From positions 1-42,551 of the forward strand of contig JAMQHH010000035.1 of assembly GCA_025993875.1 (NCBI GenBank): a stretch of DNA of 42,551 nt, in the 5' to 3' direction. The DNA comes from Candidatus Dojkabacteria bacterium (GTDB lineage Bacteria; Patescibacteriota; Dojkabacteria; J137). Positions 1 to 42,551 of this stretch are shown piece by piece; position 1 is the stretch's first letter; each line of letters starts with the position of its first letter. Under the pieces are notes generated by a model, which made no database searches, was not told the origin of the DNA, and saw nothing but the letters and a program-made list of their open reading frames with translations. Both the position numbers and the translations under genes were made by a program.

Positions 1-1
1 A

Positions 2-55
2 AGGAATCAGAATTTAGGTGGAATAATAGAGGGAATTTGTATAAAATACTTTTAA
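2..55 (+). CDS. Possible 3' end of a gene cut by the window start
   Basis: An open frame enters from the left edge and gives 17 residues ending IIEGICIKYF before a TAA. It lies just upstream of folA on the same strand. Too little is left to name a family, and the open frame could be chance. A thymidylate synthase or another nucleotide gene often precedes folA, but nothing here shows that. Confidence 0.22.
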   Translation, partial: RNQNLGGIIEGICIKYF

Positions 56-103
56 CAGAGTTTAGGAAAAAACCACTCTAAAGTATCCTAGACCCTATTT
101 TTT

Positions 104-109
104 TATTAT
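104..109 (+). promoter_or_regulatory. Putative -10 box of folA (TATTAT)
   Basis: TATTAT ends six bases before the folA ATG, the same spacing seen at rel, the alpha/beta hydrolase, folD and sufB. It predicts a transcript starting at the ATG. It lacks an upstream TG and no good -35 is visible, so this is the weakest member of the set. Confidence 0.35.
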
Positions 110-115
110 CTTAAA

Positions 116-682
116 ATGTTGTCTATTATTGCAGCAATGGCAAAAAATAATGTTATTGGGAAAAATGGCAGAATTCCATGGCATATATCTGAAGACTATA
201 TTAATTTCAGTAAAAAAACAAAAGGACATCCCGTTATTATGGGTCGTAAAACTCACGAATCAATTTCTGGTTTTCAAAACTTGAAAGGATGGGATAAAAA
301 TTCCGAAGAAAAAACTTTAATACCAAAAACTTTGCATAAACTTCTCCCGGGTAGAACAAATATTATTGTTACGAGACAATTGGACTATAAGGTTCCCGGG
401 GGGATAGTTGTGAATTCGATTGAGAAAGCAGTAGAGAAAGCAAAAAGACATGCGGGGAGTGAAGAAGTTTTTATTATAGGGGGCGCAGAATTATACAAAC
501 TAACAATTGATATGGTAGATAAAGTTTATATAACCTTAATTGATGAAGAAGTAGAAGGTGATGTTTTTTTCCCCGAATTTGTTGATAAATTTGATCTAAA
601 GGAAGAAAATAAAAGAGTTGTAAGTGTAAACAATAAAGAGATTAGATATAACTTTAAAATTTACGGAAAAAGTAAAGAATAA
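116..682 (+). CDS. folA: Dihydrofolate reductase
   Basis: Cytoplasmic enzyme that reduces dihydrofolate to tetrahydrofolate with NADPH. The 188-residue protein opens with the family start MLSIIAAMAKNNVIGKNG. The substrate-binding PWHISEDYINF segment carries the acidic active-site residue, VIMGRKTHESI follows, and the NADPH-binding IIGGAELY lies near residues 120-127. It is slightly longer than the usual 160-170 residues because of an insertion (about residues 53-75) between the MGRKT segment and the RTNIIVTRQ strand. The ATG has no Shine-Dalgarno sequence; a TATTAT box six bases upstream suggests a leaderless mRNA. The other folate gene in the window, folD, lies 26 kb away. After the TAA the same frame stays open for about 43 codons (see findings). 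Confidence 0.96.
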   Translation: MLSIIAAMAKNNVIGKNGRIPWHISEDYINFSKKTKGHPVIMGRKTHESISGFQNLKGWDKNSEEKTLIPKTLHKLLPGRTNIIVTRQLDYKVPGGIVVNSIEKAVEKAKRHAGSEEVFIIGGAELYKLTIDMVDKVYITLIDEEVEGDVFFPEFVDKFDLKEENKRVVSVNNKEIRYNFKIYGKSKE

Positions 683-839
683 GCAGTATCGCTCTTTTGT
701 TTTGTAACAGAATTTTTCCCAAATATAAATCAATCAGATAATAATATTCTTGTAACTCCTTTAGAGACTCCTATCGGAGGACAAAAATTTATCATCTGGA
801 TTATTGATCAATGAAAAAGGTTTTTTTAACAACAATTTG

Positions 840-1790
840 CTATTTGTCCTCTTTTTTTGTTATCTCCCTAAATAACCCTCCTATAAGTCTAAACTGAAAA
901 AAGGAAAGATAAAGAGAAATAATAGAGGAAAAGATGGTTATAATCGATACAGTAAATACCTCTAAAGCTTTGCTTTTAGCAAAAATATACGAAGCTATAT
1001 TAGTTCCGATATTTAGTGGAAGCAACATAATAATTGTGACAATTATTATTATTGCGTACGCTAAAACAAACTGTAAAAAGTATTTGCGCCCAATATTAAA
1101 TGCCCTCCCCAATTTAAGCCCTTCTCCAAAAGTATTAGTCTTAGTAAGAATAAGCATAGCCGGCTGAACAATCAATATTTGATAAAGTCCCATAACGACT
1201 ACTAAAACACAACCAAGGCATAAAAATAATCCTGCAATAAGTATAGAAGCCTCCAAAAGCTTTGAAAAAGAATCTTGTAAAGTAGTAAAGCTCGAGACGC
1301 CACCAGCTAAACCTGCTAAACCAGCAACTGCTGCAAAGCAAAATATGCAGGCTGCGATAGAGACAGGTATAATCCAGTATAATATTGCAAGTAAAAGGGT
1401 TTTGGCAGCTTTTTTTACAACATCAATAAATGGCTCTTTCCATATTGCAGTACTCTCGCGTTTTTCTATACCCGACTGGGTAATCTCGTACTGATACCAT
1501 AGCATAAAAACTAAACTTATTATCCCGGTTATGCAGGTAAAAATTATTGTAATAATCATTAGAGGCGATTGCTCACTCTTTTGAGAATTTAATACCAGGT
1601 TCCAGTTAACCTCTATACCATTAGGCACTGTTTTAATAATGTTTGAAATATCTGCAGGCTTAGATTCAATTAAAGTAACTACCGTTAAAGGTAGAACAGA
1701 GATTAAAACTAAGCTGAGTGGTATTAAAAATTTAAGAAACCAGTTTTTTTCCTTAAATAAAAAGCCAAAGGCATCTCCAAAATTTAACAT
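840..1790 (-). CDS. Polytopic membrane protein, DUF4013-like
   Basis: A 316-residue protein with about six hydrophobic segments. The N-terminus (MLNFGDAFGFLFKEKNWFLK followed by a membrane segment) and the C-terminal RLIGGLFREI resemble the DUF4013 family of integral membrane proteins, whose function is unknown; this assignment is by eye. The segment GLKLGRAFNIGRKYFLQF closely matches ALKFNFNTFVAGRYFLRF in the membrane protein at 7382-8284, so the two are probably paralogs. It lies 76 bases downstream of the UvrB fragment and could be co-transcribed or have its own promoter (an AT-rich TAGTATATT stretch lies upstream). No catalytic motif is visible. Confidence 0.8.
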   Translation of the reverse strand: MLNFGDAFGFLFKEKNWFLKFLIPLSLVLISVLPLTVVTLIESKPADISNIIKTVPNGIEVNWNLVLNSQKSEQSPLMIITIIFTCITGIISLVFMLWYQYEITQSGIEKRESTAIWKEPFIDVVKKAAKTLLLAILYWIIPVSIAACIFCFAAVAGLAGLAGGVSSFTTLQDSFSKLLEASILIAGLFLCLGCVLVVVMGLYQILIVQPAMLILTKTNTFGEGLKLGRAFNIGRKYFLQFVLAYAIIIIVTIIMLLPLNIGTNIASYIFAKSKALEVFTVSIITIFSSIISLYLSFFQFRLIGGLFREITKKEDK

Positions 1791-1866
1791 ATAAGTAAGC
1801 TCTAAAAATTATTTAAATATACTAGATTTTATTGTATAACCTAAAAAAGCTCAAGCCTGAGAAATC

Positions 1867-2757
1867 TCAGCTTGTTAAATCTTTAATTAAATCTCGTATT
1901 TGAGCAGCATTTTCAAACTCCATCATATCTGCTTGCAGCTGCATTTCAAACTCTAATTCTTTTATCAATTTCTTTTTTTCTTTTGGGGTAAATGCTTTAA
2001 AACTTTCCGCTTTTTTAAATAAGTTCTCGTTTTCCGGTTTTTCTGATTTCGACTGTTCTTTAAACTTGTCGAGCTGGTCGGTTATAGCTTTTTTTATTGT
2101 TTGTGGAGTAATGTTATGCAAAATATTATAGTCGTTTTGAATTTTTCTTCTTCGTCTTGTTTCATTGATTGCAAACTGCATGGAGTCGGTAATTTTATCG
2201 GCATACATAATCACCTTGCCTTCAACATGCCTGGCTGCTCTTCCGATAACCTGAATAAGGCTGGTTTTTGACCTTAAAAATCCTTCTTTATCGGCATCTA
2301 AAATTGCAATAAGTGAAACTTCGGGTAAATCCAACCCTTCTCTTAATAAATTTATACCTACCAACACGCTATACAAGCCTTTTCTAAGATCGCGTAAAAT
2401 TTCTACCCTTTCTACTGTGTCGATGTCGGAATGGAGATATTTACTCTTAATACCTTTGGCCAGTAAAAATTCTGATAACTCTTCCGCCATTTTTTTTGTA
2501 AGGGTTGTAACTAAAACTCTCTGATTTTTTTGAATAGTTTTATTTATCTCCAAAATTAAATCAGGGATTTGCGGGTTTTCCCACTCTAATGCGTTATATG
2601 CCGCCATATCCTGATATTGGCACCTTTCCATCTCTTTTTTTAATTTTAAAAAGGATTCAGCAAGTGCTGGTCGTATTTCAACCACCGGGTCTAAAAGCCC
2701 TGTAGGCCTTATAATTTGATAAACAATTCCGTTATAATCTTTTGGTAGGTCTTTCAT
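1867..2757 (-). CDS. uvrB: UvrB C-terminal half (truncated excinuclease subunit B)
   Basis: UvrB loads onto damaged DNA with UvrA and positions UvrC in nucleotide excision repair. Only the second half is present, 296 of about 660-680 residues. Similarity starts near PKDY and [11 protein letters not shown], roughly residue 400 of E. coli UvrB. It continues through [49 protein letters not shown], the motif VI region QVIGRAARH and a C-terminal UVR domain ([11 protein letters not shown]). The Walker A loop, the beta-hairpin, the DExx box and the SATP motif are all missing. The ATG used lies inside the end of the glycosyltransferase gene in another frame (26-base overlap); a TTG 21 bases further upstream sits directly after an in-frame stop. 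It may be a decayed gene, one half of a split UvrB or an assembly misjoin. On its own it cannot be an ATPase. Confidence 0.85.
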
Positions 2758-3883
2758 CAAATGATTTATAAAACACAATTAATTTTTTGTTCGATTCATC
2801 TTCACTGTTTTTTATTCCGGTTAGAATAGCTTTTTGTCTAACCGAAACAAGTTTTTCCCAATTTTTATAAACCCAGGTTATTTTTTCTGCCATTTCCTGG
2901 CTAGAATTTACGATAAAACCGTTAACTCCATCTACAATAAGTTCCCTGAATGGCATTATATCAGAGGTAATTAAAATCATACCTTGGCTTAAAGCCTCGA
3001 TAGCTACAAATGGTAGCCCCTCCCTTGCGCTTGGCATTAAAAAAATATCTGCAATTGCTGTTTCTCTAAAAAAATCCTCTTTATTATACCGTTCTTTAAC
3101 TATTGTTAAATTAGGGGATTTTGATTTAAGTTCGTCTCCATACCCGCTTGGTGCGCCGACTATTTTAAAATTGTATTCTGGCAGTGCTTTAGCACATTCA
3201 ATAACCCATTCAAGCCTTTTAGATGGGTCTAATCGTCCCATATACCTTATTTGATAGTTTGGGTTCGAGATATTCACTTTTATTTCGTTACTTTCCATGG
3301 GATATCTTTTTTTAACATTGTTAATAAATTCCATGGCAATTCCATTTTCTATTAGCACACTTTCTTTTAAGCCCAGTTTCTTTAAATATTTTGTTTCCCA
3401 GTCGGTTATACGTATTACTTTAGTATATAGCCGTAAACTCCACCCTAAAAAAAAATCGTATAATGTGTCTATAAATTTTAAAATGACACTTCTATCTTCA
3501 AACTTATCAAATGGTGCGTGAGTTGTTAGAAAAACTTTTTTTTCTTTCCTTTTTGCGAGAATTAATGCAAGAAGACTATGCGGGTGTCTGTAAAGGTGCG
3601 CATGGACAAAATCGGGATTAAAATCTCTAAAACTTTTGCCAAACCACCAAAACATTGCATTTTCACCAAATTTAAAAAAAGGTTTAAATCTTTTAACTTC
3701 TATTCCTTCGATAACTTCGTGGTCAGAACTAAATTTGCCTGTTCTTTTTATAACATTAGTTGTAAAAATCAAAACAGTGTATCCTGCTGCTTTAAGTGCT
3801 TTGGCATCAGCTAATGCCCGTGTCCAAACCCCGCATGCCGAAGGGTAAGAATAGGGAGCAATAATTAAGACTTTTTTGTTCAT
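2732..3883 (-). CDS. GT4-family glycosyltransferase (GT-B fold)
   Basis: Transfers a sugar from a nucleotide donor to an acceptor, probably a surface polysaccharide or lipid. The 383-residue protein starts [20 protein letters not shown], the usual N-terminal Rossmann strand and glycine loop. [11 protein letters not shown] lies near 92-102, [15 protein letters not shown] near 212, and the C-terminal donor site [16 protein letters not shown] near 287 has the E-x7-E pattern of GT4 enzymes. The ATG at 3883 lies five bases after the stop of the upstream gene; an upstream TTG in frame overlaps that gene and is less likely. It sits in a tight minus-strand cluster after a secreted beta-propeller protein, which suggests a cell-envelope role. 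Acceptor and donor cannot be read from the sequence. Confidence 0.9.
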
Positions 3884-3888
3884 AAATG

Positions 3889-5358
3889 CTATTTTAACCA
3901 AATTAGATCAATCCCGTTGGGAATCTCAAACATTATCTCATTTTTTTCTAAATTAAATATAACTAAACTTCCTCTCCCGGGTTTTTTATGGTCAATAAAA
4001 TCCCTTGCTATAGCCATATTATCGGCGTTAAAAAGGTTTTTAAGTTCAGTTTCTGATATTTTTTCGACAGCCATATATTTTTCGTCAGACGATACTTTGG
4101 GATTTTCCAGACTGAAATTTTCAATTTTTAACAGATTTCTCTCACTTTCATTATAGTACTTTATTTCAAAAAGTCCCCGGCTATTTTCTATCGCTTTGTA
4201 GTTTTCAGAATAATAAATGTTATTTGTAATATTTCCAAATATTGGCTCCCCAACATATTGTTTACCATCTGTAATCGCTCTTGTTTCCCTGGAAGAATTT
4301 AAAACTCCGATAAAATTACCTCCTGTATAAGGATTTTCTCTATCAAAACTTAAAAACAACACTTTATCTGCTGTTTTATTAAATTCTGTAATAACCGAAA
4401 AGAAACCTAAAGATATTACTTCCAAATTATTTTCTAAGGGATAAAGATAATAATGTCCGGGGTTTAATTGATTATTTGACCTGTAAAGAATACTTGACCC
4501 ATCGGGAGAAAATTTAGCATCAATAATATCCTCTGCAGACTCGTTTGGACTAATTATTTTAGCCTGCTGGTCTTTAAAATTGTAAAGATATAAAGTGTTG
4601 TATGGATCTGTTATCTTTGGAGCAAGAAATTTTTGACCGTTTACCTCCCTTCTTTCCACCTGTTGGCCGACATATAAAAATTCATTATTACTTAAAGATA
4701 TTGAAAGTTGGCTTATTTTAATGGACTCTAGGTTAAGATTAGTGTAGTAATTACCGGTTAACGATTTAACAGAAATATCATTTGTACCTAAAGAATTTAG
4801 TGTAGAGACAACGAGCCACTCTCCTGTTGCATGGTAATCCTGAATCAATGCAGCCGAAAAAAGCTCTGTACTTTGCTTGGAGTTTAAATCAAACAATATA
4901 ATTCTGTCTAGACTGTCGGGATAGTTTCTTTGCAGGTAAACAAACTTTTGGCTTTTTGTGGTAAATTCAAAAGTAAAGTCTTTTTCTAGTTTCTCGTTAT
5001 ATATATCTTTGAGCTCCTGATTTAATATAAAACTATACTTGGTATTGTAATTTAGATTTTGTGTCACATTTATTACCAACGCATTTTGTTCAAACTTAAT
5101 AATAAAGTCTGTTTTAGGATTGCTCTCAATAAATTCACCAATATTTTCGGGATTAACCGGGCGGTTAAACTGCACTTTTATCTTTATGTTTTCGATATTT
5201 GCCTTAGTCTTATCGGTTTCTACAAGTTCGGTCGATATAACATGAAAAGGTATCAGAACTGATTTGTAGACCAATATTGTAACCGCAAAAGCCGAACATA
5301 AAAATAGTACTGCAGTGTAAAAAACAAATTTCTTTTCTTTCTTTAAAAATTCAACCAT
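3889..5358 (-). CDS. Membrane-anchored Ig-like/TolB-type beta-propeller protein
   Basis: A 489-residue protein with one N-terminal membrane segment (about residues 12-35, after a KKEKK positive stretch) and an extracellular remainder. Residues about 40-130 look like an SbsA/Big_5 Ig domain (VQFNRPVNPENIGEF, then LNYNTKYSFIL and FTFEFTTK). The rest has repeated beta-blade features typical of WD40-like or TolB propellers, such as DAKFSPDGSSILYRS. No enzymatic motif is seen. It starts directly after the stop of the YcgQ-like gene with no gap, so the two are translated from one mRNA. Likely role: surface binding or an envelope-associated scaffold. This is inferred from fold only. Confidence 0.75.
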   Translation of the reverse strand: MVEFLKKEKKFVFYTAVLFLCSAFAVTILVYKSVLIPFHVISTELVETDKTKANIENIKIKVQFNRPVNPENIGEFIESNPKTDFIIKFEQNALVINVTQNLNYNTKYSFILNQELKDIYNEKLEKDFTFEFTTKSQKFVYLQRNYPDSLDRIILFDLNSKQSTELFSAALIQDYHATGEWLVVSTLNSLGTNDISVKSLTGNYYTNLNLESIKISQLSISLSNNEFLYVGQQVERREVNGQKFLAPKITDPYNTLYLYNFKDQQAKIISPNESAEDIIDAKFSPDGSSILYRSNNQLNPGHYYLYPLENNLEVISLGFFSVITEFNKTADKVLFLSFDRENPYTGGNFIGVLNSSRETRAITDGKQYVGEPIFGNITNNIYYSENYKAIENSRGLFEIKYYNESERNLLKIENFSLENPKVSSDEKYMAVEKISETELKNLFNADNMAIARDFIDHKKPGRGSLVIFNLEKNEIMFEIPNGIDLIWLK

Positions 5359-6195
5359 TTAGTAAATATAAATATTTGCGGGCTTTTCAATAAGCGTAAT
5401 TTTTTTAGGTATAACTATTAGGTTTTCCTGATTGTTAAAATTTTCTATCTCAAAATTCCCAGTTAAATTAATCCAGGTGTTTTCAGAATATGTTAGCTCC
5501 CAATCGGCAGACTTTACAATAATTCCAACAGGGGTTGCGTCTGCTGCACAACATCTAATTACAAATCTAGAAATTAAAAAATAACCCTCCGGTAATATTT
5601 GAGGTTTAAAGATAAATCCATTTAAATTTACCTCCTTCCCTTGGTAAAAGTTCAAATTCGGCATAAAGTTAATGGAAGCAACCCAATCACCAATGTCATA
5701 ATTAATTGTATCTCTTCCGAAAGACTCACCTATTTTTGTAGCGTTCTCAATTGGCACTTCGAAGTTATATAAATATCTTTGAGAGGCGGTAAATACCGAA
5801 ATTCCGGGAGTAGGGATAAATATGGTCGAAACAATAAAAACCAGAATTAAAAAATATCTCCAAAAGCTTTTTTTAATGAGTTTTTCGAAATCATCATTAT
5901 TAAATTTTACAAATATTGCAATTAATCCTATAAGGAAAAAGAGGTAGTTAATAAAATTACCTCCTAAAAAAAGAAAAATAAGAAGAATTGTTTTGCTCAA
6001 CTTTAGCGAATCCAACCGGAATGTTTTTATCCGGTAAATAATTCCAGCGAGTCCACAGAAAATTGCAAAAGTAGCCATAAAAAGTGAGAGTGGAATATAT
6101 TTTGAATGTATAAATATTAAGAGCCCACCACTAGAAAAAAAATGCAAATAAAATATCAGTCCTCCCAGTAGTGTTAAAAAAATCGAACTGATCAT
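5359..6195 (-). CDS. TIGR03943/YcgQ-type putative permease subunit
   Basis: A 278-residue membrane protein with about four N-terminal hydrophobic segments and a soluble C-terminal domain. The C-terminal RFVIRCCAADATPVGI (about residues 219-234) is the signature region of the TIGR03943 (DUF1980) family, named after B. subtilis YcgQ. The family is known for being encoded beside a UPF0718 permease, exactly as here: the start codon overlaps the permease stop in ATGA. The adjacent cysteines in RCCAAD suggest metal or thiol chemistry but the substrate is unknown. Pairing strongly suggests one two-component membrane complex. Confidence 0.85.
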   Translation of the reverse strand: MISSIFLTLLGGLIFYLHFFSSGGLLIFIHSKYIPLSLFMATFAIFCGLAGIIYRIKTFRLDSLKLSKTILLIFLFLGGNFINYLFFLIGLIAIFVKFNNDDFEKLIKKSFWRYFLILVFIVSTIFIPTPGISVFTASQRYLYNFEVPIENATKIGESFGRDTINYDIGDWVASINFMPNLNFYQGKEVNLNGFIFKPQILPEGYFLISRFVIRCCAADATPVGIIVKSADWELTYSENTWINLTGNFEIENFNNQENLIVIPKKITLIEKPANIYIY

Positions 6196-7226
6196 AAAAA
6201 GCTGTTAATAATTAACCCAAACAAGAATGAGCCTAAAAGAGCCAATGCTGTTAAAAGTATTAAAACCCACCCTTTAAACGAACTTTTTAAAAGGGTAAGA
6301 ATTTTTATATCTATCATTGGACCGAAAGTTAAAAATGCTACAATTGCGCCCGGCACAAAAGTTTTAGAGTAGGCAATTGCAACAAAAGCATCTGTACTGG
6401 AGCAAATAGAAATAATAAAAGCAAAAACGAGCATAGAAACTATTGAAAGAACAGCATTTTGCCCTATAGATAAAATAACCTCTCGAGGTAAAAATATTTG
6501 CGAAGCCGAGGCAATAAAGGCTCCAATTAAAAGTACAGGCAAAATAGAAATAAATTCTTCTTTTATTGTTTCTATGAATTCAAAAAACTTCCCGGAAATT
6601 TTTCTATTTTTATGGTTGTGATTGCAAACATCAAGATAAAAATTTTTAGTTAAAAGAACTTCCTCATTTTTTAATAATCCAAAAAGCATTCCTATAATAT
6701 TTGCTATAATAAATCCTCCTAAAACCCTGCTTATCAGAATTATTGAGTTTGCACCAAAAGCTTCGCTAGTACTGATTATTGTAATAGGATTAATTATTGG
6801 CGCGGCTAATAAAAAAGTTATTGTTTCGGAAGGGCGCATTCCTTTAAGCATAAATCTTCTTGCTACGGGAACATTTCCGCATTCGCACACTGGAACTAAA
6901 AACCCCAAAAGTGAAATCCTAATATATCTAAGAAATCTGTTTTTGAATATTACCGAGGTAATATTGACTTTAAATCTTAGTTTTGTTTCAAAAAATTTTA
7001 GAACTCCTGTAAAAAAATCAATCGAAACGAGCCCCGAAATTATTATTCCCAAAAGTAAAAATGGAAAAGCCTGAATAATAATACTTCGAAATGTGGTTAT
7101 AAAATCTCCTAGTTGATAATTAAGAAGCTCTCCCGCAGGAGTACTAATATAGGCGGTAAACCCAGTTATATTTACAAAAAAAAATGTTAAAAATAAAAAA
7201 GCTATAAGTATTTTACCTTTAGTCAT
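6192..7226 (-). CDS. UPF0718/DUF318 (YraQ/ArsP-like) permease
   Basis: A 344-residue integral membrane protein with about eight to ten hydrophobic segments in two halves. Family marks are LGFLVPVCECGNVPVARR (about residues 108-125), LLAAPIINPITI, and SICSSTDAFVAIAYS in the second half. A central cytoplasmic linker contains CNHNHKN, a possible metal-binding cluster. Related proteins include arsenic/organoarsenical permeases, but the YcgR-type members paired with YcgQ have no settled substrate. It is the first gene of a tight minus-strand cluster. A probable extended -10 (TGGGATAAT) lies about 20 bases upstream of the start. Confidence 0.88.
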   Translation of the reverse strand: MTKGKILIAFLFLTFFFVNITGFTAYISTPAGELLNYQLGDFITTFRSIIIQAFPFLLLGIIISGLVSIDFFTGVLKFFETKLRFKVNITSVIFKNRFLRYIRISLLGFLVPVCECGNVPVARRFMLKGMRPSETITFLLAAPIINPITIISTSEAFGANSIILISRVLGGFIIANIIGMLFGLLKNEEVLLTKNFYLDVCNHNHKNRKISGKFFEFIETIKEEFISILPVLLIGAFIASASQIFLPREVILSIGQNAVLSIVSMLVFAFIISICSSTDAFVAIAYSKTFVPGAIVAFLTFGPMIDIKILTLLKSSFKGWVLILLTALALLGSFLFGLIINSFL

Positions 7227-7381
7227 ACTGTTGGTTGAATACCCAAATATTATCCCATAAAATGTTTTTTATACAATAAGATTGCGAAATGCAAATCTGG
7301 TTTTATATAATAACAATATACTAAATCCGGTATGGTTATATTTGCAGATTTTTATAATAATTTGACTGGGCCAAACCTTAT
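7227..7381 (-). promoter_or_regulatory. Permease promoter region with paired TGCAAATCTG/TTTGCAGATTT motifs
   Basis: This 155-base gap separates the membrane protein at 7382 from the permease cluster. It holds AAATCTG at 7293-7299 and its inverted partner CAGATTT at 7345-7351, each next to a TTTTATAATAA-like stretch, plus a TGGGATAAT box close to the permease start. The arrangement could be an operator, but no known regulator site is recognised. Confidence 0.3.
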
Positions 7382-8284
7382 TTACTGTTCCACTTCCTCT
7401 TCCAGATGACTGGTAACTTTTTTATAAAGCTTGCTAATAAGTTTAGGCATTAGAATGTAAAATATATAACAATAAGCAACAAGCCAGACCACTTTTAAAA
7501 CTATAATCCAGCCGAATAGATCGGCTGGGAAAATATGGTTTCCTGCTTTAACAAAGTTTGCTAGTAAGATATTAGCTAAAAGTGTTAAGTAGATTATTAA
7601 AATTACAAAAAAAAATCGTAAAAAGTATCTTCCGGCTACAAAAGTATTAAAATTAAACTTTAATGCCTTTTTAAAAGTAATTCCTTCAAGGTATTGAGCT
7701 GCCGAAAATAAAGCGCTTCCTGAATACAAAAAAAGTAAATAAACAAAAAAAAGAAGGACTGCTACGTTAAAGCAGAGTAGTAATAGTGAGTTTAAACTGC
7801 TAGCCACAACCAGAGATAGTATTGCTATGGTAAAGTTAAAAATTATCGAAAAAAGTGAAAAAAGCAAAGCGACAAAAAAAATTGTAAAAAGTAGTAGTAC
7901 AGGCAGAAGAATAAAAAGGAACACTGTTATTTTAAAAGCTCTTAAAAGCAGATCTTTATTAATCTTTTTGCCATTTTTACTAATATAAATAAGAGGAAAG
8001 AAATATGCCGAAATAACCGCCAAAAGGATATAGGCTAAAAATGGAAGATACTTGCCGTTAACATTAAATTCCGCTAATGCCGGAAGACCATTAAAAACAA
8101 TTTCAAGACTAAGAGAGTTTAATGCATCCCAGTTAATTTTTAACAAATCCAGGTCTAAAAAATTAAGCGCAGCAAATCCTAAAAAATTTGCTAAAAGAGC
8201 AAAAACAAGAAGCCAGTTGGTTTTATGCCAAAACTCTATCAATATTTCCTTTAAATTTCGCCTCATTTTTTTTGATAATTCCAT
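7382..8284 (-). CDS. Polytopic membrane protein, paralog of the one at 840-1790
   Basis: A 300-residue protein with about six long hydrophobic segments, a basic N-terminus (SKKMRRNLKE) and an acidic C-terminal tail (HLEEEVEQ). Around residues 205-222 it has ALKFNFNTFVAGRYFLRF, which aligns with GLKLGRAFNIGRKYFLQF in the other membrane protein, so both probably belong to one DUF4013-like family. It is divergent from rel across 78 bases. Function unknown. Confidence 0.75.
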   Translation of the reverse strand: MELSKKMRRNLKEILIEFWHKTNWLLVFALLANFLGFAALNFLDLDLLKINWDALNSLSLEIVFNGLPALAEFNVNGKYLPFLAYILLAVISAYFFPLIYISKNGKKINKDLLLRAFKITVFLFILLPVLLLFTIFFVALLFSLFSIIFNFTIAILSLVVASSLNSLLLLCFNVAVLLFFVYLLFLYSGSALFSAAQYLEGITFKKALKFNFNTFVAGRYFLRFFFVILIIYLTLLANILLANFVKAGNHIFPADLFGWIIVLKVVWLVAYCYIFYILMPKLISKLYKKVTSHLEEEVEQ

Positions 8285-8347
8285 AAAAGTTTAAACGTTT
8301 TACATTAAAACATCAAATTTAAAACTCATTATTTTTCTTACGGGATA

Positions 8348-8356
8348 TGATAAAAT
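8348..8356 (+). promoter_or_regulatory. Extended -10 box of rel (TGATAAAAT)
   Basis: TGATAAAAT ends six bases before the rel ATG, so transcription should start at or within a base of the start codon, giving a leaderless mRNA. No Shine-Dalgarno sequence could fit. Confidence 0.6.
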
Positions 8357-8362
8357 GCCGTT

Positions 8363-9847
8363 ATGCAGCCAAACCTGTTAACCAAAATTGAAAACTATAA
8401 GTCTTTTGAGAAATTGATAAATAAGCAGACAAGATATCTTGATACAAAGCTGATCGATAAAGCGTATAAATTTGCCAAAGAGGCTCACTATGGGCAAACC
8501 CGCATCTCGGGCGAATCTTACGAATCCCATTTTCTAAATGTGGCCGCTATTGTAGTCCAATTAGGGCTCGATACTACCTCAGTTACTGCTGCCTTGTTAC
8601 ACGATGTGGTGGAAAAAGCTAATGTTGACATAAATAAAATAGATAGGGTTTTTGGTACCGAAGTTGCATTCATAGTAGATGGGCTAACACAAATTCGTAA
8701 GGCTACCGAGCAAAAGGATGTACAGGATGAAAACTTTAAGCATTTTCTTTTAAGTACTACTGAAGATATAAGAATTTTGATAATAAGAATTGTCGAAAAA
8801 ACCGATAATGTAGTAAACCTCAGCAAAGTCCCCGAAGATATAAGGGTTAAAGCTGCTAAAAAAATTATGAACTTATATTCACCTTTAGCAGAATATCTGG
8901 GACTTGGATATTTACAAAAGACAATGGAAGATGCAGCTTTTAAGGTGCTATATCCAGATATTTATTCAAAAATAATGTTATTTTCGGAAAAATTTTTTAG
9001 CAGATCCCAAGATACAACTGATCAATTTTTAGAAAAAATAGGAACAATTTTAAAAAAATACAGTATACAGCCTTTGGAACTTCAGGGCAGAAGGAAAGGC
9101 ATGTGGAGTACCTATAAAAAATTAAAGAAAAGATATCTAAAACCCGGTGAAGAGCTAAACGAAGAAACATTTTCGATGATTAAAGATCTTTTTGCTGCAA
9201 GAGTAATTCTAAATAATATTGAGGAGTGTTACACAGTTTTAGGGCTAATGCATTCAAATTTTGCTTTTTTGCAAAACGATTTTGATGATTACATTGCTAA
9301 CCCTAAGGAGAACGGATATAGGTCTATACAAACTATAGTTTCTTACGAAGGTTTTTATTTTGAGGTGCAAATTCGCACAAAGGAGATGCACGACTACAAC
9401 GAGTTTGGCCCGGCTTCGCATATCGCTTATAAGTTAAATGGGCCTGTTAATGTTGGAAGCACTTTGACCTGGACAAAAGATCTTGTTAAGTGGAAAAAAA
9501 CTTCTGAAGTTACAAAAGAGGATTTTAAAATTAAGCTGTTTGCCAACAGTATATTTGTTTTTACACCAAAAGGATTGTTAATAAGGCTCGAAAAGGGTGC
9601 TACACCGATAGATTTTGCTTTTAGGATTCACTCTGATATTGGCGAGAGATATTCAGGGGCAAAAATTAATAACAAAATGGTTAGCAAAGACTATATTCTA
9701 AACACGGGGGATACTGTAGAAATAATAATTTCTGCCAAACCTACGGTTAACGAGTCGTGGCTTAAAACTGTTAAAAGTGTAGTTACAAAAGCAAAAATTC
9801 GAAAACTTTTAGCGAAAAAATTACCTGGAGAGACTTTTGTTAAATGA
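8363..9847 (+). CDS. rel: RelA/SpoT-type (p)ppGpp synthetase with a degenerate HD domain
   Basis: Makes the alarmone (p)ppGpp from ATP and GDP/GTP. At 494 residues it has an HD domain (about 30-175), a synthetase domain (about 235-360) and a TGS domain (about 383-455). It then stops just after the start of the helical domain, so the usual ZFD and ACT/RRM domains are absent (full length is about 740). In the HD domain H42, H56 and H80-D81 remain, but the hydrolytic E-D pair reads E84-K85, and the later KLADRLHN motif reads RIVEKTDN (142-149), losing its aspartate. The synthetase keeps D275, R280 and E334 (EVQIRT). It has an acidic DFDD (306-309), as in synthetase-only RelA (EFDD), not the RFKD of bifunctional enzymes. 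The H of NGYxSxHT is Q323, and the KH of GRxKH reads KG. Hydrolase activity is probably lost and synthesis probably kept. It overlaps mfd by ATGA. Confidence 0.93.
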   Translation: MQPNLLTKIENYKSFEKLINKQTRYLDTKLIDKAYKFAKEAHYGQTRISGESYESHFLNVAAIVVQLGLDTTSVTAALLHDVVEKANVDINKIDRVFGTEVAFIVDGLTQIRKATEQKDVQDENFKHFLLSTTEDIRILIIRIVEKTDNVVNLSKVPEDIRVKAAKKIMNLYSPLAEYLGLGYLQKTMEDAAFKVLYPDIYSKIMLFSEKFFSRSQDTTDQFLEKIGTILKKYSIQPLELQGRRKGMWSTYKKLKKRYLKPGEELNEETFSMIKDLFAARVILNNIEECYTVLGLMHSNFAFLQNDFDDYIANPKENGYRSIQTIVSYEGFYFEVQIRTKEMHDYNEFGPASHIAYKLNGPVNVGSTLTWTKDLVKWKKTSEVTKEDFKIKLFANSIFVFTPKGLLIRLEKGATPIDFAFRIHSDIGERYSGAKINNKMVSKDYILNTGDTVEIIISAKPTVNESWLKTVKSVVTKAKIRKLLAKKLPGETFVK

Positions 9848-12327
9848 AACTTGTTAAAACACTTCCACATCTTTCTGAACTTTTTATCAATTCCAATAAA
9901 GTTACAATTTGGTCTTCAAATCTATCGTACAACATTTACATTGCGATAAAAGAGGCTTTAGAATTATTACTAGATAATATACAAATTTACGATTTAGAAG
10001 GTTACCTGTTTAATTGTGGCTATCAGCTTGTTTCGGAAGTTACCCATAACGGAGAATATAGTAAGAGGGGCGATACATTAACAGTTTGGGGAATAGGATA
10101 CTTATATCCGTTACGGTTAGAATTCTTCGGAGATAATATTGAAAAAAGTTATTTAATTGATAACTTAACCAGACAAAAAATCGAAAGTGTAAAAAAATTT
10201 ATCCTACTTTCGGCAAAAAAGCTTGATCTTTTGGAAGTAGGCAGCCTTAACGTTAGTAACCCGCAAAAGCTAGATATAGAAAAAATTATTTTTAATAGAT
10301 CAGTAAATTTAGAGAAGTTTTATACCTTTGAAGAAATAATCCAAACGGACTTTGTACTTCCCTCTATGTTATATTCAAGATCAGATTTGCTGGAGCAAAA
10401 GATAATAAGTTTAGAAAAAGAAAACTATAACATTATTATTAAGACAAAACATAAAAACGCCTTGGACCGGAAATATTTTGGTTACATAAATAGAAAAGCA
10501 AATAGTGATTTTGGGGGTGTTTTTTTCTCTAATTTAAACAATACTGCTTACCTTGATGCAGGATTGGAATCTAACTTTTTAAAGATTGCAGTTTTAACCG
10601 ATAGGGAGATATTCGGTTCTGTTTCGATAGTTTCGAAAGATTTTAGTAAAATCAACACGCTCGAAGAATTTAATATAAAAAGACTGTTAAGCGAGATGCA
10701 GTCTCAGATAGAAATTGGCGATTTTGTTGTTCATCTCGATTACGGTATAGGAATTTATAACGGTATAGTACTGGAAAATATTAATAATGTTCCTAAAGAA
10801 TTTTTGGAGATTAGGTTTGATAAAGAAGATAAATTATTGCTGCCAATTGAACAATCGCAAAAAATTTCTAAATATATTGGGTTGGAAGGCTCGATACCAA
10901 AACTGGGAAAGCTAGGTGGCAAAGCTATCTGGAAAGAAAAGCTAGAGAAGATACAAAAATCGGCAAAATTAATTGCTCAAAATTTAATAAAGCATTATGC
11001 TGCACTGGAGGTTTCCGAAGCTGCAGCAATAAACTTAAATAAAAGTGACCTTTATTTGGAATTTGAAAAAGAGTTTAAATATAAAGAAACAGGAGATCAG
11101 TTAAGAGCTATTGATGAAATTTGTTTGGATTTATCAAAAACAAAACCCATGAACAGACTTTTGGTGGGTGATGTTGGTTTTGGCAAAACTGAGGTTTTTT
11201 TAAGAGCTGCTTTTAAGGTTATAGAGCATGGTATGCAGGTGGCTATTTTGGCTCCGACAACAATTCTTACTGCACAGCATTATTCGGTAATAAGCGAGAG
11301 ATTTAAGAACTTTCCTGTAAAGGTTGCTTATCTTTCGAGATTTAATTCTGCAAAACAAAATTCGGAAATAATTAACCAAATAAATTTAGGAAAAATAGAT
11401 CTTGTAATAGGAACACATAGATTACTGAGCTCGGATGTAAAATTTAATAACCTTGGGCTAATAGTAATTGATGAAGAACAACGTTTTGGGGTAAGGCAAA
11501 AAGAGAAAATAAAACAACTAAATTATGGAGCACATCTTCTTTCGGTAAGTGCAACTCCTATTCCAAGAACACTTGGCATGGCTTTATCTTCAATACAAAG
11601 TATTTCTATTATTACTGAGCCCCCAAGTAACAGAATTTCTATTAAAACAGAGATCACAGGTAGAGATTTAAATAAAATATCCGCGTATATTGAAAAAGAG
11701 ATACAAAGAGGGGGGCAGGTTTATATAATTCATAACGAAATCGCTACAATCGACGCATTTAAAATGCAGCTCGAAAAAATCTTGCCGGGTGTAAAGTTTA
11801 TTTCTGCACATGCCCAAATGCGCCCTGCGGTTTTAGATAAAATTATGACCGATTTTTATCAAAAAAAATTTGATGTTTTGGTCTCCACTACGATAATTGA
11901 AAATGGGATAGATCTTCCAAATGTAAACACTATAATTATAGACAATGCAAATAAATTCGGGCTGTCGCAACTTTATCAGTTGCGCGGGAGAGTAGGCCGA
12001 TCTACTGCTCAGGCATATTGCCTTTTAATAAATACTTTTTCTTTAACAAAGGAAGAGTACAATGATTCAACACTAAAACTTAGCAAGTTAAAAAAAAGAA
12101 GAGACGCTTCCACGGAAAGAATAGAGGCCTTAGTTGAAAATCAGGATTTGGGTGCCGGTTTTAGAATTTCGAGCCGAGATCTGGAAATTAGAGGGGCAGG
12201 AAATCTTTTAGGAGAAGAGCAAAGTGGCCATATTTTTTCGATTGGATTTACACTATATATGCAGATGCTTGCGGAAGAAATTATTAGACAAAAAAATAGT
12301 CCGGCTATAGAAAAACCGATTTTATAG
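9844..12327 (+). CDS. mfd: Transcription-repair coupling factor Mfd, compact form
   Basis: Mfd is a DNA translocase that pushes stalled RNA polymerase off DNA and recruits UvrA. This version has 827 residues instead of about 1,150. A shortened UvrB-like N-terminal module (with [19 protein letters not shown]) is followed near residue 290 by the polymerase-interacting RID/CarD-like domain ([16 protein letters not shown]). The RecG-like motor then has Walker [10 protein letters not shown] near 443, DEEQRFGV near 543, [15 protein letters not shown] and the motif VI region QLRGRVGRS. It ends shortly after the GFTLYMQML segment, so the C-terminal D7 domain that autoinhibits UvrA binding is missing. 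The ATG overlaps the rel stop as ATGA, implying translational coupling. The 3' end overlaps the convergent gene by 23 bases. Confidence 0.95.
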
Positions 12328-12952
12328 AAAACAGTATCTCCGAAAACTCCTTAACTGCATCTTCCATTTGGTGCTCGCCCTTTATGTAGCCATAAACGTA
12401 AAATGTTTCGATCTCAGTTTGGTACTCGTAAAGTAATATAATAGAATCTGAGGTAGTGTATTTTACTATCTCCTTAGTTGCGCCATCCGCCGCAGTTAAT
12501 GTTACATCGTCGGTGGTAGCTGTCGAAGGTGTTGCACTCATTTCTTTAGTAATTTTAAATAATCTTAGATCAGATCCTCCCGAAAGCTGAATTACAAGAT
12601 TGCCTGAAGAATCAATGTAGCTCACGTCAATATAAGTATAAGGATATTTAAAACTAAAACTATTAAATGCAATATATTCTACCTGCACCGATTTTAAAGA
12701 TTCCTCCTCTAATTTTTGCAGCTGAGAATTAATAAGCTGGTCAATTTTAGTCTCTTTTATAAGCTGATCTATTATCGGAAGATTTTTTATGGTAGAAAGA
12801 AAATAAGCTAAAAATATTACCACCAATGCAAAACCAACTGTCGCTCCAAGGGCAGTAAATATACCGTTTATAATTGCATTAACAACAATTCTGGATGGTT
12901 TACTTGCGTCAGCTATTCTTTTAAGATACTTTTTTAGTTCTAAGTCCTCCAT
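12305..12952 (-). CDS. DUF5665-like membrane-anchored protein
   Basis: A 215-residue protein. Residues about 1-80 match the pattern of DUF5665: a short helical start, SRIVVNAIINGIFTALGATV, a single membrane segment and NLPIIDQLI. The outer part (about 95-215) is predicted beta-rich with a Thr/Ala-rich loop (ATPSTATTDDVTLTAAD) and ends with a helix, loosely like the PsbP-type secreted domains of the other single-pass proteins here. Function unknown. Its last 23 bases overlap the end of mfd on the other strand. Confidence 0.75.
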   Translation of the reverse strand: MEDLELKKYLKRIADASKPSRIVVNAIINGIFTALGATVGFALVVIFLAYFLSTIKNLPIIDQLIKETKIDQLINSQLQKLEEESLKSVQVEYIAFNSFSFKYPYTYIDVSYIDSSGNLVIQLSGGSDLRLFKITKEMSATPSTATTDDVTLTAADGATKEIVKYTTSDSIILLYEYQTEIETFYVYGYIKGEHQMEDAVKEFSEILFSIKSVFL

Positions 12953-12994
12953 AATACTTGTTTAACTGTTACAACAATTAAAATATATCAGTAA

Positions 12995-13003
12995 TGATAT
13001 AAT
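12995..13003 (+). promoter_or_regulatory. Extended -10 box of rarA (TGATATAAT)
   Basis: TGATATAAT is a near-perfect extended -10. The predicted start lies about 24 bases before the rarA ATG, giving a short leader without a Shine-Dalgarno sequence. Confidence 0.55.
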
Positions 13004-13033
13004 TTTTAAAGTAGTTAAAATTTCAATTTAATA

Positions 13034-14233
13034 ATGGAACCATTAGCTTCCAAATATAGGCCTGGATTGCTTGCTGATTTTATTGGGCAGGCGCATCTTG
13101 TAGGAGCAAATTCAATTATAAGAAAATTTATTGAAAATAAAGACCTACCATCTTTAATTTTTTGGGGCCCTCCTGGAACCGGCAAAACAACGTTGGCTTT
13201 TATAATCTCAAAGGAGATAAAGGCCGATTTTTACAAGCTTTCGGCTGTTATGAGTGGTAAAGCTGATTTAAAACGTATTATGGTTAAAGCCATTAAAAAT
13301 TTTAATGAAAACAAAAAGACAATATTATTTTTAGACGAAATTCATAGATGGAATAAATCGCAGCAGGATGCCTTACTGCCCTATGTTGAAAAAGGGATAG
13401 TTACTTTAATAGGTGCAACTACCGAAAATCCTTCTTTTAGTTTAATTCCTGCTCTTTTATCTCGTTCTCGGGTTTTTACTTTTAAAAAACACGAAGTTGA
13501 GGATTTAATCAAATATGTAAAGTATCTTGTTTCTTCTTACAATCAGGAGTTTAAAAAAAGTTTAGAACTTGATCGCGATGCTCTGGAATTTATAGCTAAA
13601 GCATCGGATGGCGATTTGCGTGTTGGAGCCAATATACTGGAAAGTTTGATTTTATCGCTAAAAGATGGAGAAAAAATAACAAAGGAATTTTTGCACAAAG
13701 CTGTGGAAAACTTTTTACAGTACGAAAGTAGGGGAGAGGATCATTATAATATTATCTCGGCTGTTCACAAGTCTTTAAGAGATTCAGATCCCGATGCAGG
13801 CATTTATTGGGTAACAAGGATGCTGGAAGCAGGTGACGATCCTTTATATGTTGCGAGAAGACTTTTAAGATTTGCCTCCGAAGATATCGGGAATGCCGAC
13901 CCTATAGCATTAGTATTGGCTAATTCCGTTTTCGAAACCTGCCAAAAGCTAGGGAAGCCCGAATGTGATGTAGCATTAATCCAGCTTACAATATATCTGG
14001 CTAGAGCTCCAAAGAGTAACGAAGCGTATTTGGCCTTAGGTAAAGCTAAAAAAGATATTTACGAGTATGGTTCATTACCTGTTCCTTTGCATATTCGAAA
14101 TGCACCTACAGAATTTATGAAAAATGAAGGCTATGGAAAAGGCTATAAATATGCACACGATTATCCCGGTGCCAAGGTTGAGCAAAATCACATGCCCGAT
14201 GAACTTAAAAACAGTAAATACACAAAAGCTTAA
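13034..14233 (+). CDS. rarA: Replication-associated recombination ATPase RarA (MgsA)
   Basis: A clamp-loader-related AAA+ ATPase that acts at stalled replication forks. The 399-residue protein has the family start PLASKYRPGLLADFIGQAHL, Walker A GPPGTGKTT (45-53), Walker B LFLDEIHR (about 98-105), sensor 1 GATTENPSF (about 128) and an arginine-finger region SRSRVF. The C-terminal MgsA domain is complete (LRFASEDIGNADPIAL, IYLARAPKSNEAY, PLHIRNAPTEFMK and GYKYAHDYPGA). Its length is slightly below the usual 420-450. Its stop shares the four bases TTAA with the stop of the convergent HD hydrolase. Confidence 0.97.
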   Translation: MEPLASKYRPGLLADFIGQAHLVGANSIIRKFIENKDLPSLIFWGPPGTGKTTLAFIISKEIKADFYKLSAVMSGKADLKRIMVKAIKNFNENKKTILFLDEIHRWNKSQQDALLPYVEKGIVTLIGATTENPSFSLIPALLSRSRVFTFKKHEVEDLIKYVKYLVSSYNQEFKKSLELDRDALEFIAKASDGDLRVGANILESLILSLKDGEKITKEFLHKAVENFLQYESRGEDHYNIISAVHKSLRDSDPDAGIYWVTRMLEAGDDPLYVARRLLRFASEDIGNADPIALVLANSVFETCQKLGKPECDVALIQLTIYLARAPKSNEAYLALGKAKKDIYEYGSLPVPLHIRNAPTEFMKNEGYGKGYKYAHDYPGAKVEQNHMPDELKNSKYTKA

Positions 14234-14838
14234 TTAAGTGTATCGAGCACGGCTTTAATTTTTTTGTAATATACACGAGAAGTTTTTTTTGCAAGAGGCA
14301 GAACAAGCTCGTATCCTTCTTTTAAATATCTATAGTATTTTTCGGGTTTTAGTATTTTTAAAAAGTCCAGAGCAGAAATATTATTAAATCTATCCGATAG
14401 CTTTACTATTTTTATTCCAAAGGAACTATTTTGAATTTTATTAAATATTTTCTTGTTTTCTAAAAATTTTTCTTCAGTACTTAGATCTCCTCTATTGTAG
14501 TATTGGGGTTTTGTTAATACTTTTAAATTTTTAAGAATATGTACTCCAAAGTCTTTTTTAATACCCTCATCGGTTACTGCCGGATCGTCTTCCAGCACAT
14601 CGTGGAGTAAGGAAAGAGTAATAACATTTAACATTATTTTTTTTGGGCGTTTTAGTGAAGCTAAAAGATCCATTGTAACCGGTACAATATGTGTGTAAAA
14701 GTAATTGGCTCCATTATCTCGAAGCTGATTTTTATGTGACTTATAGGCTTGCTTATATGCTTTTTTAACTTTTACGGTCCATAAACCGCGCTTTTTTAGA
14801 ACCATTTTAAGCTGATCGGTAATAGTTTTTTGAGTCAT
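14230..14838 (-). CDS. Stand-alone HD-domain alarmone hydrolase (SpoT/MESH1-like)
   Basis: Predicted to remove pyrophosphate from (p)ppGpp. The 202-residue protein is essentially only the HD domain found at the N-terminus of SpoT/Rel. It has H35 (SHKNQLRDNG), H50 (FYTHIVPV), H79-D80 and the catalytic pair E83-D84 in LLHDVLEDD, then KLSDRFNN (146-153) with the conserved aspartate D149. These are the residues lost or changed in the rel HD domain encoded 4.4 kb away. There is no synthetase or TGS domain. The start is preceded by TAAAAT about five bases upstream, suggesting a leaderless mRNA. A role on another nucleotide cannot be excluded; the motif match to alarmone hydrolases is good. Confidence 0.85.
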   Translation of the reverse strand: MTQKTITDQLKMVLKKRGLWTVKVKKAYKQAYKSHKNQLRDNGANYFYTHIVPVTMDLLASLKRPKKIMLNVITLSLLHDVLEDDPAVTDEGIKKDFGVHILKNLKVLTKPQYYNRGDLSTEEKFLENKKIFNKIQNSSFGIKIVKLSDRFNNISALDFLKILKPEKYYRYLKEGYELVLPLAKKTSRVYYKKIKAVLDTLN

Positions 14839-14886
14839 AGCAGATTTTACTATATTTTATGTATTTTTGTTTTTTGAGTCTAAATG

Positions 14887-14892
14887 TATAAT
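14887..14892 (+). promoter_or_regulatory. -10 box of the alpha/beta hydrolase (TATAAT)
   Basis: A perfect TATAAT ends six bases before the ATG at 14899. It lies inside an alternative upstream ATG frame (14884), which decides for the downstream start and a leaderless transcript. Confidence 0.55.
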
Positions 14893-14898
14893 GTGGTA

Positions 14899-15660
14899 AT
14901 GCAGAGCAAAAAGATAGTAATTCAAAACTGTTTAATAAATTATATAGACGAAGGAACCTCTTCCCAAACTCTTTTATTTTTGCACGGTTGGAGGTCTAGT
15001 TTAACTGTCTGGGAAGAAATTATTAAAGATCTTAAGGATAGTTTTAGATGTATAGCTATAGATTTGCCTGGGTTTGGATTGTCCCAGGAACCACCAGAAC
15101 CCTTTAACACAAAAAAATATTCCGAAATTGTTTTAGAATTTACCGAAAAATTAAGTTTAAAAAATGTAGTTCCTGTAGGACATTCGTTTGGTGGAAGAAT
15201 TCTCATTTCGATAGGAATATCGAATCCTAAAAAATTTTCTAAAATGGTTTTGGTTAACCCTTCGGGGGTAAAGTTGAGCAGTAAAAACCGCGCTAGAGAT
15301 TTGATAGTAAAAATAGTCAAACCGGTATTTAAAATCGGTTTATTAAAACCGCTAAGAAACTGGATTTATAAAAAAATGGGATGGGAGGATTACATTGCAA
15401 ATTCGGGGAGCCAATTTTATCAGGCTACTTTTAAAAACATACTAACAGATACATACAACAACAGCCTTTCTAATATTAAATCCAGTGTACTTGTTTTCTC
15501 TTCCGAAAACGATAACGATGCACCACTAGCGTCGGCAGAATTTATTAATCGAGAAGTTAAAGATTCTGTACTGAAAATTATCCCGAAAGCTGGACACTAT
15601 AGCTTTCTTAAAAATCCAAAGCTGTTTAATAACGCCCTTCTTGAGTTTGTAGAAAATTAG
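14899..15660 (+). CDS. Alpha/beta-fold hydrolase
   Basis: A 253-residue hydrolase of the alpha/beta fold. The oxyanion segment is FLHGWRSSLTVWEE (about 27-40). The nucleophile elbow is GHSFGG with the serine near residue 97. The acid lies in the SSENDNDAPL loop and the histidine is in KAGHYSF near the C-terminus. The cap region is short and basic. The family covers esterases, lipases and C-C hydrolases, and the substrate cannot be told. The start at 14899 (MQSKKIVIQN) is preferred over 14884 because a TATAAT box overlaps the first codons of the longer frame. It is divergent from the HD hydrolase across 60 bases. Confidence 0.9.
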   Translation: MQSKKIVIQNCLINYIDEGTSSQTLLFLHGWRSSLTVWEEIIKDLKDSFRCIAIDLPGFGLSQEPPEPFNTKKYSEIVLEFTEKLSLKNVVPVGHSFGGRILISIGISNPKKFSKMVLVNPSGVKLSSKNRARDLIVKIVKPVFKIGLLKPLRNWIYKKMGWEDYIANSGSQFYQATFKNILTDTYNNSLSNIKSSVLVFSSENDNDAPLASAEFINREVKDSVLKIIPKAGHYSFLKNPKLFNNALLEFVEN

Positions 15661-15665
15661 CTTAG

Positions 15666-15962
15666 TTATTGTTCGCTTGGAACTAACACTTTTAATTCAA
15701 CTAATTTATTTAGTATCTTGGTTGCTATTGATACCGTAAAATTCATATCTGTAAACACTCTAATTGCCGAAGTATAATCAAAGTGTCTTAAGTTTATTAA
15801 GACTTTTAAAATAGATTGAACAAATTCATGAATAGTTGGAGGGTACTCTCTTCTATGCATTCTAGCCAGCGAATCTGAATATTCACTAAAAATTTCCAAA
15901 AACCTTTGTTCGTCAATATTAGTTAGGCTTGGATTGCCTAACGAATATGCCTTATCGGTCAT
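15666..15962 (-). CDS. Small protein of unknown function, 98 residues
   Basis: Not recognised. The sequence is soluble and mostly helical, with RMHRREYPPTIHEFVQSIL in the middle and a C-terminal segment (FTDMNFTVSIATKILNKLVE) that could be read as a winged-helix-like motif, though that is only a guess. It starts six bases after the stop of the secreted protein upstream (15969-16649), so the pair is probably co-transcribed. Confidence 0.6.
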   Translation of the reverse strand: MTDKAYSLGNPSLTNIDEQRFLEIFSEYSDSLARMHRREYPPTIHEFVQSILKVLINLRHFDYTSAIRVFTDMNFTVSIATKILNKLVELKVLVPSEQ

Positions 15963-15968
15963 TTTATA

Positions 15969-16649
15969 TTAGTTAACTGCAGTTAAAACTATTGTATCTA
16001 ATTCTTCCAGTATGGAAGCATCGGTTACACCTTCTGCTCTAACTACGCTGGCAAATGTTGCCGTTCCAAACCCAGGGAAAAATGGGCTTATACATACCTC
16101 AGCACCATTAACCAAATCCGTAGGAATTTCGGCACAATCTGTTTGAGCTGCATAATTCCAGTTATTTTCGCCTGCTAAAGAATACCTTACAAGATTTACT
16201 ATTGTACCCGAGATTACTTCGAGATCGTATTCAGATGGGTTAAGCCCAAAATCTACACCACCAACTCCTCCTAAAATTTTAGAAAATGTTGCATTATTGC
16301 CGTTTTTAGATAATGTTACCTCGTATGTTGTAATGACGGGCCCATACTCGCTTCCAACGTTCCCTATATCTTCGGTAATCTGGTTATTTGTGCTTAATAG
16401 CCAGCTTATGGGGTAGGTAATGTGTACACTCATGCCAGCATCGGTATAGGTTATTAATGCCTCTTGAGATTGCTCCTCTAAAATTTCGTTTTCTTCTATA
16501 ACTCTTGCCAGCTCTTCCCTGCTATCTTGTTCAGTAACCTTTAATGTTTTTAGTTCGGTTCCCTGTTGGAGGTATAAAACAACCAAGATAGTACATAAAA
16601 CTGAAAGGAAAACTATAAACGAAAAAAAAGCTAAAGTACTCTTTTTCAT
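15969..16649 (-). CDS. Single-pass secreted protein, paralog of 34407-35072
   Basis: A 226-residue protein starting MKKSTLAFFSF with one membrane segment (about 5-28), a short coiled coil (about 30-60) and an extracytoplasmic domain with two cysteines (TDCAEIP and EVCISPF). It aligns through its length with the protein at 34407-35072: a SWLL/EWSL strand, then FSKILGG/FSGILKA, FGLNPSEYDLEVIS/FGLTDEEFDYKLIS, NWNY/IWRY, CAEI/CEEI and ILEELDTIVLTA/ILEADQIFLSAA. The two cysteines are conserved and may form a disulfide. An in-frame start further upstream (to 16859) would add 70 residues before the membrane segment and is unlikely. Function unknown. Confidence 0.75.
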   Translation of the reverse strand: MKKSTLAFFSFIVFLSVLCTILVVLYLQQGTELKTLKVTEQDSREELARVIEENEILEEQSQEALITYTDAGMSVHITYPISWLLSTNNQITEDIGNVGSEYGPVITTYEVTLSKNGNNATFSKILGGVGGVDFGLNPSEYDLEVISGTIVNLVRYSLAGENNWNYAAQTDCAEIPTDLVNGAEVCISPFFPGFGTATFASVVRAEGVTDASILEELDTIVLTAVN

Positions 16650-16730
16650 TAAAAAAAAGTAATAAGTAGTTAAGAAATCATCCTCCTTTACGCTACCATT
16701 GTCAAGACTTTCTAATTTAAGATCCGAGAT

Positions 16731-16887
16731 ATGGAGAAAAATAATATTGAACTTAAGCACAAAGCTAAATTTTACTAAAGAAGCTACAGAAAATTCAATA
16801 TCAATCGAGTTAACAAGAGGTATTAATGCTGGCCTGTTAAAAGCAGATTCTAAAAACATCGAACAAATTATTGCGGAAAAATTTTAA
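16731..16887 (+). pseudogene. Possible small frameshifted ORF upstream of 16887-17111
   Basis: An ATG at 16731 reads MEKNNIELKHKAKFY and then stops. One base over, the frame continues as TKEATENSISIELTRGINAG and ends IIAEKF with a TAA that overlaps the next ATG as TAATG. The switch lies in a run of Ts (about 16770), so this could be a real frameshift, a sequencing error, or a start at TTG 16699 in the second frame. No family recognised. Confidence 0.3.
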
Positions 16888-17111
16888 TGTATCTGGCTCT
16901 TGCAAGAGGAGGAGACTTTGAAGCATTTACCGACGAAGCAATAAAAATTCTTGGTGATAGACAAGCGGCTATAAAAACTGGTAAAAAAGTATGGATAGGA
17001 AGGAGAACTAACAGATTACATATGGTTGTCACAGAGAGTTCGGAGGAAACACCGCCTTGCAAATTTGCATTTATTCTCACAAAACACGACCATAGTGGCA
17101 TGGAAGGCTAA
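16887..17111 (+). CDS. Small protein of unknown function, 74 residues
   Basis: Reads MYLALARGGDFEAFTDEAI to a C-terminal HDHSGMEG. The region is less AT-rich than its surroundings, and its composition (charged and glycine residues, few low-complexity stretches) looks protein-like. The TAATG junction with the ORF before it suggests translational coupling. An antisense ORF covers the same DNA (16868-17101) but reads as a hydrophobic shadow. It is convergent with asnB, 54 bases away. Not recognised. Confidence 0.45.
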   Translation: MYLALARGGDFEAFTDEAIKILGDRQAAIKTGKKVWIGRRTNRLHMVVTESSEETPPCKFAFILTKHDHSGMEG

Positions 17112-17165
17112 TTAAGATATTTTCAACAACAAATTTATTAAAAAGTTATAACACATGTGACTTTG

Positions 17166-19025
17166 TTATATTTTTCTATAATAAACCAGCTCCTTTGTAT
17201 TTAATGCGGTAAAATTATCCACATAAGTTCTAAGCCACATTTCTACCGAAAAAACTCTCCAGAAAAATAAAATATCGCCTTTGATGTCACCTTTAATTGC
17301 CTTGGTAAATCCCCAAACAATTTTATCGGCATCCCAGTATTTTCTACTCTTAAATGAATCTGATTTAAAGATTTCCAAAAACTTATCCGATTTTCTTACT
17401 ATCCATTCCCATTCGGGATTCGTAAACCCGATTTTGCTTCTTCGAGTTCTGTTTTTTTCGGGCATTATGTTTTTTAATGCTTCTCTATAAATGTATCTGT
17501 TCCAGCCAAACTTAATTTTTTGATCAATCGGCAAGTTAAACAGATATTCGGTAACAACATGGTCAAAAAAGGGAACTCTCGATTCCAGAGAATTAGCCAT
17601 CGAATTCTTATCCTCGTATCTTAAAAGGCATGGTGTTGTTGCCGAAGTTACATCCTCAAAAAGCCTTTCGTTGAGATTACTTTTATGAGCAAATTTTATT
17701 TCAAAATCTTCTTTATATCCTTTTAAAAAATTTAATGGTGATATCTGCTTACTTTTTTGAAAAATTGATTCTAACTTTTTAAAAATATATTTTAAATATA
17801 AATCGTTTCCCATAAATACTTCTCTTAAAGCAGAATAATACTTACCCTGTTTTATTGCCGAAGATAAGTAACTCATAAAATATGGAATATACCCTGCCAT
17901 TAACTCGTCTCCACCCTGTCCGGTTAAAATTACTGTGACATACTTTCTGGCTTCTCTCATTACCACATAGTAGGCATATGGTGCCCCACTTATAACAGGT
18001 TCTTCCTGAAAATATGTCCAGGTTAAAAGATCTTTCCAAAATGTTTCGACATCGGGAATTACTTTTACACTGGTAACACCTGTTTCAGTTACTACGTTAT
18101 CTATATACACTTCTTCGTTTACTGATTCGCCCGGGTGTACAGCCGAAAAAGTGTAGAATTTTTTTGTATTATCATTTCCTTTCGATTCAAAAAACAATTT
18201 AGATGCTAAAGCAGTTATACCGCTCGAGTCCAGGCCACCCGACAGGGTAACTCCAACGGGTACATCGGAAATCATATGAAGTTTTACCGCCTCGGTAAAA
18301 ATCTCCCGAAACTCGTTTGCATACTCCTTATCCGGCTTTGTACCCTTAAATTGCGGATTAAAGGAAGGAGTCCAATATTTTTCGGTTCTAAAATTTCCGT
18401 CCTGCTCTATTGTCATTAAATGACCAGGAAGTAATCTTTTTACATTGTTAAAAAAAGTGTTTTTATCGGTATCATGAACCCGCGAATTTAAAAAACGATA
18501 TATCGAAACATCATCGGGGTCTCTTTGAATATCAAATCCTGCAAACAAAGCTTTTATTTCCGATCCGAAAACTACTCTGCCTTCTACTTCGGCATAGTAA
18601 AGAGGTTTTATACCCAGCCTGTCTCTTGCGATCAAAAGAAGATTTTTTTTCGAATCAAAAAGAACAAAAACAAACATACCTCTAAGGTGTGTTACAACAC
18701 TATTTCCCCATTCTTCGTATCCATGAACAATTACTTCGGTATCAGATGAAGTTTTAAACCGGTGCCCAAATGATTCCAGCTCTACTTTTAGTGATTGATA
18801 ATTATATATTTCACCATTTAAAAAAACTGCCAGAGTTTTATCTTCGTTATAAATTGGGTAAATATTTTTTGATAGATCAATTATCGAAAGTCTTCTAAAA
18901 CCTACCGAAAAAAAATCATTTTCGAGTAATGCTCCATCGTCCGGACCTCTATGAAAAATAGAATCCATCATTGTGTTTAGTACTTTTGAGTTTTTTGCAC
19001 CTGTAAATCCTACTATTCCGCACAT
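17166..19025 (-). CDS. asnB: Asparagine synthase (glutamine-hydrolysing)
   Basis: Makes asparagine, or an amide on a related acceptor, from aspartate, ATP and glutamine. The 619-residue protein starts MCGIVGF, which places the catalytic cysteine at position 2 of the class II glutaminase domain. FHRGPDDG and FLNGEIYNYQSL follow. The synthetase half has the PP-loop SGGLDSSG near residue 260, then GQGGDELMAGY and RVPFFDHVV. Its length fits AsnB. It stands alone, with flanking genes on the other strand, so the target may be free aspartate; some homologs amidate sugars or peptides. A TATAAT lies about 36 bases upstream. Confidence 0.95.
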   Translation of the reverse strand: MCGIVGFTGAKNSKVLNTMMDSIFHRGPDDGALLENDFFSVGFRRLSIIDLSKNIYPIYNEDKTLAVFLNGEIYNYQSLKVELESFGHRFKTSSDTEVIVHGYEEWGNSVVTHLRGMFVFVLFDSKKNLLLIARDRLGIKPLYYAEVEGRVVFGSEIKALFAGFDIQRDPDDVSIYRFLNSRVHDTDKNTFFNNVKRLLPGHLMTIEQDGNFRTEKYWTPSFNPQFKGTKPDKEYANEFREIFTEAVKLHMISDVPVGVTLSGGLDSSGITALASKLFFESKGNDNTKKFYTFSAVHPGESVNEEVYIDNVVTETGVTSVKVIPDVETFWKDLLTWTYFQEEPVISGAPYAYYVVMREARKYVTVILTGQGGDELMAGYIPYFMSYLSSAIKQGKYYSALREVFMGNDLYLKYIFKKLESIFQKSKQISPLNFLKGYKEDFEIKFAHKSNLNERLFEDVTSATTPCLLRYEDKNSMANSLESRVPFFDHVVTEYLFNLPIDQKIKFGWNRYIYREALKNIMPEKNRTRRSKIGFTNPEWEWIVRKSDKFLEIFKSDSFKSRKYWDADKIVWGFTKAIKGDIKGDILFFWRVFSVEMWLRTYVDNFTALNTKELVYYRKI

Positions 19026-19060
19026 GGTTAATTGTTAAAAAGTATAAGTATGTAACTTAA

Positions 19061-19066
19061 ATTATA
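19061..19066 (-). promoter_or_regulatory. -10 box of asnB (TATAAT)
   Basis: TATAAT on the minus strand, predicting a start near 19054 and a leader of about 29 bases with no Shine-Dalgarno sequence. Confidence 0.45.
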
Positions 19067-19105
19067 AACCAAATATTAAAATTTATGTTGGTAACTATAG
19101 TGTTA

Positions 19106-19114
19106 TGCTAAAAT
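19106..19114 (+). promoter_or_regulatory. Extended -10 box of the M20 peptidase gene (TGCTAAAAT)
   Basis: Same TGCTAAAAT sequence as upstream of 30623 and sufB. The predicted start is near 19121, 18 bases before the ATG. Confidence 0.5.
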
Positions 19115-19138
19115 AGCGACATCTCTTTTTAGAATTAT

Positions 19139-20284
19139 ATGGAAAATATTGAATTTTTAGAAATATTGAAATTTGATTCCAGGTCAAAGAATATAAAAGG
19201 TGTAAATAGTCTTGTTGATTTTTTAGAAGTAACATTAATAACTTTAGGTTTCCAATGCATTAGGGAACAAAAACCAAATGCGTCCGATTTTCTTATAGCC
19301 AAAACGCAAAAGGTTAATACACAAAAAAAACTTTTACTTTCTTTTCATATTGATACAGTTTATTCGCCATTAGAAATTAAAACAGATAATGCTGAGGGAA
19401 AAATTTATGCAGCAGGCATCTCGGATATGAAGGGAGGGGTTATTGCTGCACTGATTGCATTAAAAGAACTAAAAAATGATAGTAAGCTTCCACCAAACCT
19501 TACTTTAATGTTTTCGCCCGAAGAGGAGATAGCAACGCCAAATTACACGGACATTTTGGAAAGAGAGGCAAAAAGTGCTCACATGGCATTGGTTTACGAA
19601 TCTACAAAACATTTTGGAACCAGTAGTTTTTATTCTAAAAAAAGATCTGTTGTAGTTTCCCGCAGAGGGTTTGAACAGTATAAATTGAAGATAAGTTCGG
19701 CAGGCGGGCATTCGGGAACTATTGTTAAAAAAAGTGAGCGTAAAAATTCAATACAAATTGTTTCTAGATTTATTTTGGGTCTAGAAAAGCTTTGCAATTA
19801 CAATAAACTTACAACCGCCAATGTAGGAATGATTTCGGGAGGAACAGCAGTAAATGTGTTGGCACCAAGTGCGGAAATAATATTTGAGATACGTTTTAAA
19901 ACTATAAGTGAGTATAAAAGAATAAGATCGGAAATTGATGTGTTACTAAAAAAAATTAATCCTAAAAATAGTTTTAGCGTAAAATTGGAACCTTTTGGTT
20001 TTTTCCCTCCACTTTTAGAAAGCAAGATAAATAATGATCTTGCAAATAAAGTAATTTATGCAGGAAAAAAACTAGGTATTGAAATTCTAAAAGAGAAAAG
20101 AGGAGGGGGGTCGGAGGCAAGTTTATTAAGCTATTTTAACCCACAGATGCCGGTTTTAGATGGTATGGGAGTAGCTGGTGGAGCTGAACATACACCAAAC
20201 GAATATTGCTACGTACAAAGTATAGTCGAGACAGCATCTTTAACAAAAGAGTTACTTCTAGAATTTTTAGATGGGAAGCTTTAA
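19139..20284 (+). CDS. M20-family metallopeptidase (ArgE/DapE/carboxypeptidase type)
   Basis: A zinc-dependent amidase/peptidase of 381 residues. The metal ligands are readable: H in SFHIDTVY (about 70), D in GISDMKGG (about 96), the catalytic acid pair in SPEEEIATP (about 124-126), and the C-terminal H in GGAEHTPNEY. The dimerisation (lid) domain contains the SSAGGHSG motif, with the histidine that completes the partner active site. Members hydrolyse acylated amino acids, succinyl-DAP or dipeptides, and the substrate is not determined by sequence. Its stop overlaps that of the convergent YbaK-like gene in TTAA. Confidence 0.92.
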   Translation: MENIEFLEILKFDSRSKNIKGVNSLVDFLEVTLITLGFQCIREQKPNASDFLIAKTQKVNTQKKLLLSFHIDTVYSPLEIKTDNAEGKIYAAGISDMKGGVIAALIALKELKNDSKLPPNLTLMFSPEEEIATPNYTDILEREAKSAHMALVYESTKHFGTSSFYSKKRSVVVSRRGFEQYKLKISSAGGHSGTIVKKSERKNSIQIVSRFILGLEKLCNYNKLTTANVGMISGGTAVNVLAPSAEIIFEIRFKTISEYKRIRSEIDVLLKKINPKNSFSVKLEPFGFFPPLLESKINNDLANKVIYAGKKLGIEILKEKRGGGSEASLLSYFNPQMPVLDGMGVAGGAEHTPNEYCYVQSIVETASLTKELLLEFLDGKL

Positions 20285-20760
20285 ATAATATCGGTTTTTT
20301 GAGGATTTTCCAGTTTTAGCCAGTCAATTGTTTTCATTATAATACTAATAGAACGATCCCCTGCATTAAATGCTATTTCGGAATTGGCCAATAGTGAATG
20401 GTCTACATAAGTCTTTAAGTTAAAGATTGACCCGAATGGCGGCACTCCGCCTGGCAATACACCGTTTGTAATTAAAAAAACTTCCTTCTCACTTGCAAAT
20501 GTTATGCTGGGGGCACTTATTAAACTTTTTAACTTTTTGCTGTTAAATCTTTTGTCGCCCGGTAAAATAACCATAATAAAAAAGTTCTTTTTGTCTCTGC
20601 CTTTGCATCTTACAATTAATGCTTTGGCTCCCTGAGATAGCGAGATATCGGATCTTACTTTAAATGCTTCTTCGGAAGTAACTACAGGCTTATGCCGTAA
20701 CTCTTTATAAGGAGTTTTGTTTTGTGTAAGAAGATCAATAATTTTTTGATAAGTAGACAT
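20281..20760 (-). CDS. YbaK/ProX-type aminoacyl-tRNA deacylase
   Basis: Removes wrongly attached amino acids from tRNA (a trans-editing factor). The 159-residue protein has the YbaK fold landmarks: an N-terminal helix with KTPYKELRHKPVVTSEEA, the conserved lysine in QGAKALIVRC (about 45), LPGDKRFNSKKLK, and the substrate-loop GGVPPFGSIF (about 104-113). Which aminoacyl-tRNA it clears (Cys-tRNA-Pro, Ala-tRNA-Pro or another) cannot be said. It lies five bases downstream of rpmA on the same strand, so it may be transcribed with the ribosomal protein genes. Confidence 0.88.
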   Translation of the reverse strand: MSTYQKIIDLLTQNKTPYKELRHKPVVTSEEAFKVRSDISLSQGAKALIVRCKGRDKKNFFIMVILPGDKRFNSKKLKSLISAPSITFASEKEVFLITNGVLPGGVPPFGSIFNLKTYVDHSLLANSEIAFNAGDRSISIIMKTIDWLKLENPQKTDII

Positions 20761-20764
20761 ATTT

Positions 20765-21205
20765 CTACTTTTTATCTGCAGTTTTCTTTTTGACTGAGGT
20801 CTTTAAGGGCTTTGCTATTTTTTCTGCTTTTATTTTAGTTTTTGGAGCTTTTACCGTATCTCCTGCACCTTCTTTTTTTTGCTTCAGCTTGACTGTAGGG
20901 TTGGCTTTCTCCACTGGCCTACTATTTTCTGTAATTGGGGCTTGTTTTAGTAAAACATCAACGTATTTTTGGCCTCTTTTATGACCAGTCATTCGCCTAA
21001 AATTAACAAAACCTTCAACCTTAGAAAAAATTGTAAAATCCCGACCAATGTCTGTATTAGTTCCAGGGTAAAAAAGAGATCCTTTTTGCCTAATAATAAT
21101 TTCGCCTGCTTTTACAAATTCCCCGCCAAATTTCTTTACTCCAAGCCTTTTGCCTGCAACATCTACCGTTCTTTTTGCCGAACCCACCGATGCCGAATGT
21201 GCCAT
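20765..21205 (-). CDS. rpmA: Ribosomal protein bL27 with a long basic tail
   Basis: A component of the large ribosomal subunit near the peptidyl transferase centre. Residues 1-90 follow bL27 (MAHSASVGSAKRTVDVAGKR, FGGEFVKAGEIIIRQKGSLF, YPGTNTDIGRDFTIF). The family is usually about 85-95 residues; this one has 146, the extra part being a Lys/Ala/Pro/Thr-rich low-complexity tail (KPLKTSVKKKTADKK at the end), probably disordered and RNA-binding. It follows rplU by 23 bases in the usual rplU-rpmA order. A weak purine stretch (AGGTAAG) precedes the ATG. Confidence 0.95.
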   Translation of the reverse strand: MAHSASVGSAKRTVDVAGKRLGVKKFGGEFVKAGEIIIRQKGSLFYPGTNTDIGRDFTIFSKVEGFVNFRRMTGHKRGQKYVDVLLKQAPITENSRPVEKANPTVKLKQKKEGAGDTVKAPKTKIKAEKIAKPLKTSVKKKTADKK

Positions 21206-21228
21206 TTTTTCTTACCTAATAATTAAAC

Positions 21229-21546
21229 TTAAAATTTGATAGATTTAACTTTTACAGTTGTTACTTCCTGTCTTATTCCTTTTGTTCTTCTGTATCTTGC
21301 TTTAGCCTTATATGTTTTTGAAACAATTTTTTTATCTTTTTCTGTTTTGAGCACCTCTAAAACAACCTCCGCACCTTTAACAAAAGGTTTTCCCACAAGC
21401 GTTTTTTCTCCATCTGAAACTAAAAGAATATCTAAGTCCTTTAATTCTTTATCGCCACTCATGCTAAATTTGGGAAGTTTATATTCTTTTCCTTCCTCTA
21501 AATTATATTGTAAGTGATCTATTTGTATTATTGCGTTTTTTGCCAT
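21229..21546 (-). CDS. rplU: Ribosomal protein bL21
   Basis: Large-subunit protein that binds 23S rRNA. At 105 residues it has normal length. It shows the L21 pattern: an N-terminal strand with YNLEEGKEYKLP, KDLDILLVSDGEKTLVGKP, and the C-terminal YKAKARYRRTKGIRQEVTTV that contacts RNA. The starting AIIQIDHLQY replaces the more common AVIKTGGKQY, a divergent but recognisable version. It is the first gene of an rplU-rpmA pair. Confidence 0.92.
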   Translation of the reverse strand: MAKNAIIQIDHLQYNLEEGKEYKLPKFSMSGDKELKDLDILLVSDGEKTLVGKPFVKGAEVVLEVLKTEKDKKIVSKTYKAKARYRRTKGIRQEVTTVKVKSIKF

Positions 21547-21697
21547 GTTTAAGTACTAAATAAGCTTAGGTATTTTACTAGGAAAGCGTTGTAAATTCAA
21601 GTATTTTTGCCATTATTTACTGTTCTGAAAAGTTTTAAATTATATTGCATTTTGCTGCTAAACATGAGAAACTTGCAGCTATTATTTGTTTAAAACC

Positions 21698-22378
21698 ATG
21701 CCCAGAATAGTGCCTACCCCACCCTTAACTCAGTTCATTAGACAGATCGAGTTATATGTTAAATTAGTTGATACGATTATTCCTAATGTTCTCGCTCTGG
21801 GTAGCGGTCCAGACGTTTTTAGATCAATATTAATAGACCACTACAACATATTATTTCCTAGGGATTTCAGCGAACAGGAATTAAGAAACTATATATTAGC
21901 TTTAATCATAACGCTTTTTAGCGATGATAAAGAACATATTGAGAAATCACAAAGTCTTTTGCCTAAGATGTGTATTCTTGTTGGAATCCTTACGGCCACC
22001 AGAGTTACCTACAGGCTAGCTGGTACTCAGGATAGAACTTTAATTAATGAACTTTTAGACCATAGTTTAAAAAGTGTTGTACCCGTAAGCGTAGCAACTG
22101 TACTAGGAATTGGAATTTTTGACCCACACTCAATTTTGGGGCATTCTCAGCTTGAAGCAGCAGTGAGGAAATTCTATACAAGTTTAGAAAGTGAAGAAAC
22201 AACAATAAGATTCGATGATTCGCACAAAAATATGTTAGCAGTTGTACAGCAAATTATAATAGATGCTTTTAACGCTTTTTACAATGAGCATAACATAAGT
22301 GATCGATCCTCTATTGAGGGATTTGAACAAGCACTGAAGAAAGCAATTGAAGGATTTTTTATCGAATCCGAAAGTTAA
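21698..22378 (+). CDS. Unknown protein, 226 residues
   Basis: Not recognised. The ATG at 21698 (MPRIVPTPPLTQFIRQIELY) is preferred to a TTG four codons upstream. The sequence is mainly helical, without signal peptide, cysteine pairs or a nucleotide-binding motif. It has a mildly hydrophobic central stretch (LLPKMCILVGILTATRVTYR; VVPVSVATVLGIGIF) and a charged C-terminal helix. Upstream, GCTGC and GCAGC flank a 16-base spacer (about 21654-21680), a weak hairpin. It shares its TTAA stop with convergent gatA. Confidence 0.65.
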   Translation: MPRIVPTPPLTQFIRQIELYVKLVDTIIPNVLALGSGPDVFRSILIDHYNILFPRDFSEQELRNYILALIITLFSDDKEHIEKSQSLLPKMCILVGILTATRVTYRLAGTQDRTLINELLDHSLKSVVPVSVATVLGIGIFDPHSILGHSQLEAAVRKFYTSLESEETTIRFDDSHKNMLAVVQQIIIDAFNAFYNEHNISDRSSIEGFEQALKKAIEGFFIESES

Positions 22379-23799
22379 GTGATTCTTTTAATCAGTTCAA
22401 AAATATTCTCTTCCATAAACATATTCCCCATTATTTGTGCACCAATCGGCATGCCAGAAGAATCTTTCCCGGCAGGTATAGAAATAGAAGGTATTCCTAC
22501 AATATTTGCAGTGACAGTATAAATATCCACTAAATACATTGCCAGTGGATCGTTTGACTTTTCGCCAAGTTTAAAAGCTGTTACAGGCGAGACAGGTGCA
22601 ATCAAAAAGTCCACCTCTTTAAATATTTCAAAATATTCATTTTTGATTTTAGTTCTTACCTTGCATGCTTTTTTATAAAACTGGTCAGAATATCCTGCGC
22701 TTAATGCATATGTGCCTATCATAATTCTTCGTTTTACCTCCGCCTCCATATAATGGCTTCGGGAATTTATTAGGTTTTCATCATAATTATCGCTTACTTT
22801 TTTGCCATATCTAACACCATCGTATCTTGCTCTATTGGAGGAGATTTCGGATGGAACTAAAACATAATAAACAGCTAGGCCAAATTTAGTTGTAGGTAAA
22901 GACACCTCTTTTATTTTGGCACCTTTTTCTCTAATTTTTTCTATAAATTGATTAACACTGTTTTTAACTTCATTAGATAAGCCTTCACTAAAATACTCTT
23001 TTGCTACACCAATCGTTATCTCGCTTAAATTTTTAGCTGGTTTTGTTGAGGTAATTTCTCTTGTAGTTGCGTCTTTTGGATCTTTTCCCTGCATAATTGA
23101 TTGCAGTAGCGATATATCACCAATATTTCGAGCAAAAAAGCCTGGCGTGTCAAAAGAAGAAGCCATAGCGCCAATGCCGTAACGTGAATTTCGCCCATAT
23201 GTTGGTTTAAGTCCATACAACCCACAAAACGATGCTGGAAGCCGTACCGATCCTCCTGTATCGGTCCCTAAAGAAAAATAACCAACTCCTGCCAAAAGAC
23301 TTGCTGCCGAGCCAGAACTAGACCCACCCGGGGTTTTAGAGAAATCCAATGGATGTTTGGTAGCACCGTAGCCTGAGTTTTCGCCGCTACCACCAAAGCC
23401 CCACGGATCGGAATTACATTTGCCAATAAGAATTGCCCCTTCATCAAGGCATTTTTGCACTACCGTTGATGTATAGGGAGCTATAAAATCTTCCATTAAG
23501 CGTGATGAAAATGTTGTTTTTGTACCTTTTACAAGGTATAGATCCTTTACGGTAAAGGGTACTCCAAGCAATTTTTTATCTAAAACCTCTTTATTACCCT
23601 CTGCAATTAGCTTATCGAGTTCTTTAGCATTTTCTAGGGCATTATCCAAAATTGTTATAAAACAGTTAATCTTTAAATTAATGCTATTGGCTAAGTCGAG
23701 ATGCTGTTTTATTAGGTCGTAAACTTTAACTTCTCCCCTTTTTATTTTTCCTACAAGCGTATCTATTTGCTCCCTTTCGGGGATATTTAATGAATTCAT
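22375..23799 (-). CDS. gatA: Aspartyl/glutamyl-tRNA amidotransferase subunit A
   Basis: The glutaminase subunit of GatCAB, which converts Glu-tRNA-Gln (and Asp-tRNA-Asn) to the amide. The 474-residue protein has the amidase Ser-cisSer-Lys triad: the lysine in VPFTVKDLYLVKG (about 80), GGSSSGSAASLLAG (about 154-167) and LGTDTGGSVRLPASFCG (about 173-189) with the nucleophilic serine. YGLKPTYGRNSRYG and SFDTPG follow. gatB and gatC are not in the window. The TATACT box lies seven bases before the ATG, so the mRNA probably has almost no leader. Confidence 0.95.
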   Translation of the reverse strand: MNSLNIPEREQIDTLVGKIKRGEVKVYDLIKQHLDLANSINLKINCFITILDNALENAKELDKLIAEGNKEVLDKKLLGVPFTVKDLYLVKGTKTTFSSRLMEDFIAPYTSTVVQKCLDEGAILIGKCNSDPWGFGGSGENSGYGATKHPLDFSKTPGGSSSGSAASLLAGVGYFSLGTDTGGSVRLPASFCGLYGLKPTYGRNSRYGIGAMASSFDTPGFFARNIGDISLLQSIMQGKDPKDATTREITSTKPAKNLSEITIGVAKEYFSEGLSNEVKNSVNQFIEKIREKGAKIKEVSLPTTKFGLAVYYVLVPSEISSNRARYDGVRYGKKVSDNYDENLINSRSHYMEAEVKRRIMIGTYALSAGYSDQFYKKACKVRTKIKNEYFEIFKEVDFLIAPVSPVTAFKLGEKSNDPLAMYLVDIYTVTANIVGIPSISIPAGKDSSGMPIGAQIMGNMFMEENIFELIKRIT

Positions 23800-23878
23800 C
23801 TAAAAAAGTATAAATTGTTAGCTTAAGTATTTTAGCAAAAAAGTTTTTAAAAAATAGACTAATAATATTTTTTTGTTT

Positions 23879-23884
23879 TATAAT
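23879..23884 (+). promoter_or_regulatory. -10 box of the RNase P RNA gene (TATAAT)
   Basis: A perfect TATAAT six bases upstream of 23891, which is exactly where the closing P1 helix of the RNA begins. Confidence 0.6.
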
Positions 23885-23890
23885 TGCTAT

Positions 23891-24246
23891 GCGCTTATTT
23901 GGAGAGTAGCGGTATTTTAAAAAATACTGAGGAAAGTCCGGACTCCGGGGCAGTCCCGTACCAAAATCGGATTTATCCGAAAGTAAACGAAACGGGATAA
24001 GCACCACGTATTCACCTTTTGGTGGAGATTGGCTGGGAGTGATCTTAGGGTGCAAACTCATCGAGGAGCCAAAGAGGGCAACAGAAAGATACAGCCCTGC
24101 AAAGGGTAATGGTGAAATGGTGCGGTAAGAGCGCACCGGTCTTTTTAGTAATAAAAAGATGCTGGCAACCCCTGCTTGGAGCAACCTATAATTAGGGCAA
24201 AGAGAAATTACTCTCTAAAACAGAATCCGGCTTACTAAATAAGCGC
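23891..24246 (+). ncRNA. rnpB: RNase P RNA (bacterial type A)
   Basis: The catalytic RNA that trims tRNA 5' ends. The conserved core is readable: GAGGAAAGTCCGGACT near 23929, ACAGAAAGATACAGCCC near 24080, GGTAAGAGCGCACCGG near 24123, and the closing CAGAATCCGGCTTAC near 24221. The first bases GCGCTTATTT pair perfectly with AAATAAGCGC at the end (P1), which sets both ends; two more flanking bases can extend the helix. The length of about 356 nt fits the class. A TATAAT box precedes it. Antisense reading frames across it are accidental. Confidence 0.97.
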
Positions 24247-24270
24247 ATTTAATATTTTATATTTTTTGTT

Positions 24271-24903
24271 ATGGCAAACATAAAAGAGATAAAGCCTTCC
24301 AAATTTCTTTTAAATCTTATCCATGTGTTAAAGCCTTATGCCGACAAAGATGCCGATAAGGTTAATGCAGTAATTGAAGTTGTAGCAGGCTCAATAAATA
24401 AATATGAACTTATAACCGAAACTGGAAATTTAAAACTGGATAGAGTAGGCTACTCTTCGCTTGCTTACCCTTTTACTTATGGAGCTATTCCGTCTACCTG
24501 GGATTTAGATTTTGATCCGCTGGATATTGTTATTGTAAACGTTACCGAACCACTGGTTCCCGGCTCTTTGGTAGAAGCAAGGATTATAGGAATAATGAAG
24601 TTTTCTGACGGTGGGGAAACTGACGATAAAGTTATAGCAGTTTTGGCAGACGATAAAAGAGTTGACAACATTAAAGATATAGACGATTTGGGAGAGTACT
24701 GGAAAAAAGAAACTACATATTACTGGGAGCACTATAAAGATTTGAAAAAGCCCGGAACCGGAAAAGTAGATGGATTTTTTGGCGCTAAAGAGGCTAAAAA
24801 GATTATTGACGAATGCAGCGAAAGGTACAACAAAGAGTATCTTACTAAATTAGAAGATAGCTGTGCTTGCGGATGCGCTTGTACAGACTGTTGCAGGGAC
24901 TAA
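24271..24903 (+). CDS. ppa: Inorganic pyrophosphatase (family I) with a cysteine-rich tail
   Basis: Splits pyrophosphate to phosphate, pulling biosynthetic reactions forward. The 210-residue protein has the family I metal-binding motif DFDPLD (80-85), KYELITETGNLKLDR upstream, YPFTYGAIPSTW, and the second acidic cluster in VLADDKRVDNIKDI. The C-terminus is unusual: SCACGCACTDCCRD carries six cysteines within the last 13 residues, absent from the standard enzyme, and could bind zinc or another metal. It lies 24 bases after rnpB on the same strand. Its stop overlaps that of the convergent gene in CTAA. Confidence 0.95.
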   Translation: MANIKEIKPSKFLLNLIHVLKPYADKDADKVNAVIEVVAGSINKYELITETGNLKLDRVGYSSLAYPFTYGAIPSTWDLDFDPLDIVIVNVTEPLVPGSLVEARIIGIMKFSDGGETDDKVIAVLADDKRVDNIKDIDDLGEYWKKETTYYWEHYKDLKKPGTGKVDGFFGAKEAKKIIDECSERYNKEYLTKLEDSCACGCACTDCCRD

Positions 24904-25313
24904 TCAACTAAGGAAGATAACGGTTTTTCGATAAAAGTGTAAACAAGCTCTTTAGTTAGTTCCTCTGTGTTTGCGTTTATTTTTATTTGAATAGTGTTTT
25001 TACCCGGTTTTAAATTTAGGGTTACTTTAAAGTTACCCAATTCGTTGGCTAAAAAAGTTTTGCTTAACAAGGATATTTTGGCATAAGGTAAGGTGGTTCC
25101 TTGTAGATTTAAAATAGGTGTATATACCTCTCCCTCTTTTGGAGTAACGGTTAACAAAATTTCTACTGAGCTATCTGCTTTATTAATTTCTTGTGCGACG
25201 GGAGCCGGTTTTGTCGCTCCAAGGTAATAAAAAAGCGCAATAAGGTTTCCCGCAATAACAATCACAATTGCCAGAATTACAACTATCTTTTGTTTTAAAT
25301 TGATTTTATCCAT
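24900..25313 (-). CDS. Membrane-anchored Ig-like protein, 137 residues
   Basis: One N-terminal membrane segment (VVILAIVIVIAGNLIALFYY, about 11-30) followed by a single beta-sandwich-like domain with the pattern PILNLQGTTLPYAKISLL and NFKVTLNLKPGKNTIQIKI, typical of Ig-like domains (Big or glucodextranase-B type) on surface proteins. No enzyme motif. It probably faces outside. The role is unknown; other such single-pass proteins lie at 3889, 15969 and 34407. Confidence 0.7.
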   Translation of the reverse strand: MDKINLKQKIVVILAIVIVIAGNLIALFYYLGATKPAPVAQEINKADSSVEILLTVTPKEGEVYTPILNLQGTTLPYAKISLLSKTFLANELGNFKVTLNLKPGKNTIQIKINANTEELTKELVYTFIEKPLSSLVD

Positions 25314-25372
25314 TTACCTATCTTTAAATTTACCAAACTTTTTTATTAATATCCATTTTCTACTGAACTATA

Positions 25373-25951
25373 TCAAACTCTGCTAAAATTTAACTCAGCT
25401 TTAATAGTATTAAACACTAGATCTAACTGATTTTTTTCCTCTTCGGACAAACTCCCTAAAACGTAATCTTTGCCGGGAATTTTAAAATCTAACTTTTTTC
25501 TGTTTTCTATCCCTATTCGGCATCTCCAAAAATTTTGGGTAGCAAGAGATTCCTCAATATCGATTATGCCATTGTGCACACGAGGTCCTTTGCCCATTTG
25601 AAATTTACATTTGCCTGTGGGAATATCTAGATCATCGTGGCACACTAAAAGAGAATCTGGGTTTATATTAAAGTATTTTAAAAATCTATTGATTGCCCTA
25701 CCCGAAGAGTTCATAAAAGTAGTTGGCTTAATAAGATAGATTATTGAACCATTTACATGTAATTTTGTAACTAAGCAATTTAATTTTTTTTCTTCTTTAA
25801 ATTGGTTTTTTCCTGCCAATTTTTCGACTAATAAAAATCCGGCATTATGCCTGGTGTTTTCGTACTCTTTTCCTACATTACCAAGCCCTGCAATAACTTT
25901 GATTGTTTTATAATCAAAATTATCCTGTATAGAAATAGTCAAATTACTCAT
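25373..25951 (-). CDS. pth: Peptidyl-tRNA hydrolase
   Basis: Releases peptides from prematurely dropped peptidyl-tRNA. The 192-residue protein keeps the catalytic residues: N in GLGNVGKEY, H in TRHNAGF, D in CHDDLDIPTG and N in VHNGIIDI. KPTTFMNSSGRAI is also present. The usual GGHNG loop reads PRVHNG, losing the glycines before the histidine. The start codon lies directly beside the folD stop, so the genes are co-transcribed in the order folD-pth. The N-terminus carries about 17 residues before the first strand, slightly more than usual. Confidence 0.94.
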   Translation of the reverse strand: MSNLTISIQDNFDYKTIKVIAGLGNVGKEYENTRHNAGFLLVEKLAGKNQFKEEKKLNCLVTKLHVNGSIIYLIKPTTFMNSSGRAINRFLKYFNINPDSLLVCHDDLDIPTGKCKFQMGKGPRVHNGIIDIEESLATQNFWRCRIGIENRKKLDFKIPGKDYVLGSLSEEEKNQLDLVFNTIKAELNFSRV

Positions 25952-26773
25952 TTATAAAAGTGATAGATTTTCAAATAAAGAGGCAATCGTAACTGGGCCT
26001 ACACCTCCGGGCACAGGAGTTAGATATTTGGTTTTTTCAATGAGCAAATCGTTATGCACAAAGTCTCCAAGCAATTTGTCGCTTTCTATTACCGAAGTTA
26101 CATCTATAACAACAGAATTGTTTTTTATATCCTCAGCTCTAAATAAAGAACCTTTTCCTGTTGCCGAAACAATTATATCCGCTACTTTAAGTAATTCTTT
26201 AATATTTGGTGTATATTTGTTTGCCAATATAACAGTGGAATCGTATTGAGAAAGAATATTGGCTAAAGGTTTTCCTATAAGATTTGAGTTGTTAATTATA
26301 AGTACATTTTTTGATTTTAAAAAACTATTCATTTCGACCTGTTCTATTAACACTATTTCTTCTAAAATTTTAATTACAGCTTTTACAGTTGCGGGAATAA
26401 TTTTGTTGGAAGAGTAATTAAAAGTGTTCGCAAGAGAATAAGAGGTTAGTCCGTCGACGTCTTTTTTAGGTGAAATAGTTTCCAGGATTTCCTCAGTATA
26501 ACTTAAAAGTGATAGATGTAAGGGAAGCTGAATAATAATACCTGTTGTATCACTGTGGTTTAAATCCGAGATCTTTTCAATAAGTTCATTTTTATCTTCT
26601 CGAATTTCCAAAATGTTAACTATTGCCCCAATCTCTTCTCCTTTTTGTTTTTTTAAATAAGAATATTTAACACTAGAAGTATCTTTTGTAGCAAGAATTA
26701 TTGTAAGCTTTTTGCCTTTTACGTTGATAGATTGATAGATTTTTTTTGCAATCTCTTTGCCATTTATTTTCAT
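25952..26773 (-). CDS. folD: Methylenetetrahydrofolate dehydrogenase/cyclohydrolase
   Basis: Interconverts 5,10-methylene- and 10-formyl-tetrahydrofolate with NADP. The 273-residue protein has the catalytic YSYLKKQKGEEIG segment (Y-x3-K), IIQLPLHLSL, PKKDVDGLTSYSLAN, the dinucleotide site NNSNLIGKPLANIL (SxxxGxP type), ADIIVSATGK and the closing TPVPGGVGPVTIASL. Length is normal (about 280). It is the first gene of folD-pth. TGGTATAAT ends six bases before the ATG: the clearest leaderless promoter of the window. Confidence 0.96.
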   Translation of the reverse strand: MKINGKEIAKKIYQSINVKGKKLTIILATKDTSSVKYSYLKKQKGEEIGAIVNILEIREDKNELIEKISDLNHSDTTGIIIQLPLHLSLLSYTEEILETISPKKDVDGLTSYSLANTFNYSSNKIIPATVKAVIKILEEIVLIEQVEMNSFLKSKNVLIINNSNLIGKPLANILSQYDSTVILANKYTPNIKELLKVADIIVSATGKGSLFRAEDIKNNSVVIDVTSVIESDKLLGDFVHNDLLIEKTKYLTPVPGGVGPVTIASLFENLSLL

Positions 26774-26779
26774 TCGGAA

Positions 26780-26788
26780 ATTATACCA
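26780..26788 (-). promoter_or_regulatory. Extended -10 box of folD (TGGTATAAT)
   Basis: A perfect extended -10 on the minus strand with six bases between TATAAT and the ATG. It lies 25 bases from the divergent TATAAT of the next gene. Confidence 0.65.
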
Positions 26789-26812
26789 TTTTAAAAAACT
26801 TTAAGTTAAGGT

Positions 26813-26818
26813 TATAAT
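26813..26818 (+). promoter_or_regulatory. -10 box of the HATPase-like gene (TATAAT)
   Basis: TATAAT, with a predicted start near 26825 and the ATG at 26839. It overlaps the upstream TTG of the longest frame, which excludes that start. Confidence 0.5.
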
Positions 26819-26838
26819 TGCTCGGTTATTATTTAGTG

Positions 26839-27684
26839 ATGACATATCAAGACGTAGCAACTGAAAATGTGCAAATTGCTCCGGAAACCCCTGCAGATGA
26901 GCCTAATTTCAATCAGGATGAACTCTTCGATTGGGAAGAGATTACAAATCTTTTACAAAAGATTACTGAAGGCAGCTTTGAAAAATATTCCATATTGGCA
27001 ATTCTATTAAGAAAACTAATTAGCCATATATCATCTCTTGCAGAGAGGTATTTTAGTGGTGATTCTCAAAAATCAGCAGCTAGCTCTATTTTAAAGCATA
27101 TGCTACAAGGATTAAACACATTACTACTTTTTGAAGGAGATTATGATGAAGCCGTTAAAATAAGAGAAGTCTTAAATAATAAAGCGAAACTAAAACATTC
27201 AGCTATGGCCGTGTTAGAAGTTTTACCTGTTTTTACACAAGTAGTTTTAATTTTATGCGAAGAAAAAAGAAGTGCGAGCGAAGTTAATTTGAAAGAGTTA
27301 CTTGGCTCAATAACACAATTAGTTGATAAGAGAATAAAAACTTCTCTTAAGTTCTCAAACAAAATTGATTCGAAAGCGTTTATGGCTGGGAAGCCAGGGG
27401 AAGAATTAACATGGCGATACTTATTTATAATGTTAATAGATGTAGTAGTTATAAATTCATTAAAATATGGAGCAGTCGAGTTAAATGTTAACGTTGCTTA
27501 TAAGGATGGGAAAATAATTATTACTATTCAAACAAAAAATGAAGGTAAAGATAAATCAGTTGTTTCAACAAAACAGGGAACATCGGATTTGAAAAAAGCT
27601 GGCTTTGAAGTTACATTCTCACAAAAAAAAGATAAATTTTCGATTTCCTTATCTATTCCAGCTCAAATAATTGATGAATCTTAA
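26839..27684 (+). CDS. Soluble protein with a degenerate histidine-kinase-like ATPase domain
   Basis: A 281-residue protein with no membrane segment. After an acidic N-terminus it is helical (about 35-185). Then LTWRYLFIMLIDVVVINSLKYGAVELNVNV, split around residue 204, resembles the N-box of GHKL ATPases (N-x-x-KYG), followed by two strands (KDGKIIITIQTKNEG) and GTSDLKKAGFEV with final strands. The G1 (DxGxG) and G2 (GxGL) loops are not present in standard form and no phospho-acceptor histidine in an H-box is evident. It could be a pseudo-kinase, an anti-sigma-type regulator or an unrelated fold. No response regulator is nearby. Its stop is shared with convergent htrA in TTAA. Confidence 0.6.
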   Translation: MTYQDVATENVQIAPETPADEPNFNQDELFDWEEITNLLQKITEGSFEKYSILAILLRKLISHISSLAERYFSGDSQKSAASSILKHMLQGLNTLLLFEGDYDEAVKIREVLNNKAKLKHSAMAVLEVLPVFTQVVLILCEEKRSASEVNLKELLGSITQLVDKRIKTSLKFSNKIDSKAFMAGKPGEELTWRYLFIMLIDVVVINSLKYGAVELNVNVAYKDGKIIITIQTKNEGKDKSVVSTKQGTSDLKKAGFEVTFSQKKDKFSISLSIPAQIIDES

Positions 27685-28844
27685 AATTTATCCAATGTAG
27701 CTTTTAGCTGTAGCTCCTCACCATCTCTTAAAACTTTTAAGGTAATTGTATCTCCAATTTTGTAACTTTGAATAACATTTGGCAATGGATTTTCCATGTC
27801 CAGTCTTTTACCGTCTATTTCTAAAATTATATCTCCTTCTTTAATGCCTGCATTTTGTGCAGGGCTTCCCGGTAAAACTGCCAGCTGTTTTGCATTGCCC
27901 GCAATTACCAAAGCTCCATAATCTACATCCAGGTCGTTTTCTTCCTGCAAAATACTATCTATCATAGTTATTCTTACCCCTAGTCTTGGCCTGTCAATGG
28001 ATCCATCAGCATTAAGCCGCGACATTAAATCTTTAACATCGTCTATTGGGATGGTAAACCCAATATTTTCTGCACTTTCGGCAATTGCAACATTTACCCC
28101 GATTACCCTCCCTTCCAAATCTAAAAGAGGTCCGCCCGAATTGCCATGGTTAATAGATGCATCTGTTTGAAAAACATTAGAAATCAATTCGGCATTGGAG
28201 CCGGTACTATCTGTCGCAGTAATACTTCGCCCTATACCCGAAATAACTCCCGTACTTACGCTGTTACTAAATTCTCCCAGGGCATTACCTATAGCTATAA
28301 CTGTTTGTCCAACCTGAACAGAACCGGAATCGCCTAAAGGCAGTGGATTAAGTCCTTCCGCATCTACTTTTAAAAAAGCAATATCTAACAGTGTATCCTT
28401 CGCCAAAACTTTTGCTTCAAGTTTTTCTCCGTTATTTAATATTACAGTGTAAGATGCATCTTCATCTTCCACTACATGTCTATTGGTAATAATAAGCCCG
28501 TCTTCCGAAGCCACAAAACCTGTTCCCGCACCAACTTCCTGCTCTTCGGTTCCTATTTGTTTTCTTGGCGAGTAGTTCCAAAAATCAAAAAAATCCAACT
28601 CTTCAAATACTGGAATGTCTTTAGAAATTACAACACTAACAACGGAATCGGTTGACTTTTTAACAGCCGATATTATTGCAGACTCCTCTTTTACTACTTT
28701 TATTTGAGTTTCTTCAGCTAGGGTTTCAGTTGATACTCGATTTGTAAATAAAAATGAGCCAGCAAATCCCCCCAAAAATCCTGTTACAGAGGTAAAAATT
28801 AATAAAAAAATAATTCCTATAACAATGCCGGTATTTTTTTTCAT
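27681..28844 (-). CDS. htrA: HtrA/DegP-type serine protease with one PDZ domain
   Basis: A membrane-anchored quality-control protease acting outside the cytoplasmic membrane. The 387-residue protein has one N-terminal membrane segment (about 7-32), a linker, and a trypsin-like domain with the triad H123 (TNRHVVED), D154 (DTLLDIAFL) and S236 (NHGNSGGPLL). One PDZ domain follows at about 290-385 (GSPAQNAGIKEGDIILEIDG). The aromatic loop EELDFFDFWNYSPRKQ precedes the protease core. All elements are intact. A single PDZ is the DegS/HtrA-like arrangement of Gram-positive and CPR bacteria. It is followed by the BI-1 gene upstream on the same strand, 66 bases away. Confidence 0.96.
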   Translation of the reverse strand: MKKNTGIVIGIIFLLIFTSVTGFLGGFAGSFLFTNRVSTETLAEETQIKVVKEESAIISAVKKSTDSVVSVVISKDIPVFEELDFFDFWNYSPRKQIGTEEQEVGAGTGFVASEDGLIITNRHVVEDEDASYTVILNNGEKLEAKVLAKDTLLDIAFLKVDAEGLNPLPLGDSGSVQVGQTVIAIGNALGEFSNSVSTGVISGIGRSITATDSTGSNAELISNVFQTDASINHGNSGGPLLDLEGRVIGVNVAIAESAENIGFTIPIDDVKDLMSRLNADGSIDRPRLGVRITMIDSILQEENDLDVDYGALVIAGNAKQLAVLPGSPAQNAGIKEGDIILEIDGKRLDMENPLPNVIQSYKIGDTITLKVLRDGEELQLKATLDKF

Positions 28845-28910
28845 CTTGTTAAAACTAAAAATTAGTACAAAGCTACAATACGAAAATTATTTCTATTTAT
28901 TTCAAAATCT

Positions 28911-29606
28911 TTATTTTCTTTTTCCAAGAATATATAAAATACGTATAAAAAGGTTAATAAAGTCTAGATAGAGCATTAATGCACCCCTTATTGCCAAAGA
29001 GTTAGAGTTTTCCAATTGTGCCATTTGCTTAAGCTTTTGATTATCGAAAGCAATTAATACAACAAATATTGCAAGCCCTAAATAGTTTAGAATCCAAAAA
29101 ATACCATCGGCTAAAGCAGGGTTGATAAGATAAACTATAATATTAATAAAGGTGCCAATTACGAGTGCAAAAAGTCCAAATATGGCGATACTGCCAATCT
29201 GCGTTAAATCCTGTTTGGTAAAATAACCGAATAGCGCAATTACTAAAAATGTTATAGCTGTAGCTAAAATTGCAGTAATTACCGATGAAATTTCGAATTG
29301 TAAGGCCAATAAACCAAATGTTAAACCATTCAAAATTGAATATACTAAAAACAACAAACCTGCCCAAAAACTACTAAGCTTTTTATATAGCCACGATAAA
29401 ATTATTACAATAGCTATCTCAATTAATAAAGCAAATGGAAGTATTAATCCAAGTGGCAGTGTAAGTAAAATATTATTCCCGACTATTAAATATATTAAAG
29501 CAGCAACTGCCAGAGTTAGAATTAGCCCTACACTCATCCACAAATATGTTCTAACAAAGAACTGCTTTATAACGGAATGGCTTTCTATTTGAACAGGTGT
29601 ATTCAT
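28911..29606 (-). CDS. Bax inhibitor-1/YccA family membrane protein
   Basis: A 231-residue protein with about seven membrane segments. It starts with a short soluble stretch (SVIKQFFVRTYLWMSVG), typical of the YbhL/YccA branch, and has the family features SILNGLTFGLL and LVIALFGYFTKQDL in the middle, and FDNQKLKQMA and ALMLYLDFINLFIRIL at the C-terminus with conserved aspartates. Family members are proton-sensitive calcium leak channels (BsYetJ) or modulators of the FtsH protease (YccA). Which role applies here is open. It is separated from the RRM gene by a terminator. Confidence 0.92.
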   Translation of the reverse strand: MNTPVQIESHSVIKQFFVRTYLWMSVGLILTLAVAALIYLIVGNNILLTLPLGLILPFALLIEIAIVIILSWLYKKLSSFWAGLLFLVYSILNGLTFGLLALQFEISSVITAILATAITFLVIALFGYFTKQDLTQIGSIAIFGLFALVIGTFINIIVYLINPALADGIFWILNYLGLAIFVVLIAFDNQKLKQMAQLENSNSLAIRGALMLYLDFINLFIRILYILGKRK

Positions 29607-29659
29607 AATAATATTGATTATCTAAATAATTAATTATGTATATTATTTTATCATTTAAT

Positions 29660-29692
29660 AAAAAAACGGACAAAGATTATTTCTTTGTCCGT
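29660..29692 (-). terminator. Rho-independent terminator of the RRM gene
   Basis: An 11-bp perfect stem (ACGGACAAAGA / TCTTTGTCCGT) with a 5-base loop, followed on the minus strand by a run of Ts. It lies 31 bases after the RRM stop and is the clearest terminator in the window. Confidence 0.85.
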
Positions 29693-29722
29693 CTAATGAA
29701 TCTAGGTAAATCTTATATAGAT

Positions 29723-30076
29723 TTAGAAACCAGCGTTAGATGAATAACTGCTATCTCCACCTCTACCTCTACCAGATCTGTTATATCCGCCTCCAAAAGA
29801 TCGGTTTCTAGAACCGCCCTCCTGCTTTGGTCTGGCTTCGTTTACAACAAGTTTTCGACCCTCTAGCTCGTAACCATTTAGGTTTTCGATAGCTTTAGCA
29901 GCGTCTTCGCTATTTTTCATCTCAACAAAACCGAATCCTTTTGATCTTCCGGTTTCTCGATCTGAAATAATTTGTACTCCGTTCTCAATTAGTTCACCGT
30001 ATTGAGAAAAAAGTGATGCAAGTGCTTCAACACTTGTGTTGTAAGGAAGATTCCCTACATATATCTTGCTCCCCAT
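29723..30076 (-). CDS. RRM-type RNA-binding protein with a glycine-rich tail
   Basis: A 117-residue protein with one RNA recognition motif: RNP2 KIYVGNL (about 4-10), RNP1 KGFGFVEM (about 46-53), and AIENLNGYELEGRKLVVNEA closing the fold. Residues about 90-117 are Gly/Arg/Ser-rich (GGGYNRSGRGRGGDSS), an RGG-like tail. It resembles the bacterial Rbp proteins of cyanobacteria and many CPR bacteria, which bind single-stranded RNA and are often linked to cold or stress responses. It is monocistronic, with its own terminator and a 5' region of several hundred bases without a gene. Confidence 0.93.
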   Translation of the reverse strand: MGSKIYVGNLPYNTSVEALASLFSQYGELIENGVQIISDRETGRSKGFGFVEMKNSEDAAKAIENLNGYELEGRKLVVNEARPKQEGGSRNRSFGGGYNRSGRGRGGDSSYSSNAGF

Positions 30077-30622
30077 TAAGAAAAAGATAAAAAATTAAAA
30101 AACACCTATACTTAGTAAATCGGGGAAACGATAAACTGACTATATAAGCATAATAATGTTAACATAAATTAATAAGGAATGTAAGAACCCTATATGTTTC
30201 TTGTTAAACATTTCTTTTATATCATATTTCCAAACCCTTGAGTATAATTCTACGAACATTAGTAGAAAAAGAGCAATCTGCAAGTGTTTTGCACATATTA
30301 AAAATTTTGTTACTGCTGATAATTTTGAAAATTCAGATGTAGGGATAATTTTAGACGCATTAAAAGGAAAGAGCCTAGAAAGTGAGGCTATTATATTCGA
30401 CACTACCCTGAGCTCTACTGTTTAAGAACAAATGGCCGAATGATACAAGTTTATATGTAAAGAACTTTTATTGAAGGTTAAAAATCAAAGATTTGATTTT
30501 TAGTTTTACAACATAACTTTGTACGATTTACTCCCGCTAGCCTCGCTTTATGCTGCAAGCACTCTCTCTTATATAGAAGAATATAATTTACATGCTAAAA
30601 TAAAAAAAGTTAATATTTTTAT
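30077..30622. other. 546-base region without a convincing gene
   Basis: It holds the RRM promoter on the minus side. On the plus side a TATAAT lies at 30243-30248. Two short frames look protein-like when joined: SIILRTLVEKEQSASVLHIL in one and TADNFENSDVGIILDALKGK in the next, ending LSSTV at 30425. The frame changes around the A/T run near 30300. An inverted repeat AAAAATCAAA/TTTGATTTTT sits at 30480-30501 and could end a transcript. It could be a broken small gene or a short RNA; neither can be supported firmly. Confidence 0.3.
30593..30601 (+). promoter_or_regulatory. Extended -10 box of the 30623-mutS operon (TGCTAAAAT)
   Basis: TGCTAAAAT, with a predicted start near 30608 and the ATG 15 bases on, without a Shine-Dalgarno sequence. 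Confidence 0.5.
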
Positions 30623-30829
30623 ATGATCTGGGATTATCTAACTTTTTTGTGCTGCGGATTTTGCTTGTTCTCGTTTGTTGTTCTTACTTTATCGGTTTTG
30701 TATCTTTACTTTACTGTTTTAAAAAATAGACCAAACTTTAAGCAAAAGGTTAAGGGTATAAAAAAACCAAACAGTGTATCAAACGATACTGCAAAGGCTA
30801 CAGATGCAGAATTTAGAGAGGCAGATTAA
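30623..30829 (+). CDS. Small single-pass membrane protein upstream of mutS
   Basis: A 68-residue protein with one strong membrane segment (about 5-32, cysteine-containing LCCGFCLFSF), then a basic stretch (LKNRPNFKQKVKGIKKP) and a short polar tail. It is not a recognised family. mutS follows after 26 bases on the same strand with no promoter between, so the two are probably co-transcribed, though a functional link is not shown. Confidence 0.6.
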   Translation: MIWDYLTFLCCGFCLFSFVVLTLSVLYLYFTVLKNRPNFKQKVKGIKKPNSVSNDTAKATDAEFREAD

Positions 30830-30855
30830 TTTATTGCTAAACTTTCTATTGTGAT

Positions 30856-33324
30856 ATGACGCCAATGCAGGAGCAATACAATAAGTTAAAGAAAGAGTAT
30901 CAGGACTACATTTTACTTTTTAGGCTAGGTGATTTTTACGAAGCATTTAATAAAGATGCCGAAATTATTTCACAGGTTCTTGGAATAACTTTAACAGGAA
31001 GAGGCAAAGGTGAAACACGCCATCCTATGGCAGGAATACCCTACCATGCGTTGTCTAACTATCTTCCAAAACTTTTAGATCATAATTTAAGGGTAGCTAT
31101 TGCCGATCAACTTACCGAAGCTGTTCCCGGAAAGCTTGTTGAAAGGAAGATAACCAAAATTGTAACTCCTGGAACAATTATTGACGAAAAATCTTTAGAT
31201 GCTTCGACAAATAATTATATTGCTTCAATTTATCTTGAAAAAAAAGATTCCAGATTTTTTGGTGCGCTTTGTTATTCCGACATAACAACAGGGGAGATGT
31301 ATCTTATTCAATCAGATAATCTAAATACAATCAAAATAGAGCTAAATAAAATATCGCCAAGAGAACTTATTATTCAAGAAGAATATTCTGCTCAGATTAA
31401 ATCTATTTATTCAGGGTTTTTTAAAGAGCAACCCGAAGAAGTTTACAACCTAAAAGTTCTTGAGAATGTTTTATTAAAACATTTTAAAGTAAAAACTTTA
31501 AAAGGGCTTGGAATAAATAGCAATCTCGAGATTTTTTCGCTGGGCATGCTTATAAAATATCTAATTGAGTGCCAAAGAGGAGGAATTTCACACTTAAAAA
31601 GGGTAAAAAGATATAGCTTTGATAATGTGATGAAGCTGGATTTCGAAACAATTAAAAATTTGGAATTAATATATTCGTATTCCGGGGAACATCAAAACAC
31701 CCTTTTAGGTGTTCTTAACAGATGTGCAACACCTATGGGAAAAAGGAAACTAAGAGCTACAATTCTATCGCCATTTACTAGTAAAGAACTTATAACAAAA
31801 AGGTTAGATAGCGTAGAAACTTTTTTTGATAACCGAACTTTAACTTTTAGTGTACAGGAGCTTTTAAAGGATTTAGGCGATATAGAAAGAATAATTGGGA
31901 GGATTGGATTAAATACGGTTACACCAAAAGATCTTGTAGCCCTGTCTTACGGCCTAAAAAAAATTACTGAATTACAGAATGTAATACCACTAAATAATTC
32001 AAGGGCTACAAGTCTTAGGTTTTTAGTAAATAAAATAGAAACTGCCGTCGCTATAGGCGATGTTATTAAACTTATTGACAAAACACTTGAGGAAGATCCG
32101 CCAATTGCTCTAAACGAAGGTGGAGTAATAAAAACCGGTTTTGATTTCGAAATCGATTCTCTTAGGAATATACGAAAAAACAGTAAAAATATTTTGGCGG
32201 AGATACAGCAGAGAGAGATAGAACGCACAAAAATTTCATCGTTAAAAATTTCGTTTAATCAGGTGTTTGGATATTATATTGAGGTTACCAAAAGTCACCT
32301 GGAAAAGGTTCCCATAGAATATGTTAGAAAACAAACATTAAGTAATGCCGAAAGATTTATTACACAGGAACTTAAAGAGCTAGAAGATAAAATTTTAAAT
32401 GCAGAGCAAAAATTAATTGAGAGAGAAACAGCACTGTATAACGATCTTAAAGAAAGCTTACAACCTTTTCTTGTAGAGCTTTTAGATATTTCTGCAGCAG
32501 TCGCCGAAATTGATATGATAGCTAATTTTGCTTTTGTAGCAAAGGAAAATAACTACATCAAGCCGATTATAACCGAAAGCAAAGAGTTTGTAATAAAAAA
32601 TGGAAGACACCCTGTAATTGAAAAAATTGTTCAATATTTTACCCCAAATTCCACTGATTTTACTAAAGGAATTCATATATTGACCGGGCCAAATATGTCG
32701 GGTAAATCGACTTATATAAGACAGTGTGCTTTAATTACTTTAATGGCTCATATTGGTTCTTTTGTGCCGGCAGATTCGGCAACAATTTCAGTTACAGATA
32801 GAATTTTTACCAGAGTAGGAGCATCCGATAATCTTTCTAAAGGTGAATCTACATTTATGGTAGAAATGATCGAAACAGCTAATATCTTAAATAATGCAAC
32901 AGAAAAAAGTTTAATAATATTAGATGAGGTTGGAAGAGGAACAAGCACTTACGACGGTGTAGCAATTGCATGGTCCATTATTGAAGCAATAAGTAAAAAA
33001 ATTAAGTGTAAAACTTTATTTGCAACACATTATCACGAGTTAATTGAACTCGAAAAAAGAGATAGTCAGATCGCAAATTTTAATGTTTCGACAGTAGAGG
33101 AAAAAGGAGTTATAACTTTTTTACATAAAATTGTTTCCGGAGGAGCCAGTAAAAGTTATGGTATTCATGTTGCAAGTATTGCCGGTATGCCCGAATATGT
33201 TGTTAAAAGAGCAGAGGAGATTTTAAAGACCTTTGAAGATTTACCGAAAAAAGAGAAATCAAAGCAGGATAAAAAACTTTTAACTCCTAAAAAAATAAGC
33301 CCCGATCAGTTAGGGTTAATATAA
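30856..33324 (+). CDS. mutS: DNA mismatch repair protein MutS
   Basis: Recognises mismatches and small loops. The 822-residue protein has the N-terminal domain with the mismatch-reading Phe-x-Glu in GDFYEAF (F27, E29), the connector and lever domains, the clamp, and the ABC-type ATPase with Walker A GPNMSGKST (about 611), Walker B LIILDEVGRGTSTYDG (about 685) and the histidine of ATHYHEL. Its length is close to the standard (about 850). The C-terminal tetramerisation tail is short and lysine-rich. No mutL is in the window. It is convergent with gap, 26 bases apart. Confidence 0.98.
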   Translation: MTPMQEQYNKLKKEYQDYILLFRLGDFYEAFNKDAEIISQVLGITLTGRGKGETRHPMAGIPYHALSNYLPKLLDHNLRVAIADQLTEAVPGKLVERKITKIVTPGTIIDEKSLDASTNNYIASIYLEKKDSRFFGALCYSDITTGEMYLIQSDNLNTIKIELNKISPRELIIQEEYSAQIKSIYSGFFKEQPEEVYNLKVLENVLLKHFKVKTLKGLGINSNLEIFSLGMLIKYLIECQRGGISHLKRVKRYSFDNVMKLDFETIKNLELIYSYSGEHQNTLLGVLNRCATPMGKRKLRATILSPFTSKELITKRLDSVETFFDNRTLTFSVQELLKDLGDIERIIGRIGLNTVTPKDLVALSYGLKKITELQNVIPLNNSRATSLRFLVNKIETAVAIGDVIKLIDKTLEEDPPIALNEGGVIKTGFDFEIDSLRNIRKNSKNILAEIQQREIERTKISSLKISFNQVFGYYIEVTKSHLEKVPIEYVRKQTLSNAERFITQELKELEDKILNAEQKLIERETALYNDLKESLQPFLVELLDISAAVAEIDMIANFAFVAKENNYIKPIITESKEFVIKNGRHPVIEKIVQYFTPNSTDFTKGIHILTGPNMSGKSTYIRQCALITLMAHIGSFVPADSATISVTDRIFTRVGASDNLSKGESTFMVEMIETANILNNATEKSLIILDEVGRGTSTYDGVAIAWSIIEAISKKIKCKTLFATHYHELIELEKRDSQIANFNVSTVEEKGVITFLHKIVSGGASKSYGIHVASIAGMPEYVVKRAEEILKTFEDLPKKEKSKQDKKLLTPKKISPDQLGLI

Positions 33325-33350
33325 GTGGCATGTTATTTTGAGACAAAAAA

Positions 33351-34391
33351 CTAGGCGTATTGTATTACTTTTTTTAAAAGATCCGATAGCCTGCTGCAGT
33401 AACCCCACTCATTATCGTACCAGGCAATAAGCTTAAAAAATGTAGAATTTAGTTCAATTGATGCTTTCGAGTCGTAAATTGCGGAGAAAGGGCTGTGCAT
33501 AAAATCGCTCGAAACTACATGCTCATCAGTATACTCTAAAATATTTTTTAAATACGTTTCTGATGCCGCTTTTAAAATATTATCTATCTCCTCTTTCGAA
33601 GTTGCCCTTTTGGGTTTAAAAGTTAAATCAACCATCGAAACATTGGCAACAGGAACTCGTAACGACATACCTGTTAGTTTTCCGGTAAGTTCAGGAAAAA
33701 TTGTCTGAATAGCTTTAGCAGCCCCTGTTGTAGCGGGTATCATGTTTATAGCTGCAGCTCTTCCATCTCTCGGGGCTTTTTTTGAAGGACCATCCACAAG
33801 TGATTGGCTTGCTGTATAGGCATGGCTTGTAGTAAAAAGCCCTTCCTCAATTCCGATATCTTCTTTAATAAGTGAATACACAATTGGTGCTAGGCAGTTA
33901 GTTGTACAACTTGCATTAGAAATAATTTCTTCGCCCTGATAAGTGTTTTCGTTAACACCTACTAAAAATGTTTTAACTTCCGAATCGGATGGTGCAGTAA
34001 TAATTACTTTCTTTGCACCACTTTGCAAATGCCCGGCAGCATCTTTGCCTTTAGTAAATGCACCGGTTGCTTCGATAATAATTTCGGCACCTAATTCTCT
34101 CCAAGGAAGCTCACTCGGATGTACTCTTTGAGATAAACACTTTGCCCGGCAGATTTCCTCCCCATTATATTTAGATACTGATATAAAATCACTATCTACA
34201 ATTTTAAGGTTGTAGTTTAGTCTTCCGTGAACAGAATCATATTTAAGAAGATAAAGCAAATTGGTAGCGTCAGTTGTATCGTTTATTGCAACAACCTCTA
34301 TACTGTTATTTAAAAAGTCATTTTCGAGTAGAGTTCTAAAAAATAATCTTCCGATTCTACCAAAACCGTTTATTGCAATTTTAGTTTTCAT
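33351..34391 (-). CDS. gap: Glyceraldehyde-3-phosphate dehydrogenase
   Basis: The glycolytic enzyme that oxidises glyceraldehyde-3-phosphate with NAD. The 346-residue protein has the N-terminal NAD site IAINGFGRIGRLFFR, the catalytic cysteine in SNASCTTNCLAP (about 155-166), the conserved histidine region further on, SLRVPVANVSMVDLTF and the closing WYDNEWGYCSRLSDLL. All key residues are present. It is the second gene after the secreted protein at 34407-35072 (15-base gap), an unusual partner for a glycolysis gene. No other glycolytic genes are in the window. Confidence 0.98.
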   Translation of the reverse strand: MKTKIAINGFGRIGRLFFRTLLENDFLNNSIEVVAINDTTDATNLLYLLKYDSVHGRLNYNLKIVDSDFISVSKYNGEEICRAKCLSQRVHPSELPWRELGAEIIIEATGAFTKGKDAAGHLQSGAKKVIITAPSDSEVKTFLVGVNENTYQGEEIISNASCTTNCLAPIVYSLIKEDIGIEEGLFTTSHAYTASQSLVDGPSKKAPRDGRAAAINMIPATTGAAKAIQTIFPELTGKLTGMSLRVPVANVSMVDLTFKPKRATSKEEIDNILKAASETYLKNILEYTDEHVVSSDFMHSPFSAIYDSKASIELNSTFFKLIAWYDNEWGYCSRLSDLLKKVIQYA

Positions 34392-34406
34392 ATATTTAGT
34401 TTATAT

Positions 34407-35072
34407 TTAAATAGTTGCTGCCGAAAGAAAAATTTGATCGGCTTCTAGTATCTCTGCTTCGTTTGTACTTTCTAATGTAACAAATGCCGGCAAATGCACA
34501 CCCAGACTTGGGATAATACCACCTGCACAATAATCGCTACCGGTTAAATCTCCAAGCAATTCTCCCGAAATTTCCTCGCAATTTTCTATTCCACCATACC
34601 TCCATATGGTTTCCTCTTTTAATTTAAATCTAATATATTGATCTGAAATTAATTTATAATCAAACTCTTCATCGGTAAGCCCAAAAGCAGTACCATCTAT
34701 TGCCTTTAGTATGCCCGAAAATTTTAAAATAGACTCATTTTTTTCAAGATAAATATCAAACTTCTCTAAAATTTTTCCGTAAGGTTCGTAAGAAAAATCA
34801 CTACTTATATTGGAATCAATATATAGTGACCATTCAGAGTTATATTTAATTAAAATATTTTCTCCGATGTCTTCAAATTTTATCTCAACCGGTAATGGTT
34901 TAGGCGGTTTTTCATCTTTGGAGTTACTAATATCTTGAATTTTTGATTCTAAAGAAAGATTTTCGTTTCTGGAATTTATGTATAATCCTCCTAAAATGAC
35001 CGAAGCCCCGCTGGTTAGTAACAGTGCAAACAAAAGAAGTGATCTTAGAAATCTGGCTATTGAGCTAAACAT
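34407..35072 (-). CDS. Single-pass secreted protein, paralog of 15969-16649
   Basis: A 221-residue protein with one N-terminal membrane segment (about 9-32), a short Ser/Glu/Lys linker (SKDEKPPKPLPVE) and an extracytoplasmic domain of about 160 residues. That domain aligns with the protein at 15969-16649 over its length, including the two cysteines (ENCEEIS and SDYCAGG) and the closing ILEADQIFLSAA. No known domain is recognised; the fold may be related to PsbP-like or lipoprotein domains. It is transcribed with gap and perhaps with pepF upstream (59-base gap). Confidence 0.75.
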   Translation of the reverse strand: MFSSIARFLRSLLLFALLLTSGASVILGGLYINSRNENLSLESKIQDISNSKDEKPPKPLPVEIKFEDIGENILIKYNSEWSLYIDSNISSDFSYEPYGKILEKFDIYLEKNESILKFSGILKAIDGTAFGLTDEEFDYKLISDQYIRFKLKEETIWRYGGIENCEEISGELLGDLTGSDYCAGGIIPSLGVHLPAFVTLESTNEAEILEADQIFLSAATI

Positions 35073-35131
35073 ATCTTTTATAGTGATAAAAATTAAAGCT
35101 GACTCCAGTATTAAATATACATTTTTTTTTA

Positions 35132-36913
35132 CTAATTTGCACCTTTAAGAGATTTTACCCTGTTTAGAATTTCCGAAATGTTGTCGAGCCCTTCCAGCCA
35201 GAATTCTTTTTGAGTAATATTAAGTTCCAAATTTTCGAATAAATTTTTTATGGATTGAGATTCGCCTTTTTGCAAGAAATTAATATAGCTCTCAATTTTC
35301 AGCTCATTTTTTTTGTATTTTGTTTGGATAGATTTGGAGATAAGCGCTCCGGATGCATATGAGTAAACATAGAAAAAGTTTCGAATATGAGAAATATAAA
35401 TCCACCAGTTTTCCGCGCCCTTAGAGAGATTAACTGCAGGTCCAAGATAGGAACTAAGATTATCTAAAAAAATTTCTCCTATCTGTTTTTTTGACAAATA
35501 ACCTTTTTCTCTAAAACTTTTGTGCAAATCTTTTTCGAAAAGATAAAGCGCTACCTGCCTTTGAATTGTACTTATATCATCGTCGAGTTTATGCATTAAG
35601 AGTGTAAAGGAATCTTTATTTGGAAGAATATTTAACAGCTCCTTAAGGGTAAAGTCCTCCATAAAGGTACTTGCAACTTCTGCGGTTGCAGTAGATGCAC
35701 CATAGTAAAGTGAGTTACATTGCTTAGCCAGCTCGAAGTGAATAGCATGTCCCATTTCGTGCGCTAAGGTTAAAACATCGTTAATTGTATCTGTATAATT
35801 TAAAAGAACATACACCGGATAATTTTTTAAATCGTGAGCACAAAATGCGCCGGAGACTTTCCCTTTTTTCGGATAAACATCGATTTGCCCATTTTCCGAA
35901 AATCTTGCAAAAATTTCTTCGAAAACCGGTGATAATTTTCCAAACACAATTTTAACTATTTTTTGCGCTTCGTTATATGTGATTTTTTTGGATAGTTTTC
36001 CGACCGGTATATTTCTTTCGTGAAATTCGAGGTATTTTTTGTTTAAAACCTCGGCTTTAAATTTATAATACTCTTTGGAAATATCAAATTTATTTTTTAC
36101 TGTTTTTATAAGTGTGTCTACAATGTCCGAATCGATCCCATCTGCAAGATGCCTGATTTCGTCGGGTCTTTTAGTTTTTCGTAAGATGTCGTTATTAAGT
36201 TTATCTTCTAGAATTGAATTAATTTCTATTTCGGCCACATCGGAGTGTTTTTTGAGTATTGAATTAAATGCTTTTGCAGCAAAGTCTCTTGTTTTTTGAT
36301 CTTCGTTTGTAATTAAAGAGAGTATAGAGCTAAAATCTTTTTCTACTAATTTGCCATCTGTTAGAACTTTTGCGCTTTCACGACTTAGTAACGATTCAAT
36401 CATCTCCTGCCAGTTATACATTGAAGTTTTGGCTTTAACTGCAAGAATTTTTTCCTCCTTTTCGGATAAAAGGTATTTACCTTCTTTAAACAGGTTTTCC
36501 AGAAAAAAATGAAACTCTTCTAAAACTTTAGACTGTAAAAAAATTTGTTGAATTCTTTTTTTAATTCTCGAAATTTTATGCGTAAAAAAGATTATCTTAT
36601 TCTCCAGTTCGACAGCTTTTAGTGTTAGCTTATTGATTGCCGATTTGATTTCGGCATTGTTTTTATCGATCTCCAGTTTAAGCCAATAATAGTACGATGC
36701 GGGGCTTAATGTACCTTGCTTTCTGTTTAGTTTTTCCAAGTCACTTAAGGCTTCAAACATTACATAAGGGTCTGTAAGATAATCATTGCGTGGTTTCCAT
36801 TTGGTCACAAAGTTGTTATTTTCTTCTTCGCATTCTTTAACTAAAGCATTTATATTCTCTTCTGACGGATTATTTATTAAAAGGTTTAAATTCCACAATG
36901 TTTTATCTGCCAT
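35132..36913 (-). CDS. pepF: M3-family oligoendopeptidase F
   Basis: A cytoplasmic zinc peptidase that cuts short peptides. The 593-residue protein has the thimet-type active site LAHEMGHAIHFELA (HEMGH near 384-388) and the downstream glutamate in STATAEVASTFMEDFTL. It also has the family motifs FCAHDLKNYPVYVLLNY before the active site and YSYASGALIS near the end. The N-terminal helical domain is complete. Length matches the PepF family (about 600). It is monocistronic or the first gene of pepF-34407-gap. Confidence 0.96.
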   Translation of the reverse strand: MADKTLWNLNLLINNPSEENINALVKECEEENNNFVTKWKPRNDYLTDPYVMFEALSDLEKLNRKQGTLSPASYYYWLKLEIDKNNAEIKSAINKLTLKAVELENKIIFFTHKISRIKKRIQQIFLQSKVLEEFHFFLENLFKEGKYLLSEKEEKILAVKAKTSMYNWQEMIESLLSRESAKVLTDGKLVEKDFSSILSLITNEDQKTRDFAAKAFNSILKKHSDVAEIEINSILEDKLNNDILRKTKRPDEIRHLADGIDSDIVDTLIKTVKNKFDISKEYYKFKAEVLNKKYLEFHERNIPVGKLSKKITYNEAQKIVKIVFGKLSPVFEEIFARFSENGQIDVYPKKGKVSGAFCAHDLKNYPVYVLLNYTDTINDVLTLAHEMGHAIHFELAKQCNSLYYGASTATAEVASTFMEDFTLKELLNILPNKDSFTLLMHKLDDDISTIQRQVALYLFEKDLHKSFREKGYLSKKQIGEIFLDNLSSYLGPAVNLSKGAENWWIYISHIRNFFYVYSYASGALISKSIQTKYKKNELKIESYINFLQKGESQSIKNLFENLELNITQKEFWLEGLDNISEILNRVKSLKGAN

Positions 36914-36955
36914 ATCAAAAAAATAATAAGATGTTGTAAGATTTTACCTTAACTT

Positions 36956-36964
36956 TGTTAAAAT
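36956..36964 (+). promoter_or_regulatory. Extended -10 box of dus (TGTTAAAAT)
   Basis: TGTTAAAAT, with a predicted start near 36971, 20 bases before the ATG. Confidence 0.45.
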
Positions 36965-36990
36965 AAGAACGATAAAGATTTCTAAAAAAT

Positions 36991-38061
36991 ATGATACTAA
37001 ATTTAAAACAACCGGTAATAGGCCTATCGCCTATGGATGGGGTTACCGATTCACCATTTAGACAAATTACAAAGCTGGTTGGGAATCCAGATTTAATATT
37101 TACGGAATTTTGCCATGTTAAGGGTGTAATAAATGCTTTAGATAATATTGTCGATACTTTCCATTACGAGGAACCGGAAAGACCTGTTATAGCTCAAATT
37201 TACGGTAAAACTCAGGAGGATTTTTACCATGTTGCAAAAGTTATAGCTGCGCTGGGGTTTGATGGAGTCGATATAAATATGGGGTGTCCAGCAAAAAATG
37301 TGGTTTATAGCGGTTCTGGAGCAGGCTTAATTAAAACTCCTAGCCTTGCTATTTCTATTATTAAAAGCGTTAAAGAAGGATTAACGGATTGGGCTTTAGA
37401 TGGAAAAATAACTGGGCTTTCGGGTAGAAGTTTATTAGCACTTACAAAAAAAATTGATGAGTATAAATCAAGGATAAGTAGCCAAGCACCAAAAAATTTT
37501 ATCGGTATAAAAAATCTAACTGGCGAAAGAGAGATGATTTCATTATCTGTTAAAACAAGAATAGGTTACGATAAGCCAATAACTCAAGAATGGATAAGCT
37601 TGCTTTCGAGTTCCGAAACTGACTTTATCTCTTTGCACGGTAGAACTTTAAAAGAGATGTACGGGGGTAGCAGCAATATTGAAGAACTTAAAATTGCTGC
37701 ACTTACTTCAACAAAACCACTTTTAGTTAACGGTGATATTACTTCTTTGGAAAAAGCCTGGGAAGTAATAAACTATACAAAAGCCGCAGGTGCGCTTATT
37801 GGTAGGGCAAGTTTTGGCAACCCATGGGTTTTTTTGCCGAAAAAAGAAGTAAGTATTGCCGAAAAATTTGATACATTGTTAAAACATGCTGAACTTTTTG
37901 TTAAAGTGTATCCCCACACTTCCGATTTTGTCAGATTAAGAAAACACCTCGGATGGTATGCAAAAGGTTTTGAAGGTGCATCGGAAGTTAGAAACAATCT
38001 TGTTAAAACAAATAACCTAATGGAGGTTAAAGAAGTTTTAAAGACTGTAAAAGAAATTTAA
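36991..38061 (+). CDS. dus: tRNA-dihydrouridine synthase with an internal insertion
   Basis: An FMN-dependent enzyme that reduces uridines in the tRNA D-loop. The 356-residue protein starts with the FMN barrel (GLSPMDGVTDSPFRQI). It has VDINMGCPAKNVVYSGSGAG (about 91-110) and LSVKTRIGYDKP, then FISLHGRTLKEMYGG, LLVNGDI and GRASFGNPWVF. Between the GAGLIKTPSLAISIIKSVKE helix and SVKTRIG, usually about 10-15 residues apart, there are about 60 residues (from about 130 to 185, including GKITGLSGRSLLALTKKID and a polar stretch). The C-terminal helical domain (RLRKHLGWYAKGF) is present. It shares its stop with the convergent unknown gene in TTAA. Confidence 0.94.
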   Translation: MILNLKQPVIGLSPMDGVTDSPFRQITKLVGNPDLIFTEFCHVKGVINALDNIVDTFHYEEPERPVIAQIYGKTQEDFYHVAKVIAALGFDGVDINMGCPAKNVVYSGSGAGLIKTPSLAISIIKSVKEGLTDWALDGKITGLSGRSLLALTKKIDEYKSRISSQAPKNFIGIKNLTGEREMISLSVKTRIGYDKPITQEWISLLSSSETDFISLHGRTLKEMYGGSSNIEELKIAALTSTKPLLVNGDITSLEKAWEVINYTKAAGALIGRASFGNPWVFLPKKEVSIAEKFDTLLKHAELFVKVYPHTSDFVRLRKHLGWYAKGFEGASEVRNNLVKTNNLMEVKEVLKTVKEI

Positions 38062-38396
38062 TCATCCAAAATAAAATCGGGAATACCAACCTTAACGAAA
38101 AGCTCACCTTCTATTAAGTCTAATTCTCCTGTAAGATTAGGCATTTTACATTGAGAGGCATTTAACATACTCCAAAGGCGGTCTGCATCAAATTGACAGT
38201 TTGGATCTACAGGTAGGCTCGAATGCCAATCCAAAAAAGCTCTTGTATCGATCGAAAATTTACTAGGAAGTTGTACTTCAATTTCCGAAATTTTTCCCTG
38301 TAAAAATACAGAGAGAAAGTTTACCAGTGGAACTGTTAACAGCACCTGTTGTTCATGCGTTGGTGGAGTGAAGACAATATGCTCAACATCTGTCAT
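38058..38396 (-). CDS. Unknown small protein, 112 residues
   Basis: Not recognised. It is an acidic, soluble sequence that begins MTDVEHIVFTPPTHEQQVLL and ends with a predicted beta stretch (GELDLIEGELFVKVGIPDFI). There is no signal peptide or cysteine motif (isolated cysteines only). It is the last of three minus-strand unknown genes, 112 bases after the second. Confidence 0.55.
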   Translation of the reverse strand: MTDVEHIVFTPPTHEQQVLLTVPLVNFLSVFLQGKISEIEVQLPSKFSIDTRAFLDWHSSLPVDPNCQFDADRLWSMLNASQCKMPNLTGELDLIEGELFVKVGIPDFILDD

Positions 38397-38508
38397 TGTA
38401 TTAAAGTAACAAATTGTTTAATTATACTGCATATTATTGTAGAATCAAGCTAATTATTTAAATATATCGAATTTTTTCTAACTTGTGATACTCTTTTCAG
38501 CCCCAAAA

Positions 38509-39159
38509 CTAATTTGATTTTAATGTTTTATCATGTACTGGATTATTTATTGGCAGCAAAGTTTCTGGTAATCTCAAGACATTGCGTACTTTGTTTTCGG
38601 AAAGACTATAAACAATGTATTGCATATTACTTGAATCAAAAACATATTGTTCGTCTCTCTGAGGAAACACAATAGGCAACATTTGGTGACGAACAGCAGT
38701 GCAAATAATTTCACATGCAGCAATAATTGATTTTACATCTGTAAAATTATTTGTATTTGGAACAAAAAAATGTTTAGCAACTTTATTAAAATAAATTGTC
38801 GGACTATAGCCGTAAGATAGCAGCTCATAAATTTTTTGAGGAACCATAATACTATCGCCGGGAGAAAATTTTGTGAAGTCTACATTTTCTGTCTCTGGAT
38901 TAATTTTTTTTACGGCTTTTAGTATTTCTATTATTCTTTCTATTGATAAAACTGAAATTTGTAAATAATCTTCAGGTGACTCAGGAAATTTGTTTTTTAA
39001 GTTTCGCTTTCTTGCACCGGGGGCGAGCAAGGTTTTTCCGTCAATTTTTACAATTGCGTAACAGGTTATTTTGCCATTTCCATCGATTATTTGTACAATT
39101 TGACATAGCATCTGCAACGGTACTTCTCGTTTTTCTTTGGGCGATTCATATCCATCCAT
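38509..39159 (-). CDS. Unknown protein, 216 residues
   Basis: Not recognised. It is soluble, without membrane segments. The N-terminal third looks like a small beta domain (ITCYAIVKIDGKTLLAPGAR), followed by helices and AACEIICTAVRHQMLPIVFP. It starts six bases after the stop of the gene at 39166-39564, so these two are co-transcribed. A role cannot be proposed. Confidence 0.6.
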   Translation of the reverse strand: MDGYESPKEKREVPLQMLCQIVQIIDGNGKITCYAIVKIDGKTLLAPGARKRNLKNKFPESPEDYLQISVLSIERIIEILKAVKKINPETENVDFTKFSPGDSIMVPQKIYELLSYGYSPTIYFNKVAKHFFVPNTNNFTDVKSIIAACEIICTAVRHQMLPIVFPQRDEQYVFDSSNMQYIVYSLSENKVRNVLRLPETLLPINNPVHDKTLKSN

Positions 39160-39165
39160 GGCTTC

Positions 39166-39564
39166 TTAGCTTTCCAAATAAGATATTGAGACACTGCCCC
39201 CTCTTTCCGAAGCAGTTTTTAGTTCTGTTATAAAATTACCTAAGAAAAGTAATTGATCGTTTTTTTTGTTTTTAAATGCCAATACTTTTTCTTGAGCTTC
39301 GCTTTGCAATTCAACCTGGTATGTTTGTCCATTCGTGTTAAGAGGATTAGTAGCTAGCTCAGTAACAGTGATTTCTAGCGAAAAAAGAAAATCTAAAGAA
39401 ATTTCTTTTAAATGGTTAAATAAGTCAGTAAGAATATCGGGATTAATTAAAAGTTGTAAAGCCTCATCTCTCAAAAATGTATTAATTAAACCTGCTGCCG
39501 GTTCTGGGATTCTACTCACAACAATAGGCGAAATCTGACCTAAAAGCACATCTAATGTTGCCAT
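39166..39564 (-). CDS. Unknown small protein, 132 residues
   Basis: Not recognised. It starts MATLDVLLGQISPIVVSRIP and is predicted mostly helical in the first half (FLRDEALQLLINPDILTDLF), then beta-rich with TVTELATNPLNTNGQTYQVE. It is the first gene of the minus-strand trio and divergent from sufB across 54 bases. Confidence 0.55.
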   Translation of the reverse strand: MATLDVLLGQISPIVVSRIPEPAAGLINTFLRDEALQLLINPDILTDLFNHLKEISLDFLFSLEITVTELATNPLNTNGQTYQVELQSEAQEKVLAFKNKKNDQLLFLGNFITELKTASERGGSVSISYLES

Positions 39565-39603
39565 AATATAGCGCTAATAATAACTTAACTGCCAATAATA
39601 ACA

Positions 39604-39612
39604 TGCTAAAAT
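39604..39612 (+). promoter_or_regulatory. Extended -10 box of sufB (TGCTAAAAT)
   Basis: TGCTAAAAT ends six bases before the sufB ATG, predicting a leaderless transcript, as for rel and folD. Confidence 0.6.
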
Positions 39613-39618
39613 AATATA

Positions 39619-40962
39619 ATGAAATACAAATATTTAAACAAAGCCGGTTTAAGTTTAGAAACAATTAGAGAGCTTTCTGATTTTAAATCCGAAGATAGCT
39701 GGATGAGAGAGCTTAGGGTAAAGGCATATAATCATTATGTAAACCGCGATGTACCTACCTGGGGAGTTGATTTGGCTGAACTTACTGATAAAAATATTAG
39801 GTTTTATGTTGAGCCGGGTTCAAAAAAAAAGAGAAGATGGAAAGAGGTACCTGGTGAGATTAAACAAACATTTATTGACCTAAAAATCCCCGAGGCGGAG
39901 CGAAAATATTTAGCTGGTGTCGAAACACAATTAGATTCCAACGTTATTTATGGAAAAATTAAATCTAAATGGGAAGATAAAGGGGTAATTTTTACCGATA
40001 CCGATACAGGTTTAAGAGAACATCCAGAGATCTTTAAGAAATGGTTTGGTAAAGCAATACCTTTTACCGATAACAAATATGCTGCTTTAAACACAGCTTG
40101 CTGGAGTGGGGGGAGTTTTATTTATGTTCCCAAAGGGGTAAAAGTAGATATTCCCTTGCAAGCATATTTTTACATTCAAACGCAAAATCTTGGGCAGTTC
40201 GAGAGAACTCTTATTATTGCAGACGAAGGATCGGAAGTTCAATATATAGAAGGCTGTTCTGCCCCTACTTACTCCACAGACGTGTTACATTCGGGAGTTA
40301 TTGAATTGATAGCGTTAAAAAATGCAAAAATAAGATACACAACTATTCAAAACTGGTCAAAAAATGTTTATAACCTGGTAACGCAAAGAGGGCTTGCATA
40401 CGAAAATGCAACAATTGAATGGGTAGATTGCAATCTTGGATCGAAGGCTACAATGAAATACCCATCTGTTGTTTTGATTGGAAAAAATTCTCATGGCGAA
40501 GTTTTGTCTATGGCTTTAGCCGATGGCGCTCAGCATCTCGATTCGGGTGCTAAAATGATTCATTTAGGCTCCAATTCCTCCAGTATTATTACCACAAAGT
40601 CAATTTGTAAAAATGGAGGTAGAACAAGTTATCGGGGACTGGTAAAGGTGCATAAAAATGCAAAAAACTGCAAAGTAAAGGTTGCGTGCGATGCTCTTAT
40701 ATTAGACAGTATTTCTCAAACCGATACCTACCCTTATAACGATATTTATGATTCTTCTGCAACGGTGGAACACGAGGCTTCGGTTTCCAAAGTTTCGGAG
40801 ACACAGCTTTTTTATTTAATGTCTAGAGGTCTTTCCAAAGAGGAAGCAAATGCCTTGATTGTTGCAGGATTTGTTGAGCCGATTTCGAAACTTTTACCAA
40901 TGGAATACGCTTTTGAGATGAATGAACTAATAAAGCATTCAATGGAAGGAAGCGTTGGGTAA
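39619..40962 (+). CDS. sufB: Fe-S cluster assembly protein SufB
   Basis: Scaffold on which iron-sulfur clusters are built, normally as the SufBC2D complex. The 447-residue protein has the family core: VPTWGVDLAEL, TACWSGGSFIYVPKGVKVDI, FERTLIIADEGSEVQYIEGC, and the C-terminal SATVEHEASVSKVSETQLFY and LPMEYAFEMNELIKHSMEGS. The region around DSISQTDTYPYNDIYD matches the Gram-positive type, which lacks the E. coli active-site cysteine there. sufC, sufD and sufS/sufU are not next to it; the neighbours are an unknown trio and a LOG-like gene. It may work with components elsewhere or as a SufB homodimer. A promoter box ends six bases before the ATG. Confidence 0.97.
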   Translation: MKYKYLNKAGLSLETIRELSDFKSEDSWMRELRVKAYNHYVNRDVPTWGVDLAELTDKNIRFYVEPGSKKKRRWKEVPGEIKQTFIDLKIPEAERKYLAGVETQLDSNVIYGKIKSKWEDKGVIFTDTDTGLREHPEIFKKWFGKAIPFTDNKYAALNTACWSGGSFIYVPKGVKVDIPLQAYFYIQTQNLGQFERTLIIADEGSEVQYIEGCSAPTYSTDVLHSGVIELIALKNAKIRYTTIQNWSKNVYNLVTQRGLAYENATIEWVDCNLGSKATMKYPSVVLIGKNSHGEVLSMALADGAQHLDSGAKMIHLGSNSSSIITTKSICKNGGRTSYRGLVKVHKNAKNCKVKVACDALILDSISQTDTYPYNDIYDSSATVEHEASVSKVSETQLFYLMSRGLSKEEANALIVAGFVEPISKLLPMEYAFEMNELIKHSMEGSVG

Positions 40963-41029
40963 TTTCTTTGCTTTTAGTTTAATTTTTAGTATTCTATAGT
41001 AGTAGTTTTAATCTTTTAACAAGCTAGAA

Positions 41030-42112
41030 ATGGGGATATTAGATATACTAAATAAAAATGTAAAACAGGGAACAGGTGACGATGACTCGTCGGGTGGTGC
41101 AACTGATCCAATAAAATATCCAATTACAGTAGAGCCCGAAAATTCGGATTCAGAAGTTAAAAAAACAACAGAGGTTATTGATCAAAATACTTTTAGCGAA
41201 AATATGCAAGATACGCCCTCGGCTTTAGAGGAAAAATCTGAGAAAGTAAATATTCCCGATACCTTCCTAGAAGATACTAAAGATAATATTTCTGAAGTTT
41301 TGGAGGTTAAGGAAGTTGCCAAAAAATTTATACCGAATATGGTTTTGGGCACAGAACTTGAAAAATCGGCCCCAATTAATTTGCCGGTAAAACAAAATGT
41401 AGAGGAAATTGTAGAGCCGGGTTTTAAGCAGGTTAATATTAAACCAAAAATTAAATCGGAGTACAGAGCAATTAAAAATGTTGGGTTTGTTTGTTTAAAT
41501 TCTAATCTTTTAAACAATGGGGTTTCAGAGGAAATAAGAGAAACTGCATATATTCTTTCCGAAAATAAAACAAAGATTTACATCGACTCTAACAAAGGTT
41601 ATGGGCTAAGTGTTTTAGACGGCGTGAAACGTGCAAGCTACAAAAATTTGATGGGCGTATACTTTAAGCCATTCTATTCCAATTATTCTGATTTTGCCGA
41701 AATTTCTATTGATTTTTCGGAATACACCCAATATTTTTACTCTAATTACTTGGATAGATTAAAATTTTTAATTAAGAATGTAGATCTTTTTATAATACCC
41801 GAAACTGGAGGAGTTTTTAATCTAGCACAGCTTTTTTCGATTTGGAATCTAAGCAATTTGTATCTTGGTCAAAATAAACCACTAATTTTGGTTGGAAAAC
41901 AGTGGGACGAAAATATCTCGGTAATAAAGGAACTTTTAAAGTTAAATACCCAGGAAATTCAGGCAATAGAAATTGCGTACGATAGCAAAAGAGTTTTGGA
42001 GATAATTAACAGGATTGATAAATTGTATTCAGGAAAAGTTCCGTTCTCTATAAAAAAAACCTTCGATATGCGCAGTGAAAGCGACGAAACAGAAAGCTTT
42101 TTGGATATTTAA
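41030..42112 (+). CDS. LOG-like Rossmann-fold protein with a long disordered N-terminus
   Basis: A 360-residue protein. Residues about 1-140 are acidic and low-complexity (GDDDSSGGATDPI, many Glu/Lys/Ser), probably disordered. From about 145 a Rossmann-type domain appears: KNVGFVCLNSNLLNNGVSEE, AYILSENKTKIYIDSNKGYG, LFIIPETGGVFNLAQLF (about 253-269) and NKPLILVGKQWDENISVIKE. This layout follows the LOG/lysine-decarboxylase-like family (cytokinin phosphoribohydrolase, YvdD). Its signature PGGxGTxxE reads PETGGVFNLAQ here, so the catalytic glutamate and glycine pattern are lost. The role may be binding rather than catalysis. TATAGT at 40995 is a possible -10. Confidence 0.6.
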   Translation: MGILDILNKNVKQGTGDDDSSGGATDPIKYPITVEPENSDSEVKKTTEVIDQNTFSENMQDTPSALEEKSEKVNIPDTFLEDTKDNISEVLEVKEVAKKFIPNMVLGTELEKSAPINLPVKQNVEEIVEPGFKQVNIKPKIKSEYRAIKNVGFVCLNSNLLNNGVSEEIRETAYILSENKTKIYIDSNKGYGLSVLDGVKRASYKNLMGVYFKPFYSNYSDFAEISIDFSEYTQYFYSNYLDRLKFLIKNVDLFIIPETGGVFNLAQLFSIWNLSNLYLGQNKPLILVGKQWDENISVIKELLKLNTQEIQAIEIAYDSKRVLEIINRIDKLYSGKVPFSIKKTFDMRSESDETESFLDI

Positions 42113-42137
42113 ATTTAAATAATAACGAGTGATAATA

Positions 42138-42143
42138 TATAAT
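42138..42143 (+). promoter_or_regulatory. -10 box of the tRNA gene (TATAAT)
   Basis: A perfect TATAAT about 35 bases before the tRNA. It lies in a small inverted repeat (AGTGAT/ATCACT) that may also end the upstream mRNA. Confidence 0.45.
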
Positions 42144-42177
42144 CACTGAACTCGCAATAGCCGCGGTAAGGTGTATG

Positions 42178-42272
42178 GCAGGTATAGTATAGTGGTTATT
42201 ATGCTGGTTTTCCAAACCAATGACGTGCCTGCCTGAGGGCAGTCAGGGGTTCGAATCCCGCTACCTGCTCCA
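42178..42272 (+). tRNA. tRNA-Gly(UCC) with a 20-nt hairpin inserted in the T-stem
   Basis: The acceptor stem GCAGGTA/TACCTGC is perfect and an encoded CCA follows. The D-arm is plausible with AGTGGTTA in the loop. The anticodon loop TTTCCAA sits on a CTGGT/ACCAA stem and reads TCC, so glycine GGA/GGN codons. The T-loop is TTCGAAT with CCCGC after it. The 5' strand of the T-stem reads GTG, then 20 extra bases (42228-42247), then GG. Without them GTGGG pairs with CCCGC and the tRNA has 75 bases and a normal shape. As written it is 95 nt, and using the bases directly before the T-loop leaves two mismatches. Confidence 0.88.
42228..42247 (+). repeat. 20-nt imperfect palindrome inside the tRNA gene
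   Basis: CCTGCCTGAGGGCAGTCAGG can fold as CCTG-CTG / CAG-CAGG with one mismatch and a 4-base loop. It shares GCCTGCCTG (with the preceding G) with the minus strand of the repeat sequence 190 bases downstream (about 42427-42440), which suggests a mobile short palindrome. Confidence 0.55.
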
Positions 42273-42273
42273 A

Positions 42274-42477
42274 ATGAAACTTTTTTACGCTACTTCTTCA
42301 AAACACCCAATCTCAAAGCAAGTTCACAAATAACCTCAGTTCGAGTTTATAGACGAAATAATTGAAGAGAAATCGGAGAAAAATAATATTTTGACCCCAC
42401 GGAGTATCCATGCCTACGCTACGCTTCGGCAGGCAGGCGAACTAGTTCAATTCCTTATGTATCTTTTTGGAGTTTGA
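42274..42477 (+). pseudogene. Broken ORF after the tRNA, N-terminus like ITPase/HAM1
   Basis: An ATG two bases after the tRNA CCA reads MKLFYATSSKHPISKQVHK and meets a TAA at codon 20 (42331). The frame continues with protein-like PQFEFIDEIIEEKSEKNN before it enters repeat sequence and stops at 42477. The start resembles the N-terminal strand and substrate loop of HAM1/RdgB-type nucleotide pyrophosphatases (KLxFATxNxxK), but the match is short. It may be a dead fragment or a gene with a sequence error. Confidence 0.3.
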
Positions 42478-42551
42478 ATTTTTGCAAATTGAAAGTTGAT
42501 TTCGTTTGATACAAAATAAAAATCCACCTTTGGTGAATTTTCATTTTGACC
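42388..42551. repeat. Repeat-rich right end with 9-base direct repeat ATTTTGACC
   Basis: ATTTTGACC occurs at 42388-42396 and again as the last nine bases of the window (42543-42551), so the sequence after the first copy (CCACGGAGTATCC, then GCTACGCTTCGGCAGGCAGG) may begin again beyond the edge. This GC-rich stretch is unlike the AT-rich genes around it. No gene is seen here apart from the broken frame described separately. Confidence 0.45.
42518..42541 (-). terminator. Possible terminator hairpin facing the minus strand
   Basis: AAAATCCACC and GGTGAATTTT form a 10-position stem with one mismatch and a TTT loop, followed on the minus strand by TTTTATTTTG. It could end a minus-strand gene lying beyond the window. 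Confidence 0.35.

Follow-up and report, generated by a model that had tools for sequence, protein, structure and literature searches.

In B. subtilis, (p)ppGpp hydrolysis is essential whenever any synthetase is active, and its loss is lethal in model species with an active synthetase (PMC12373219). A survey from 2011 found that 92% of bacterial genomes had retained Rel[HS] or SpoT[HS] (PMC3153485). The window, i.e., the whole 42,551-nt stretch of DNA analysed here, from a Candidatus Dojkabacteria bacterium with a small genome, carries a rel gene with an altered hydrolase site. This raises the question of how the alarmone is removed in this organism.

Rel and its altered HD site

The rel gene, its domains and the two codons that matter most are located as follows:

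8363–9847, + strand: rel, encoding a 494-aa long RSH (pseudo-HD / synthetase / TGS; no ZFD/ACT)
8462–8905, + strand: HD (HD_4) domain, residues 34–181; metal ligands H53, H77, D78 and E81 present
8615–8617, + strand: codon K85 (= D82 of RelSeq/B. subtilis); K or R in 5/5 intact Rels of the family; matches human MESH1 D66K
8795–8797, + strand: codon E145 (= D144 of RelSeq/B. subtilis); E in 5/5 intact Rels of the family, followed by an invariant K146
9086–9439, + strand: synthetase (RelA_SpoT) domain, residues 242–359; catalytic residues present, H312 → Q excepted
9551–9727, + strand: TGS domain, residues 397–455

The stop codon of rel overlaps the start of a downstream mfd-like gene by 4 nt. 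With HD_4, RelA_SpoT and TGS domains in long-RSH order, the protein belongs to the RelA/SpoT homolog superfamily, and its predicted fold matches Rel/RelA. It scores 429 bits against TIGR00691, below the cutoff of 499, and departs from the bifunctional Rel[HS] architecture HD-SYN-TGS-ZFD-ACT. As an earlier note on this DNA had observed, ZFD and ACT are missing: the domain search gave no match to either, and the tail after the TGS domain is short. The TGS domain, by contrast, is retained; in RelA this domain contacts deacylated tRNA. The window Rel clusters with other Rels from its class, outside the RelA[hS] orthologous group. It was the single PF04607 match in the genome; no hidden second Rel was found elsewhere by this search.

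We compared individual residues with 24 reference Rels from many phyla. The synthetase is intact at D275, R280 and E334, confirming the initial reading, and also retains R243, K245, S249, K253, Y319, Q336, R338, H343 and E347. The two deviations pointed out before, H312 (also given as H323) to Q in IQT and H246 (also H244) to G in KG, are indeed present, as is an acidic DFDD motif that had been taken as a sign of a RelA-like monofunctional enzyme. All three are also found in hydrolase-intact Rels of the class, where the K297 position is D in 9/11, the H312 position is Q in 5/11 and the H244 position is S, N or G in 11/11. Thus, we do not take them as marks of monofunctionality.

Both open reading frames lie where they had been placed, and the Rel motifs HDVVEKA and RIVEKTDN are present. 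The claim that the catalytic E-D pair and the later aspartate are lost holds for D82, which is replaced by K, and for D144, which is replaced by E; it is incorrect for E81, which remains. R44, H53, H77 and D78 are likewise retained. In the references, position 82 is D in 23 sequences and E in one, and position 144 is D in all 24. Further changes are R145 to K and H147 to D. The window Rel thus lacks the complete hydrolase site H53, H77, D78, E81, D82, D144. Each of the five intact family Rels has K/R82 and E144, and because the four relatives (46–48% identity) share K/R82 and E144-K145, sequencing noise does not explain the changes. Mean identity within the family is 50% for the HD domain and 48% for SYN, so the HD domain is constrained rather than decaying. 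MESH1 D66K, a substitution at the same dyad position, is reported to be catalytically inactive (PMC9894426; PDB 9chy and 5vxa). We conclude that the hydrolase site of the window Rel is very probably dead. Some residual hydrolysis is possible, since the first-shell metal ligands except D144 remain and glutamate can bind metal. The smallest synthesis-active unit has been described as HD/pseudo-HD + SYNTH + Core (PMC9974481).

The stand-alone HD protein

The second gene is found 3′ of rel on the opposite strand:

14230–14838, − strand: stand-alone HD protein of the small-alarmone-hydrolase type (SAH), 202 aa
14587–14604, − strand: HDVLED motif of SAH, intact (H79, D80, E83, D84)
14392–14394, − strand: D149 of SAH, intact (= D144), within KLSDRFNN

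Its 3′ end overlaps a rarA-like gene (13034–14233, + strand) by 4 nt. The earlier description of a protein consisting of an HD domain only, with HDVLEDD and KLSDRFNN intact, proved right, and the active site is complete (R40, H50, H79, D80, E83, D84, D149). SAH thus combines an HD domain standing alone with the R, H, HD, ED and D residues expected of a small alarmone hydrolase. The structure model has a pLDDT of 91.8, and its best matches are P. aeruginosa SAH (PaSAH), MESH1, RelH, Rel and SpoT. Foldseek comparison with PaSAH, MESH1, RelH and SpoT gave a probability of 1.00 and query TM-scores of 0.65–0.72, in agreement with the SAH/MESH1 fold. A sensitive SAH profile detected only two HD_4/SAH-type proteins in the genome, Rel and SAH. 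Judged by sequence, SAH is therefore the only intact HD protein of the (p)ppGpp-hydrolase type in this genome.

SAH falls into a separate stand-alone clade (support 95/96), away from the HD domains of the family's Rels, and we therefore reject its origin by fission of an ancestral Rel into Rel and HD parts. A search for relatives of SAH in viral contigs found none.

Distribution in the family and the class

Among nine genomes sampled from the family, six bear Rel. It is absent from G002, G003 and G005, and in G007 the rel gene is broken in frame twice. The earlier proposal that the two activities have been divided between two genes fits the sequence of the window genome, but is no general rule in the lineage: the stand-alone HD gene was found in only two of the six. 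The expectation, set beforehand, that a dead Rel is always accompanied by such a gene fails in G001, G004, G006 and G008 (the last a single contig), which carry the same type of Rel and in which no HD protein was found. Strict coupling is thus rejected for the family.

In all of these four except G001, a Nudix gene lies divergently beside rel. This linked gene is absent elsewhere in the family, and searches by profile or signature found no Nudix gene adjoining rel in other families of the class. The encoded protein is a PF00293 Nudix protein, the nearest solved proteins by sequence being MutT-type and CTP pyrophosphohydrolase chains. A candidate external hydrolase is thereby present in five of the six Rel-bearing family genomes; G001 has neither SAH nor the linked Nudix gene. 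Other HD-domain proteins across the nine genomes were listed with the general HD profile PF01966, and in G001 another HD hydrolase may be among them.

In the class, the HD site of Rel has changed state at least five times. SAH is present in 12/43 dead-Rel genomes, leaving 31/43 without a detectable SAH, vs. 1/11 other class genomes (Fisher p 0.26). Coupling of a dead HD site to SAH is thus not significant class-wide. C-terminal truncation of Rel is common in the class. Its explanation as a consequence of hydrolase loss gave a raw Fisher p of 0.001, but was rejected as there are too few independent events; short Rels with an intact HD site exist (G024, G027, G044, G045), and that of L219 is nearly intact.

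Probable removal of the alarmone in trans

The residue changes, domain content, family conservation, gene distribution and linkage are features of the sequences themselves; from them we infer that hydrolysis is lost, that SAH is active, what the Nudix enzyme does and how the system is regulated. We consider it likely that the sole long RSH became synthetase-only and that alarmone removal was outsourced to interchangeable partners. The window Rel would then be a synthetase-only long RSH, Rel[hS], making (p)ppGpp through its intact synthetase site. Its HD domain would persist as a pseudo-hydrolase, still folded and under constraint; like the pseudo-HD of RelA, it probably shapes the synthetase and may also gate it in response to a ligand. 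Since ZFD and ACT are missing, the usual route of recruitment to the ribosome is probably closed to Rel. In this genome, (p)ppGpp would be removed in trans by SAH, encoded at 14230–14838, and in the sister genera by the rel-linked Nudix enzyme instead. Because the latter presumably does the job of SAH there, the hydrolase partner appears exchangeable, and because the clean-up gene in relatives differs or was not found, this core regulator seems to have been rebuilt repeatedly.

A more specific version, which we put forward tentatively and with some doubt, is that the Rel HD domain is a natural MESH1 D66K trap that binds alarmone uncleaved and gates synthesis, removal having passed repeatedly to unrelated, interchangeable partners (stand-alone HD or divergent Nudix). 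If true, the result would be an alarmone circuit that senses its product, works independently of the ribosome and contains no bifunctional RSH.

It is rather unlikely that SAH instead acts on another 3′-/2′-phosphorylated nucleotide (ppApp, NADPH, CoA/PAPS), with the alarmone removed by something unrecognised. SAHs and MESH1 do have other substrates (PMC9894426, PMC13221220, PMC10434055), and most dead-Rel genomes are without SAH, so some unrecognised remover would be needed there. Moreover, in most genomes SAH lies apart from rel, and G022 and G070, in which no Rel was detected, retain a gene of the SAH clade. In G021/G023, however, two SAH genes stand in line with the dead rel in an operon-like SAH-SAH-rel array. 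At the same locus in G022, rel and the intact SAHa have been lost jointly and only a degenerate SAH is left. Furthermore, within the class the SAH clade is seen only in dead-Rel or Rel-less genomes, with no member where Rel is intact.

That the K82/E144 site is a rewired, active hydrolase, in which E144 binds metal and E81 activates water, making Rel bifunctional and SAH accessory, strikes us as improbable. Retention of H53, H77, D78 and E81, an HD domain conserved like SYN, and K82/E144/K145 being fixed rather than drifting would all suit such a site. The presumably active SAHa of G021 also reads HDVPEKD, with K after E, and G001 carries the same Rel with no known partner. These points are set against the described inactivity of MESH1 D66K (PMC9894426), the invariance or near-invariance of D144 and D82 across phyla, and the candidate external hydrolases in five of the six genomes. 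Least probable is a decaying module, in which genome reduction took the C-terminal domains and the hydrolase first and Rel is on its way out with little function: the absent and broken rel genes and the frequent truncations agree with it, but in the five intact family Rels clear constraint acts on the synthetase residues and on the entire HD fold, and three genera have conserved the rel-Nudix pair.

Our preferred reading, a synthetase-only Rel with removal in trans, has a parallel in RelA[hS] of beta/gamma-proteobacteria, also a long RSH that combines an active synthetase (predicted here) with an inactive pseudo-HD and has an acidic residue in the EXDD/RXKD motif. In E. coli, the RelA pseudo-HD regulates synthesis (PMC8012599). 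RelA has lost the HDxxED motif wholly, keeps ZFD/RRM and coexists with SpoT, whereas the window Rel keeps HDxxE and the metal ligands, carries D82K and D144E, and has no ZFD/ACT; its genome is without SpoT, and the HD change is independent in origin. SAH, in turn, resembles MESH1, PaSAH, RelH and Tde-SAH in being a stand-alone HD protein of ∼200 aa with all active-site residues and the same predicted fold, but is only ∼20% identical to the solved SAHs, and its separate clade is seen in this class. Synthesis and hydrolysis reside on separate proteins in Treponema denticola (SAS + SAH) and in Acinetobacter (RelA + hydrolase-only SpoT[Hs]) (PMC10434055, PMC9974481). T. denticola has no long RSH and Acinetobacter has two paralogous ones, whereas the window pairs a pseudo-HD long RSH with a stand-alone HD protein that did not split off from it.

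Titles and abstracts of the (p)ppGpp literature searched for CPR/Patescibacteria mention no loss of the hydrolase. If, in this class, the hydrolase site of the only long RSH was lost on several separate occasions, the view of an in-cis hydrolase as a fixed core would be overturned. The role of the pseudo-hydrolase domain, and which enzymes can replace the hydrolase, thereby become testable. The rel-linked PF00293 protein of the three relatives, whose gene, unlike that of SAH, is not in the window genome, is, like the (p)ppGpp hydrolases NahA, MutT, NudG and Ndx8, a Nudix protein and may have an activity of this kind; its pairing with rel would suggest that Nudix enzymes are primary alarmone hydrolases rather than auxiliary ones.

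Active sites of the window Rel and the stand-alone HD protein

The window corresponds to contig C33 of a genome of 930 kb (96% complete), a small size that fits the earlier note's assignment to the CPR. Two of its genes are considered here:

8363-9847, + strand: rel, 494 residues, with HD_4 (34-181), RelA_SpoT (242-359) and TGS (397-455) domains
14230-14838, - strand: stand-alone HD protein of the small alarmone hydrolase type (SAH), 202 residues

The best solved relatives of the Rel are B. subtilis Rel, mycobacterial RelA and E. coli RelA. The SAH matches Pfam HD_4 only below the cutoff; NCBIfam spoT_relA and many solved Rel and SAH chains are matched over the HD domain only. Its AlphaFold2 model (pLDDT 91.8) matches PaSAH, MESH1, RelH, Rel and SpoT with probability 1.00. 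The Rel model (pLDDT 78.7), confident in HD and SYN and not in the linker 355-393, aligns with the catalytic domains of S. aureus Rel at a target TM of 0.94.

Residues were compared with those of 24 reference Rels spanning many bacterial phyla (B. subtilis Rel numbering). The window Rel retains R44, H53, H77, D78 and E81. At D82 it carries K, where 23 references have D and one has E, and at D144 it has E, where all 24 have D. The earlier note had reported that both the catalytic E-D pair and the later aspartate were lost; the latter is confirmed, whereas the former is too strong, because a single residue of the pair is gone. The SAH has the complete set of hydrolase residues, as the note had said. 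Its observation is real and correctly located, but partly misread.

The change of D82 to K is the same substitution as D66K in human MESH1, where we take D66 to be the D of the HDxxED dyad, given what is known of the family and given that the other inactive mutant is E65A. The literature describes MESH1 D66K as lacking catalytic activity, and it was crystallised in complex with NADPH (PMC9894426; for E65A, PMC13221220); a PAPS complex also exists (structure match 9chy). By analogy, this supports a loss of cleavage in the Rel HD domain and hints that the domain may still bind ligand.

The synthetase retains R241, K243, S247, K251, D264, R269, Y308, H332, E336 and the EVQIRT residues. Its acidic DFDD, likened in the earlier note to that of monofunctional RelA, probably does not mark monofunctional synthesis, as D occupies the K297 position in 9 of the 11 hydrolase-intact Rels of the class. 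Likewise, the reported H-to-Q (IQT, H312) and KH-to-KG changes are present but do not mark hydrolysis loss: the intact class Rels have Q at H312 in 5/11 and S, N or G at H244 in 11/11. Since Atkinson et al. linked RXKD/EXDD to GTP/GDP preference (PMC3153485), DFDD-type deviations may affect substrate choice.

A domain search of the protein found no recognisable domain past TGS, in agreement with the reported absence of ZFD/ACT. Short Rels whose HD is intact or nearly intact commonly lack them too (genomes G024, G027, G044 and G045; locus L219). The smallest synthesis-competent unit of a long RSH is HD/pseudo-HD, SYNTH and Core (PMC9974481), so a Rel lacking ZFD/ACT can, by analogy, be active; as TGS is retained, off-ribosome sensing of deacylated tRNA is possible. 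The window Rel would synthesise alarmone without hydrolysing it, its pseudo-HD modulating SYN as in RelA (PMC8012599), and the SAH would perform hydrolysis.

The rel stop and the start of an mfd-like gene share 4 nt, and the 3′ end of the SAH gene overlaps a rarA-like gene on the opposite strand by 4 nt (neighbours named by eye from translations). Compare the conserved rel neighbourhoods of two other families, f15 (rarA-like, tyrS-like, rel, recG-like; e.g. L274, L278, L285) and f10 (recA-like, recJ-like, rel; e.g. L267, L268), where the neighbours, also named by eye, are recombination-type genes.

Rel and candidate partners in the window's family

Among the nine family genomes in the database, rel is found in six (the window's G000, G001, G004, G006, G007, G008). 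In all five intact Rels, D82 is replaced by K or R and D144-R145 by E-K, and mean identity among them is 50% in HD vs 48% in the synthetase. As the change is common to all five and HD is as conserved as the synthetase, we infer that it is old, fixed and constrained rather than drift. Within the family, Q at H312 is confined to the window Rel.

The sixth rel (L237:9705-11268 in G007) has its frame broken at two sites prone to slippage: eight consecutive A at about 10211, and a 10-copy TAGAT pentanucleotide array (10617-10667) that lies in the synthetase region. When four copies of the array were used as a probe, no match turned up elsewhere in the G007 genome. The breaks could be phase variation, decay or assembly error.

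Single-protein, HD_4 and SAH-profile searches of the nine genomes detected SAH in G000 and G007 only, and none in G001 (3 contigs, 96%) or G008 (1 contig, 91%). The expectation that a dead Rel always co-occurs with a stand-alone HD gene therefore fails in four Rel-bearing genomes. In three of these, from three genera (G004, G006, G008), a divergent Nudix gene immediately adjoins rel:

L234:10544-10978, + strand: Nudix gene
L235:2718-3218, - strand: Nudix gene
L236:3285-3818, - strand: Nudix gene

A profile of the three proteins found no further close homolog in the order and no match at all in the window genome. Its members score about 239 bits, by construction, and the result is the gap to everything else (≤42). 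(p)ppGpp-degrading Nudix enzymes are known (NahA, MutT, NudG, Ndx8; PMC7584652), making it plausible that Nudix replaces the alarmone hydrolase here. Exactly one of the two candidate partners is present in 5/6 Rel-bearing genomes, and both SAH and linked Nudix are absent from the three Rel-less ones, two of which are only 78-82% complete (one-sided Fisher about 0.05, by hand, with small numbers and related genomes).

Hydrolase-site loss across the class

The striking part, beyond the window's pair alone, is the repeated loss of the hydrolase site in the sole long RSH of the class, with partners that differ or are undetected. Our survey of 86 genomes yielded 54 Rels whose HD site could be scored: the site is intact in 11 and broken in 43. 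Two further Rels have D82 changed to N. A tree from synthetase and TGS only requires at least five changes of HD state, counted without direction; most are probably losses, because the outgroup is intact. The lesions differ: the window's family retains D78 and alters D82/D144, whereas most Rels of the large f7/f14-f17 group have lost D78, and D78A is a hydrolase-dead B. subtilis Rel mutant in use (PMC12373219).

Intact stand-alone HD proteins occur in 12/43 broken-Rel vs 1/11 intact-Rel genomes, which is not a significant link (p 0.26). The window SAH lies in a supported clade (95/96) of 14 proteins, seen within the class only where Rel is broken or missing. In G021 (L241) and G023 (L242), two tandem genes of this clade immediately precede a hydrolase-dead rel and share its strand, the second copy itself lacking the D144 motif. 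At the same locus in G022 (L118), rel and the intact SAH member are both absent and only a degenerate copy is left, with KLESW replacing the D144 motif. Of the genetic evidence, this arrangement gives the strongest hint that the SAH clade serves Rel.

The long-tailed Rels of G030 and G031 (L018, L019) have D82 alone altered (HDVIENC, E-N for E-D), which may represent an initial stage in the loss of the hydrolase. In G032-G034 and G037-G038 (L057, L059, L060, L063, L068), HD is eroded beyond recognition while a C-terminal tail of 100-190 residues is still present, the opposite order of loss to that in the window's family.
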